This document shows positions 1 to 64,000 of a stretch of 64,000 nucleotides of DNA, piece after piece. Position numbers and translations under genes: made by a program. The notes under the pieces were generated by a model. That model worked only from the letters and a program-made list of their open reading frames with translations. It had not been told where the DNA came from and ran no database searches. The stretch is from Gautieria morchelliformis (Eukaryota > Basidiomycota > Agaricomycetes > Gomphales > Gomphaceae), in the NCBI GenBank assembly GCA_015179125.1, contig WHVA01000171.1, positions 62,001 through 126,000 on the forward strand, given 5' to 3'. Numbering within the stretch: the first letter of the stretch is position 1; the number at the start of each line of letters is the position of its first letter.

Positions 1-72
1 GAGAGTGAATTTGATTCTATCTTTCTAAGAACTCTACCGAACCTTCCCTGCCATAACCCCAAGTTGCTGACA
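1..72 (+). repeat. copia LTR fragment (3' end)
   Basis: These bases are the reverse complement of 8719-8790, the end of the solo copia LTR described at 8719-9206. The fragment ends in CA at 72 and is followed directly by LINE RNase H sequence. It is therefore the right end of an LTR whose other end lies outside the window. The apparent ATG at 64 is inside this LTR, so it is not a gene start. Confidence 0.75.
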
Positions 73-1412
73 GAGAGGAGTGACAGCTACGTAGTAGCCC
101 TGGACAGCCAGGCGGTGATCCGGACAACCAGAAGGGAGAGTGCCATACCCAGGCAGTATCTGGTCAACGCAGTACACAGACAAATCCAGGGTGTTGTCGA
201 GCAGCAGGTGGGAGCGAGTGTGGTGAGGAGATGGGTACCAGGACACGAGGGGGTAAAAGGAAACGAGAGGGCGGATGTAGGGGCGAAGAAGGGAGCGATG
301 GGAGAGACCAGTGATGAGTGGGAAATACCGATAGAGTGCCGGGGAGTTCTGCCGATAAGCAGAGTGGCTGAGACGCAGAGACACAACACGGAACTGAAGC
401 AGCAGGTGCAGGCAGCATTTGCTAAGTCACCCAGGGCACAGTTTGCGCTCGAAATTGACCCTAATATAAATCAGATTAAGGGGTTGGAGTCGAGTGGTTA
501 ATAGTATGATAGAAAGCTCAAGCAGTGTTCTGGTGAGAGATAAAAGCAATGTTCTAGAGTTCTAGAATTAAGCAATGTTCTTAGTGCAAGAGGTGAGGAG
601 GAAACAATAATTATCCAAAGATGCTTATGACTCGAAGCTCTAAGGAAAAAGACTGTTAAGTCGCTTCTTTATTCGTATCTAAAGTCCAAGTATTTAAACA
701 ATGCACAATAGGAGTAGATAGTCATGTGAAAAATAATGGGGCTAGGAGTTAGTGTCAAGATGATGTCAAGTATGATGCTATGACCCCTAAATGGCTAATT
801 CCTGGACAGATGATGTCAAATATGATGTCAGGCATATAGGACAAGGATTCGACTCGATAATATGTGGAAAATGATATGCATATGTGCACCTCGACTCGAC
901 TCGACTCGAAATAATTCTCGGCTTGGAATGGTTCTCGGAATGACAAGAAATATGGTGAAAAGTGAGAATGATTGATAACAAAATAGATTGTTCTGACTGA
1001 AATGTTTTCTTCCTCCTCAAATAACAGACCCCACTATGCCATCTGCAGCTTTCTAAAAAATAACCAAGAACATACCACGAAAACACACAAGTATGCTCAT
1101 ACAGCTCAGAACAGGGCACATAGCGCTAAACAAACATATGTACAAGATAGGCAAAGTGGACTGGCCGATGTGTCCCGCATGAATGTACCAGAAACCATCC
1201 ACCATTATCTGTTTCGATGTCCAGCCTACAGCGGGCCTAGGAAGAGGATGGAGAAGAGTCTTAAAAGGGGGGCTAAATTGGTGAAGACACTCTTAGGCAG
1301 GCACAGAGCCATGGAGCACCTGTTAAGATACGTGCATGAAACAGGGTGGTTCGAAAACTCCTGCGGGGACATGACACTTCTGAAGGAAACACGAGCGGGA
1401 AACAGGGCATGA
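73..1412 (+). pseudogene. LINE ORF2 C-terminus (RNase H) remnant
   Basis: The first part (73-464) contains the RNase H core: an ALDSQA motif, then RWVPGHEG and NERADVGAKK, which match the third and fourth catalytic Asp regions. Sequence diverges after EIDP. It resumes near 1073 as PRKHTSMLIQLRTGH followed by an MCPA stretch, which corresponds to the C-terminal Cys/His region of the intact copy at 24100-24200. A TGA follows MCPA, and the rest is out of frame. The N-terminal endonuclease and RT domains are absent. This is a dead fragment; family assignment is by direct comparison with L1c in this window. Confidence 0.8.
465..1065. other. unidentified insertion inside L1a
   Basis: About 600 bp of AT-rich sequence separates two parts of L1a that are adjacent in L1c. 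It contains a short tandem TCGAC run at 893-909 and no convincing ORF. I could not identify clean terminal repeats or a target duplication, so the element type is open (solo LTR or MITE are both possible). Confidence 0.5.
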
Positions 1413-1634
1413 GATGGGGCAAGCAGAGGAGTCATGAACGAGAGAATGCACACACCCAGCCCAAACAGGCTTGGACATACCCAGGGCCATGCCCAAGGGG
1501 TACAAGCTGAGAAAGAGGTTGAGAGGCAAGAAGGAAACAATCTAAGACAAACATGTACACACCATCTTACATAGGGCGCGGCCCCAAAAGATGATAAATT
1601 GGAAAAAAAAAAAAAAAAAAAACTTCATATGGAG

Positions 1635-2918
1635 AGTCATGTCATGACGTGTTTATCTCCCTTACTTAGAAGCTCAGTTTTCCTATTTTTCACCCCACCT
1701 TCGTGTTCGTTCCGATCACCATTGTTATGTTCGGCAACCAACTCTCACTGTTCACGCCAACTACTATAGCCGCACCGTCAAAACACACCATCGACATCCT
1801 GAGACTGACTCGGCAGTCATCACTGGGCCTACCACCTCCTTTGCTCGACCCTCTTCCGATGGCGTCCGAATAGTTGGGTTGTCATGACCTGTGCATTTCC
1901 TGTATCATGGTATCCCCGTTTCCCTTTCGCCACTCCTCCTCAGTGTTCGCTTGGCTTTGCCCTCCTCCTCGGCCTCTCCTCCCCTATGTCACCTCTGATT
2001 CGACCTCCCTTGCATGTCGCCGAACGGCTATTCGCTGCTCGCATCATTCGCCAGCAGGCACACCATCAAAAACGATCAATACCATTCACCCAGCATGATG
2101 GTCCATCATTAACCCCATCGTCTTCTTAAATCCAACCCCATTGGGTGTTCGTATGGTCGGAGTATGTTCGCAGGGCATCCCCTCCATAGGCCGTGCGGAA
2201 TCAACCCAGTAGACCAAGAGTCTGTGCAGGGTAGCATGTACACGGGTCCCAAGACATGGTTTTGTCCATCAATGCCTTCGCCACCCCTACTCTCCGTCAT
2301 TTCATGCGTTCCCCTTTCTTACATTCTATTGTATGTTTATTTCATCTATGTTGTATCATGACTGCGCACCCCTATCCAACCCTGACTTGTGACGGCCTCT
2401 TTCCTATTGGCTGATACCTTACGAGCATTCGATATAAGTAGTTTACATTCGCATGTACATTCCCCAGTTCAATTATCATACATCGTCCATCTTGTGCAAA
2501 CTCGACCTCGCTGTGATCATCGTCTTGAGCCTCTCCTTGAAGATTTCTATCTTCTACCAGCCAAGGACTTAGGCATCACTGGTGAGTTCTCATACTTCGC
2601 CTTCGTTACCTTAGCCTTCAAACTACTTTCTGTGCTGTTGGCGAAGGGCTCCGAAGGAGCACCTTCGCCAGCAAAGGGACCGTCGAAACTTAGACAGCCC
2701 TTCCGCGATATCTTGCACGTTGCGTCGTCAAGTGCCACGAGCTATTTCGCTACGACTGTAGATAGGGCGAGCCCCTTTCGGGCAACCCTTTTGTTTCGTG
2801 AACATTCATCGGTTCACTTATTCACCGAACGGCATACTTATTCGCACAAGTTATTCGGGCATTCGTTGTGTTCACTAATACATGATATTAACGCCTAAAA
2901 ACCAATCTTGACAAGTCA
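1635..2918 (-). mobile_element. solo gypsy-type LTR (family A) with 5-bp TSD
   Basis: The element spans 1640-2913 and is bounded by AGTCA at 1635-1639 and 2914-2918. On the minus strand it starts TGTCAAGATTGG and ends in TGACA, giving TG...CA ends. The flanks join to restore a repeat S segment (compare 15870-15900), which supports a clean solo LTR. It holds a TATAAGTAG box near 2436 on the plus strand. Related LTRs are at 3060, 32411 and 40218. ORFs within it are spurious. Confidence 0.8.
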
Positions 2919-3059
2919 AAGACAAAGATGGACCTATGACTTGAATGATAAGCAAGGAAAGTCCAAAATAACGAGTCTATGGGCATTGAGAGTTTTATGG
3001 CCGTATACTTCAAGAAAATCACAGGCAATACAGACTGACCCATAAAAACAGTAGCTTTC
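2919..3059. repeat. repeat S fragment between two LTRs
   Basis: This stretch is near-identical to 15880-16017 and to 54873-55017, part of the duplicated repeat S segment. It continues the flank seen at 1623-1639 across the solo LTR and ends where the next LTR starts at 3060. It is the target into which both LTRs and L1a inserted. Confidence 0.75.
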
Positions 3060-4486
3060 TGTCAAGATTGGGTTTAGGGCGTTAATATCGTGTATTAGTG
3101 AACACAGCGAATGCCCAAATAACTTGTGCGAATAAGTATGCCGTTCGGCGAATAGGTGAACCAATAAATGTTCAGAAGATAAGAGGGCTGCCCAAGCGGA
3201 GCTCACCCTATCTACAGTCATAGCGAAATAGCCCATGGCACTTGACGATTTAACGTACAAGGTGTCATGGAAGGGCTGTCTAAGTAGCGACAATCCCTTC
3301 GCCGGAGAAGGTGCTCCTTCGGAGCCCTTCGCCATCAGCACAGAAAATAGTTCGAAGGCTAAGGTAATGAAGATGAAGTATGAAAACTCACCAGTGATGC
3401 CTAAGTCCTCTTCTGGTCGAAGATGGAAATCTCCAGGAGAAGGCTCAAGACGATGATCACAGCGAGGTCAAGTTTGCACAAGATGGACGATGTATGATAA
3501 TTGAACACTGCAGGCATATAAAAGTTTTCTTGTCTGAGAAACTGTTGAAAAAACTGTAAAAATTTTCCAAATATTTTTAGTGTTTTTTATGTTAAAAAAA
3601 CTATAATAAAAATTTGTGTTTTTATTAGAATTTGTTGAGCAAGAAAATTGTAAAAAAATTCAAAGTTTTTTTCAGCGTTTTTTATGGGTTTCTTTGTGTT
3701 TTCACAAAGAAACTTATATTATAAAAAGACATAAAAAACCCTAAACTTTTTTTACAATTTTCTTGCTCAACAAATTCTAACAAAAACACAAAATTTTGTT
3801 AAAGTTTTTTTACATTAAAAACACTAAAAAAATTTAGAATTTCTTTACAATTTTTTGAACAGTTTTTCAGACCATAAAATCTTTATATGCCTCCAGTGGA
3901 ACTGGAGAATATACATGCAAATGTAAACTACTTATATCGAATGCTCGTAAGGTATCAGTGAATAGGAAAGAGGCCGTCGGGAGTCAGGGTTGGATAGGGG
4001 TGTGCAGTCATGATACTAAGTAGATGGAATAAACATACAATAGAGTGAGGGAAGAGTGCGAACATGAAACGACAGAGAGTAAAGGTGGCGAAGGCACTTA
4101 TGGACAAAACCATGTCTTGGGACCCGCATACATGCTACCCTGCACGGACTCTTCGTCTACTGGGTTGATCCCGCACGACCTACGGAAGCAACGTCCCGCG
4201 AACACACTTTGGCCATATGAACACCCAAAGGGGTTGGATTAAGAAGATGATGGGGTTAGTGATGAACTATCACGCCGGGTAAATGGTATCGATCGTATTT
4301 GATGGCATGCCTTCTGGCGAAATGTGCGAGCAGTGAACAGCGGTTTGGAGAATGGGGCGAACAGCGGATAGAGTGGACGTAGAGGAGGAGTGGTCGGAGG
4401 GTGAGGCGAACTCTGGCGAAGATGCTAGGGAGTGACGAGGGGGAACATAGAGGCAGTGGGGTAAGAGAAATAGACAGGTCATAACA
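3060..4486 (+). repeat. gypsy-type LTR (family A), contains a MITE
   Basis: It starts TGTCAAGATTGGG and ends near GTCATAACA, and most of its length is the inverted copy of the solo LTR at 1640-2913. It is split by a CACTG MITE at 3506-3898. Removing the MITE and one GAA restores the order seen in the related LTR near 40655. The right flank is not repeat S, so this may be a 5' LTR of a lost element or a rearranged LTR. Confidence 0.7.
3506..3898. mobile_element. CACTG foldback MITE, copy 1
   Basis: This 393-bp element begins CACTGCAGGCATATAAA and ends with the inverted form ...TATGCCTCCAGTG. Nearly the whole length is an imperfect palindrome, centred on TTCTTTGTG/CACAAAGAA. GAA lies on both sides (3503-3505 and 3899-3901), a 3-bp target duplication. 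Other copies are at 4633, 7842 and 23188. There is no coding capacity. Confidence 0.9.
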
Positions 4487-4527
4487 ATATCCCTCACCGC
4501 CGCTATCAGCTCCCTCACCTCCGCACT

Positions 4528-5755
4528 TCACTCTGACTTTTTAGCCTTCTTGTCCTTCTTCGACTTCTGACCTTCCTCCACCTCAGCTTCCTTCCCCTCA
4601 CTCTGCCTCGCTTCCCCAACCTCTCTTCCATTCACTGGAGGCATATAAAGATTTTCTGGTCTGAAAAACTGTTCAAAAAACTGTAAAGATATTCCAAATT
4701 TTTTTAGTGTTTTTAATGTAAAAAAACTTTAACAAAATTTTGTGTTTTTGTAAGAATTTGTTGAGTGAGGAAATTGTAAAAAAGTTTAAAGTTTTTTGCA
4801 GGGTTTATGTCTTTTTATAAGTTTCTTTGTGAAAACACAAAGAAACCCATAAAAAAACCCTGAAAAAAACTTTGAATTTTTTTACAATTTTCTTGCTCAA
4901 CAAATTCTAATAAAAACACAAAATTTTATTATAGTTTTTTTTACATAAAAAACACTAAAAATATTTGGAAAATTCTTACAGTTTTTCAACAGTTTTTCAG
5001 ACAAGAAAACTTTTATATGCCTGCAGTGATTCTCCTTGCTCTGTCTTGCTTCCCCAACCCCCCATCCCTTCTCCTTGCTCTGCCTCGCTTCCATCTGCTC
5101 TACCCTCACCTCCAAATTCTGCTCGACCCAGTCGCTTGAGTTGCCATCCTCAACCTCATCCTGAACCTTGGCCTCCTTCCTTGGCCTTGGTCCATCCTCG
5201 CTGTCCTCACTCCCCGCACGTTTCCTCCCCTCACTCGCCTGGCCTTTCCCCTTGTTCACTTTGCCGCCTAATGCCGCGGTGGCCGTGGGCTATACTGCCG
5301 CCCAGCAACTGTGTCCTGCACCAGACGCAGGCCCTGAGGTCAGCGAGACCGAAGTCAAGGCTCACAGCACGAAGGCATGTGTACTCGCGCACCTCGCCTC
5401 GGCCTTGGTTGCGATCTGCCACTCGCGAGGTCGGCCGTTGGCAAGCTTGTACCCATATAAGAACAGGTCGGACGGGTGGTATGTGAACAGCATACATTTG
5501 TACTGTTCAAGTCAGCGACATTCTTCACAAAACTCACACGGCACTCACCTTTTTGCCTTTCGGCCCTTCTTGCCACAGCTCCCACATATCAATGGCACCA
5601 TCATCCTCGATGGGCCTCGGAACAACCTCGGGCATAACTTCACCCGAGGGACTGTCCTCCTGTGAGAGCAGAGTTTGGTCGAAAATGTTGTCGGGGCTGT
5701 CCACGTCAACCGCAGAGTTGAAGAGGGGTTGCGGGTGCACCATATTTGCTGGCAC
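4528..5755 (-). pseudogene. decayed multi-exon gene of unknown function, split by a MITE
   Basis: Reading the minus strand, a 70-residue acidic segment begins at 5755 (MPANMVHPQP). It appears to end at a GT-AG intron at about 5500-5545. Downstream is YKCMLFTYHPSDLFLYGYKL, then disrupted sequence. A highly charged Lys/Glu-rich tail (KGKGQASEGRKRAGSEDSED) follows. The tail is cut by the MITE at 4633-5028 and resumes as EARQSEGKEAEVEEGQKSKK, ending at a stop at 4528. I do not recognise the family. It could be a retrotransposon gag or a decayed nuclear host protein. The intron and the frame continuity across the MITE are the main support. Confidence 0.45.
4633..5028. mobile_element. CACTG foldback MITE, copy 2
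   Basis: This 396-bp copy of the same family lies in the opposite orientation to copy 1. It starts CACTGGAGGCATATAAAG and ends TATGCCTGCAGTG. ATT is duplicated at 4630-4632 and 5029-5031. The charged-tail reading frame on the minus strand continues across the insertion when the MITE and one ATT are removed. Confidence 0.9.
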
Positions 5756-5913
5756 TTGGTTTTGCTGCCTCCTACCCAGCCTTTTATCTAACCTCAGCTA
5801 CGATTTAAGCTTCGCCTTTCCGGCTACTTAACATTGGGCCGGGATCTAGATTTGAGGATAGGCAAACCTTGTTCATATTACGGCCTCGAGGGTCTCAGCC
5901 ATAAGGGGGATAC

Positions 5914-6309
5914 TGTAAGGACCCGGCCTTTGGCTGGTTACTTCCCGGTACAACCCTTTTTCCGAGCCCGAGCCTTGTGATACTCGTGCCTGAGTACTTG
6001 TGATTCTAAGCCTGCGCCCGAGCCCAAGCCCGAGCTCATATCCGACCTTGATCCCATGCCCGAATCCCCTTAGTTACTGATCCCGCTCCATCACGCATGA
6101 TTTATATATTGACCTCACCCTGATTCCCCCGCATATGCTGGCCCCTGACCCTTACCCTCACCCATATATAAACCCCCTGTATGCATTCCTATTCTTCAGT
6201 CTGAAAATCAACTATTGTACCCTTTGATCCTTAGCTAGTTTCTAAGTCTTTGCCTCTTAAGCCAAACCTCGCCTCTTATTTGTTTACCTCTGAAGTTGGG
6301 ACTCGTACA
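5914..6309 (+). repeat. gypsy-type LTR with polypurine tract
   Basis: A purine tract (AAGGGGGA at 5903-5910) is followed by TGTAAGGACCCGG at 5914. The segment ends in GTACA at 6309, so it has TG...CA ends and is about 396 bp long. A TATA-like TATATAAACC lies near 6163. The tract suggests a 3' LTR of a plus-strand element, whose internal part is no longer recognisable upstream. The 5' end of L1b follows after about 145 bp of unassigned sequence. Confidence 0.55.
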
Positions 6310-6454
6310 TAGGGTCGGCGCAGCACATAAGCTGAAGCCCAGTCCCCCTCCGACCTCCCTATCAGAACCTCACCCCATAACCTCGGACCTCACATCCGGT
6401 TTCGCCCCTGAGCTCAGTCAACCTTACAAAGCATCATATTGTAACAAAAACCCA

Positions 6455-7085
6455 CAATATCCCACAAACGCTTTCAAATATGAGCCCATCATCGATGAGC
6501 AAATTAAACACCGTCAGCAGGTTGAACTCGTTCAAAGCCCTGGGAATAAACGGTATCCCCAATGTGGTTATAAAACAGCGTATTGACATGCTTCTCCCCT
6601 ACCTAGGCTGACTCTTTCAAGCGATGTTCAGCTTTGGAATATACCCTGACGAGTGGAGAGATTCTATAACATGGGTGCTCTGGAAGCCAGGCAAAGCGGC
6701 CTACACAGTCCCAGGTGCGTACAGACCCATCACACTCCTTGACACAATAAGGAAGGTGCTGTCCATGTGCGTTGTGGAAGACCTTGTCAAAATGACAGAA
6801 AAGCACTACCTGCTCCTGGACAACCACTACAGATGCAGGCCAGGACGTACAACAACAGATGCCATCCACTACACAGTCACGGCCACCAAGGACGCCTGGA
6901 GACGAGGAAATGTACTGGGGGCCCTTTTCTTGGACATCAAGGGTGCTTTCCCAAGCATAATGCTGGGAAGGCTTGTGCACAACATGTGCAGCAGAGGCAT
7001 ACCGGAGGAATATACCGAATGGATCAGACGAAAAGTACAGGGCCGCCGAACAAGGGTAAGTTTTGACGACTACAGTACACACATG
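6455..7085 (+). pseudogene. LINE reverse transcriptase, N-terminal half (L1b)
   Basis: The reading begins with a disrupted stretch equivalent to YPQPVFNYAPIMDEQI of L1c. It continues as an open frame from 6624: FGIYPDEWRDSITWVLWKPG, RPITLLDTIRKVLS, CRPGRTTTDAIHYTV, and FLDIKGAFPSI, which carries the first catalytic Asp of the RT palm. The frame ends after VSFDDYS where the next insertion begins. The FxDD box is missing here. It lies on the genome as a fragment and cannot be functional. Confidence 0.8.
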
Positions 7086-8590
7086 TGGTGTTGTGATATA
7101 TGCAACTATATTATTTAAGTCATCTATATATATACAGAAACTAATAAAAGGAAACAAAAGAAGAATCGACCAAAGAACAGGAATGACATTCACAACAGAC
7201 ATCAACACACACAGATGACATATGACATCACAACTAAGCAGCTATCTTATCTGTAGATCAGATAAGATACAGGAACAAGAGCATCGACCACGTGCGGCCG
7301 ATCAGAGACAGCGCACTTATCGACTGATGGCATCGGCCATGACGTCGCAGGCACCAGGTCACAGGCACTGAGGAGGTGCGGGCACCAAACGCCGCAGAGG
7401 AGTACAGACTGCACAGGAGCATAGGACGTTGTGGAATGACTATAGAATGTCATTCCAAATACGTATGCTCAATCAGCTGCCCCATAGGAGAGCCACAGAG
7501 ACAGCGACCCCATCACCAAGACTAGCATTTATGCTACACAGGAGAGATTTGATTTCCTTTTTCTATTGAGCTCCATGACACGACCAGCTGATTACTATCA
7601 TGACACCATGTAGACAGGGGCTTTGTATAGTAGGTACAAGACTTTATTCCAAAGCCTAACACCCCTGACACTATCCATCATTCTCATGACTTTATGACTA
7701 CAAGTAGTCACCCCTTTAGTTACATGTAGTTTTTCGACCCATTTACCCACTATCTCGAACACTAGTAGCTCTCACTGGTATAGTATAAGTAGCTACCATG
7801 AATGTATGAACCGATCATCCAGAATCAACTGTTCCACCCCCCACTGCAGGCATATAAATGTTTTCTTGTCTGAAAAACTGTTGAAAAAACCTGTAAAGAT
7901 TTTCCAAATATTTTTAATGTTTTTTATGTAAAAAAAACTATAAATTCTTTTTTGTGTTTTTATTAGAATTTGTTGAGCAAGAAAATTGTAAAAAAATTGA
8001 AAGTTTTTTTCAGGGTTTTTTCAGGGTTTTTCATGGGTTTCTTTGTGTTTTCACAAAGAAACTTATAAAAAGACAAAAACCCTGCAAAAAAACCTTAAAC
8101 TTTTTTACAATTTTTTTGCTCAACACATTCTAACAAAAACACAAATTTTCTTAAAGTATTTTTACATTAAAAACACTAAAGAAATTTGGAATATCTTTAC
8201 AGTTTTTTGAACAGTTTTTCAGACCAGAAAATCTTTATATTCCTCCAGTGCCCTGAAGTTACCGTAGTCTTGTTTGATAGCTATAGAACCTAAATCTCGA
8301 TAGTTTTCTCCAATTCTTTGTTGAGAGTCTACTATTATTGTCTACTCTAAACTATCTCAAAAGCGAAGCCTTTTGAGACAGCTATCCTCTAGATCGAGAC
8401 CATTCCTTCATCGACACGGTCATGTGACCACCATCCATCAGTGCCGGACGCGCCTCGGAAAGCTTAGTCAGCACATAGCAAAAGGGCAGATGTAGCGGTC
8501 CCAGCCGCTAATCAATAGGAATCCTTTATCAAAGGCATTAACCTAATATTTTAATCAGGTTTCACCAGGAGGTGAGAAACGGACCCGTCA
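7086..8590. other. composite insertion inside L1b
   Basis: About 1.5 kb separates RT sequence from the later KPRKTRPLT segment. In L1c these are only about 330 bp apart, so that RT stretch, including the catalytic FVDD box, was lost. A CACTG MITE sits at 7842-8250. The rest has a TATA-like region near 7780 and the start TGTGGTGTTGTG near 7085, which looks like a solo LTR. Its right end is not clear and there is no convincing gene. Confidence 0.5.
7842..8250. mobile_element. CACTG foldback MITE, copy 3
   Basis: This 409-bp copy has CACTGCAGGCATATAAA and CTCCAGTG ends. CCC is present on both sides (7839-7841 and 8251-8253), again a 3-bp duplication. The internal palindrome is conserved with the other copies, with a short tandem repetition of TTTTTTCAGGG near 8010. 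Confidence 0.9.
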
Positions 8591-8713
8591 CATACCAAGA
8601 AGACTAGGCCACTGACATGCCCCATGATAAAAATTGGCCAACACACGATAAACCCCTCTACCTCCCACAAGTTCTTAGGAGTCGTAGTAGAACAGGAGCT
8701 TCGCTTCAAAGAA

Positions 8714-9211
8714 CACATTGTTAGCAACTTGGGGTTATGGCAGGGAAGGTTCGGTAGAGTTCTTAGAAAGCTAGATTCAAATTCACTCTCTCAGTGAATT
8801 TATTGTCACTATTATATTAATACAATACCTAGATTCAAATTCACTACATGATTTTCAGTCAACATGCTATGAAAATACAAGGAATACTACTCGCCTCTCT
8901 CAGTGAATTTATTGTCACTGAGAGAGGAGCACTATCTTGTCTCAGAAGGCATATACGTGCACCCGGCCCTTTAGCGCTCAAGAGCTCGCGCGTCGAAGTC
9001 ATTTCAAACTCCGCTGGGTGCAGCTGCTTGTGAAAATAGAGATAACAAAATGAAATGGAGAGGTAGAGAGTGACTGGAAAATTTCCAAAATAATCAGAGA
9101 AATGAATGCATGGTACAAGAACAATGTGAGAAGAGATTGAAACACCATACAATAAATCGAATACATTATGCTTGATTTTGGTGCAGGAGTATAAATGCAC
9201 CCAACACACAT
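8714..9211 (-). mobile_element. solo copia LTR with 5-bp TSD
   Basis: The LTR spans 8719-9206. On the minus strand it starts TGTTGGGTGCA and ends GTTGCTAACA. CACAT is duplicated at 8714-8718 and 9207-9211. Removing the LTR and one CACAT restores a LINE frame equivalent to KEHTNYVLKKGD in L1c. The same LTR family forms the 3' LTR at 25887-26400 and the fragment at 1-72. An internal segment near 8780-8920 repeats CTCTCAGTGAATTTATTGTC. Confidence 0.9.
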
Positions 9212-10437
9212 CAATTATGCTTTGGCAAAAGGCGAGAAATTCGTAGGGCAATACAAGAGGCTAACCAAGCCGACCAGAGGAGCCGCCGCAAGACACATGT
9301 GCCAGTTTTATTTAGCAGTCGCGGTACCAAGGATGTTGTACGCGCCAGATGTTTTCCTCACACCAAGCACAGCCCAGCAAAGGGTCGAAGGGACACATCA
9401 ACAAGATGTCTAGAATCCAAAGACAGGCTGGGCTAATGATAACAGGGGCTATGAGGACCACCGCCATGGACATCATAGACACACACACCAACTTACTGCC
9501 TTTCTGACTGCTCATATCAAAGCTCATTCACCAAGCAGCCATACGTCTAGAATGCCTCCCGGACAAGCATCAGCTCGCACCTAAAGTCCAGAAGGCGGCA
9601 TGCCAATACATGAAGAAGCACCAGAGGCCTTTACACGAAATTATGCGAACATTCAATATAGAGCCGCACAACATGGAAAAGATACAGACAGTCACTTATG
9701 GCCCAAAGTGGACACCCGCTTTCGACATACAAATACCCCCGAACGAGAACCAAGCAATCATGGAGGTCGCAGCCAATCAGACCAGCGTGCAAATATTCTC
9801 GGACAGGTTGTGCCTGGACGGGGGAGTCGGAGCGGCAGCGGTGCTCTATAGAAATGGAGTAGAGCCAAAGGCGGTGAGGCTATATCTTGGAACGAAACAG
9901 AAGCACACAGTTTTCGAGGCGGAGGTAGTCAGGGCAGCCTTAGGAGCAAAACTCCTAAACATGGAGAGGGCAAGTGGGTACGTCATAGGCCTAGACAGCC
10001 AGGCGGCCATACGGACGACGAGGTGGGAAAAACCAATATCGCGCCAGTATCTGTTCAATGCGCTGCACTGGCAGATCGAGGGAGTTACGCACTGGCAGAC
10101 AGGATCAAAAGTACACATGCGGTGGGTACCGGGACACAAAGGGATACGAGGGAATGAGAGGGCGGACGAGGAAGCCAAAAAATCCGCCAGAGGGGCATCC
10201 AGGGAAGAGATGAGTATCCCAATTGAATGCAGAGGGAGACTACCGATCAGCAAGGCAGCGGAGCTTCAAAGACACCACAAGGAGCTTAAGCAGCAGGCGA
10301 AAGAATTATTTTCTAAGTCCCCAAGAGTGAAGTTTGCGCATAAAATTGACACGTCCATGCCCTCTGCAGCGTACTCCAGACTCAGCACGGGACTCCCAAG
10401 AAGACAAGTGATGCTCCTGATACAGCTAGGAATATAG
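9212..10437 (+). pseudogene. LINE ORF2 thumb and RNase H (L1b)
   Basis: The segment starts with NYALAKGEKFVGQYKR and RFYLAVAVPRMLYAPD-like sequence, then shifts frame. From 9610 an open frame of 275 residues encodes the connection region and RNase H: GVGAAAVLYRNG, HTVFEAEVVRAALGAKL (catalytic Glu), GLDSQAAIRTT (Asp), RWVPGHKGIRGNERADEEAK (Asp). It stops at LIQLGI, exactly where the copia element begins. The first catalytic Asp region reads FSDRLCLDGG rather than the usual MDGS, so activity is doubtful even without truncation. Confidence 0.85.
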
Positions 10438-10474
10438 AGGTGGTGAATATCTGGGAAAGGAATTCACAGTTCAT

Positions 10475-11065
10475 TTGAAGTCAAGAGGAACAACGCAGAA
10501 ACTTACCGTGCATGACACACCCCAGCAAAACGGCGTGGCCAAACGTCGCAACCGCACGATCGTTGAGCGTGTACGAGCCCTGCTCCATGCGAGTGGGCTT
10601 CCGAGGTTCCTGTGGGGCGAGGCAGCTCGGCATGTTGTCTGGCTGATGAAACGTACCATGACTAAAGCAGTCGATGGTAAAACTCCTCACGAGGCTGCTT
10701 TCGGAGATAAACCGAACCTTAAGCACATTCGTGAATCAGGGGAAAGAGTGTGGGTACGCACTGAAGGGGGCAACAAGCTCGGCTGTCGAGTATCTGAAGG
10801 CCGCTGGATAGGGGTTGATGAAAGGAGTAAAGGTTTCTGAATTTACTGGCCTGAAAAGAAATCTGTCACCGTGGAACGCAACGTCCACTTCGACAACAGC
10901 TCTGCATCAGCTTCTCGCCTCGAGGGGGAGAACTGGCAAATAATTGAGATGGAAACTAACGCACCAGTAAACAAAACCCTCTCCTCCAACACACCCATAC
11001 CCAATGCCCCGTCTGCACCCCACACCAGTGAACCCCAGTCCGACTCCGATGCCGAGGCACCTGCC
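10475..11065 (+). pseudogene. copia integrase C-terminal part
   Basis: The frame encodes HDTPQQNGVAKRRNRTIVERVRALL, where the expected catalytic Glu of the NGxAER motif reads Lys. It continues with LWGEAARHVVWLMKR and the typical copia linker PHEAAFGDKPNL...VWVRTEGGNKL...EGRWIGVD. A stop falls at KGF, after which IYWPEKKSVTVERNVHFD continues. A Ser/Pro-rich spacer follows before the RT. The element would be integration-dead. Confidence 0.8.
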
Positions 11066-11365
11066 AAATGTCTGTGAAAGCCCAGTCAGCGTATAGGTCA
11101 GTGTTGTAGTACTGATAGGTGATGGCTGAGAGTGGGCAGCCTTGGACCATGCCTCGTCCTATCTCCCACATTTAGAGACATTCTCGAAGGGCATGGAACG
11201 TCATATCACTGATCGTCAAATCCTGCCATTCCAACAGGAGTCCAAATGCCCTCCATCACAGAAAAAGATTTACTGGAAGGGGAAGGAACCGCTGAGTGGA
11301 TGCTTATCGCTGATGAAGTGGATGGGTACGTACTGGTAGCAGAGACAAGTGAGGTCGAAGCAATC

Positions 11366-12930
11366 GAACCTTGATCCCTGGCTGAGGCAAGACGACGTCC
11401 TGACTGGCACCTATGGGAGACCGCCATTCATGAAGAGTTAGCAGTACTCCGTGATGCCGGGACTTGGAGACTCACCGAGGCCCCTAGCGGTGCAAACATC
11501 GTCGGGTCAAAATGGGTCTTTAGAGCAAAGAAGGATGCTGCGGGAAACATAGTCAGATATAAAGCCCGCCTTGTAGCACAAGGCTTCTCACAGGTACCTG
11601 GTGTCAATTATTTCGACACGTTTGCCCCCATAGCAAAACTAGCTTCGATCCGGACGGTACTGGCCTTGGCGGCTGCGAACGACATGGAGCTTCATCAAAT
11701 AGATATCAAGGGTGCGTACCTAAATGGAGAGTTCACCGAAAAAGAAACAATTTATATGTCTCAACCACCAGGGTATCCTGCGCCAAGCTCCTCAGGAAAA
11801 GTATGTCTCCTGAAAAAGACGTTGTATGGGTTAAAACAATCCGGTCATCGTTGGTATCAAAAACTTGTCGACATAATGCTCACCAGGTTACTCTTCTCCC
11901 GCTGCGACGTAGATCAGGCCGTTTTCTTTCGATGCACAAACAATGCCCTGACGATCGTCTTGGTACATGTTGACGACTGTACCATTGCTGCAACGTCGGA
12001 ACTGGCGGTAAAGCAATTCAAAACCGGCATCTCAAAGCATGTTGAAATCACTGACCTCGGCGAGCTGCATTGGCTATTAGGCATTGAAATCAAACAAGAC
12101 AGAGAAAGACGAACCGTACATCTTTCTCAATGGTCCTATGTGGAGTCAATTATACGAAGGTATAATTTCGAGGATCTCAAACCCATATCCATGCCGATGG
12201 ATCGTGGCCTATTTCTTCTATGTCACCAATCCCTAAGACCACGGCTGAATAGGCAAACATGCGAGACATACCTTATAGAGAGGCTGTTGGATAGCTCATG
12301 TATGCCGCTCTCGGAACCCGCCCTGATATTGCCTTCGCTGTACAAGCCGTATCCAGATATTCGACCAAGTTCGGCCCCGGTCACTGGAGTGCAGTCAAAC
12401 GAATTTTTCAGTACCTAAAGGGCTCTATGAATTTATGGTTGACTTATGGTCATACGAAAAATGAGCTGATCGGGTACGCTGATGCTGATGGCAGTACGGC
12501 CGAAGATAGGCATGCAATCTCGGGATACGCGTTCATCATCAACAGTGGAGCCGTATCCTGGAGCGCAAAGCGTCAGTCGATTGTGTCCCTTTCCATGATG
12601 GAAAGTGAATACGTAGCTGCTGCTCACGCCGCGAAAGAAGCCCTGTGGCTTCGGTCACTGATCGAACACCTTTTTGACAAAAAAATGTTACCCACGACGT
12701 TGTTTTCCGATAATCAATCTGCCATCGCGCTTGCCAAAGATCATCAATACCATGCCAGAACGAAACACATTGACGTACGATATCACTTTATTCGGTAGAT
12801 CATTGAGAAAGGCACGATTCGTTTGGTTTACTGCCCTACCGACGACATGGTAGCAGACACGCTTACCAAAGCATTGCCGTCTGTGAAAGTCAAACATTTT
12901 GCAGTTGAACTCGGGTTGACCACGGGTTGA
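11366..12930 (+). pseudogene. copia RT and RNase H
   Basis: From about 11375 the frame reads SLAEARRRPDWHLWETAI and then a long uninterrupted RT: SKWVFRAKKDAAGNIVRYKARLVAQGFSQ (split over the fingers), HQIDIKGAYLNGE with the first Asp, YGLKQSGHRWYQKL, and LVHVDDCTIAA with the catalytic Asp pair. A frameshift near 12235 leads into RNase H with YADADGST, MMESEYVAA and FSDNQSAIAL. A TAG replaces the usual Glu codon after YHFIR (12796-12798). The end reads VADTLTKALPS. A TGA at 11372 stands where Arg is common in the family. Confidence 0.85.
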
Positions 12931-12937
12931 GGGGGAG

Positions 12938-13274
12938 TGTAGGAGGAGAACGCATAAGCCAGGGGCAAACCGCGTCACCCCGTGTCACACCATTGTCACC
13001 ACATATGTGCAGTCTCATTGTTCCACTCATTTATTGTCCTATGTGCCTATTGTAGTTTACACTCCATTGTTCTTTTTACTATAAAGTAGGTAGCTAGAAG
13101 CCCTTCTTCCTCAGTACTTTGCACTCGAGCAACTACTGAGGTAAGACATTCGGCATATTTCTTATATTCATTTCACTTATACGCTTGTATAGATTACTCA
13201 CATAGGTGAACTTATATAGTACTTTGCACTCGAGCAACTACTGAGATTACTCGCATAGTCCATATATTCTCACA
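12938..13274 (+). repeat. copia 1 3' LTR
   Basis: The LTR starts TGTAGGAGGAGAAC directly after a polypurine tract and ends TTCTCACA, giving TG...CA. A TATA-like CTATAAAGTAGG lies at 13079. A 28-bp sequence beginning AGTACTTTGCACTCGAG occurs twice, at 13113-13140 and 13218-13245. That internal direct duplication is in the presumed R/U5 part. Confidence 0.8.
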
Positions 13275-13371
13275 TTATGAGTGTCGGCGATGGTGTAGGT
13301 GAGCGGGAGAGTCTGCTCTGTGGGATGGCTTGGTTGGGCGCCAAAGTCCCTATTCCCTGGGGCTGCGCGCC

Positions 13372-14114
13372 AACAGGGATTCTTAGAGGCCGCGGTAGCT
13401 TAGTGGTAAGCCTGCCCTGGGGGTTGAGCGTATAAGCTAAGGCTGAGCGTTCAATCCTGGCCCCTCCGGAGATAACACCCTAGACACTCTGGAAAAATTT
13501 CTACCACACCGATTGCCGATCACATCTGATTGCCTGCCCCAAATATGAATGGTGGTATACTCAACTATCCCTTCCAATTCAGAACCGACCCTTTAGGAAC
13601 ATGATGACACCTACTCCAATTATCTAATCCATCCAACCAACGCATTGGAGTACCGGGTACCCGTACTATCATGATTTGTCACACCAACAGCCGGAGGCTG
13701 GGCTGAAACATCGGCAGTAGACTGCAGCTGCTGCCACTCGTTGGGGTGCGGGAAAGGTGTCAAGGTGGTGTCGCAGCTGAGGGGTACAAACTGAAAGTAC
13801 ACATGGGTATTACATGCCCAAATAAGCCGTGGAAGGTCGATTACTATGTGGTTTATGGGTTGGACTGTTTGGCTTTAAAGGGGTGCTGAGGGGAGTATTG
13901 GCGTTTCGGAGGCATGATTATTATCCACACCCCGCCCACAATAGGCACGGACAAGCTCGGGGCCTTGCCCTAAGAGCACAAGCAGAGATAGAGAACGAAA
14001 GGCGAGAAGGAGAAAGACATAAGATAGAAAGCTGTATTTACCGTCTTACATAGGGCCTTGCCCCAAAAGACGTAAAGCATGGATTATAAAAAAAAAAAAA
14101 AAACAGGGATTCTT
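13372..14114 (+). mobile_element. SINE-like element: tRNA-like head, LINE tail, poly-A, 13-bp TSD
   Basis: The element body is 13385-14101. AACAGGGATTCTT is repeated exactly at 13372-13384 and 14102-14114, right against the element ends. The 5' end holds a tRNA-like sequence with A and B boxes (13396-13457). The last 160 bp (about 13935-14095) closely match the 3' UTR of the LINE L1c (24455-24610), including the ACATAGGGCCTTGCCCCAAAAGAC tail, and end in 15 A. About 450 bp in the middle match nothing else here. This is the structure of a tRNA-derived SINE that uses the LINE machinery. A template-switch chimera is the alternative. Confidence 0.7.
13396..13457 (+). promoter_or_regulatory. Pol III A and B boxes of the SINE head
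   Basis: TAGCTTAGTGG at 13396-13406 fits the A-box consensus. The flanking GCTT/AAGC can form a D-stem. GCGTTCAATCC at 13447-13457 fits the B box. The anticodon and T stems do not pair properly, so this is a tRNA-derived promoter rather than a working tRNA. Confidence 0.6.
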
Positions 14115-14649
14115 GGGGTGGCGGGCATTTTCCCGCGTGTGCGAGTAGAGAGAGGTTTAGTGTGTGTGGGATATGAAGAGTACTTAGCTTTCTTGGGCCT
14201 TTTTCACGAGTCTGGAGGGCAGAACTGGCCCTTTGAGCCATGGGAAAAATGTTGACGGTGTGGTATGGGTCCAAGAGAGCTCCACGATGGATGAGAGGGA
14301 ATGCTAGTTACCAGGCATATGCCAAAGCAATTTGCGTGGAAAGACCTAGGTATTACGATCATTCTAGCTGGCTGGATCAAAAAAAGGGAAATATTTACAG
14401 ATACTAATGGATTATCAATTATCGATTAGTACCCGGTGTCAGTATATGAATAAACTTTTTCAAACGTCTTATCGCAGGGTGACCGACTAGTATATATACA
14501 TGAATACCTAGTAATTATAATACGCAACACTGTGCGTCCAAACAAAGCGATTGATAGACAGACTCGTCGAGCTGAGCACATATATCCGTCCCGAAACGCA
14601 ACCGTTGCAAGGTACGGTCAATATAGTATCTACTACGGCGCCGCCAATG

Positions 14650-15800
14650 CCATCACCTGCCAATGCATTGTTTCACGGCGACCACAGGCGGCTTAACGTC
14701 CTTGGAAGAGAGACTCTGCATGCGGATGCCTGACAACGGATAGCTTGCGTTCTGACCACTTTGAAGTCTGGCAGAACCGTAGTGGTTGAACATGTTGAGA
14801 AGCAGGCGGCAGCCCATAGTGCAAGGTATTGCAAATTCCAATCTTGAAATGATGTCACTACCATCTCTTCTGATCAAAAAGGAGAAGTGACCTACCCAAT
14901 GGGCATTAGTAGAACATTACGAGGTGCCAGGTAAAACGCCAGCAAGTTCATAAGATGCACAGCCAAGATACTGCGAAGCACACGTCACTATTGTGCCGGA
15001 GCAAGAAGACATTGATATTACCAGAAAAAGTAGATTAAACTAGCTCAATGTCAGAGGGGCTAGACGAAAATGTTTAGACAGACAAAAGGCTGACCTGTCT
15101 TGGACGAGGCGCTTCAGTTGGGATGAAGCAATTTCGTTCCTGCACCTGTCCCACAGTTTGTAAAGCATGAAAAGGCATAGGACGACTGCGTTTGCAAGGG
15201 AAGGAACGAAAGAAGCCGCTAAATTTCTTGACGCCGAAGGAATGAAGCAGCCAGTCAAGTTGTGAACAAGAGGTAATCCCACACCTGTCGGACGATTAGA
15301 AATGAGCGGGCAGGATGTTGATGTGGGGGTCCTCACCAGCCGACATGTAGAACACAAAAAGGACTATAGTGACAGCAGTTGTAATTAATTGGAAACCAAC
15401 CATGCCATATAAAAGTTGTTTGTTGCGATTATACACAGCATAGACCTGTGAATCAATTACGTCCCAGTGTCTGAATGTATGCAATAGAGAACATACACGG
15501 ATCAGTAGAATGACTGAATTGCTTAAGGTTAGTCATATTTACAGTAAAATAATATGTATGAACTTGTCTGTACTCACTATCTACACTGACAATTGCAATT
15601 AAACCGCTGGTACTTGTGTCAATCCGAGTCCATACAATGCATCAAAGATGGACGCACGACACAGCTTCCAACCAAAAATAGGCACTGCAGCTGGAGTAAT
15701 AACATTCTAGTGCGGTGTTATAATACTGACATTTTCTGCACTTACAACTGTGAACGGAGGAATTGATAAGCAGTATATCACATTGATCACGTTAATCTTA
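14650..15800 (-). pseudogene. DUF6533-like multi-span membrane protein, copy 1
   Basis: On the minus strand one exon encodes SQVYAVYNRNKQLLYGMVGF plus a hydrophobic helix ending FYMSAG. A 52-nt GT-AG intron follows (about 15343-15292), and the frame continues as VGLPLVHNLTGCF...SLANAVVLCLFMLYKLW. Further downstream is FAIPCTMGCRLLLNM, which resembles the final membrane segment of fungal DUF6533 proteins. An upstream exon may be the CSAYFWLEAVSC stretch near 15680. The exact exon set is uncertain, and the DUF6533 N-terminal domain is not visible here. The copies at 53630 and 59060 keep the same intron position. The function of this family is not known. Confidence 0.5.
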
Positions 15801-16513
15801 CGCGCACACCTTATTCGGCAGGGATCCATGAAACGTCACTTCATCCCGACATTGTCTGTTAACTTCATATGGAGAGTCGAAGACACAGACGGACCTGTGA
15901 CTTGAATGATAAGGGAGGAAAGTCCAAAATAACGAGTCTATGGGCATTGAGAGTTTTATGGCCGTACTTCAAGAAAACCACAGGCAGTACAGACTGACCC
16001 ATAGAAACAGTAGCTTTCCAAATGTGCGCGGGCCCCTCCAAATATTCATGACCTGAAGTTTGTTTCAGAAATAAGATGACGACTTGCAAACGCCGAACTA
16101 ACCTCAGCATCGAACGTTATGGCTGTCTGGTATTAGTGAATGGTTTCGAACATCAAAAATTCCCCTCACCATGGTCATACAGGAGGACCATCAACGATGC
16201 GAGCGCTGAGTACTCCGCAAGGGTTAGGTCTGCTTTAAGGACGCATTAATTAGATGCATCCATCTCTTGCGTATTAGCACTGGCCTGATTTTGCCATTAT
16301 AACAAATGATTTAGAAGCGACAGACATTGCACACACAAGAATGAGGTAGGTAGATTCCAGGTAAAGAGGGACTCTGACCGTTAATTATTATACCCGGACT
16401 TGACATTATTGATATGGAGTCGTTATCCATCACTTGCGATACCGACTCACCATGAAGTTCAATCGTTGCATAAGTAATGCGCGCGTGAGCTTTGAGTACT
16501 TAGGTGACGCCTA

Positions 16514-16590
16514 GAGAACCCGTCAATTAAAGGGTCGATCTCGAGTGAGACCGCCTCACTCGAGATCGACCCTTTAATTGACGGGTTCTC
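16514..16590. repeat. perfect 36-bp inverted repeat with 5-nt loop
   Basis: Arms at 16514-16549 and 16555-16590 are exact reverse complements, separated by ACCGC. The paralogous site in repeat S copy 2 (about 55515-55550) has only one arm. A single-stranded form would make a strong hairpin. It could be a terminator-like structure, but a replication template switch explains it better. Confidence 0.9.
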
Positions 16591-17612
16591 AGAGGCGTGA
16601 CACCCGATTCCTGACAGCGAACGAGGGTCGCCGCGTTAAGGTCTGGAGCTGTATAAGATATCCAGGTAGCAGTTCAAGTGTTATATTCCCGGCATTGATC
16701 ACAGCGACTTTTCCATTGGTATAGTTCTGGACCCTGGTGTCACGACTGTCTTTGTAAACATTGAACGGTAGTTGCCTTGATCGAAGAAAGAGATGATACT
16801 GTGCTGTTTGTGGGTCACATTCGCAGCCCGATCGACTTCGACATATGCATGCATCTTGAACTTCTCATCCCCTCAAGGCACTCAAATAAATGTCTCTACC
16901 AAACAAATTCGAATACGGATTACAATAGAAGTGTGTTCACAACCTCCAAGTAGCTGTCTGAGTACGGGCCATTGGCACATGATGCTGGGAAAGAAGTACT
17001 GTGGCTAGTACTTCGGTTCTCGAGCGTTCCCGACGCGACAAGAGGGTTGAAGGAACTGAGCCAGCTCGGATAGATTGGGCTATTTGGTACAGTTCATTCA
17101 CTCGTGTATCACCTGCTGACAGTGATGATCATCTTCTCGTGCTCTAGTAGAGTCCTCTGATGGCAGGGTTCCCGGTTGAACGTTAAACTGTAGGTACTTA
17201 CCATGGGACTTAAAGACTGAGTACGTGATCTAATAAGCCAGAGATGGTCACTATAAGATGCAAGTATGTATACATAATATGCCTCCGGTGAAAGCCTTTA
17301 GATGTTCAACTTCAAATGATTGACTGCCATTCTTCAGTGGTTTTCAGTAGCCCATCCCACCTCCCGCCACTCCAGTGCTTCACTCTGTTCCCCCTTGCAA
17401 GATGATCTTGGTCTGATTTTGTAACTCACCACAACACCCAGTCGGTGCTGTCCTCTTCCTCCACATCCCCTGTCCTTGAAATTACAACATGTGCACTGTT
17501 ATGAAATCCAAGGGTGTAATTAGCTAAGTATTCTATGATTTCACACTCAAAGAGATGCAATAATTTGGCTATAAGGGCAACCTAGGCAGATGCTCTACAC
17601 TCAAGAGGTGAA

Positions 17613-17689
17613 CTGGCAAAGGGGGATCCAAAGTAAGATAGAGAAGTATATACACGACACAGACATACCTGGCAAAGGGGGATCCAAAG
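17613..17689. repeat. 21-bp direct repeats upstream of L1c ORF1
   Basis: A 21-bp sequence beginning CTGGCAAAGGGGGATCC occurs at 17613-17633 and 17669-17689, 56 bp apart. They lie just ahead of the ORF1 leader of L1c and may belong to its 5' UTR/promoter. The 17280-17610 stretch before them shows no gene. Confidence 0.6.
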
Positions 17690-17895
17690 AGAAAACTCTA
17701 AGGAACCCCTTCACCACCTAGCTACAACTATAAGTAAGCTCGGGAAAAACTTTCTCACACCCACCATAACACCCAAAAACACAAAAACACTTTTTCATAT
17801 GCACACACGACAGATAGAACACACATACAGTATCGCAGACACACCTACGCGACTGTAAAAACCACTTCTACAAAAAGAAGCGAGCCAAAAGGGTC

Positions 17896-20153
17896 ATGCC
17901 GCCGAGTGCAGACCCACCGATGCATACTGCGTCCCAACGCAAAATGTGAGCCAGCAACCAGCAGAGTGGGAGCAAGTCCAGAGCAGAGCTTCTTGCAGAC
18001 CCTTACATGGCAGTATGGACCAAAGAAGGGGCACGTAGCTTCCTGGACAAGCAAGGCTTCTGCCCGAAGGAAGACAGCCTGTCGACGGGGCTGCTCAGCT
18101 ACATACTGCTATCGTTGGCACACAGTACGACGGGAAAAACCCTGCAGGAGGGCATAAGGTCAGTAGCGGTGCTCATGGTGGACGAAGTGGCCAAGGGAGT
18201 TGGAGAGGTGGCTCTGCAGTACGTCAAAGAGAAGCTGGGCCGACCATAGAAAACGTGGAGGCAGTGACAGAGATGGCGAGGAACTTGACGGAGTTTGCTC
18301 AGGAGCTGGTGAAGGGGGTAAACAGGCGAATGGAGGAAGCAAATGAAGCACAAGAGGAAGAGGGTATGGGGGTCGGGAGAGGAGCACCAAGAACGACCTA
18401 TGCGGTGGCACTACGAGGCAACATACCGTTATCACACCCCAACAACCTTGCCAGAGCAAAGGCATGACAAGGCCAGATTTTGATCGATAGTGACCTGAGG
18501 GCAGAACAAAACATGCTAGCCACTCTATCGGAGCAAGAACTGGTAGCAAAGGCTAACGAAGCCATGGATCAGCTGGATCGCACAGACGACACTAGCGGGG
18601 TGTGTTTTGTAGGGGCCAAAAAGCTCACAAACGGAGGGATAATTTTCAAGTTGCACATGGCAGTCGCAGTGATGTGGGTGCAGACTCACAAGAGGGAATT
18701 CCTGGAGAAGTTCAGTGGAACGGCAATCATCAAAGGCAGAGTGGTGTCGGTCATAGTGGAGTACATGCCGCTTACCCATTCCCCAGAAGCTCTCGCTGAA
18801 CTTCGAAAAATCGAACACGACTCGATGCTGCCGGACAATACCCTCATATTGACAAGGTGGATCAAGCCTATCCACCGGAGAACAGAAGGACAAAGATCGG
18901 CGCACATCATCGTGAGATTTGCAACCACAGAAGCAGCAAACCCGAGCATTAGAGATGGGATGATAATAGCGGGCAAATGTACCTGGGTGAGAAGAATGAA
19001 AAAGGAACCCAGACCGTGCCTGAAATGTCAGGAGGATGTTTATAAATGTCATATATATATATATATAGCTTAGCTCCTCTATATTTCATAAAATATATCA
19101 AAATTGAGGCAGTTGCCGGCACCTGTAAGGCATGCTTAATCCTAGCCCCAAAGTTCTTTCTCACAGTCTGCTGCTCCCCTAGGAAAGGGTGTATACCCCA
19201 TTGTCTAAACATCAATAGTTACACATCTTTGTACTATACATGCATATTATTTTAAACATACCTTCTAATCAGATCTCTCAACCATATATAATAATATAGT
19301 ACAGGTATTGTCCATACTTGCTTCTATATTCTGTGATTGTACATCTAACATGTTTCATATATACTTTTAATATATAGTTATCCACATCCTCTCTGAAATT
19401 GCTCTGTTATATCAATACACACCATGCTTTAGCACATACAACCATATTTTTAAAATGTCAGAACATTCAAAAAGATTTAGGATGTCCACAATATACAAGT
19501 TGCTCAAAATGATGGATTATGAATTTGGTTAGGGTTGATATTTTAAAAGATATATCCTAGAAGAATATACATTGTTGTCAATGTGAACATCCTCCTCAGA
19601 AGCACAACACTAGACATATGGCTGCAGAGTGCACGGAGCAGGAGAAGTGCGGCACATGGGGCAAACCCCACCAGACAGCAGAATGCGAGGAGCTGGACAT
19701 GAATAAATTCAAGTGTATAAACTGTGATGAATATGGGCATGTGGCGTGGGACCAGACTTGCCCCAAGTTCAAGGCAGTGTGCCAAACGACAGAAAGGATG
19801 GATGCAGAACATACATACAAATATTTCCCTGGAGACAGCCCCTGGACTTGGGAACAACAAGGGGACGTGGGGCACGTGGAGGACGTGGGAGAGCTGCTAA
19901 AGAGACTTAACGAGAAAGAGGTGACCAGGAGACAGAACACAGAGATGCAACAACACGGGGAGTGGACTGTAGCTAGAAGGGGAAGGAGGCAATTGGAGGG
20001 AAACAGGGGAGGCAACCCACTGTGGGAACATCGCGACGCTGGCTGGGAGAGTGGGGAATGCCGGCAGACATGGCTGGATGAATACAGCATAAGGGGAGAG
20101 CCACTCGAACGGCAACAGCAGGGAGACAATGACTTGAACTTATACCACAGATG
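17896..20153 (+). pseudogene. LINE ORF1 (gag-like, zinc knuckles), L1c
   Basis: The frame begins MPPSADPPMHT at 17896, has a TGA at 17947, then reads MAVWTKEGARSFLDKQGF. A frameshift near 18250 leads to TIENVEAVTEMARNLTEFAQ. TYAVALRG and NNLARAKA mark the usual gag core, then a TGA at 18465 replaces an expected Arg. The next 197 residues run to the first zinc knuckle, which starts CLKC. The 565-bp MITE splits this knuckle. After it the frame resumes with the His/Cys half, then CGTWGKPHQTAEC and CINCDEYGHVAWDQTC. The tail is polar. It would bind LINE RNA. It is now non-functional. Confidence 0.8.
19028..19598. mobile_element. 565-bp MITE, copy 1, inserted in LINE ORF1 (TSD TCA)
   Basis: The element is 19031-19595. 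It begins GGAGGATGTTTATAA and ends GTGAACATCCTCC, with TCA at 19028-19030 and 19596-19598. Removing the element and one TCA joins CLKC to its matching His/Cys half in frame, so the boundaries are firm. It is AT-rich and non-coding. Copy 2 is at 43528-44096. The termini resemble those of the long-TIR transposon at 36663-47117. Confidence 0.9.
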
Positions 20154-23100
20154 AGTGAGGACAACGCCCCCAGGAAACACTTGCGAGTCAGACAACAGAA
20201 CGTGAACAAATCGCTCACAGTGACCGTGGATCTTCTAGCTAAGTGCAACCCCAACATATATGATATAGTGGCGATACAAGAGCCATACATTGATTTTTTT
20301 TGGAAATGCCATAGCTATGCCGCACTGGTATATGATATATCTGAACACGCACTTCAAAGACAAAACCAAACAAACAAGGTCCATGATACTTATCAACAAA
20401 GACACAATCATGAACAATTGGACGGCCGTGGACATAGGAACACCAGACATAACAGCGGTCAAGATAAAGACCAGCGCTGGTAACCTACTAATATACAATA
20501 TATATTGCGACTGCACCCATTCTAACAGCATAAGAGACCTGCAAAAACACATAAGGAATAACGAGAAAAGGGACTGGGGGCAGGACGACGAGGTGTGTGG
20601 CAGTGTATGGCTGGGGATTTCAATTGGCATCACCCAATGTGGGACGAGAAAAAGAACTCGCACCTTTTTACCTGCAACAACCTGGACAAGGCGCAGCTGC
20701 TGCTAAACACGATCACGGACCATGACATGCAGATGGCCTACCGAAAGAGATACCAACGCTAAGGGCCATGACTACTTGGAATCACACGCGAACTGACAAT
20801 GTTTTCATTTCCACAGAAATGCTCAAACAACTCATCAGCTGCAGAACCATACCAGAAGACCAACCAGCCAAGAGCGATCACTTTCCCGTTGACACGATGA
20901 TAGATATTTTGCTCAGGAAGATTGAATATGCCCCCAAATCCAACTTCAGACAGGCCGACTGGAAGGAGTTCAACAAGGAACTCGGAGCCAGCCTGAAAGA
21001 CAGGATCAGCGACCCAGCACCAGGGGACAAGGTGCATTTCCAAAGAAACCTCGAAATACTCATGAAGGTCATCATGGAAATGGTGGAGGAGCTGGTGCCC
21101 AAAACTAAGTTGTCTCCGTACATGAAGCGATGGTGGTCGCTTGAGCTGACTAAAGCCAGAGCGGAAGCTAGGAGAATGGGGAGAAAAGTGTATGCCAGGC
21201 GGCATGACCTCACAGATGTGGCACACAAAGAATACAGAAGTGCGAGGAGTAGCTACGCGAACAAAATAGAAAAGGCGAAACGGGAGCATTGGGAGGCATT
21301 CCTGGAGGAGGTCAACCAGAAGACAGTGTGGACGGCCCACAAGTATGCCTCAGCAGACACAACTGATGGAGCACGGACGTTAATACCAACCCTCATGGCT
21401 AAAAGGGACGATGGGTCCAAGTGGGTAGCGGACACCAACAAGCAGAAAGCCGACATGCTTTTCAGCATGTTCTTCCCAGAGGTGAGAGCAGATGCTGAGG
21501 CAGTACAGGAGGGCTACCAATACCCACAACCGGTCTTCAATTATGCTCCAATCATGGACGAACAAATCAGGAGAGCAGTGGAAAGACTTAACCCTTTCAA
21601 GGCTCCCAGAACGAATGGTATCCCTAATGTCTTAATAAAGCAGTGCATTGATACACTCCTACCCTATATAAGTGCTCTGCAAGCCAGGGAAGAGTGACTA
21701 CACACTGCCAGGGTCGTATAGGCCCATAGTCCTACTGGACACAATAGGGAAGGTCCTCTCAGCCTGTGTAGCAGAACACATCGTCAAAATGACGAAACAG
21801 TACCATCTGCTCCCAGAGAATCACTTCGGCTGCAGACCAGGATGTACCACCACCGATGCTATTCACTACACCGTTGCTGCAGCCAAGGATGCCTGGAGGA
21901 AGGGAAGAGTGTTGGGACTGCTGTTTTTGGATATTAAGGGGGCTTTCCCCAGCATTGTGTTGGATCAACTGACACATAACATGCACTGCAGGGGAATACC
22001 ACAGGAATATACCAAATGGATATGAAGAAGGGTGGAAGACAGGGCGACCACAATCAGCTTCGACAACTTCAGCGCTCCAGCCAGAGTGGTTGGCCGAGGG
22101 ATGGACCAGGGGTGTCCAATCTCTGCCATAGCATATCAGTTTTATAATGCAGACTTACTCGAGACAATCAACCAGAAGAATGGGGAAGATTATGTAGGTT
22201 TCGTCGACGACACTATGTTGATGGCGGAAGGAAAAGACTTACAGGAGGCCTTCAACAAGTTGAGGAACGTCATGTGCAGAAAGGATGGAGCCAGCAACTG
22301 GGCAGAGCAGCACCAGTGTACCTTTGTGGTGACAAGTTTGGGCTCATGGGACCCACCAGGAGATGGGAGCGGGAGCTGGGAAAGCCTAAAAAGAGCAGGC
22401 CGATAACCAGGCCATCCATAATGATAGGTCAACAGGTCATAGAGCCCATAGCCACCCACAAGTTCTTAGGTGTGATCATCAACCAGGAACCGTGTTTCAA
22501 GGAGCATACCAACTACGTGCTAAAGAAGGGGGACATGTACATTGCGCAGTACAAGAGAACTCGCAAAGCCGACAAAAGGGACAACAGCTAAGTACATGAG
22601 AAGATTCTACCTAGCTGTAGTGATCCCTAGAATGCTGTATGCCGCTGATATATTCCTCATCCCAGGCACAAGGCACAGCAAAGGGACGAAAGGGAACATA
22701 AACAAGCTCGCGAGAGTACAGACAGGCTGTGATCTCCATAACAGGAGCAATGAGCACGACGGCGAACGACGTACTTGATGCCCATGCCAATCTCCACCTG
22801 TTCCCCCTGTTGGTTGTGAAGCTCATTCACCGGGTGGCAACGAGAATCGCCTGCTTACCGCCAACCGACCCCTTGGCACCAAAGGCACGCAAAGCAGCAG
22901 CGAGATACGTACAGAGACATAGATCGCCACTCCATGAAATTTTTCATGCTTTTGAGATACAGCCAGAGGTGATGGAAAAAATCCAAACGGTCATGCACGG
23001 GCCAAAATGGACACCGTCCTTCCAGATACGTATACCTAAGGACAAGCAGCAAACAATTGACGAGCTCATGACAGATCCTGTGGAAGTCGTAGTGTACATG

Positions 23101-24403
23101 GATGGGTCATGCATAGGAGGGAGCGTGGGGGCGGCAGCAGGTTTGTACAGGCGAGGCGTGGAGAAACAGGCAGTGAGGCTATACCTACACTGCAGGCATA
23201 TAAAAGTTTTATTCTCTGAAAAACTGTTCAAAAAACTGTAAAGATATTCCAAATATTTTTAGTGTTTTATTAGAATTTGTTGAGCAAGAAAATTGTAAAA
23301 AAATTCACAAGTTTTATTCAGGGTTTTTTATGGGTTTCTTTGTGTTTTCACAAAGAAACTTATAAAAAGACATAAAAAACCCTCCAAAAAACTTGAAATG
23401 ATTTTACAATTTTCTTGCTCAACAAATTCTAACAAAAAAAAACACAAAATTATGTTAAAGCTTTTTTACATTAAAAACACTAAAAAAATTTGGAATATCT
23501 TTACACTTTTTTGAACAGTTTTTGAGACCAGAAAATTTTTATATGCTTCCAGTGCTAGGGGAAGAACACGAACACACTGTCTTCGAAGCAGAGCTGGTGG
23601 GGGTGGCAATGGGAGCCAAGCTGCTGAACACCGAGAGGGTGCGGAGGTATGTCGTAGTGGCCGACAGCCAGGCGGCCATACAGACCACCAGATGTGAGAA
23701 GGCAATATCGGCACAGTACTTGATAAGCGTTCTGCACAGGCAGATCCAAGGTGTCACAGAACAGCATCCCGGGGCGAAGGTGATAATGAGGTGGGTGCCA
23801 GGACATGAGGGAGTGGAGGGCAACAAGAGGGCCGACGAAGGGGCCAAAAGGGCGGCAAGAGGGGAGTCGAGTGAGGAGAGGTTCGAGCTGATCGAATGCA
23901 AAGGAGTCCTGCCCAAGAGTAAGGTGGCAGAACTGCAGCGGTTCCAAAAAAGCATGCAGCAAGAGGCGAAAGCGATGTTCACTAGATCCCCGCGAGCATG
24001 CATAGCGCACAAGATCGACCGATCCATACCCTCCGCAGCATACGCCAGGCTCAGCCAAGAGCTACCGCGAAGACATGCCAGCATCCTAGTGCAACTCAGA
24101 ACCAGACACACAGCGCTGAACAAGCACCTGCACAAAATGGGGAAGGCAGACTCACCCATGTGCCCAGCCTGCGAGAAGGCAGAGGAGACAGTGTACCATC
24201 ACCTTTTCAGATGCCCAGCGTACAAGACGCAGAGACAGGAGTTACAGAGAGCGCTGCGGAGAGGAGCCACAATGGTTGCAACCATCCTGGGAAAACCAAA
24301 GGCGATGAAACACCTATTCAAGTACATACAAGCCACCCGGAGGTTTGTTAAGATGCACGGGGAGCTGATGATGCCGCTGCAATGGGAGGACAGCAGGAAG
24401 TAG
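20151..24403 (+). pseudogene. LINE ORF2: endonuclease, RT, RNase H (L1c)
   Basis: The start at 20151 gives LRVRQQNVNKSLTV and YDIVAIQEPYIDF, the first strands of the APE-type endonuclease. Frameshifts follow. The RT begins in the frame from 20768 (NPFKAPRTNGIPN), continues after a shift as LLFLDIKGAFPSI (Asp) and, after a TGA at 22023, as GRGMDQGCPISAIAYQ and YVGFVDDTMLMA (catalytic Asp pair). Thumb sequence runs to about 22780. RNase H starts VVVYMDGSCIGG and is split by the CACTG MITE. It continues with FEAELVG, ADSQAAI, RWVPGHEG and KRADEGAK. The C-terminus has a CPACEKAEETVYHHLFRCP zinc-binding motif. The protein would end at LQWEDSRK. Confidence 0.85.
23188..23554. mobile_element. CACTG foldback MITE, copy 4, in LINE RNase H
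   Basis: This 367-bp copy has CACTGCAGGCATATAAA and CTTCCAGTG ends. CTA is duplicated at 23185-23187 and 23555-23557. Removing the MITE and one CTA restores AVRLYLGEEHEHTVFEAE in frame, matching L1b. It therefore inserted after L1c. Confidence 0.95.
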
Positions 24404-24626
24404 ACAGAGGAACCAGGGAGCAAGCAGGATGATGCGTGAAGAACAAAACCCTTGCCAACCAAAGGCATGGACAAGCTTGGGGCTTCGCCCGCAGAGCACA
24501 AGCAGAGATAGAGGCAGAAAGGGCAGAAAGAACAATCCTGTCGACCGGGGCTTTGTAGAAAATTTGTCATACATAGGGCCTTGCCCCAAAAGACATAAAA
24601 TTGGATTAAATATATATATATAAGCT
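24404..24626 (+). other. L1c 3' UTR and tail
   Basis: The region after the ORF2 stop includes CAAGCTTGGGGCTTCGCCC, a purine-rich stretch, and the conserved 3' tail near 24568-24593, where GGGC and GCCC can pair as a small hairpin. Very similar sequence forms the 3' end of L1a, L1d and the SINE-like element. It is probably the RT recognition signal. Confidence 0.7.
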
Positions 24627-24802
24627 CTGGCATGCTAGCCCAATCACCGAATGCCTGAGTTACATGAGCAATCATGCCAGCGATAACAGGGATGGACAGA
24701 TAAGGAAGGAGTGGTGTCGGAAGGGGCTGGAACAGGAAGGGAAATAAATGGAACACAAGACAGAAGGATGCCAAAGGCTAGGAGAAGCTTGGGGGCCACC
24801 GC

Positions 24803-24912
24803 TGCGATAATGCACACACCATGGTAATGTGCAAGCAGTGGTAATGCACATGGCGATAATGCACACTTGACAATGCACACTGTGATAATGTGCATTGCGA
24901 TAATGCATATCG
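24803..24912. repeat. degenerate GATAATGCAC minisatellite
   Basis: About seven imperfect 14-18-nt units built on (G/A)(G/A)TAATGCAC with spacers lie in tandem. A CATCGGCGCTACCAGG block follows, and its reverse complement looks like a retrotransposon primer-binding region. The surrounding 24627-24940 shows no gene. Confidence 0.6.
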
Positions 24913-24939
24913 CAATAAAGCAGTGTGTGATTGGGGTTC

Positions 24940-25886
24940 CTCTGACATCGGCGCTACCAGGCCTACACATATATCCCCCCATTTGGTTCACTTTCCACCA
25001 TTCTCTCATTCCCAGCCAACACTCATCCCAAGCTCCAACTCCATTTCCTTTTTCTCCATTCTATATGCTCCACTCAATTCACTGTATGTACATGTAGGTT
25101 TGTTTTCCTGATTGTCCCCATGAATCAACTCCACCCTGGGCATATATCCCCACATATATGCAGTCCCCTGATCCATTCCACTTTGTCTCCATTCCCTTGC
25201 TGGATAATCCATGCTTTGCACATTAGTTAGTGGTACTCACATATGTATAAAGTAGCTATGAAGTACCAGAATCAAATCACCAGAAGATTAACTTTCAGTC
25301 ACCATCTGATCCATAGTAGCACTCACTACAGCTCAAGATTAAGCTGCACAGTCTACCAAGTCTCTCAAGCATCATATATGCACATTGTATAGTTCCATCT
25401 AAATACAGTATCTAGTCCAACACCTTTTGATTCATGCCAAGTCGACTATTATCCCCTGAGACCATTGAGAGTGCCATCAAGGCATGGTCCCTTTACCACG
25501 AACTCTTCACTAAGGAGTCTTTATTTCATGCACCACCATGCCATGGTCCTCGGCCTTGCTGACTGATGCTGACCACAGCCGACCTGTACCTCACAGCTGA
25601 ACACTGACCCAGGGTAGACATGCACCATGTGGCCTGTGGTAAGTACTACTCACTGCTGATCAATAGTGCAGATTACTGATGAATGGCACTCGTTCCTGTT
25701 TCTACTCATTATGCATTCCAGAGGCAAATCATACATGCCAGGAAATCCTGTGGTGGCATCCAGGAAACCTCCAAAGCATGCTGCAAAGGCCAGTGCAGAC
25801 AGAATGGTGGCAAATGAGGAGGGCACCATACTCATGCAAGTGCTATCTGTGTATGTATTCCTTTCGCATACATTCTAAGTACACCT
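24940..25886. other. unassigned region, possible LTR and short spliced ORF
   Basis: There is a TATA-like GTATAAAGTAGCT near 25245 and repeated ATATATCCCC(A/C) blocks. A possible intron (GTAAGT...GTGCAG, about 25638-25672) precedes a short open stretch, SYMPGNPVVASRKPPKHAAK, around 25730. I recognise no family. It may be an LTR plus leader of a lost element. Confidence 0.35.
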
Positions 25887-26400
25887 TGTAGCAACTCGGT
25901 TTGGACACAGTGGAATATTATAGACCAGTAGTTGGATGAATGGGACTGTCAGGAGGCTTATGAACTATTTAGTTTTCTCCTCAGTAATACTGAAATAGTC
26001 AACACTAAGAATATAATTGAAAGCTACCTATTTAGTTTTCTATGTTGTTTTTTCAGTTAAATACTACAAAGATACACTAATCAACTCACCCCCTCTGTGA
26101 TGAGGGGAGGGTATGCATTGGTGTGTTTCACCATCATCTAGTTGGTTCTGGCCCTTTAGTGCCTATCTGGGTTAGTGAACCACCATATCCCAAAGAGGAA
26201 ATTCATACACAACCACCCACAAAGGGTCAGTTTGGCTGGGAATGAAAAGAGATAGTAATACAGCCTTGAAAAGAAATCAAGGAAATTTTTAAAAATCATA
26301 GGATGATTGTTAGCATAATTCAGGTCAAAATTGAAAGGAAAAACAACAATATCTGAAGGAAATATTGGGTTTGAAGTCTGGTGCATATGTGCACCCAACA
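25887..26400 (-). repeat. copia 2 3' LTR
   Basis: On the minus strand a GAGGGGGTA tract is followed by TGTTGGGTGCACATATGCACC at 26400. The LTR runs to CGAGTTGCTACA at 25887. Both ends match the solo LTR at 8719-9206, so that solo LTR derives from this family. Confidence 0.8.
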
Positions 26401-26413
26401 TACCCCCTCAAAC

Positions 26414-26975
26414 CTAATATATACTGAGTTTTTCCTTGAGCATTGTGACTTCTTCATTTTCAATTGTATCTTGAATGAAATGCAAAAGAATGTCGAAATG
26501 CTTTGTCCTAGCATGTTGTTGATTGCCATAGGCAATCGTAATGGCAGACTGGTTGTCTGAAAAGATTTTGACTGGTGAATTCAGTGATTGGAATATTTCA
26601 GAGATGAGATGGCACATCCATAGAGCCTCTTTGCTTGCATGAGTTAAGGCAATAAATTTGGCTCCTGTTGATGACAGGGCTACAATGTATTGCTTCTGGC
26701 AACTCCATGATATGGTCCCTGCATCAATTTGAAAGATATAAGCTGAATATGAATGACTATGCTCTTGCGAAGCCCAATCACCACCCACATAACCCTCCAG
26801 TCCTTCTCGATTCTTTCCAAATGTTACTTTGTAGTCTTTTCAAATATTTAAAGACTTTTTTGACTGCATTCCAGTGTGTTCCACCTAGCTGCTTCATATA
26901 GATTGGTTTGGGCAGTGTCACATTGAGATAAGCATAATCTATGTCTATTTGATGTATCATTATTGTTGATGCCAT
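26414..26975 (-). pseudogene. copia RT start joined to RNase H (internal deletion)
   Basis: IMIHQIDIDYAYLNVTL, the palm region with the first RT Asp, is followed directly by GGTHWNAVKKVFKYLKR. The latter is normally about 200 residues downstream. The catalytic YVDD part is therefore gone. RNase H continues with GTISWSCQKQYIVALSSTGA, ASKEALWM and FSDNQSAITIAYG, then HARTKHFDI. The usual Glu region reads STGAKF, so the Glu is lost. Confidence 0.8.
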
Positions 26976-27007
26976 TGTCTCCAGAAGTTAAATTTTGGTT
27001 GAAAACT

Positions 27008-27830
27008 GTTGAAAGTATTGAAGAACACAATATTAACATATTGATTACAACAAACACGAACCCATATCACAACCGATGCATCGATAACGCCTCTCGAAGC
27101 ATATACATTACGGCACTAGCACCCAACATCGCCGGACCATCATATGTCCTTTCGACCTGACCCGATCACAGCCCCCGACTCCCCTGATGTCACAGGGACA
27201 CATAACACGTGTTACCACGACCTATATCACCTAAAGAACCCTATCCAAGACCACCGAGCCCATCCCGAATCACGCGCCTTCCATCAGTCACGTGACCCAA
27301 TCAAGGGACGCGATGTGTCGAGCCGACCCTGCCTATACCCAGACTATACCCCCTATCCATCACCAAACACCCGTGTCCTCATCCTGTTTTACACTCCATC
27401 TCCAAGCCCAACTTATACAGCGCACGCCCACACTCCTATCATTGTATATGCACCGCTCACCCCATTCCATCATTCCCTTAGTATCACACCACTAATTCCT
27501 TGACCGCCAAGTGCCATCAGTAACTAATAAATACCTAGCTTTATGTACAATTAACTAGCAGTGAAATCACACTTCGTTTCGCTCCTCACACAAGTAGTAG
27601 AACTTTCAGTCAACATAATTCATAAGACACACACACTCGCTGCGTGTGCATATATTCCTGTCGACCTCAAGCCTTACTCAATTTATCTCATAATTGAGAG
27701 ATTAAATCACATTGTCTTAAATAATATTCCTAGTACTAAATCACAAAAACATCTTGAATCACCTTCATGGTCTTCACAAGCTAGCATAGTTATATACTTG
27801 CTGCCTTTTTACTAGTCTGAGATCTAGTAA
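27008..27830. other. unresolved insertion in copia 2
   Basis: About 820 bp separates the RT start from the end of the integrase region. It contains many direct Ser/Thr/Pro-type frames on the plus strand but no recognisable domain, and a TATA-like AATAAATACC near 27528. It may be a solo LTR beginning TGTTGAAAGTATTG, though the second end is unclear. Confidence 0.4.
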
Positions 27831-27849
27831 TGGGACCATGTAAGGTTGG

Positions 27850-28682
27850 CTATTCTTGTTGGAGGTGAATTCTTTTGCTTCTCGTGGGTAATTGAGCTTC
27901 TGAAGCTCTCTCAATAACCCTTTGATCAGGTTGCAGCTCTTGAAGCTTTTCCTCTGGAGTGACTTCTATAATTCTCTTGACTTCGCCTTCTTCAGTCAAA
28001 ATAGGCGCTGGCATTACTGATGGCAACGGTTGGGCCTGCGGACTACTTCTGGGCATAGATGGAAGAGGTTCTTCAGTGGAAATGATTGGGACTGTCCCAG
28101 GTTTAGTCCCTTCAATGAATAAAACATTCTCTCCACAGAGACCTTCTGTGAATCTGGCCAATAAATGCAATGGCCATTGCTCTGTCCTGAGAAGCCTATC
28201 CATCTGGCTTTCATGGCTTGAGGTAACAATTCATCTCCTTGTTTTATCTTCACATATACCTCTTCTCCCCAGGTATGAATACCCTGGAGGTTAGGTTTTA
28301 CCTGATGAATTATTTCATAGGGAGATTTGTTTGGTAGAGCTCTTGTATGCATCTGATTCTTGATATAATTGGCATGATGAATTACATATCCCCAAAGGTT
28401 CTTTGGTAAATTCGATTCAAATAACATGGTACGAGTTCTCTCAATGAGAGTACGATTTAAACATTCTGCAACACTATTTGATTCTGGGGTGTCATGGACT
28501 GTCAAACGATGTTTGATGCCTTGTTTCACCAAATATTCTTCAAAATATGAGCTTGTATATTCACCTCCTCGATCTGAGACAACTGCTTTAATATGTACAT
28601 TTCTCTGATGAAGCATCATTGTTTCATAGAGTTTGTACTTTGAGAAGGTTTCTCCCTTGTTTGCCATCAAGTAGACTACCGG
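27850..28682 (-). pseudogene. copia integrase core and C-terminal region
   Basis: The frame reads YLMANKGETFSKYKLYE, AVVSDRGGEYTSSYFEEYL (second catalytic Asp), and HDTPESNSVAECLNRTLIERTRTML (catalytic Glu in the AEC position). LPKNLWGYVIHHANYIKN and KPNLQGIHTWGEEVYVKI follow, then the GFSGQSNGHCIYWPD tail. Pro/Glu-rich linker sequence continues to about 27850. The first catalytic Asp lies on the other side of the half-LINE, at about 30450. Confidence 0.85.
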
Positions 28683-30416
28683 TTGGTGCCACGTGACTCG
28701 AGGTGTGCGGGTAATTGATGACAATATTGCTTTAATTGACGAGTCTGCACCTAGGGACGGCCTTGAGGATGGCTCTCACTCCGCAACCACCACCTACGGA
28801 CTTAGACCCTCCTGAATCCCCTTCCTCTGATACCATAAATAATGCGCTTAATAAACTACATGATCTCATACATAGCATTGCCCTTCCTAAACCAAAAGGT
28901 GCAAAAACGTGCTCAATTCCTATCGACACACTACACAACGCACGCAACCTCGTCTCCTCGGCCTGCACCACCTTCAGGAACTCACATCTCGACCCTCGAA
29001 TCTCCAGCATCTGTGAAAAGCTCGAATCCATCTCAGCCCACATAGGCCTTGCTGCTCAAACCAGCAAACTTCGCTCTTGTGCCTCTGTACTCGCCGATAA
29101 CCCACTGCGCACACCCTCCGAACCCACTCCACCCCATCATGACACTAAATTTGACCTTACACTCTCCCAATCCAACTGTCAGGAGCCGGTTTTTGCTGGT
29201 CTGTCAGATGCAGACCTGAAGGACAGGATCAACAAAGCACTCGGTGTAGCAGGATGTTGGTGGGGAACTCGCTGGTCATCCCCAGACCCTGACGGGAATG
29301 TTAGAGAAGAAGACTGCATGGTTCGCATCAGAGCCGTTGGTTGCCACAGAAGTGGAGACATTTGGATCTCTACCTGCTCTGAGGATGAACGAAACGACCT
29401 CGTCGAGACTTCTCGCCAATGGCTCCCCAAATTGTCCGTCAGCCTCTCCATTTCCCCCAGGTTATACCCCATCATTGTCCACGGATTTCCCACCTCCTTC
29501 AATCCATCACGAGACAGCGATGGCATCGCCACCCTGTTGGACCAAAACGAGCATATCATTACACACCCCTCCATGCTCCAGCATGCCAAGTTCATATCTC
29601 GCTCTCCTCGACAAAATGCAAAAAATGCACTCCTCCCTGATCCTATATCTCAGTGATCTTGACGCTGCTAACAACTGCATCAAGCAGCATATTGCGTATC
29701 AAGGATGCCTCCACTCAACCATGTGATTCACACGCCAACCCCCACAATGCTTCAACTGTTATCGCTTCGGTCACTTTGCACGCTCCTGTAAAGACAAGAC
29801 AAAATGTGGCCTATGCTCAGGACCACATCTCACACATGACTGCAAATGCGCCAATGTGAACAACTGCAGTGAGGTGGTCACATGCCAACACATTGTCCGG
29901 AAATGTTCCCTCTGCGACGGCCCCCATTTGGCAACCGACCGCAAATGCCCTGCACGCAAACATATCCTTGAGCGTCACCTTCAGCGGACTGCTACCGTAG
30001 ATGGCCTCTACCATGAATAATAGATGTCAACTAATCCACTGCCTCCCTCGCATACAACCACCTCTGACCACTGCCCCATACCAATGCCCATTATTTATTA
30101 CCTGATGCAGGTCCTCGAGAACGAGCCTACACGCAACCAGTACTCCCTCCTTATGCCCATCAACATCTAGTAACATTAATAATTGTGGCGCCGCAGAGGT
30201 TAAGCTATTACTAGCTTACCCTGGGATCTCGTTTTTATCCCTCTCAACCTCATGAAATGCACCGCCCTCGCTCTCCCTCCTGTAATCTTACTGCGATATC
30301 CTCCCTTCGTTAAAGTAGCTGGCCATAGACCTACATGTAGCTTACAGTGCACCATAAGCGCCATGCGCTTCGAGCACTCTAATTGATTTTCTCTCTCTCT
30401 CTCTCTAGACTACTGG
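28672..30416 (+). mobile_element. half-LINE (ORF1 only) with 11-bp TSD
   Basis: The insertion 28683-30405 is flanked by TAGACTACCGG (28672-28682) and TAGACTACTGG (30406-30416). Removing it rejoins the copia 2 integrase frame (YSRDPVV to YLMANKGET). It carries a LINE gag ORF from about 28736, ends about 370 bp after that ORF, and finishes with a (CT)n tract rather than poly-A. Only a short relic of an ORF2 start may be present near 30105. It resembles HAL1-type half-LINEs. Confidence 0.7.
28736..30019 (+). pseudogene. LINE family 3 ORF1 (gag-like with three zinc knuckles)
   Basis: The frame opens MTSLHLGTALRMALTPQ. It has a helical N-terminal segment, then a core with LSDADLKDRINKAL, VRIRAVGCHRSGDIWI and YPIIVHGFPTSF, as in gag proteins of fungal LINEs. 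A stop at 29654 and a frameshift follow. A second frame then gives CFNCYRFGHFARSC, CGLCSGPHLTHDC and CSLCDGPHLATDRKC. The last frame stops near 30019. The first knuckle fits CX2CX4HX4C exactly. The protein would coat element RNA. It differs clearly from the ORF1 of L1c, so this is another LINE family. Confidence 0.75.
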
Positions 30417-30725
30417 GTCTCTTGAGTAGTCATCATTGATCAATAAGAGACACATAATATGCCTTTTCATTGATCATGAGGTGTCTTGAGGATCCCCAGA
30501 CATCTGAATAAATTTGTTCACCAATTTTTGATGCTCTATCTCTGGGTTCCTTCAGAAGAGACTTCCATGTCATCTTTGATTTGATACACACATCTCAGGT
30601 TATCAAAGAGCCCTTGTCAATGCCTAGAGCCATGTTATGATCAAGAAATATTTCAGCGTCTTTGAGATATATGCCTATCTTTTTGTGAATCTCCATGGCT
30701 GAAAAGCACTGATAGGCTTCATTCT
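30406..30725 (-). pseudogene. copia 2 pre-integrase and integrase start
   Basis: On the minus strand, MALGIDKGSLIT leads to a stop, then to KMTWKSLLKEPRDRASKIGEQIYSDVWGSSRH and YYVSLID. This is the linker of the GAG-pre-integrase domain and the first catalytic Asp (YSDVWG) of the integrase. It ends at the half-LINE target site. Beyond about 30725 I see no further copia sequence. Confidence 0.7.
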
Positions 30726-32201
30726 CACGTCATTGGAGATCTAGTCTGTATTAGTCTTCTATTAAGCATACAACACCATTTTGTTTGCATTGCATTGCTA
30801 GTGTTTTACCATGTTTTCCACCCATGTGACATTGTGAGACATTGGATCATTGCCCTTTCATTGGCTATCATGTCAGACAAGTGTTACTAATCATTCGTGT
30901 GATTGGGTGTAGCAGGGCTTTGCATATGTTTTCCTCTGTTTTGGTGGCATGTGATGTTGTCCATCAAATGTTATTGGCTGACAACTGACACAGTTGTTAG
31001 TATGCATTCCTGACATTGGCTATTGGCTCTTCCTCTGCTTTGCATGTGTGTTGCACTGTTTGCTTACGAAGGTTTTTCCTTTGCGTGCACAGCCCACCAG
31101 CCTCATCAATCAACAGTCAGTGACGTGTCCAATGTTTTACTTATCCATATCCGTCGTTTCTTCTCCTACATTCCTGTGATTACGTTTGCTGCGTCTGTGT
31201 TGCTTACCTAACCACATGCTTTATGTCCACTCCTACTTCACCTCTTCCTTTGCGCTCCATTGATAGAGATGGCGCAAAGTTCCTTTGGATCAGAAGCAAA
31301 GATGTGACGAAGGTCTTATTCCACTTTCGGACTATGGTGGTTGTCAAACCTGTTTTCTTGGAGTATAGTGCGTCCTCTGCATGTACACTTTGCAAAGAAC
31401 ACTGCTCGCTTCTCTTTGCTAACACTGTCGCCTATTGTACCCCATGTCACCCACCAATATCCTCCTTTTTGGGGTTTTTAGGGGGAAGCGGTTGTCCCTC
31501 ACTTTCCCTCCATTGACGCCTCTTCATGCTCCCCTTCCTGGCGCATCTGGAACTATGCTGTGGAGATGACATGGAATAATGCGTTGAAAACCATGAGGAG
31601 CGATTGTTGTCGTAGGTATCAGCGTCCAACTTCAAGAGAAGACATATGGCTGCATACGGAGGTACATTTGGCAGACGGTGGTCATGGTGGGACGATAGCA
31701 TCGAGTACCGTGTCGACGACTTGTGCCATATTGAATAGCAATCACTGTAGGTTGTCCCCCCCATGCACATGCATGTGGTGTGAGTACGCTGACCTGACAA
31801 CAATAGTGTACAGGTGTTTACGCATGGATCGAATTACCTCCTTTCATACGCCATGCTCGATCTCGGTGCCACGTACATTACACATACACCCAGATGAAAC
31901 ACTTCGCATGCACCCACATCCTCTGATCCTCAACCATGGACATCGTTGTGACGTGTCCTTCCATATGACTGCTTCATCCAACAGAGGACTGGGGAGCGGA
32001 GTGTGTGCTCTGCCTCGATGCGTGTGGCATGTGGCGACAGCCGGGCATGCTGGGTGGGTGCACGTGGGCTTGCCTGGTGAGGCATGGCAATGTTTGCATG
32101 TCTATCAGAATAGTTTGTTGTGACAAACATATCAAGAATTTCTACAAGCTTTATCACAGGTGTATGAGGCCACCTAAACTGAAGACACACAAAGTAGAGC
32201 C
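30726..32201. other. 1.5 kb without a recognised gene
   Basis: Several frames are open for 60-190 residues, but none shows a known domain. One frame near 31370 has CTLCKEHC and YCTPC, a paired CxxC pattern, for about 25 residues. A Cys-rich stretch lies near 31750. The composition looks like decayed repeat sequence. I make no gene call. Confidence 0.5.
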
Positions 32202-32336
32202 TGTCTGATTAATTGCATTCCTTGCTCCCACGATTGATGTCCAGGGGCACTGTTGTGAGTAACCCTGTCAGTCCATGTCATGCCATATGCCTGATCCCTT
32301 CAACGATGGGATGCGCCCCTCATTTTTCCTGATTTT

Positions 32337-32368
<32 letters not shown>

Positions 32369-32410
32369 CCGGGATTACATATCTATTCATACAGTGTGTC
32401 TGATTAATTG
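32202..32410. repeat. 181-bp insertion with 14-bp direct repeats and T30 tract
   Basis: TGTCTGATTAATTG occurs at 32202-32215 and 32397-32410. Between them lies a 181-bp segment with an uninterrupted run of 30 T at 32339-32368. The layout suggests a small retroposed element and its target duplication. However, the homopolymer is not at the edge, so the class is uncertain. Confidence 0.5.
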
Positions 32411-32892
32411 GGTTGTTTCGACCAACTGGAGGTTTTTTTTGGCCATTCAGGGTAACATGTATGCAGGTCTCAAGGTGTGTTTTTGTACATAGGTACCTTC
32501 GTCCTCTCTCCCTGTTGTGTCATGTTCACACTCCTCCCTTCTTCCATTGTATATATGTTTCACCTATTTGTATCCTGACTGTGCACCCCTATCCAACCCT
32601 GACTCAAGACCGCCTCTATCCTATTCACTAGCATCATATGAGCATTCAGTATAAGTAGTTTACATTCACATGTATATTCCCCAGTTCAATTATCATATGT
32701 CTACCTTGTGCAAAACTTGACCTCACTGTGACCATTGTCTTCAGCCCTCTTCTATAGACCCCTATCTTAGACCAGAGGAGGACTTAAGCGCCACTGGTGA
32801 GTTTTCATACTTCACCTTCATTACCTTAGCCTTCATACTATTATCAGTGCTGTCGGTGAAGGGCTCTGAAGGGGTACCTTCACTGGCAAAAG
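32411..32892 (-). repeat. gypsy-type LTR (family A), left part
   Basis: This part matches the 2330-2690 region of the solo LTR at 1640-2913. It shares TATAAGTAGTTTACATTC, the TTCCCCAGTTCAATTATCAT block and the GAAGGGCTC(T/C)GAAGG block. The LTR is cut at about 32892 by L1d and continues at 36303-36476. Confidence 0.75.
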
Positions 32893-35445
32893 GATTGTTA
32901 CGCCTCATCATGCACCACGTCCACCAGGTAGTGGCTTGGGGCGGGCCTGGAAAGGTCGGTGACCATGATCGCAGCCTGACTGTCAAGCCCTATCATCATG
33001 CCTCTGGACGCCTGTTCCCCTCTCAGTAGCTCCATCCCTAGAAGCATTCCGACCAGCTCAGCCTCGTAGACCGTGTGTTCCTCCGCCTTTCCTAGGTAAT
33101 GCCTCAGGGTTCCCGCCCGTCTTCCCCTCCTGTACAGCACCGCTGCTGCCCCCACTCCCCTGTCAATTTCTGACCCGACCGAGTAGATCTGTAGCTCCGC
33201 CACCTTCTCCCTGTCCTCTTGTGCTGCCCCCTCCTTGTCCTCCACCACCCTTGTGCAGAACTTCTTTGTCCAGCCCGGCTCCTTCCACACTGCGCTGATG
33301 GTCTCGACGTCTCTGGGGTAGATGCTGGATGCTGCCATTAGCTCATGTAGGGGGGAGCAGTGGGTATGGACCCCTCTCGCGGCTCTCCTGGTTGGGCCAT
33401 GGAGCAGGTGTGCCTGAGGGAGCGCCGCACCCCTGACCGCTGCATTGTGGCATATAGTGTTGAGGAGGAGGGGGAGCGGTAGCATGTCGGCGTGTGCGTC
33501 AAGCGTGTCCATGGCCATGGTGCGCATGGCGCCAGTTGTCTGCATTGCCGCCAACCTTTGGACCCTGGCAAGCTTGCTCATGAACCCAATAGAGCCTCTG
33601 TGCTTCTTTCCCCTGGTGCCCTGTACATGTGTGTGCACCATACATCGGCGGCGTATAACATTCAAGGGACCACTATGCCATAGTAAAGCCATTTGACATG
33701 CTGGGGAGGCATGCCTGAGCTGGGCTTGGAGAGCCACCTGAAGTGCATCACCCAGTCCACCCCTTTCCCCAGGGCGCACACAGATTGTTCTTTGAAATGC
33801 AGCTCCTGGTCCAGGAAGACCCCCAGGTATTTGGTCGCTTTCGATGGGGAGATTAGATGGTCGCCGATCTTCAGGGAGCATCTCGCCACAGGGATGGTCT
33901 TCCCGCGTTTGAAGGGGTGCTTCTTCCTCCTTCTAGTGAAGTCTACCACTTTCATCTTGTCGTACTTGAAGAAGGAGTTGTGGGAGATTGACCATTCCGT
34001 GGCGGCCCCCTCCCTGTCCGTCATGTCCCGTATCTTGGCGTGTGTGTCTGCAAATGTCTTACCCATCACCAGCAAGGCAACATCGTCTATGTAGCCAGGG
34101 GCCAGCTCCCCTTTCTTCTTGTTGGCGACCCGCACTAGCCCGGTGTTGTAGAAGAGGTAGCAGACGACAGACACAGGGCACCCCTGGTTGCAGCTGTCAT
34201 ACTTCACCTCGTCGAAGTTGATGGTAGCGCTTCTGCATGCCATTTTTCCCCCCAGCCAGTCCGTGTACTGCTTGGGGATTCCACTGCACCTCATGTCCTG
34301 GAGCAGCCTGGCTGTGGACATGCTCGGGAAGGCCCCTTTGATGTCCAGGAGGAGGGCGGTGGCCATGTGGCCGCAGCCCCATGCTCTCTTAACGAAGTTG
34401 ACCAGTAGGTGCAGGGCATCTGTGGTCGAGCGGCCCAGGCGGCCACCAAAGTGTGTGTCTGGGAGGAGGCCGAGGCGCTCTGAGTGGAACATGAGGGTCG
34501 AGGTGACGCAGGAGGAGAGGATCTTTGCAATAGTCTCCATGAGGGCGATGGACCGGTACGCCTTCGCCACCGTATAATCAGGCTTGCCTGGTTTCCTCAG
34601 TGCTAGGATCTTCAACTGTTTCCAGGCCTCGGGGTAGGAGGCAAGCTCAAAGGTGGCATGGAATAGCGGTCCCAGGTGTGGGATCAGTTCAACACTGCAC
34701 TTCATGAGAATGACGTTCAGGATTCCGCTTGGTCCTGGGGCTTTGTATGGCTTTAGCCTCGCGATCACCTGGAGGATCTGTGTGTCCATTACCTCCACGT
34801 AGGTAAAGGCTGGGGGGGGGTACTCATGTCCCGGGTCAACCTGTGGCTTCTCTGATGGCTTCAGGAAGAAAGCCTCATGCAGCAGCTCGCTTTTCCTCTG
34901 GTTGTCTCTGGCTTCCTCCTCCTCCCCTCCTGTCCCTCTGCACTTCAGCGGCAGGATCCGCACCTTGCCTCCATCTCCCGGGGGTCCCGAGACTAGTCTG
35001 CTGACATACCATATCCCTTCCTCCTCCATTTCCTCGGGCCAGGCTACCCAGTGGTCCCGCTTTGTCTGCTGTAAGAGCTCTCCGTACCGTGTGCATTGTT
35101 GTCGGTGGACGGCATGTATCGGGTGGGGAGGGGTCATTTCGCAGCGGGTATGCCATCCTGGCCAGCCATCTCATTTCCGACTTCATGTCCATTAGCTCCC
35201 TCATCCACCACCTTTTTGAGTGTGGGCAGGGGCGTGACATGGGAACGGTGTCCTCAATTGTCTCCACTATGGTGGTCACCAGGGCCTCCAGCCTGTCTAC
35301 CAGCTCCCTTTCAGTGCATATCCCTCCTGGCCCCACCATCGGCTGTAGTCGGGGCTCAAGTGACTCCCGGAAGGCCCCCCAGTCAACGTCGCAGAAGTTC
35401 CACCTGGGTGGCTGCGGCCCTGCAAGGACACTCGCATCAAAGAGC
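32893..35445 (-). pseudogene. LINE RT and RNase H N-terminal part, inverted segment of L1d
   Basis: On the minus strand this encodes the endonuclease-RT linker (RWNFCDVDWGAFRESLEP), then an open RT frame from 35137. That frame has KPYKAPGPSGILNVILMK, LRKPGKPDYTVAKAYRSIAL, GGRLGRSTTDALHLL, LLLDIKGAFPSM (Asp), NQGCPVSVVCYLFYN and GYIDDVALLV (catalytic Asp pair). A frame change near 33880 leads to the connection region and RNase H: GVGAAAVLYRRG, HTVYEAELVG and GLDSQAAI. The first RNase H Asp region reads YSVGSEID, so the catalytic Asp is replaced. Sequence is more GC-rich and clearly diverged from L1c, so this is a related subfamily. Confidence 0.85.
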
Positions 35446-36108
35446 CTGTGACACTTGACAATGTAATGTAAACTGTCCCACTGACACCTGGGAACAGAAC
35501 TGCAAGTCCAGTGGGTCATGGGGTACTCCCGGATCCCTGGGAACGAACTCGCCGATGCAGAGGCAAAAAAGGCAGCCCAGGGGGAGGCCAGCCTGCCCGG
35601 AGACCTACCCACAATCCTGTGCCCCCCCCTACCGACCAGCACTGCAGCCCTGAGGAAAACACACAAGGCTAGGGCCAGGGCGCAGAACGCGGAGAGGTTC
35701 CAGAGCTCACCGAGATACGCAAAGCTCAGCCTGATCGACCCCACTGTCCCCGCATCCAAATTCCGCAGACTGGTGAACCCCCTCAGCAGATGCCATGTGA
35801 GCATCATGGTGCAGTTACGCACTGGCCACGTGCCCCTGAACGTGCACTTGCACAGGATTGGGAAATTGGAGACCCACATGCCCAGCATGTCTGAGGGGTG
35901 CAGAGACAGTATTCCACTTCCTCATGAGATGCCCCCCGCACATGAGCCCCACCACAGCACCCTCCGCAGCGCCCTCACTCAAGACGCGCCCTCCCTCCCT
36001 GCCCTGCTGTCTGACCTGAATGCCACAAAGCACTTGCTGAAGTATGTTGATGCCACGGGCTGCTTCAAAGCGGCCGTCGGGAGGGGAAACCGGACGGGAG
36101 ACAGCTAG
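35446..36108 (+). pseudogene. LINE RNase H C-terminal part, forward segment of L1d
   Basis: The frame has HLGTELQVQWVMGYSRIPGN, NELADAEAKKAAQG (last catalytic Asp region), FRRLVNPLSRCHVSIMVQLRTGH and LNVHLHRIGKLE, then a broken version of the C-terminal zinc motif. The stop is at 36108. It completes the RNase H left unfinished by the inverted segment on the other strand. It is not a separate gene. Confidence 0.85.
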
Positions 36109-36302
36109 CTTAGCCAGACCCCTACCTACCACTTCCATGTGTAAGCTCTCCACGCGAGACTCACCCCACCATACCACCGGTCCATGACTAGCATCCCCAC
36201 ACCATGTACAGAAGCAGTAGATATGACAGCCATGTATTATCTTACATAGGGCTACGCCCCAATAGATACAAATTGATAAAAAATAAAAAGAAAATACAAT
36301 AA

Positions 36303-36476
36303 AAAGTGTCACGGGCTATTTCACTATGACTGTAGATAGGGTGAGCCCCATTCGGGCAACCCTCTTACCTTCTAAACATTTATTTGTGCATCTTATTCAC
36401 CGAACTACACACTTCGTTGCACAAGCCATTTGGGCATTCGCTGTGTTCACACAATATTAACACCTAAAACCCAATC
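36303..36476 (-). repeat. gypsy-type LTR (family A), right part
   Basis: This continues the LTR begun at 32411. On the minus strand it starts TGTCAAGATTGGGTTTTAGG at 36480, the same start as the other family A LTRs. It lies directly next to gypsy pol sequence at 36481-36662, so it is probably the 3' LTR of that gypsy element. Confidence 0.75.
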
Positions 36477-36662
36477 TTGACAAAGGCAACTTGGTTTTTT
36501 GTCAACTTTTACAGGCTTGCATCCATGCTTCAGCACAATGATTTGGCTTTGCATCGCCAAGCATACCTTGCTCTGCCGAAGTGAATTAAATACAAAATGG
36601 TGCATTTTGACAACCCCAAACCCTTGACGAGCTCTGAGATCTTGTCCAGAAAATTGACCAAA
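36477..36662 (-). pseudogene. gypsy 1, 3' internal end
   Basis: On the minus strand the frame reads LVNFLDKISELVKGLGLSKC and LYLIHFGRARYAWRCKAKS, then a stop just before the 3' LTR. The same element resumes at 47118 with the integrase C-terminal region. The 10.5-kb transposon interrupts the two parts. Confidence 0.6.
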
Positions 36663-37218
36663 GGAGGATATTCATAATGGTTATGTAATACAGCATATAT
36701 GAGTATATAATATATACTATAAGAGTATTAATAACAACATATAGGAATATATAGTAGTATTTATAAGGAGAATAATAGATGTTATTAGATGATTCTGTAT
36801 ATATTTAAACATCTCGAAGATATATATACATATGAGAGAGTATTAAACTACAAGATAGAGTAACAGATACTTGGAGAGATACTTGTAACAGATATGAGTA
36901 GGAGTATTAGTATGACTAATTATAATGAGAGAGTATTAGACTAGCATATGGAGTAATAGTAGTTGTGTAGATATTTGTAATATATATGAATAGTTATAAT
37001 GATATAGTGTATATTAAAAGTGGGTAGAAAAAATAAGAAGAGACGTAAAAATTGGCATCGGCGTTCTCATCGGCGGAGCGGCCGCTTGGGGAGGGACAAA
37101 ATCAAAATTATTTATAGCCTAACAATAAGATTGGCATATACTTTCGTCCTCTTCTTTTCTATAATTTGAGAATAAAATGGGTGAAGCTACAGGTAATAAA
37201 AAGTTGTGAGCATCCACC
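36663..37218 (+). repeat. left terminal inverted repeat
   Basis: This is the inverted copy of 46561-47117. It is very AT-rich with many AGAGAGTATTA-type motifs, then a short GC-rich block (GGCGGAGCGGCCGCTTGGGG) near 37070-37095. The end of the repeat contains the reverse complement of the accessory gene's last codons. Confidence 0.9.
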
Positions 37219-38344
37219 AAAGGTATTGGGAATGTCACAGCGAAGTCTCTTGTGAAACCCACACTGCACCCAAACCCAAGGCCAAGGACAAGTCCAACCA
37301 AAACTGAGCCACTCAGAACAACGACCGACCGACATCAAGGTCAAAGTTCTGGCAACTCCAACACCTATGCCAGTAATAACAACCAAGGCAAAGGCAAGGA
37401 CAAACCAAAAGGGAACTACACATCTGAAGTTCAGAAAAAAACCAACTAGGCTAACAAGCTCAGCAAGGATGGCAAACTCACACCCAAAGAACACCAGTGT
37501 CGCATGGATAACAACCTCTGCCTAGCTTGTGTGCAGAGCAGCCACCATGAGAAAGAATACCCCAAGGCCATGTCAGCCCACGCTGCATTGGCTTCTGATG
37601 GGAAGACATCTGATAATAAAGCCAAATCCTCAGCTTTGAGCCCAAACCAATTATCAGCAACCCTCCGACCTCCACACAAACTGAGGGTCGCATTGACTCA
37701 ACTTGCACAGTAGAGGAGGTAAGAATCAATGCTTCTGCTCTTTTCTCTCCAAACCCTCTTGTAATTAGTTTGTCCTCGTCTCTTGTCCTGAACCAGAATT
37801 TTAAAGCATTAGTATATTCTGGCTCTACCCATTGTTTCATAGAATCTGTCTTTGCCCGTACATACACTCTCTGAACCTGTTCCATAGATCCAATGCTGCT
37901 CCACTTATTTGATGGTAGTACAAATTTGGTAATTACTGAAGCTGTAGAGCTGCCTATCGGCTTTCCCAATGGTCACACCCATTCCGTAGACTTTTATGTC
38001 ACCCCCCTTGATTTGTCTGTTTCGGTGGTTATTGGACACAACTGGCTCACCCACTACAATTCGTTGAGTGACTGGGTATTGGACAGTATTACTTTCTGAA
38101 CTTCCCTTCCAGGCAGTCCTGTGGAACCCCTGCCAGCTTCAGCTCACACCACCATGGCTGAGCCACCCCCGACTGAGTCTGGAGGCCCCTCGGGTTGCTC
38201 TCCTTAATGCAGCGGCATGGCTGCAAGTTAGAGGGTTCCCAATGCTTCCAGCTAAATCTGGAAATGCCCGAGACCGAGGCTTCAGCCTGCTCAGATTCTG
38301 AAAAACCCGATCCTGTGGACCTCAAGGACATCCCACTGGAGTAC
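37219..38344 (+). pseudogene. gypsy 2 gag end and protease
   Basis: A Gln/Asn/Lys-rich stretch (NNNQGKGKDKPKGN) is followed by a stop and by LSKDGKLTPKEHQCRMDNNL. A degenerate zinc knuckle, CLACVQSSHHEKEY, comes next, with the last Cys changed to Tyr. Further on is the aspartic protease: ALVYSGSTHCFIES, where the catalytic Asp of DSGST is replaced by Tyr, then VVIGHNWLTHYNSLSDWVL. The frame reaches PDPVDLKDIPLEY, typical of the start of the RT region. It stops where the LTR at 38345 begins. The remnant is Ty3/gypsy-type. Confidence 0.8.
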
Positions 38345-38685
38345 TGTTGTAAACTGGTATATGTTGCTTCATTTCTTTACTATGTCAGCGCCGCCTGTGT
38401 TGCGAACTGGCATTTTCCCAGGACTATCCGCTTTAGGATACACCTATCTAGTTCCACTCTGCCGACCCCTGACAGAGCGCCCATATGTTTGATACTCATA
38501 TAAGTAGCTAGCCCAGTAGTTACAACAAATCCAGTGGTTTCAGCCCGTTCAGCTGCACTGCAGCTCCATTTAGTGTTACAGCTAGAGTGAGCTAACACTC
38601 GAGTTCTGCCTGTTTCTACATTCAGCGCACTGAGTTACGTTCCAGCCTTCGTCTCTCTCCGTCTCCCTCCTTGAATTATACTACA
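38345..38685 (-). repeat. LTR-like segment between gypsy 2 and copia 3
   Basis: On the minus strand it starts TGTAGTATAATTCAAGG and ends CCAGTTTACAACA (341 bp, TG...CA). A TATA-like ACTTATATGAG is present. It is flanked by gypsy 2 on one side and copia 3 on the other. No matching 5-bp duplication is seen, so its parent element is uncertain. Confidence 0.55.
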
Positions 38686-38712
38686 CGTGATAGCTGGCCG
38701 GTTCGTCTTCCG

Positions 38713-40217
38713 CTAACACGATGAACGTGGACTCGGTCCCTTCCATGTCAGTGAATCTGTGAGCGAACGCTGCCATTTCCACGTAGAGTGCATGTTGCCT
38801 CTTCCCTCGACCGTAGGACTGGTTCTCGGGATCGAGCCACGGCCCTCTCTCAAAGTCCCTTGGCGTGGGAGCGACCGACTCCTCTTTGCCGCTCCCTCCC
38901 CCTCCCACCGTCTCTTCCTCCATGTGTGCCTCCCTCTCCGTCTGTTTCCCTCACTGTTCCCGTGTTTCTCTACCTCCCGATCATCCTCCTCCAAATGATG
39001 TGGCAGCTCTTGGTCATCTGTCCACTTGACACCGAGGGCCGGGGGTGTGGACTGGTTGAAAGTTGTGAGTGAGTCTTTGATCCAGAGGTTGGGGGTGTCA
39101 TCATTGTCAGTGCTGTGTATAGTGACGTGTTTGATGTGATTGGACTCATCAAATATGATGACCCTTGCCTTGAGGATCGTATGCCTCTGTGGGACCCAGA
39201 CCTTGTAGGCCTTCGAATCGTCGAAGTAGCCTACGAATATCCCCTCAACTGACTTGTACTGACCCTTTCTTCTGATAGCCTTGGGGATCAAGGCCGAACA
39301 CTTGCGCAACTGTAGGTGCGTAACCACTCTATGCTTGGTTTCTTCCCCCAGAATGCTTCGTATGGAGATATGCTGAGTTGATAGTGTAGGACTCGGTTTC
39401 AGATGAAGTTCACAGTATGGATCGCCAATACACAGAATCGGCTCATGAGGTCAGAGTCATGCTGGAGGGTGAGTGCGCCCTCCTGTAGCATACAGTTATA
39501 GTGCTCAGCTATTCCGTTGTGTTCTGGGGTGTGGGGTGAGGTCGTCTCGTGGATGATACCGAGCTTAGTACATATGTGCGTAAACTCTTTCCCTATGTAT
39601 TCGCCGCCATTGTCCGATATAGTCCTTTTCACATCAGCTCCCTTCTGGCGCAGTAACCATGCCATGTAACATTTGAACAACTTGGCAACGGTTGCATTCC
39701 TTGTTTTTAAGGAAATCAATGCTCACTAACCTGGTTTTTAGGTCCATCCAGATTATGAAGTACCTGTACCCGCCGACGGACAGCTCCAACAGGCCACATA
39801 CGTCTGAGATGACGATGTCTCTGATTTTGTCGGGTAGGTCCTCGGTCTTCCAGAATGGTGTGTGGGTCTGCATCCCATGTGGGCAATCAACACATTGAGG
39901 GATGGGGCTGTGATGGACGTCAGGTGAGAACTTCTTTGCCGTCTTGAGCTTTCTCATGGGCTCTAATGTGGAATAACTAGTGTGAGCCAGCCTATGATGC
40001 CACAATACAATCTCAGCTGCTTCGGAGGAATATCGAGCATGCTCAGGTGGTACCTTGCATGGGGAGAGTGCCGTGTAAGTAAACAGGTTATTGACTTTGC
40101 AGCCGTAGGCAAGGATCCGACCCTTGAGTGCCAGGGACGAGTTGTTCCTCCTGAATATCACGTCCACATTCGAGCCCGTCATACGTCCAACGGACAGTAT
40201 GTTTGCCTGCAGCTTGG
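38713..40217 (-). pseudogene. copia 3 pre-integrase and integrase
   Basis: It begins KLQANILSVGRMTGSNVDVI, followed by WHHRLAHTSYSTLEPM and CVDCPHGMQTHTPF (the HHCC-type zinc-binding region). The integrase core shows IVISDVCGLLELSVGGYRYF (first Asp), then after a frame change IGKEFTHICTKLG (the Asp region reads SDNGGEYIGKEF) and HTPEHNGIAEHYNCML (Glu). The C-terminal part reads KSVEGIFVGYFDDSKAYKVW. A Glu/Arg-rich linker follows. The frame ends at DEPASYHV, where the RT should follow. Confidence 0.85.
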
Positions 40218-41222
40218 TGTCAAGATTGGATTTTGGGCGTTAATATCGCATGTTAGTGGCGAATGCCCGAATAGCATGTGTGATCTAGTGAATCGCCCAG
40301 TGAACAGTACCGAAGAGGTAAGGGTTAAGAAGTAAGAGGGTTACTCGAAAGGAATTCGCCCTGATCTACAGTCATAGCGAAATAGCCCGTGGCACTTGAC
40401 GATGTAACGTGCAAGGTGTCACGGAAAGGTTGTCTAAGTAGCGACAATCCTTTCACCGGTGAAGGCACTCCTTCAGAGCCCTTCACTGACAGCACAGAAA
40501 ATAACTCGAAGGCTAAGGTAACGAAGATGAAGTATGAGAACTCACCAGTGATGCCTAAGTCCTCTTCTGGTCGAAGATAGAAATCTCCACGAGAAGGCTC
40601 GAGACGATGATCACAGCAAGGTCAAGTTTGCACAAGATGGATGTATGATAATTAAACTGGAGAATATACATGCGAATGTAAACTACTTATACCGAATGCT
40701 CATAAGGTGCTAGCGAATAGGAAAGAGGCCGTCTGGAGTCAGGGTTGGATAGGGGTGTGCGGTCAGGATACATAATAGATGAAATAGACATACAATAGAA
40801 TGGAAGAGGGGTGTGAACATGAAACAACGGAGAGGAAAGAGGGCGAAGGCCCCTATGTACGAAAACACGCCTTGGGACCTGCATATACACCACCCTGCAC
40901 GGACTCTTCGTCTGCTGGGTTGATCCCACATGCCCTACGGGTAGGATGCCCCACGAATGCATTCTGGCCATAGGAACACCCAAAGGGGGTTGAGTTGAGA
41001 AGATGATGGGACCAGTGATGAACCATCATTCTGGGTAAAGGATGTCTATCGTGTTTGATGGCGTGCCTGCTGGCAAGGGATGCTAGTAGCGAATGGTCAT
41101 GTGGCGAATGTGGCGAATAGCGAATGGAGCAAGGAGAGAATGGAGTGAAGCCAAACGAACATGGAAGAGTGGTGAAAGGGAAAACAGGGATAGCTGGATA
41201 CAAGAAATGAATGGGTCATGAC
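40218..41222 (+). repeat. gypsy-type LTR (family A) inside copia 3
   Basis: It starts TGTCAAGATTGGATTTTGGGC directly after the copia SVGRM region and follows the LTR at 3060-4486 throughout, but without the MITE. It ends near GGGTCATGAC. It interrupts copia 3 between protease and pre-integrase. Confidence 0.8.
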
Positions 41223-41850
41223 TGTTATTTCGTTATTTCATCATTTCATTGCCTTTCCAAAATGGGAAGGACCAGGAGGAGTCTGTGCATTAACTCGAGC
41301 ACAGGAGATGTAGGGAAAAGAACTTGATAGTGAGCACACTGTTAACTCACTCAACCAGACTCAACAATGTGAGTGAATGGGCTGAAACCAATGATTTGTT
41401 GTAGCTAAAGTCCTAGCTACTTATACAGTGGTTAACAGGGGTAAACCCCTATGGAACATTGGATTAGGAGTGCATACATCACTAATGATGTCAATGATGA
41501 TGCTGTGTGCCCCTAGGTGGATAATCCATTGATGATGATGTATGCCCCTAGGAGGATAATCCATTGATGATGATGTATGCCCCTAGGAAATACCCCTCTA
41601 GAATCCAATAACAATGACAACTGTGTAGTGAAAACTTCAGCAAAGGTAATTCATCCTGCCCTGCAGTGGTACGAGTCCCATTGAGTCCAACCTGCACGGA
41701 GGCTGCAACTGACACTATCCGAATGCATCCTGAACATGTGGGTCTGTCATGGAGTGGGATTTTAACAGATGATAGGTTCTATGATGGATGATGGCCCCAA
41801 CACCTGGCGTCCTGGAAGGAATGATGCAAATAGCAAATGCGAAAGCAGTA
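41223..41850. other. unassigned spacer with 35-bp minisatellite
   Basis: No ORF of interest is present. At about 41494-41588 a 35-bp unit (GATGATGATGTATGCCCCTA followed by GGAGGATAATCCATT) occurs almost three times in tandem. The rest is of unknown origin and could be further LTR or leader sequence. Confidence 0.5.
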
Positions 41851-43432
41851 TGGCGACGAATATTTTGGCAAGATATTCGCTGGTTCAGGAAGTCATTCGC
41901 CGGTTCAGGAGGTCATTTGCTGTGCGTTGAGGGATGATTTGCAGAATAAACGAGTCATGACACTTGGGCAGGTATATGACGTCGGTCAGGGTAATAGGTA
42001 CGTTGGGGAGCTCAAATTGTGGGTCAGACATGATGTCAATGTGAATGATGCCCCTCTTGTTAGCAGTGAAGGCGGACATCCCCGCTCACCGTCTCGATGG
42101 TGACGGGTGTGATATCGTGGATCGACGTGAACAGGTCCAGATTGCCTGATAGGTGGCTGGAGGCAGCGGAGTCGATGAGCCAGGTGTGCGAGTCTACAAT
42201 CATTGATGTTACATAAAGCAACGGTGTGTGCGGAAGTCACTATTTTGGGTACGGTTTCATGTGATACCTCTAGTGCGTTAGTGACCATGATGATGTTCTT
42301 CGTCTGCTCGGCCCTCTGTGCCACCGTGTCCTGTGTGGGCCTGCCTGGCTGCAGGGTCTGCTGTTGGACAACGGGTGAGGGGAAAGTATGGTTCAAGGGA
42401 GTCTGAACTGGTGAGTTAGACTGTCCTTGATTCTGTCTCCAGGGTGTCTCCCCAGGCAAACCACCCCTTGGAGAGTAACAGCGTGATGCCGAATGACCGG
42501 ACTTTCCACAGTTATTACAGTGGTATATTGGCCTCTGATCAGGCCAAGGTGCGTGACCTCTCTGCGGGTGATTGAACCGTCCTCAATTCAGGTGCTGAAA
42601 CGCTGTATTCTGACTAGCATGATTAGTGAAGTGGCTTGGTCTAGACTGTGCAATAAATGCCGTCGCCGCTTGGCTGGACATCTCCAGTGCATTCAGGTTG
42701 GCCTCGTGAGCCTTGAGGCGTTCTTCAATCACGTCGGGGTCACGCGTGATCATTCTGATGGTGTGGGAGATTGGTCTCCATGACTCGGGCACATTCTGGA
42801 GGATGGTGGCCACATGAGTAGAATCTGCTATGATCTCTCCCATCTTCTTCAGCTGACTCCTGAATTCTTTCATAGTTGTCAGGTATGAGACAATGGACTG
42901 TCCTTCGAGCATGTGATGGTTATCATACTTTGTCCTGACGATGCTGATCTTGCTTGGGTCAGTGGACTCGACCTTTTGATCAGCACCTTCCATGCCTCAC
43001 TCGCAATGTCAGTGTCGCCGATGGCGGTCTGTAACTCAGGGTATATATATAACATAACCTGGTTGTATGCGTTGTCGTTCCTGTTGTTCCACTCGTCGAC
43101 GAGTTGTGAGAGTGGGGTCGCTCCTACGTGAGCAACATTGTCAGTCATGGTGACCCTCTGGTTGGTGGTTGACGGTAGAAGGTCAGTATGAGTGATGTTA
43201 GCGTATAGTCCGCGATCCCTTGCCATGGCTAATAGCTCTCGCTTCCAGGAGACCCAATTGTCTCACCCCAACTTGGGCTTGATGTCGCGGAATTTATGGA
43301 TGTTGTGTTTAGGATGGGATGCCATAGTGGTGACTTGAGCCATTCGATAGAAGTGAGACTTTTAATCTGTAGTAAAAGCTCTTCAATAGACTGGACTGAG
43401 GATATTAGAGGAAAGCTCGATGATGGTTCCAA
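41851..43432 (-). pseudogene. copia 3 gag, zinc knuckle and protease
   Basis: From 43432 (MEPSSSFPLISSVQS) frames continue as SQLVDEWNNRNDNAYNQVML and AIGDTDIASEAWKVL, the gag-polypeptide/UBN2-like core. MLEGQSIVSYLTTMKEFRSQL and DPDVIEERLKAHEANL follow. An intact zinc knuckle, CNNCGKSGHSASRC, lies near 42480-42525. The protease has WLIDSAASSHLSGN with the catalytic Asp near 42180, then after a stop IPITLTDVIYLPKC-like sequence ending near 41885. Several frameshifts and stops are present. Confidence 0.8.
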
Positions 43433-43440
43433 TGGACCGG

Positions 43441-43527
43441 TGGGCGTGATCGGTGTTCCGACAGTAACTTGGTGAGACTATACTACATATTGTAGTGTAC
43501 AAATGTCTCGGTAACATGTGTCGCTTA
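43441..43527. other. short stretch between copia 3 and MITE
   Basis: These 87 bp include TGTAGTATAGTCTCACC on the minus strand, which resembles the start of the LTR-like segment at 38345-38685. It may be a remnant of the copia 3 5' LTR. No gene is present. Confidence 0.35.
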
Positions 43528-44096
43528 GGAGGATGTTTATAAGTGTCATATATATGTATATATCTTAGCTCATCTATATTTCATAAAATATATCACAATT
43601 GAGGCAGTTGCCAGCATCTGTAAGACATGCTTAATCCTAGCCCTAAAGTTCTTTCTCACAGTCTGCTGCTCCCCAGGAAAGGGTGTATACCCCATTGTCT
43701 AAAAATCAATAGTTATATATCTTTGTACTATAAATGCATATTATTTTAAACATACCTTCTAATCAGATCTATCAACCATATATAATAATATAGTACAGGT
43801 ATTGTCCATACTTGCCTCTACATTCTATCATCATACATCTAAAAATTTGGCTATATCTGTTTAACATATAGTCATCCAAATCCTATCTGAAATTGCCCTG
43901 TTATCTGAATACACACCATGCCTTAGCACATACAACCATATTTTTAAAATATCAGAACATTCAAAAAAATTTAGGATATCCACAATATACAAGTTGCTCA
44001 AAATGATGGACTATGAACTCAGTTATGGTTGATTTTTTAAAAGATATCTAATATATCCTAGAAGAATGTACATTGTTGTCAATGTGAACATCCTCC
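43528..44096. mobile_element. 565-bp MITE, copy 2
   Basis: It is about 90% identical by eye to 19031-19595. It starts GGAGGATGTTTATAA and ends GAACATCCTCC. Its right end touches the stop codon of the transposase-chromodomain frame. The flanking triplets are TTA and TAG, so the target duplication is not exact here. Confidence 0.85.
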
Positions 44097-45475
44097 TAGT
44101 AGTGTCTACCCTTCTTCTTTTGACGTTTAATGTAGTCCTCTATGCATTGTGTTGTATCAAAATCTTCCTCCCTTACCCAAGTGGGAGCTTCATAGTTTTT
44201 CCATTGAACTAAGTATTCTCTCTTCTTTCCTTTTGTCTTATGATCCAGTATTTTGTTCACTTCATATGTATCTTCAATATCTTGATCAGATTCATCTGTA
44301 TCTGCACCTGCTAACAATCGTGCTTGATACTTAGACATTTTCTTTGCATCTTCTGTAATATCCTTTAGAGTTGAGATTCTCAGTGACTCAAAGTCGAGGG
44401 TATCAGTTGATGGATAGTCAAAATGGCTCTCCATCCATGACATATGATTAGGTTGTGCTTGGAGCTCTCCTAATTTAACAAACTGTTTGATATTAAGCAG
44501 CAAGCATGCTAATCTAAACTGCAAAGAGAATATCTTAGGATTTGATGTTTGGACAGGCTTCTGATTATATAACTTCTTAAATGTCATTCCTCACTCTCCA
44601 AAGAAGCTTTCTATCTTTGATCTGAAACTACCAAATCTTTCATTGTAGTGCTTCTCCATATCTGATAGTTCAGCATTCTTCTGCTTCCAAATTGGATGGC
44701 ATAAATTCATGTCTTTCAATCTACCTTGCTTTACTACTTGTTTCACAAATAGTGTATAGCCTCCATCAAGAGCCATACGATCTGCCTTATCCATCTTATC
44801 TCTTAAGTTCATTTCTGTGAACATTGCTCCATCAGAGTGGTTACATGGCAATGAATCAGAAACAAACAAATCCATCTCATGAAAATCAATAATTACTTGA
44901 GTTCTCATTCCAGAATTTCTTAGTTTATATGACCATTGTACTTTAGATGATCTTCCTATTTCTGTTCCTCTTGTGTCATGACCATCAAGGAATAAAGTTA
45001 TTGTGTTGAATAGTTCTTCCTTATTATTATCCTTTGCAGATAATATTCTAATTCTTATGTTGGAAAACATATGAGCCAACAAATCAATGACTTTGTCATT
45101 TAAGTCATTATTAAGGTCCTTTTCATGTCCAAAAAAACTCTGATGGATCACATGAAAAGTACTCCCAGGTATAAATATGTTCAGATCATTAAATGTACAA
45201 CCTTCTAGCAGATGATAGAGTATTAATAGTCCCTTCTCTACATTTCGATATGGACCTGGGTGGTGCTTGAATGGAAACAACACTACTAGGAAGAAGAACA
45301 CTGGTATTGGTCCAAGTTTCTCTAATACTCTTTTTTTGATGAGATCTATTTCAGAAACAGGTTTTAGTCCTGTTCGATTAAATTTAGTTGGCTTCAACAA
45401 AGGCCATTTTTCATCAAGAAACCCCCAATGTTCATTCATCAACATTTGATATTCTTCAAGGAGTGACTCATTCAT
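44096..45475 (-). pseudogene. DDE transposase (Harbinger-like) with C-terminal chromodomain, one in-frame TGA
   Basis: The frame is about 460 codons with one TGA at 44591-44593. The N-terminal part has a hydrophobic helix (GPIPVFFFLVVLFPFK) of uncertain role. The DDE core shows TLFLDGHDTRG (first Asp), DRMALDGGYTLF (second Asp) and FGSFRSKIESFFGE (Glu), the order seen in DDE_Tnp_4/Harbinger-type transposases. After the TGA the same frame continues through an acidic linker (LAGADTDESDQDIED). A chromodomain follows: TYEVNKILDHKTKGKKREYL, VQWKNYEAPTWVREEDF, CIEDYIKR. The aromatic-cage positions Tyr/Trp are present. Chromodomains are known in integrases of some gypsy elements but are unusual on this transposase type. 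It may direct insertion to methylated-histone chromatin. Confidence 0.75.
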
Positions 45476-45899
45476 TATAAAGGAAAGTTCTCAGCTACAA
45501 CTATGAGTTGGAAAAAAGAGTGTTGTATAGTTGAGTTCATTGATAAGATGATGACTTTATATATTTCGATTTTATATTGCATTCACTATTGAACTCTCTA
45601 AATAAAACCATAAACAACATAAAGGGAATATAGAATTTTACTGGAATTGTATTCTCACCTACTGGTCTAGATTACCTTCCACAGTAAGTGAAATGACATA
45701 TACACTAACAGATAGAGATAAATCAATCAAACCAAACTTTGTAGTTAGCAAGCACGATTATAATAACAGTCTTTGTGATGATATGTAATTTAAACAACAG
45801 TGCTAGCAACCACAAGGACCTAGTTGACAATTTAATTATAAAACCAGATTAGTGTCTAATATGAGTCAGTATTGAAAATTGATTCTGTGAAATTGTAAA
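45476..45899. promoter_or_regulatory. divergent promoter region of the long-TIR transposon
   Basis: This 424-bp AT-rich gap separates the minus-strand transposase frame from the plus-strand accessory gene and should hold both promoters. TATA-like ACTTTATATATT (about 45550) and TTTATATTGC (about 45570) lie on the transposase side. No other ORF fits here. Confidence 0.45.
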
Positions 45900-46592
45900 T
45901 TGGGTCTAGTAGCCATGGAAGCCCAGATTGTCAAGCTCTCTAAAAGAATTGACAGAATCATAGAATGGATCGAAGAAAAAGATGGGATAATATCAAATCT
46001 CAAACAGATATCTACGGAACAACGTAGAGAGATTATAGAATTAAGAGAGCAGAGCAAAAATAATAAGAATGTAGGATTGCGAATTAGAAAGATTGGTGGA
46101 TGTTTTATATTTTATGATTCACAAGATAATTGCTATAGTCTAGAGGATATGCATGTCTTTATAGATGAAAAACCTCGCAAGTTGTCTACAGTATACCGTA
46201 AAAAGGTAGACCTGGTATCATATGATATCATAGATGATCGAATAAATTTTATGACAAAACAACACCACAAACCAGAACCAATGGTTCATGCTCAAAAGGA
46301 ATCTCAGCTTACTCAAGAAGAAATAAGCGGTAGAAACATTAAATTTGATATCAATAGTATCACAGAAAATTGTAGGGTATATAATTCAGAAGATAATTAC
46401 TTTGAGTTAGCAGACATGGATGTATTTATAGATGGAGAAGAAATATCCCCTTTAACGCCACATGATGAAGAGGATGATCTAGTATCGTATGAGGTCAATG
46501 ATAATAATCAAATAAATTTGCTGACAGCAAAACCAGATAAATTGGATCGTGCTAGATATAGGCGGATGCTCACAACTTTTTATTACCTGTAG
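45900..46592 (+). CDS. accessory protein with coiled coil and duplicated ~65-aa domain, unknown function
   Basis: This uninterrupted 230-codon ORF starts at 45900; a second ATG at 45915 (MEAQIVKLSKRIDRI) may be the true start. Residues about 6-55 are a likely coiled coil (KRIDRIIEWIEEKDG, EIIELREQSK). Two similar units follow. The first (about 60-125) has CFIFYDSQDNCYSLEDMHVF, DLVSYDI and INFMT. The second (about 148-215) has CRVYNSEDNYFELADMDVF, DLVSYEV and INLLT. The C-terminal codons lie in the right terminal repeat. I recognise no family. It lies divergent to the transposase, inside the element, which suggests a role in transposition such as a DNA- or transposase-binding partner. Confidence 0.75.
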   Translation: MGLVAMEAQIVKLSKRIDRIIEWIEEKDGIISNLKQISTEQRREIIELREQSKNNKNVGLRIRKIGGCFIFYDSQDNCYSLEDMHVFIDEKPRKLSTVYRKKVDLVSYDIIDDRINFMTKQHHKPEPMVHAQKESQLTQEEISGRNIKFDINSITENCRVYNSEDNYFELADMDVFIDGEEISPLTPHDEEDDLVSYEVNDNNQINLLTAKPDKLDRARYRRMLTTFYYL

Positions 46593-47117
46593 CTTCACCC
46601 ATTTTATTCTCAAATTATAGAAAAGGAGAGGACGAAAGTATATGCCAATCTTATTGTTGGGCTATAAATAATTTTGATTTTGTCCCTCCCCGAGCAGCGG
46701 CTCCACCGACGAGAACACCGATGCCAATTTTTACGTCTCTTCTTATTTTTTCTACCCCACTTTTAATATACACTATATCATTATAACTATTCATATATAT
46801 TACAAATATCTACACAACTACTATTACTCCATATGCTAGTCTAATACTCTCTCGTTATAACTAGTCATACTAATACTCCTACTCATATCTGTTACAAGTA
46901 TCTCTCCAAGTATCTGTTACTCTATCTTGTAGTCTAATACTCTCTCATATGTATATATATCTTCAAGATGTTTAAATATATACAGAATCATCTAATAACA
47001 TCTATTATTCTCCTTATAAATACTACTATATATTCCTATATGTTGTTATTAATACTCTTATAGTATATATTATATACTCATATATGCTGTATTACATAAC
47101 CATTATGAATATCCTCC
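46561..47117 (-). repeat. right terminal inverted repeat
   Basis: This is the inverted partner of 36663-37218, ending CCATTATGAATATCCTCC. The last 11 codons of the accessory gene fall inside it. The next base starts gypsy 1 sequence. Confidence 0.9.
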
Positions 47118-49512
47118 TATTGCTCTGTCCATCTCTCCTCTTCCGCTCTGGGTGCTTGGGTATGCTTGCACGACCTGGCCTTCTGCATATGGGACGTATT
47201 GCCTCATCCATCTCACATGGACTGTTCCTTCGACTTCCGTTCCATCCAGTCTTGCCACTCTGTATGAGTTCACGATGCGTTCGATGACCATCCTGGGTGG
47301 GGACCATCTCAGTAGTAGTTTGTTCCTCATGTCATAGTTGCCCTCCCTTCTCGAGATGTACACCTGTATGATTTCTCCTGGCTTGAACTCTACTGGATGT
47401 ACCTTGTCATCGTATGCTGCTTTCCTCCTCGCCGCTTCCTCCATCATACATGCGTGTCCCTGCGATCTCATGGTGTCTGTGAGAGTGAGATGGTGTTCAA
47501 CGTCTGTCCCTGTCGTCTCTGTCAGGCTGTCCTTGTTGGTGTTGTGTCTGGCTCCTCCCCCATAGCAGTTCTCTGGGCCTCAGTGTCCACACTGGTATGA
47601 TGCGGTCGTTTATGGTCCTGATGGCTTCGTACAGGTGGTCAGGCAAGTCGTTTGGTGTCCTGTCTGGGTCTGCGTCGTTGGCGTCCACGTCGTCTATGTC
47701 CGGTGCACATAGCCTTCTGAGTCAGCCCAGTAGTATCTTGTTAGTGTTCTTGACAAGTCCATTCATCCAAGGTGCATACACTGGTGTCATGATCTGGCAT
47801 ATCCCATGGGTGTCACAGTACGTCCTTACTTCCTCATTTCTGAAGTGGGACCCTCTTTCTGCCATGAACGTCATTGGCATGTCGTAGTTCAACCTTAGGT
47901 TGTTGACTCCTTCAACTGTCGTGCAGCCTGTCCCTGTCGATTTTAGTTGCATTCCCAAATGAAAATAGAGAACGTATCGATCAAGAGGAGTACTGTCTTG
48001 AATCCTCCTCTTCCTTTGGGTAATCACAGGTAATCCCTGCAAATCAGGTTGAAGGGTCGTCTCCTTTTAATGGGTTGTAAGAGCACATTCAGGTGTTGGG
48101 GGCCAAAGTTCTTGCATCGGGGGCATTTTGTCACTGTGCGTCTGGTGTCTTCATCCATCTTTGGCCAGAAGTACTTGTCTCTTAGCTTCAGCTTTGTTAG
48201 CTCCTTGCAAAGTGCCTTTTCTCCTCGTGGGTGCATGTTGCCAGCTGGGGTCCTTCTGCCCTTGGGATGCACTCTACCTTCGCTTACCTCTCTCTATGTT
48301 TGAGGTTGATCCTCCAGAGCTTCCCTTCCTCGATCATGAACTCCTCTGTCTGATGTGCCTTTTTCCTGTCATCCCTTGCGTGTTGTCAGGTCATCAGGGA
48401 CTCGATGATCGTCGATAGCCATTCATCTCCTGCAAAGCAGGTTTTCAGCTTTGTGTGTCCATTCTCCTCAATCATCGCTTGTATGTTGTTGATGATCCCT
48501 TTCCTCGCTTCCCATCCTGGTAGTACTGCCCATGTGTCTCCTTTGTCACCCTGTCTCGTTCTTGCCTTCCATTTCCTGCTTAGCCCATCTGCTACCGGGT
48601 TCTCCTTCCCTGGCTGGTGTCTGATGTCGACGATGTTCCTGGCTATGATGGATTCTTCCCACCTTGCGTGGGTGGAGCTCTGGCCGTCTTTGCTGATGAC
48701 ATCTCTCAGGGCTCGGCAGTCCGTTTCGATCTCAATCGGTGCCTCGTGTATGTAGTCGTCGAACTTGTCCAATGTGAATTTCAAAGCGGCGAATTCGAGG
48801 AGGAAGGGTTTGTACCTCTCCTCACTTTGTGACATGCACTTTGAACAATAGGCTATCAGGTGCCAGTGGCTCTTCAGCATGCCTTTGCTGTCCTTCATTT
48901 AGAAGTTTGGGCTGAGCATGCCTCCAAATCCGATCTTAGAGCCATCCGTCGTGATCCTAAATGGTCTCTCCTCGTATACTGGTGTCTTCAGCAAGGGCTC
49001 TGCTGTCAGCATTCTCTTCAGCTTCAGGAAAGCGTCTCGTTGGGGTTGGAGCCACTTATCCTTCAGCAAGCTCATTTGCAGTGCTCTCTTGAAAGCTCCT
49101 TTCTTCGCTTTCCAACCTGGTTTGGGTGATTCCAGTTTCACCTCTCTCATCAGTCAGTCGGGGGGGCTGCTATCACTGTGTAGTTTGGGATCATTGGTCT
49201 GAAGAATCCCGTCATTCCCAGGAACCCCATTAGGTCTAAGGTATTCTCGGGCTCTGGCCAGTCGATCACGGCCGCTACCTTGTACCAGTTCAGTGTTATG
49301 TCGCGCGGTGTGATGGTGACCCTTGTGAAGACTGCTTCTGTCTGGAACAGCCTGCATATCGCTGGTGCCAGGGATAACCGTCTCTCCCTGCATCTGGTGA
49401 AGAACTTTCGGATTTTAGCTAGTTTCCTGTCGAAGTCATCATCTGCAATGGAGATGTCGTCCATCCAGGTCACTAACTCGTTGCCGATCATGTTGTCCAG
49501 GTGTATGGAAAC
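47118..49512 (-). pseudogene. gypsy 1 pol: RT end, RNase H, integrase
   Basis: On the minus strand: TWMDDISIADDDFDRKL (the catalytic xMDD box of RT), then the thumb with WPEPENTLDLMGFLGMTGFF. RNase H has FRITTDGSKIGFGG, RYKPFLLEFAALKFTLDKF and IEIETDCRALRDV, and a NPVADGLSRKW end. The integrase zinc-binding domain reads KELTKLKLRDKYFWPKM and CPRCKNFG. In the core, RGSHFRNEEVRTYC replaces the second Asp by Arg-Gly context, and NGLVKNTNKIL has Lys in place of the catalytic Glu. The C-terminal region has KLLLRWSPPRMVIERIVNSY. Several frameshifts separate these parts. The 5' half (gag, protease, RT palm) is missing. Confidence 0.85.
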
Positions 49513-50747
49513 CGCTGTTCAACCAGCACACTACATGGTCTCGGCTCTAGCTGTTCAACCAGCTCTCAAATGTCTCTTTATTGTAAATTTGTAGTCTGCA
49601 TCAAAGGCCTTTAAAAACAACCAATTATCGCCCATAAAAAATGTCTACTGTCCTCATAAGGCCTATTCAAACATCCCTCTAATTATCTTTTACCTATTTT
49701 TCCGAGGCTGTCTCCACTCAAACTCACTTATTTCTGTGCAGCAGAGTTGTGGATACACATGTCCCCACAGCTCTGTTTCGGACTTCCAATTTCAAACTCC
49801 GACCAGACACTCGCGTCACTCGCGGCTTGTGCACCTGCGGTCACCCACAAATCCGGTCAGGTGGCTCCTTCAGACTCAGCCTCTGAGTTTGAAAAGCCTA
49901 GTCATTTGCTTGTACAGCCTCAATGACTCAACTGACTCATGCACACCTTGGTGAGTCACATGCTCATGACTCACCCAAGCTGTCATGAATCACATGGGCC
50001 CAATTAATGACTCATTCCTGACAAATCAAGCCCTGATTGGTGGAAAACCTAGTGGAGTCAGCAGTAGGAGTCATTTCTAGTCACTGTGAGTCATTATGAG
50101 TCAGACAGAACCTTCCTACACATTCCGAAAACTTCTTTGTGACTCATTCCCCCATTCCATTAATAGATAGAAGGTCCTACCGCTTAGTTAAGCCCCTGTA
50201 CAATACGATATAAAAGGAGGCCCTTTTTGCCTGCCTTTCATCAGCCAATCTACCCATCTTCTATCCTACACGTGACCTCATGTGACTTGCATCTTACTAA
50301 GCTCCTAATCCCAGCTAGGGTTATTCACTTACTTTAGTGCCTAATTCCTTGTTAAGTAGTTACTTTACTGCTTAGCCACTTGGACTACTCCTCCGGGTGT
50401 AATTCTACAGAGTGAGTCTGTCAATTGAAAGTCTTGCCATTCGCACTCCAATACCCGAGACGATCTAGTCAGTTGATTTTCCTGATTAGAGACTTTCACA
50501 AGTCGCTTTGTTCACACAACTCGTCCCTCGTTTTATTGCTGTGCGCTGGTAGATTATCAGGGCAGTCCATTTATAAACTCGCCTGCTAAGTACATTCCTT
50601 TATATTTTGGAACACGCTTGGACCCCAATAGTGTCCTTGAACCTACAGTCTTTTAGTTTATTGTTCAGTGCTGCTAAGAAACGCATTGCCTTCCATCCGT
50701 ATTAACTTGGACTAGTTCTTATGTGGATTGCAACCAAGGTACAAATA
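49513..50747 (+). promoter_or_regulatory. LTR-like promoter region with eight TGA(C/G)TCA sites
   Basis: No ORF is present. Exact TGA(C/G)TCA heptamers occur at 49924, 49933, 49952, 49967, 50008, 50087, 50097 and 50140, and two near-matches (GGAGTCA) at about 50054 and 50068. A TATA-like GATATAAAAGG lies at about 50209, about 65 bp after the last site. The order sites-TATA-leader fits a plus-strand LTR promoter driven by a Gcn4/AP-1-type bZIP factor. TGTTCAACCAG at about 49514 may be one LTR end; the other end is unclear. Confidence 0.55.
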
Positions 50748-51491
50748 TTAAATTATTTCCGGAGTTGTGCTGCAGCATTGTTTAATATTCTTTGAGTCTC
50801 GTAAATGACACGTTCTGATAGATTGAAGTGTTAGCAATAACACCAAAGTCTTGAAGGGTTCCAAAACAGTAGGGATGTCCTTCAGCAGCAACATGAGCAT
50901 GTCATATTGTGTTAAGAGGTCTAGTAGCGTCTGCGCATCATCTAAGTTAGCAGCTGTAAACAGATGCACATTGCACTCCTCATCCCATAGCAGATGGTGG
51001 CAGTTGAAGTCACCCATCCACAGCATGTTTGACGGGTTGATGATTCTTGCACCTTGTCTATCCTTCTGAATTGTGCTGTGTATTGCCTGTAAGCTTTGCA
51101 AGTGTTCACAATCATTGTATACATTGAATAAATCATTGTATACATTGAATATTGTAATGTTGCTGGCATTGGTTTGAATCACTGTCGCCACCACGTCTTG
51201 CAATGGCACATCAATCTGCTGCCATGTGCTTGAGAGCAGTCTTTGGTTAATAAAAGTGGTCGCACAGGTTTTCTTGGGCTGTCCCTGTGCATAGTGGGGG
51301 TTAGTGTACCATCTGTGGTTGGCACGTGTGTTGCCTAAAAAATTGAAGTACGGTCCCTGTAAAAGAATAATATCATAAGCATTGGGGTCTGTGGAGTTGA
51401 TTAGGTCTTGTTGGGCTATGTTGGATTTGTTGAGGTTTTGCTGCCATATCTTCAATGCTGTGAGGCTGCTGTGCAGTGTCATATTATTCAT
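50748..51491 (-). pseudogene. LINE family 2 ORF2, endonuclease domain
   Basis: The frame reads LKIWQQNLNKSNIAQQDLIN and AYDIILLQGPYFNFLGN, where the usual catalytic Glu of the QEP motif is Gly. It continues with TTFINQRL, IFNVYND and MLWMGDFNCHHLLWDEE (the GDFNxH motif). A 21-bp tandem duplication at 51111-51150 adds the residues LFNVYND a second time. The frame is open for 247 residues and stops soon after the endonuclease core breaks down. With the Glu change and the truncation it is inactive. Confidence 0.8.
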
Positions 51492-51548
51492 TTAGATGGG
51501 GGCAGGGAGAGGGGGGTAATGTTCTGTTGTTGGGGTTTGTACCAAGGC

Positions 51549-53304
51549 CTAAGTCTTCAAGTGAGAGTTGGCGTGCTGATGAAGGTGTGCTCCTTGCGTG
51601 ACCCCCACAGGTGACAGACCGTTCTCTCTGCAGGCATGGGGGGGCCCTCCTCGCGGATGGTTCCAGTATGATGGGTGGCGTTCTGGGCAATTCATTTGGG
51701 TGCTGGGTGCCGGACGGAATCGAGGGCACAATGTCAGGGTCAGGTGATCGTGCTTGGGCTCTTGCATCATGGGGACCATTTCCCAAGACTGCGGGTCCTT
51801 ACTAGCTGGGAAGTAGCACATGTTGGTTTAGGGATACTTCACCTGGATCCTTCGGGTGTGCTCTTTGAACTTGGGGCATCCACGGTCCCAGGAGGCATGC
51901 CCCACGTCGTCACAGTTGGTGCACCTATAAATCCTGGGGTCAGTTACTCTACATTCCATCGTTCCGTGACCTGCGTTTCCGCAGGTGCCGCATGTGTCGA
52001 CTAGTTGGGGGCACTGCGCCACAATGTGGGTGACTCCCAGCTTCTGGCACTTGAGACACCTCCTGGCTTCCTGGAGCATTTTCCTTACTGCCATTCTGGT
52101 GCTAGCACTCAGTAATCCACATCTTATTAGCGTGTTTGCCGCCATGCGGTTGCGCAGTTGTATGACCATGTGCGCTGTGGATTGGGTGGGCGTGCGCCCG
52201 GTGGCTTGATCCAGTGCGCAGACACTATATCTCCCTTCTCTAGACTGTTGCCAGTTTCGACGTTAGTGAGTTCATCTTGAGATTCGGGGTTGAACCTTAT
52301 CGGCACAAATTCAGCGATTACTGAATAATTGCTGGGCTTGATGACTGATGTGCTGCTGAACTTGGTTAAGAAGTCGGTGGCGATCTGTTGTGCTTGTAGG
52401 AGTTCCGCTGACTTTTCCGTTTGGAGCTCTAGAAAGAATGCGCTGCTCAGGAGCCTCTGCCCACCACTCTTGGTTTCTCTCGGTCATCGCTCCAGCTCAT
52501 TTCCTCAACTGCCTGGTTAACCTTTTCTAGGTTGTCCGGCTCGGATAGCCTCGTGATGTCATGTTCCGGGGCTTCGGGCGCTTTGTCGACCAGGATTTGT
52601 CGGGCCGTAGGTCGCATGTAGCCAGGGTGCTTGACTGGAGACTAACTGGTGCTGTCGCGCATTCTGCCAACGCTGCCGCATATGTTGGGTATCGCACTGT
52701 CCGGTTGACTGGCGTTTGATCTGCGTCCTGTTCCGGTGGGGCCGGCACCTGCGCTGTGACCGCTTCAACTATCCGCTGCGCCGTGCCATCGCTCTCCTGT
52801 CTCAATTCTTCAATGGTACTGCTAGACTGTTAGTAGAATATCTGTTGCTAGCTCGATTCTTTGGAGTGTGGGAGCGAGCACGTCGTTCACCCCACTCAGG
52901 CGTTCTTTGACTACTGTTGCTACTTCAGCGATTGTTGTTCTGTCGGTAGATCTACTATGAGCGTGGCGACCGCCCTAATAATACCTTCTTCTGTTGGTTT
53001 CGGGATTGATGTCTGAGCTTCCACAAGATGTAGGAGCACCGTGGACAGGTTGTAGAAAGTCATGGTTTGCCGCTCCGGGAGAAGGCACTTGTTGAGTAGA
53101 AACTGGTGGGCTTCCTCGGGGGATCGTGCCGTGTCGATTTGGGGATTGGACCCCTCGTTCCTGTTCGTGGCTTGTGACCTTAAGCTGTGTCCGTGACTGC
53201 CTGGGTGTTGCGCTGGGGTGGTGTTTCTTGGCCGTTCCTGCAACCGCTGGGGTCGGCATTGCGCTATTTGGTGGATGGTGGGAATGGCCGCTGGGTTCAG
53301 TCAC
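51549..53304 (-). pseudogene. LINE family 2 ORF1 (gag-like, three zinc knuckles)
   Basis: The start at 53304 gives a Pro/Ser/His-rich N-terminus (MTEPSGHSHHPPNSAMPTP). A frame change leads to a helical region and to NRTVRYPTYAAALAECA, the usual gag motif. After further frameshifts the C-terminal frame (52169-51828) has RCLKCQKLGVTHIVAQC, CGTCGNAGHGTMEC and CTNCDDVGHASWDRGC, three CCHC-type knuckles. A Pro-rich tail extends to about 51549. It should bind element RNA. Several frameshifts make it non-functional. Confidence 0.8.
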
Positions 53305-53411
53305 GCTATTCTGAGGGCTGGGAAAGGGGGGGTTTTGGTGGTTTTGGGTTTGTGGGAGCGTGGGAAAGTTGTTTGTTGTTGTGGTACCGGATCAAGAAGA
53401 GTCGGGATTAG

Positions 53412-55990
53412 AACTTAGTGCCCGGTGTCAGCACATAAATTACTTTTTCAAGCGACTTATCGCAGGTGACCGTGGACCCACTAGTATATATACATGAATA
53501 CCTGCTAGTATGACAGGCAACACTGTGTGCCCAAACAAAGCGATAGACCAAGTCGTCGAGCCGAGGACATAGATCCGAGCACTTTTCCCGAAACACACCC
53601 GTCGCATCTACTACGGCGCCGGCAGTGCCATCACATGCCAATGCATTCTTTCACGGGGACCACAGGCGGATTAACATCCTTGGAATATATACATTGCATG
53701 CGCACATCTGACAACAGATGGCTTGCGTTCTGACGACTTTGAGGTAAACTTGTGTGCTGTCCACTGGCAGAACCGAAGTGGTTGAACAGGTTGAGAAGAA
53801 GACGGCAGCCCATAATGCAAGGTATTGCAAATTCCCATCTTGAAAATAATGTCACTACCATATCTTCTGATCAAAAGAAGTGACTTACCCGAGGGCCACT
53901 AGTGCAAGACCAAGAGGCGCCATGTAAAACACCAGCAAGTTCGTCAGATGCACAGCCAAGATACTGCGAAGCACACGTCACTATTATTCCGGAGGAAGAA
54001 GACATTAATATTGACCAAAAGAAGTAGATTATACTAGCTCAATGTCAGAGACGAGAATGTTTAGAAAGACAAAAGGCTGAGCTGACCTGTCTTGAACGAG
54101 GAGCTTAAGTTGGGATGAAGCAATTTCGTTCCTGTATCTGTCCCACTGTTTGTAGAGCATGAGAAGGCATAGGACGACTGCGTTCGCAAGGGAAGGAACA
54201 AAACAAGCCCCTAAATTTCTCGACAACGAAGGAACGAAGCAGCCAGTCAAGTTGTGAACGGAAGGTAATCCCACGCCTGTCGGACGATTAGAAATGGTCA
54301 GGCAGAATTTTGATGTGGGGGTCCTCACCAGCCCGTATGTAGAACACCTCAATGACTAAAGTGGCGACAGCTGTAATCAATCGGAAAGCAGCCATGCCAT
54401 ATAAAAGTTGTCTGTTGCGATTGTACACAGCATAGACCTGTGAAACAATTACATCCCAGTGTCTGGATGTACACAACAGAGAACATACACGGGTCAGTAG
54501 AATGACTGGAATGCTTAAGGTTAGTCATATTTACATGCAGTAAACTTACATGTATGAAGTTGTCTGTACTCACTGTCTACACTGACAACCACTATTAAAA
54601 TGCTGTTACTTGCGTCAATCCGGGTCCATACAATGTATCAAAGATAGGCGTACGACACAGCTTCCCACCAAAAAAAAACACTGCAGCTGGAATAATAATA
54701 TTCTGATGCGGTGTTATAATACTGACATCTTCTGCACTTACAACTGTGAACAGAGGAAATGATAAGCATCATATCACATTTGATCACGCTAATCTTACGC
54801 GCACACCTTATTCGACAGGGATCCATGAAACGTCACTTCATCCCCACATTGTCGGCAACTTTATATGGAGAGTCGAAGACGCAGACGGACCTGTGACTAC
54901 AATGATAAGCGAGGAAAGCCCGGAATAACGAGTCTATGGGTATTGGGAGTTTTATGGCCTATACTTCAAAAATAAATCACAGGCGGTGCAGACTGACCCA
55001 TAGAAACAGTAGCTTTCCCAATGTGCGCGGGCCCCACCAAATATTCATGACCTGAAGTATGTCTAAGAAATAATATGGCAACTTGCGAAGGCCGAACTAA
55101 CCTCAGCATCGAAGGTTATAGCTGTCTGGTATTAGTGAATGGTTTCGAACATCAAAATTTCCCCTCACCATGGTCATACAGGAGGACCACCAACGATGCC
55201 AGGGCTGAGTACTCCGTAAGGGTTAGGTCTGCTTTAAGAACGCATCAATCAGATGCATCAATCTATTCCGTATTAGCACTGGCCTGATTTTTCCATAGTA
55301 ACAAATGATTGAGGAGGGACAGACATTCTACACACAAGAATGAGGGAGGTAGATTCTAGGTAAAGAGGGACTGTGACTGTTAATTCTTATACCTGCCCTA
55401 GACCTCCTTGATACTATTGATATGATGTCGTTAGCCCTCATTTGCGATACCGACTCAACATGAATTTCAAACGTTGTATAAGTAATGCGCGCGTGAGCTT
55501 TGAGTAGGTGACTAGAGAACCCGTCAATTAAAGGGACAATCTCGAGTGAGCGTGACGGCCGATTCGAACGAGGGTTGTCCCATTAAGGAGCTGTATAAAA
55601 TATGCAAGTTACCTCAAGTGGCTATATCCCCGGCATTGACCACTGTGCGGTATAGTTCTGGACCCTGGTGCCACGACTCTCTTTGCAAACATTGGACGGT
55701 AATTGCCTTGATTGAAGAAAGAGAGAGATACTTACATCTAAAATGGTGTAGGAAGCGACGCTGTTTGTGCGTTTGGTGCCACAGCCAGATTCGCAGCCCC
55801 ATTGACTCCGACCAAGGTATGCATTGCATCTTGAACTCAGGCTTCTCATCGCCTCAAGGACTCGAACGCGCGCCTCAACCAAACAAATCCGAGTACGGAT
55901 TACAAACGAAGTATCCCTCAGTGAACATGGGGAGGAGTGGCATGTACTTAGTGTGCTCACGACTTCAGTGGCCCAACCTCACGTGACGTA
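53412..55990. repeat. repeat S, copy 2
   Basis: It aligns with 14428-17000 from GCCCGGTGTCAGCACAT onward, with small indels throughout. It carries the second decayed copy of the DUF6533-like gene. The equivalent of the 36-bp palindrome in copy 1 has one arm only here (about 55515-55550). The right boundary is approximate. Confidence 0.65.
53630..54830 (-). pseudogene. DUF6533-like multi-span membrane protein, copy 2
   Basis: The exon with SQVYAVYNRNRQLLYGMAAF and a hydrophobic helix ends FYIRAG at about 54344. The same GT-AG intron as in copy 1 follows, then VGLPSVHNLTGCFVPSLSRN and SLANAVVLCLLMLYKQW. The last exon reads FAIPCIMGCRLLLNLFNH. Conserved exon structure in three copies argues that this was once a real gene. 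The first exon with the DUF6533 core is not recognised here, and the reading frame cannot be completed. Confidence 0.5.
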
Positions 55991-58292
55991 TACTCGAAAA
56001 TTTGTAATGCGCGACTAATTCCCTAACGTTGGAGCTGATCAGATCGTCAATACTTAATATGAATCCCTCGCTATCCTTCGCTGCCTCCGCGTCTCCGTCG
56101 ACCCTAGGGTCCTCGGCCACCACATAGTACGTACGTGCACATTGCAATGGCTGTGCGTCACGGTCTTCGCACGAATACGTTATACCGCACAGCGCAACAG
56201 CGCACGAGAGGTGGGGACGCCATATTTGGGGGAAGGGGTTTGAGAGGGGATGTGTGATTCAAGTTGAGCGCTGCGCGAGGATTGGGGCCGTGACTGTGAC
56301 GTTGAATCGAGGTGTTTGTGGGTGGGTGAGTAAGGAAGTGTTTATTTCTGTCCTCCCTCCGGCCAAGGGTGCTCCACATAGCTCAGCAACCAGCAACCGG
56401 GAACAGCGTGCACACAGACAGGGACAGTGTATCCCACCACGACTACCTCCTCCTCCCCACCCACCCCATCCTCTCGGGCAACCCATCCCATGGACATATG
56501 CGCCCTCCGCCTCCTCCACACGCACCCTTCTCCTTTCAGTTACCACGCATCCCCGTACGTACCGGCATACACCACGCCCACATGTCCATCACAGCACCGG
56601 CACCGTCGTCGCCGGCTACACAAATCCCGGGTACTTATCTCGATCCTGTCGTGCAGGATATGGTGCTCGTTATGTAAGCGCTAAGCGTCATCAGGCGAGT
56701 TCTGGACGTGGGTGGGATTAGAGGTCTAGGAGGCCATAAGCGCGGGTATGCGCGCGAACTGGAAAATGATGATGATGGTGCCACACGTTTACAGTCATGC
56801 GGGAGGCATCAAAGCGCGGTGCCAGCGTGGAAAGGTAGGACATCCAGACAAGACAACCCACTGATCAGTCATCAGTGACGTAAGGATCAGGATCAAAAGC
56901 ACTATAATTTCAAACCAGTGATAACAATTCCACTACATTTTATTTTAACGTAGACGGCCCAAGGGTTCTTGCGCTATCGTGTCATATGCATGTGGGGTCG
57001 CGGCCTATGCCGTCGTCCATCTCGGTCTGTCCTATCATATCGCCCCATCGCCCACTACCCCATAACTCACGATCCAGTAGGAACGAGGAGCGACCGTACG
57101 TGTCCGCCCCCGTGTCGCGCGTGAGGCGTGTATCGTGCTGTCCGACACTACGAGCTCCCCAAGGAAACCAGCGCCGTCCATATATTCTGTCTGTGGCATG
57201 CTCATGCTGCTCGTTTTAGCTATGGAGTCAGGCGTCGGTGTTGCATGTTTGTCTAGCGCTCATCCTTGCCAACATTCTGATATACCTACGCACGACGAAA
57301 CCTCTATTCGCTCAGAATCACCAGTATCCGGCCGATAACGCTATGCAAGGAACCATTACGAAATTCGATGGAAATGTGCTGTGTATCTGGATAATGTTGC
57401 TTATATTCGACTGTGGATCCAACCAGATTAACTTGTTACCAGCTGGGTGTTCCAAGGGAGAATATTTTTCGATCTCAATCATCGGATTACTGCAAAAGCA
57501 TTCCGGAGCTCCAAGACTGTCTATTCTTGCTAGGTCGTGTCGTCGTCATTCTAACATATCATACTAAATTAAAACTCCAAACGCAGATCCGCTCAGTAGC
57601 TTCCTGGGCCGCGTGGCACAGCTCTATATCGCCACCACAGATTATACTCTCAGTGCATAATATCGCGGATACCATGTCATGGTGCTCCATTTGAAATTTG
57701 ATGGTCTCTTCGTACGACCTCTTCTCACGTCGTACAGGACATGCTGCCAAAATGAGAATCGATGCGTGGCCCCACCCATACAGTATCCAGCAACATTGAC
57801 ACGAGCTGATACCTCTGCGAGATCATCCAGCATCGCTATAGAATTACACCCACGTGCATACCGGAGTAATAACAACAACTGGCAAAAAGCCAATTGTGAG
57901 CCTCAATTACTCGCCCGAGCGGCCAGCTATGTCTGATGCTTCTACATATTATACCTAATTTCCATTGATATTCGTCTATCAGCCCCTTCCGCCTTGAACA
58001 TTGTGCCATGTTTTGGCACTGATATAGGATGCTATGAATATTTGTTGACCTGGCAGCACCCACGGCCAGCATGTTATAGACACCTTCCGCGGTCTGCTAC
58101 TCCAACCACACATCGCTACACAAACCTTAGTCCCATCATCTTTCTTGTACCATGGCGGACCCCTCGGCTGATATCCAAGTGCTCTCAGACGAGTGTGTAC
58201 CTACTACATCGACTTTCCTGAACTAACTTTGCGATCAACGCTGTCAACTTCGCAGCGCTTGGGATGCGTACATGTCCCCTGACGAGCCACGG
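55991..58292. other. 2.3 kb without a supported gene
   Basis: Both strands have ORFs of 60-155 codons, the longest at 56254-56721 on plus. None shows a known domain, and codon patterns shift between frames. The region is less repetitive than the rest and may be old host sequence. A spliced gene cannot be excluded. Confidence 0.45.
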
Positions 58293-58329
58293 AAATCGTG
58301 GAATTAGGCAGTGCCTAATTCCACGATTT
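58293..58329. repeat. 18-bp perfect palindrome with 1-nt centre
   Basis: AAATCGTGGAATTAGGCA and its exact reverse complement are separated by one G. It lies immediately upstream of the short DUF6533-like reading frame. A cruciform or snap-back repair event would produce this. Confidence 0.85.
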
Positions 58330-58532
58330 TCATAGCTTGTTACATGGCACTGCTCATCTGTGACACTCTTCTCACACTCCCATCTGAGATCAGGCACATT
58401 TGGTGCAAGACCATCACAGTGGGCACCATCCTCTATTTACTCGCTCGTTACCTGCGCTTGGGTTTCTTTCTTGTTGCCGCATATCTCAACATATCCCTTG
58501 AGGTGTGTTATGTTTATGGTTCTCATGTGTGA
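58311..58532 (+). pseudogene. DUF6533 domain fragment
   Basis: The frame has ALLICDTLLTLPSEIRHIWCK followed by ILYLLARYLRLGFF. This matches the usual start of fungal DUF6533 proteins (a D-x-LLTL-x-x-E pattern, a Trp, then YLLxRYL). The first ATG within it is at about 58343. The C-terminal exons of this family at 59060-59780 are on the opposite strand, so this fragment does not belong to that copy as arranged. An inversion at the adjacent palindrome, or an independent fragment, would explain it. The function of DUF6533 proteins is not known. Confidence 0.5.
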
Positions 58533-59059
58533 CAACACCCCAACTGATTTGAATGAGTATCTAGTATATGACTTTCATTCCTTATAAAGAAGTAACCTAA
58601 GGACTCATATATTTGACCCGAGTGCTACACCAAGCAAGTTGAAGGTGTGTGGTTCCACACTGTAATTGTATCCCCCTCACATGTTGACTGCCCCACCATG
58701 GCACACGCAGGGCTCGGACTGGTGCCCCATATTCAACAAGCGCGTCCCGCAGCGGCGGCTCAACGTGAACCCGGTGTGCACACTTGAGCGCTGCTGCTCT
58801 TCTGCCTTATCATGCGCACAGTGGTACTTACATGATCGCCGCATTAGCATTTGACATGACTGTACTGGATAAATACCCTGGTTTTAAATGAGATTTTGCT
58901 TTAATACCAATGATATATACTAGCAATGAAATTCCATTCTAAGATCAATTGACTCTCAGTGATTCACTACCTGAAACGAACCTGTGAGTATATCATGGAA
59001 ATTCAGTGTTCGACCCACTGGATGCAGTGCTTTGGCCACTGAAATTTCACTGGGCCGAA
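58533..59059. other. intergenic, no gene seen
   Basis: About 530 bp without a supportable gene. A possible intron end (TATCTAG at about 58563) may belong to the DUF6533 fragment. The rest is unremarkable. Confidence 0.4.
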
Positions 59060-59782
59060 TCACGGGTTTCCAATGGGTTTACTTCCCACAGTGAGCTTTG
59101 AAGTAAGGTTGTGTGTTGTCCACTGGCAGAACCGACCGTAGTGGTTGAACATGTTGAGAAGCAGACGGCAGCCCATAGTGCAAGGTATTGCAAACCCCCA
59201 TCTTGAAAAAATATCACTACCATCTCTTCTGATCAAAAAGCAGGAGCGACCTACCCAGCGGCCACTAGTAGAAGACCACGAGGGGCCAGGTAAAACACCA
59301 GCAAGTTCGTCAGATGCACAGCCAAGATACTGCGAAGCACACGTCACTATTCATGTGCCGGAGCAAGAAGACACTGATATTGACCAAAGTAGATTATACT
59401 AGCTCAATGTCAGAGAAGCCAGACAAAAATATTTAGAAAGACAAGAGGCTGAGCTGACCTGTCTTGAACGAGGAGCTTAAGTTGGGATGGACCAAATTCG
59501 TCCCCGTATCTGCCACACTGTTTGTAGAGCATGAGAAGGCATAGGACGACTGCGTTTACAAGGGAAGGAACCAAAGAAACCGCTAAGTTTTTCGGCGCCG
59601 AAGGGCTGGAGCAGCCAGTCAAGTTGTGAATGGAAGGTAATCCCACGCCTGTCGGACAATTAGAAATGATCGGGCGGAATGTTGCTGTGGGGGCCCTCAC
59701 CAGGCGATATGTAGAACACATAAAGGACTATAGTGGCAGCAGCTGTAATCAATTGCAAACCAACCATGCCATATAAAAGTGT
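59060..59782 (-). pseudogene. DUF6533-like membrane protein, copy 3 (repeat S)
   Basis: This part matches repeat S copies 1 and 2 (VGLPSIHNLTGC, SLVNAVVLCLLMLYK, FAIPCTMGCRLLLNMFNHYG) with the same exon order on the minus strand. It stops abruptly at CATATAAAAGT (59780), inside the exon that begins SQVYAVYNRN in the other copies, where the Tnp2 transposon sequence starts. The upstream exons are therefore cut off. Confidence 0.6.
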
Positions 59783-62655
59783 TGGGGTTATCGGGGATAA
59801 GCTAGAACGCTGTTAGGGTGGAGGGGAGATCGGTCAGGGTATCACTGCGGGAAAAGACTCCACCAAACTCCGGTGGAAAATCCACCAGGTATTGTCGGCC
59901 GGTGGAGTTTCCACCGGAGTTGCATCCACCGATTCATCCACCGATCCCTTAGGTGGATCAATTTTTGCCAGGCTGAAGGAGAATCCCTTAAAACCGCAAA
60001 GGGGTTTTCCAACAGCAGCGCCGGTGGAGGATCCGGCATATTATAATGGTATCACCATGTATGTAGTCACTAGATAATCCATGAAAAATATAAATGGCCG
60101 GTCAATTAGTTATATGTGGATCTCCAATCATTTTCAATGGATAAACCATAGACACCATAGTGGAGTATCCTTCTAAATTAGGTGGATTATCCTTTAAAAA
60201 GCCATGAATAGCACTAACTGAAAGGTAATTACATGTCCATCTCTTCTATCAATCCTGGGTCTTCAATAAAAGAAGGCCGGGCTATACCATTGCTCCTGTC
60301 AATGATACCGGCCTATTACGCAACTGATGGCGGTAAGTTCGATGACCTGCATTGATGTGCGCATCTTCCTGTACGTCACAGGCGCGAGCGTCGCATCACT
60401 CCCGTCTGTATCGCAGCTCTGGACGACTGCTAGGAATCGACGTGACGGCTGTGCTCCAAACATCTTGTGATCAGGTAATATGAAGGTGAGGATCATGTGG
60501 AGCTGGCCATAGAAACACCGAGTCTCGAAGACTGGTGGGCGGTTGCGATGGTGCGCGTGAATATCCACCTGTAGATCATACTAGTGACTGACATCTCAGT
60601 ACACGTACTATCTGCAGTACCACTGACTTACCCGGACGAATGATGTGTCACGACCTGACCGATTTGCCGCGGTTTTGGCTGTACGGATGCAGTCACCGCC
60701 GTTCGCAATTCGGACTTTGCCCCAGGATTCGAAAAACTCTGGGAGCCGGGGTTCAATGAAGGTCGGTGGTTTCAGAAATTGGGTGGCAAGATGAGCGGCG
60801 GTCTTACGCCGCAGAGCAGCATCAGGCTTGAACTCGCGGATTCGGGGGAAACGAAGAATGCTCAAAGGATCTGTGCAATTGTGTAGCATGATGGATACAT
60901 GAAGATGTCACACACATTCAGGGTAAATCTTCTCCTTAGTGCTGATATCAGATATGTTGTCAGAAAAGTCGAGCTCTCGTGATAAGTTGTACTTGTGCTC
61001 GATTTACGCGATCTGGCTCTTATGGATCATGCGTCGGCTGAGGGCAGTGTATGGCTTGGAACGTGATTTGACAGAAGAGTCCCGCAGTATCTCTCAAGCG
61101 GGTACACCCACGTTCATTCCGTCGGATATCGTCAGGTATATGCAAGAGCGCGTGGATACACGATGTGCATGTTGACAATCGCTCCTTTTTATATTGATAG
61201 TAGTACCTCCATAGCAGTAGATGTTCAGGCATAGATAATCCAGAATAGAGTATACAACGTACTTTTCATATTTGCGAATCCAATGAATAATCTTGCCCTC
61301 AAGGTTGTCGATTTCCGCATCAGTGATAACAAACTGCAAGCAAATTTTGCAGATTTCCACCAGGAGCATCAAATGCTTGTAGTACTTGGGAGCAAGTCGG
61401 CCTTCAAGGAGATATGGTGCCATATATATAAACCAAAACGACCAGGTCTCTGCAGTAAAGAGGTGACGTTCATTGGCAATGTTTGGGATGGTGCGAACAA
61501 ACGCGGCGGGAATTGTGGCAGTAGCAGCAGTCGTTTCTTCTCCAACGAGAACCCAATGCGCTGGATCAATCTCATAATTTTCATTACCTGTGTCCAGTCC
61601 CTTGAACCGACCTGTCCAAAGATCCACCAGATACTTTTTGACATTCTCTTCCATAAGATGCATGAAGTCGTGGGGAACGCTCAAGGCACGGTCGAAGCCA
61701 GGTAGATTGACCAGAATTGATTCGCCGTTGAGTCCTTGCGTCATGGCACGACGTTCCCGCTCCTTCTTGTCTGTGCCTGATTCTATGTATTCGAGGGATT
61801 GCCTGTAACTTTCAGCAGTTCGCAGGGGAAGCGAGTATGGATCCCAATCGATGCCAGGAGATCCATCCATTCGGATTGCGCCGGGAGGTGCTGTCAATGG
61901 GTAATAGTAATGAGACGGGTTATCATGGTCAGGGTCGCGACATCCCTGTATTCAACAGGCTCAGCATGGGGAGAATGTGTTTGCTCCCCTGATGTATTGA
62001 TTGACTTTGAGAGCTTGCATGTCAGCTATTTTGGTAATCAGGTACGCGCGAAGCATGACCTTAGCACGCTCTTGTGCATGATACGAAGGGACCCCGTAGG
62101 CTAGCAGGCGCATCTCCAGATAAAAGAGGTCAAGGAACGAGTTGTGGTCTTTGGGGGGGTGAGGACCATGTACGATTCCGAGGGGCATGAGATACTTCAA
62201 CATAATACGGATTTCAGGGTCCAAGTTATATACTTCGACCAGGAAAGGCCAAGCAGTTGCGCAGCCGCCGCGAATGTTTTTGAAAACCTCAACGCCGTCT
62301 GATAACAATCCCAGTGCGATATCATGGGGACTTTCAAAATGTCAGTGAGGGAGATGCACACCATCGACTTCCACATAAGATTCCAAGAGGTCCCTGTAGT
62401 GAGACCCATCGAATATGTCGATGTATTCACCAGGAGTGTGCACGCGGTTCGCACGATATTGTAATTTCTCAATCATGGCAGGGTTGTGGAGGAAAGCTTG
62501 CAGTCGAGGTATAACCGGGAGATACTCAAACTGTGCCTGGGGGCGGTTAGACTCGTCATGCCTGGACTCCTTGCAAAAGCTGCATATATCGTCGTTTAGA
62601 AATTCGCGTCTGAAAGCGCAACATGAATTAGGGCAGCAGTCAAGGATCACTGGTT
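59783..62655 (-). mobile_element. Tnp2 (CACTA-type) transposon remnant
   Basis: It extends from the break in repeat S copy 3 to the break in gypsy 3. The left part (59843-60035) starts CACTGCGGG and contains at least six TCCACCG/CGGTGGA motifs, like the subterminal repeats of CACTA elements. The Tnp2 gene fills most of the rest. Sixty bases lie outside the CACTG, so this end is only a candidate. No right terminal repeat was found. The element is probably truncated at 62655. Confidence 0.55.
60299..62650 (-). pseudogene. Tnp2-family transposase
   Basis: On the minus strand the frame opens within CCPNSCCAFRREFLNDDICSFC, a Cys-rich stretch typical of the N-terminal part. Next come IPRLQAFLHNPAMIEKLQYR and YIDIFDGSHYRDL. 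After a frame change or intron it reads DIALGLLSDGVEVFKN and AWPFLVEVYNLDPEIR, then PPKDHNSFLDLF. The long frame 61897-61094 has LPGFDRALSVPHDFMHLMEENV and HLFTAETWSFWFIYMAPYLL. The C-terminal part has KVRIANGGDCIRTAK (60608-60889) and ends VIELTAISCVIGRYH at 60299. The domain order matches fungal Tnp2 transposases of the CACTA superfamily. The N-terminus is missing where it meets gypsy gag, and introns and frameshifts cannot be separated by eye. Confidence 0.75.
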
Positions 62656-63642
62656 TGATACCCGCGAGGATCGCGATTCTGCGATGATGTGACCAGGTCT
62701 CTTACAGTTGTAGCAGGTTCGTGTTTCGGTGCGGCGGCGGGATGAGTCAATGTCCATAGGTGTCGCGTTACTGGGTGATGCTGTGGCAACAGGAGCCATA
62801 GCAGGAGTGTGGAGTGGTCGGGCAGGAGGAGGGCGATTAGGGACATGAGGTGTCTGTGCCTTCCTGACCTCTAACAGACGGCGATGATTGCGGTCAATCT
62901 GACAGGCTGCTTCCTTCCAGGCTTTGAGGTTGGATGGAAGAAAGGGCTGGGCGTGGATCTTGTCAAGGATACCTGCTGGAAGGCCACGAGCATAGGCATC
63001 CTCGAGTGCCTCATCATTAAAGCCTGTCCTGCCTGCCAGGATCTCAAATTGAGCCGTGTATTCATCTGCCGACATTCCTGACGCCATCCTAAGGTCATGC
63101 AGCTTAGTGCGAGCCGTTCTGGCACGATCTGGGTCACCAAAGGCCTCCTCCACACGTTTAATAAAGCCCTCCAGAGTGGATATAGAGGAGGTGCCATCAA
63201 TGACAGCCTGTGTCTCGTTGTGTGCCCATATCTCCGCAGAGCCTCCCGTCATGAAGGAAAGAGCGTATAGGATCTTTGTGCGTTCATCTGGGAAGGATGC
63301 TGGCTGGACAGCGATGGACAACTTGATAGACCTGATAAACCCTTCAGTCTCTGCACGGTCTCCATTGAACTTCTCCGGTTCTGCTGCTTTGATAGAGCGA
63401 GTAGATGGAGGGACACTGTGAGGTACTGAGGGCGCAAGGGCTTGAGCAGCAGCAACAGCAGCGTTGGTGGCAGCATTGGCTAAGTGGTCGTGAACGTTAG
63501 CAATCTGATTGTGCAGTTCCTGATTCTGCAGTTGAAGTTGCTGCAACTGCTATGCTTGGCTGGAAAGGAGGCCTCGAAGGAATGGCCCATGGTCACCCAG
63601 GGCGTCCCAGTATGCATCTGGGAGTTGGTCTGCCATAGGCTG
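62656..63642 (-). pseudogene. gypsy 3 gag
   Basis: The start at about 63642 gives MADQLPDAYWDALGDHGPFL. An in-frame TAG near 63550 replaces a Gln codon. The next 299 residues are open: KAAEPEKFNGDRAETEGFIR, then the retrotransposon gag domain with FMTGGSAEIWAHNE, FIKRVEEAFGDPDRARTA and MSADEYTAQFEIL. A zinc knuckle start CYNCKRPGHIIAES follows, with the last Cys replaced at the junction with Tnp2. The frame ends in sequence of the transposon (SRSSRVSNQ). Pol is missing. It is Ty3/gypsy-type. Confidence 0.8.
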
Positions 63643-64000
63643 AGATGAAGGCTGGTTAAGAAAAGTGTGTGGGGTCGTCCTATGAGCTTGATCTTCTGTG
63701 AGGGCAACACTAATGACGAAGCCACAACCAAAGATACTCAAGGAGATAAGAGCCAATACTAGGACAATGACCAACTGTGTAGTGGGTATCCTCAGTTTAT
63801 AACTCTACCAACAATAGATACATGGGGACTTGCCTGTGTAGTGGGTATCCTCAGAGATCAAGCTGAGGAAACACCACCACACGGGCTACAGTCTTATAGC
63901 GCTGGCAAGGCTTACATAATAGGGGAGATGGAAACTTGTAGAAGGTTACGGAAAGTGACGGAAAGTGACATGTGACGGAATGTGACATGTGACAGAAAGT
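63643..64000 (-). other. gypsy 3 leader / possible 5' LTR end
   Basis: No gene is seen. CTGTGTAGTGGGTATCCTCAG occurs twice (about 63774-63794 and 63834-63854). Near the window end GTGAC(A/G)(T/G) motifs repeat (GGAAAGTGACATGTGACGG). The region should contain the primer-binding site and LTR of gypsy 3, which probably continues past the window. Confidence 0.4.

Follow-up and report, generated by a model that had tools for sequence, protein, structure and literature searches.

The window, a stretch of 64,000 nucleotides from the truffle-like gomphalean basidiomycete Gautieria morchelliformis, probably holds a damaged composite-like DNA transposon, in which two long terminal direct repeats (LTDRs) enclose an internal region (LTDR-INT-LTDR) and the transposase joins a DDE_Tnp_4 domain to a chromodomain. 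Both the whole element and its ends would be mobilised by this enzyme, with the chromodomain guiding insertion. The relevant features of the window are listed below; throughout, C denotes contigs of the Gautieria genome and L denotes stretches fetched from it.

19031-19595, minus strand: solo LTDR2, with TGA on both sides as a 3-bp target duplication
36663-37218, plus strand: unit1, a solo insertion with the 3-bp target duplication AAA and empty-site relatives
43528-44096, minus strand: LTDR2 (569 bp), the long terminal repeat of the chromodomain element, adjoining the transposase stop codon
44096-45475, minus strand: DDE_Tnp_4 transposase with a C-terminal chromodomain, a broken copy, identified by Pfam and motifs
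45915-46560, plus strand: gene 2, the divergent partner, with an internal repeat of about 66 aa, its 3' part missing at unit1
46561-47117, minus strand: unit1, truncating gene 2, with unmatched flanks ATA/TAT

A transposase fused to a chromodomain

The original prediction described a minus-strand frame in which a DDE core runs on into a chromodomain. Both domains are present, as are the transposase motifs LDGHD, ALDGGY and KIESFFGE, and a profile search of 44096-45475 matched both Pfam models (DDE_Tnp_4, E = 4.3e-07; Chromo, E = 4.5e-09), placing the chromodomain at about 44123-44266. The continuity of the frame did not hold up: an in-frame TGA at 44591-44593, right after FFGE and six codons past the catalytic Glu, severs the chromodomain from the transposase in this copy. 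Unbroken frames occur in the relatives L034 and L038, where DDE_Tnp_4 (PF13359) scores 44.1 and 43.8 bits, respectively, above the curated cut-off (24.8). The chromodomain also lies above its cut-off (PF00385), with a predicted HP1-like fold and a three-aromatic cage. Of the 96 relatives with residues at these positions, among the matches listed (120 of 202), 76 retain this methyl-lysine cage. Searching Foldseek with the transposase model gave no match at E 0.001 or better. With Pfam and the predicted structure in agreement, we consider the fusion of DDE_Tnp_4 to an HP1-like chromodomain to be real.

The fusion gene is multicopy, and nine of its 84 genome matches look intact, having no internal stop, a frame of at least 440 aa and coverage into the chromodomain. 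The dN/dS ratio is below 1, a value that is rough between families, with synonymous changes near saturation. We also observed many fungal and environmental relatives, 202 in the database. Alignments A1 and A2 took in 47 of 51 and 56 of 202 relatives. The copy number, the dN/dS ratio and the many relatives uphold the suggestion of a little-described lineage of DNA transposon defined by this fusion. In the open-licence literature, searched by titles and the starts of abstracts, we found no report of a DDE_Tnp_4-chromodomain fusion, which is weak evidence of novelty.

The long inverted repeats are separate insertions

Inverted repeats of about 556 bp had been noted at 36663-37218 and 46561-47117, and they exist. 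A repeat comparison within the window recovered one arm pair of 372 nt at 98% identity (36662-37033 and 46747-47118) and a second of 197 nt at 95% (37022-37218 and 46561-46757), far beyond chance. A single 10.5-kb element with 556-bp terminal inverted repeats would account for such long, similar and inverted arms, and this is how 36663-47117 had been read; we rejected that reading on the empty sites and solo behaviour of the repeat, and it is now extremely improbable. The outcome named beforehand as speaking against it, that the two repeats come from separate elements, is what we found. Each is an independent insertion of a mobile unit, unit1. The left copy is a solo between AAA duplicates, and once it is taken out together with one AAA, the rejoined flanks align without a break to L027 (85%) and L011 (76%). 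The flanks of the right arm do not match each other, which could have come about through an ectopic recombination or a deletion that involved two unit1 copies. Between the arms lie Copia-type ORFs identified with Pfam (gag, 42583-42996; gag-pre-integrase, 39634-40239), and the transposase copy is bordered by a different terminal repeat, LTDR2.

A genome-wide search with the putative terminal repeats points the same way, giving about 206 unit1 copies of 556-558 bp (counted by the 5' end with up to 3 mismatches; a reversed-pattern control gave 0), with the ends GGAGGATATT and GAGCATCCRCC. Among 20 stretches around the best copies, 18 hold one unit and two hold two; of the single units, the one in L027 adjoins an internal region. 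Scoring covered 40 of 647 candidates for unit1 and 40 of 508 for LTDR2, and counts were made after dropping the unit1 copies in L015, L024 and L027, which border internal regions, and C626, whose flanks are identical to those of C411. Solo unit1 copies have identical 3-bp flanks in 15 of 19 cases, against a mean of 2.0 when the flanks are re-paired. As a side observation, two contig pairs, C695/C248 and C411/C626, share identical insertions and flanks, and are perhaps dikaryon haplotypes or recent duplications.

Direct repeats enclose the transposase

The repeat that does border the transposase, LTDR2, absent from the original prediction, starts at the transposase stop codon in the window and in L034, L036, L037 and L038, where it is 569-573 bp long; most copies measure 561-573 bp. 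In the window its ends, GGAGGATGTT and AACATCCTCC, form a perfect 10-bp inverted pair, and its outer flank is TTA on the plus strand. Full copies elsewhere reveal the layout. At C260:379934-386415 a pair of equally oriented LTDR2 copies with 99.5% identity is flanked by TTA on each side, and at C284:44406-51545 two same-orientation copies lie between CTT and CTT. A sister family, whose transposase shares 46-50% protein identity with most of the longer window-family matches, has the same layout in C695, with unit1 as the repeats and CAA on both flanks; C248 is the same locus, judged by its flanks. Matching 3-bp duplications were thus present in three of the five full direct copies checked; the other two have TAG/TAA (C771) and GAT/TTA (C701). 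Three more direct pairs occur, in C345, C245 and C249. In all five checked copies the internal region, about 5.3-6 kb long, starts with TAG and ends with CTA. Unit1 and LTDR2 have no clear overall similarity, reaching 45-47% in forced alignments.

Among the unit places listed (about 100 of 366 for LTDR2 and about 100 of 206 for unit1), pairs that flank the transposase are direct in eight of nine loci. With this listing and the partial scoring given above, pair counts are lower bounds, and the direct loci are not independent trials of orientation because they have ancestry in common. The exception is C497, where inverted LTDR2 copies surround the transposase between CTA and CTA; on its left, though, the flank looks like the sister element where its internal region ends. 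We dropped C497 as a true inverted-repeat copy after the full copies in C260 and C284 showed direct repeats, leaving it as the lone inverted case. The LTDR2 flank count, 7 of 10, scores C181, C769 and C370 as misses; tolerating a change in the terminal base of the unit would turn C181 and C769 into matches.

Paired direct repeats raise the question of whether the LTDRs act as LTRs, with an RNA or circular intermediate renewing both repeats and the solo copies being recombination scars. The direct pairs fit this account, as does the C260 pair, which is more alike than either repeat is to other units (97.6% at best among 10 units sampled). We nevertheless consider it unlikely. The ends read GG...CC in place of TG...CA and form an inverted repeat of 10 bp, the duplications are of 3 bp, and genome-wide pattern counts give 366 LTDR2 ends to 32 transposase-LTDR2 junctions. 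Furthermore, Pfam found no reverse transcriptase, RNase H or gag in six ORFs of C695, the L038 and L034 transposases, ORF243 of C771, gene 2 and ORF78. The composite-like DNA transposon remains our preferred reading; because the two C260 repeats are so nearly identical, it may yet include a step that renews them, for instance through a circle.

Partner genes

The divergent second gene that had been predicted is present, with an ATG at 45915 on the plus strand, and is ended by the right repeat; its 3' part is missing because unit1 sits at 46561. In the next three relatives gene 2 has open frames of 372 aa (C497), 372 aa (C771) and 390 aa (C260), and C670 also carries it. Its single database relative is itself from Gautieria morchelliformis. 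Two further genes, ORF243 and ORF78, accompany the transposase, and Pfam assigns no family above the cut-off to gene 2 or to either of them. Gene order is kept: where the genes are near one another, gene 2 lies 5' of the transposase on the opposite strand in 25 of 26 places, ORF243 lies 5' on the same strand in 23 of 25, and ORF78 lies 5' on the opposite strand in 14 of 16. These counts start from 59 transposase places, many of them fragments, with one row per place, and use 59 of 84 rows for the transposase, 38 of 111 for gene 2, 44 of 69 for ORF243 and 26 of 43 for ORF78, omitting weaker rows and further pieces. The sister family encodes a 466-aa protein, ORF466, with 51 database relatives.

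This conservation bears on whether a captured transposase gene is simply carried between two chance-neighbouring MITE-like units. The units are numerous and occur alone with 3-bp duplications, which would suit such passive capture. In bacteria, composites originate by this route. Against this, two sister families with unlike LTDRs carry the fusion gene between identical TAG/CTA borders, gene order is kept at many loci, and the transposase-LTDR2 border is common to 32 places. We therefore regard chance capture as very unlikely, and favour an inherited composite-like element.

We also noted an ORF (L041:113-718 and L031:3116-3685, plus strand) with what we take to be a PD-(D/E)XK nuclease-like motif pattern, which adjoins the internal end in some copies and has no Pfam match above the cut-off. 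A further fragment (L041:1695-2006, plus strand), presumably resembling the C-terminus of a Pif1/Helitron helicase, lies beside LTDR2 in C497.

Comparison with known systems

The closest parallel is KolobokP, which Kojima and Bao (2022, PMC9587614) set apart from all other DNA transposons by its paired direct repeats. Their paper describes direct LTDRs of about 450 or 660 bp around an internal transposase in seven animal phyla, together with a His-Me homing endonuclease, multimers, frequent solo repeats with 3-5 bp duplications and fixed internal tips such as TATA (PMC9587614). The likeness covers the long terminal repeats, which are direct and each bounded by short inverted ends (here in C260, C284 and C695), the RR...YY tips, the internal DDD/E transposase, the solo repeats and the fixed short internal tips. 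The differences are that our element is from a fungus and has a DDE_Tnp_4 transposase with a chromodomain and other partner genes, in place of the animal Kolobok superfamily, and that its LTDRs measure 556-573 bp. The Kolobok C/DxxH signature appears in only one of 122 rows (among the matches listed, 120 of 202 relatives), and on this ground the element, judged from its sequence, works like KolobokP and is not a member. Pfam found no His-Me finger nuclease in the scanned internal ORFs (six of C695, ORF243, gene 2 and ORF78). Within the same titles and abstract starts of the open-licence literature, long terminal direct repeats on a DNA transposon appear only for KolobokP, and none is fungal.

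PIF/Harbinger elements share with ours the DDE_Tnp_4 catalytic domain, a second gene and 3-bp target duplications. Their partner protein carries a Myb/SANT-like domain. Here, in contrast, there are direct long terminal repeats, a chromodomain and, in Pfam scans of gene 2, ORF243 and ORF78, no recognised Myb-like partner. PIF/Harbinger duplications are described as being of the TNA type (PMC12477816), which by eye accounts for five of our 25 matching duplications (TAA, TAA, TCA, TGA and TTA); we therefore do not file the element under Harbinger, despite its DDE_Tnp_4 domain.

A C-terminal chromodomain on a DDE integrase or transposase is also found in chromoviruses (Ty3/Gypsy) and Mavericks, the groups with chromodomains named in a fungal survey (PMC10799480). 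Our element differs from chromoviruses in its DDE family, in having no TG...CA ends and in that Pfam detects neither reverse transcriptase nor gag in the scanned ORFs. Another parallel is offered by bacterial composite transposons and by the Ac/Ds macrotransposons of maize, where two mobile units together carry along the DNA that they enclose. In our element no gene is recognised in the units; the transposase is encoded in the interior, and entire families have inherited this arrangement.

Proposed mechanism and chromatin targeting

In the full element, two direct repeats of about 570 bp, each with its own inverted ends of about 10 bp, enclose an internal region (TAG...CTA) that encodes the fusion transposase, the divergent repeat protein and two small genes. 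We propose that the transposase would recognise the short GGAGGATRTT ends and, by DDE chemistry, cut and join with a 3-bp stagger. Use of the outermost ends would move the whole LTDR-INT-LTDR, and use of the end pair of one LTDR would move that repeat singly. Such independent movement would explain the hundreds of LTDRs away from any transposase; solo LTDRs could instead come from LTDR-LTDR recombination.

By way of its chromodomain, the transposase is probably anchored on H3K9-methylated nucleosomes, which would bias where the element lands; heterochromatin targeting is plausible. The flanks of 17 solo unit1 copies gave no sign of a repeat preference, since 20 of 34 flank windows had a match at another fetched locus, compared with 168 of 340 random windows (p = 0.37), in a crude, small and biased test whose loci were chosen for holding a unit and whose random windows came from the same loci.

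It is possible, at somewhat less than even probability, that composite-like (LTDR) DNA transposons of eukaryotes originated independently a second time in these families, for the first time in fungi, and that an H3K9-methylation-reading transposase moves the complete element as well as the 570-bp ends, which have no genes; if so, one protein steers hundreds of short insertions to a chromatin state. Finding the KolobokP layout in a second kingdom, and with another transposase, would mean that composite-like elements repeatedly originate and survive. How they are maintained, by a circle, by recombination or by movement of single repeats, would then become a general question. Chromatin targeting has so far been discussed for chromodomain retrotransposons; a DDE transposase with a histone-mark reader would make it testable in a cut-and-paste system without reverse transcription.

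Other repeats in the window

Beyond the right unit1 lies an ORF for a Gypsy-like RNase H (48386-48898). A reverse transcriptase ORF at 33662-35170 on the minus strand (RVT_1, E = 2e-12) is one that we take to be of the non-LTR type. Pieces of a common repeat of about 1 kb, which recurs in many loci (L011, L018, L022 and L025-L028), are found at 32441-32899, 36304-36482 and 40218-41222, and a 35-nt unit is present in three tandem copies at 41492-41596.
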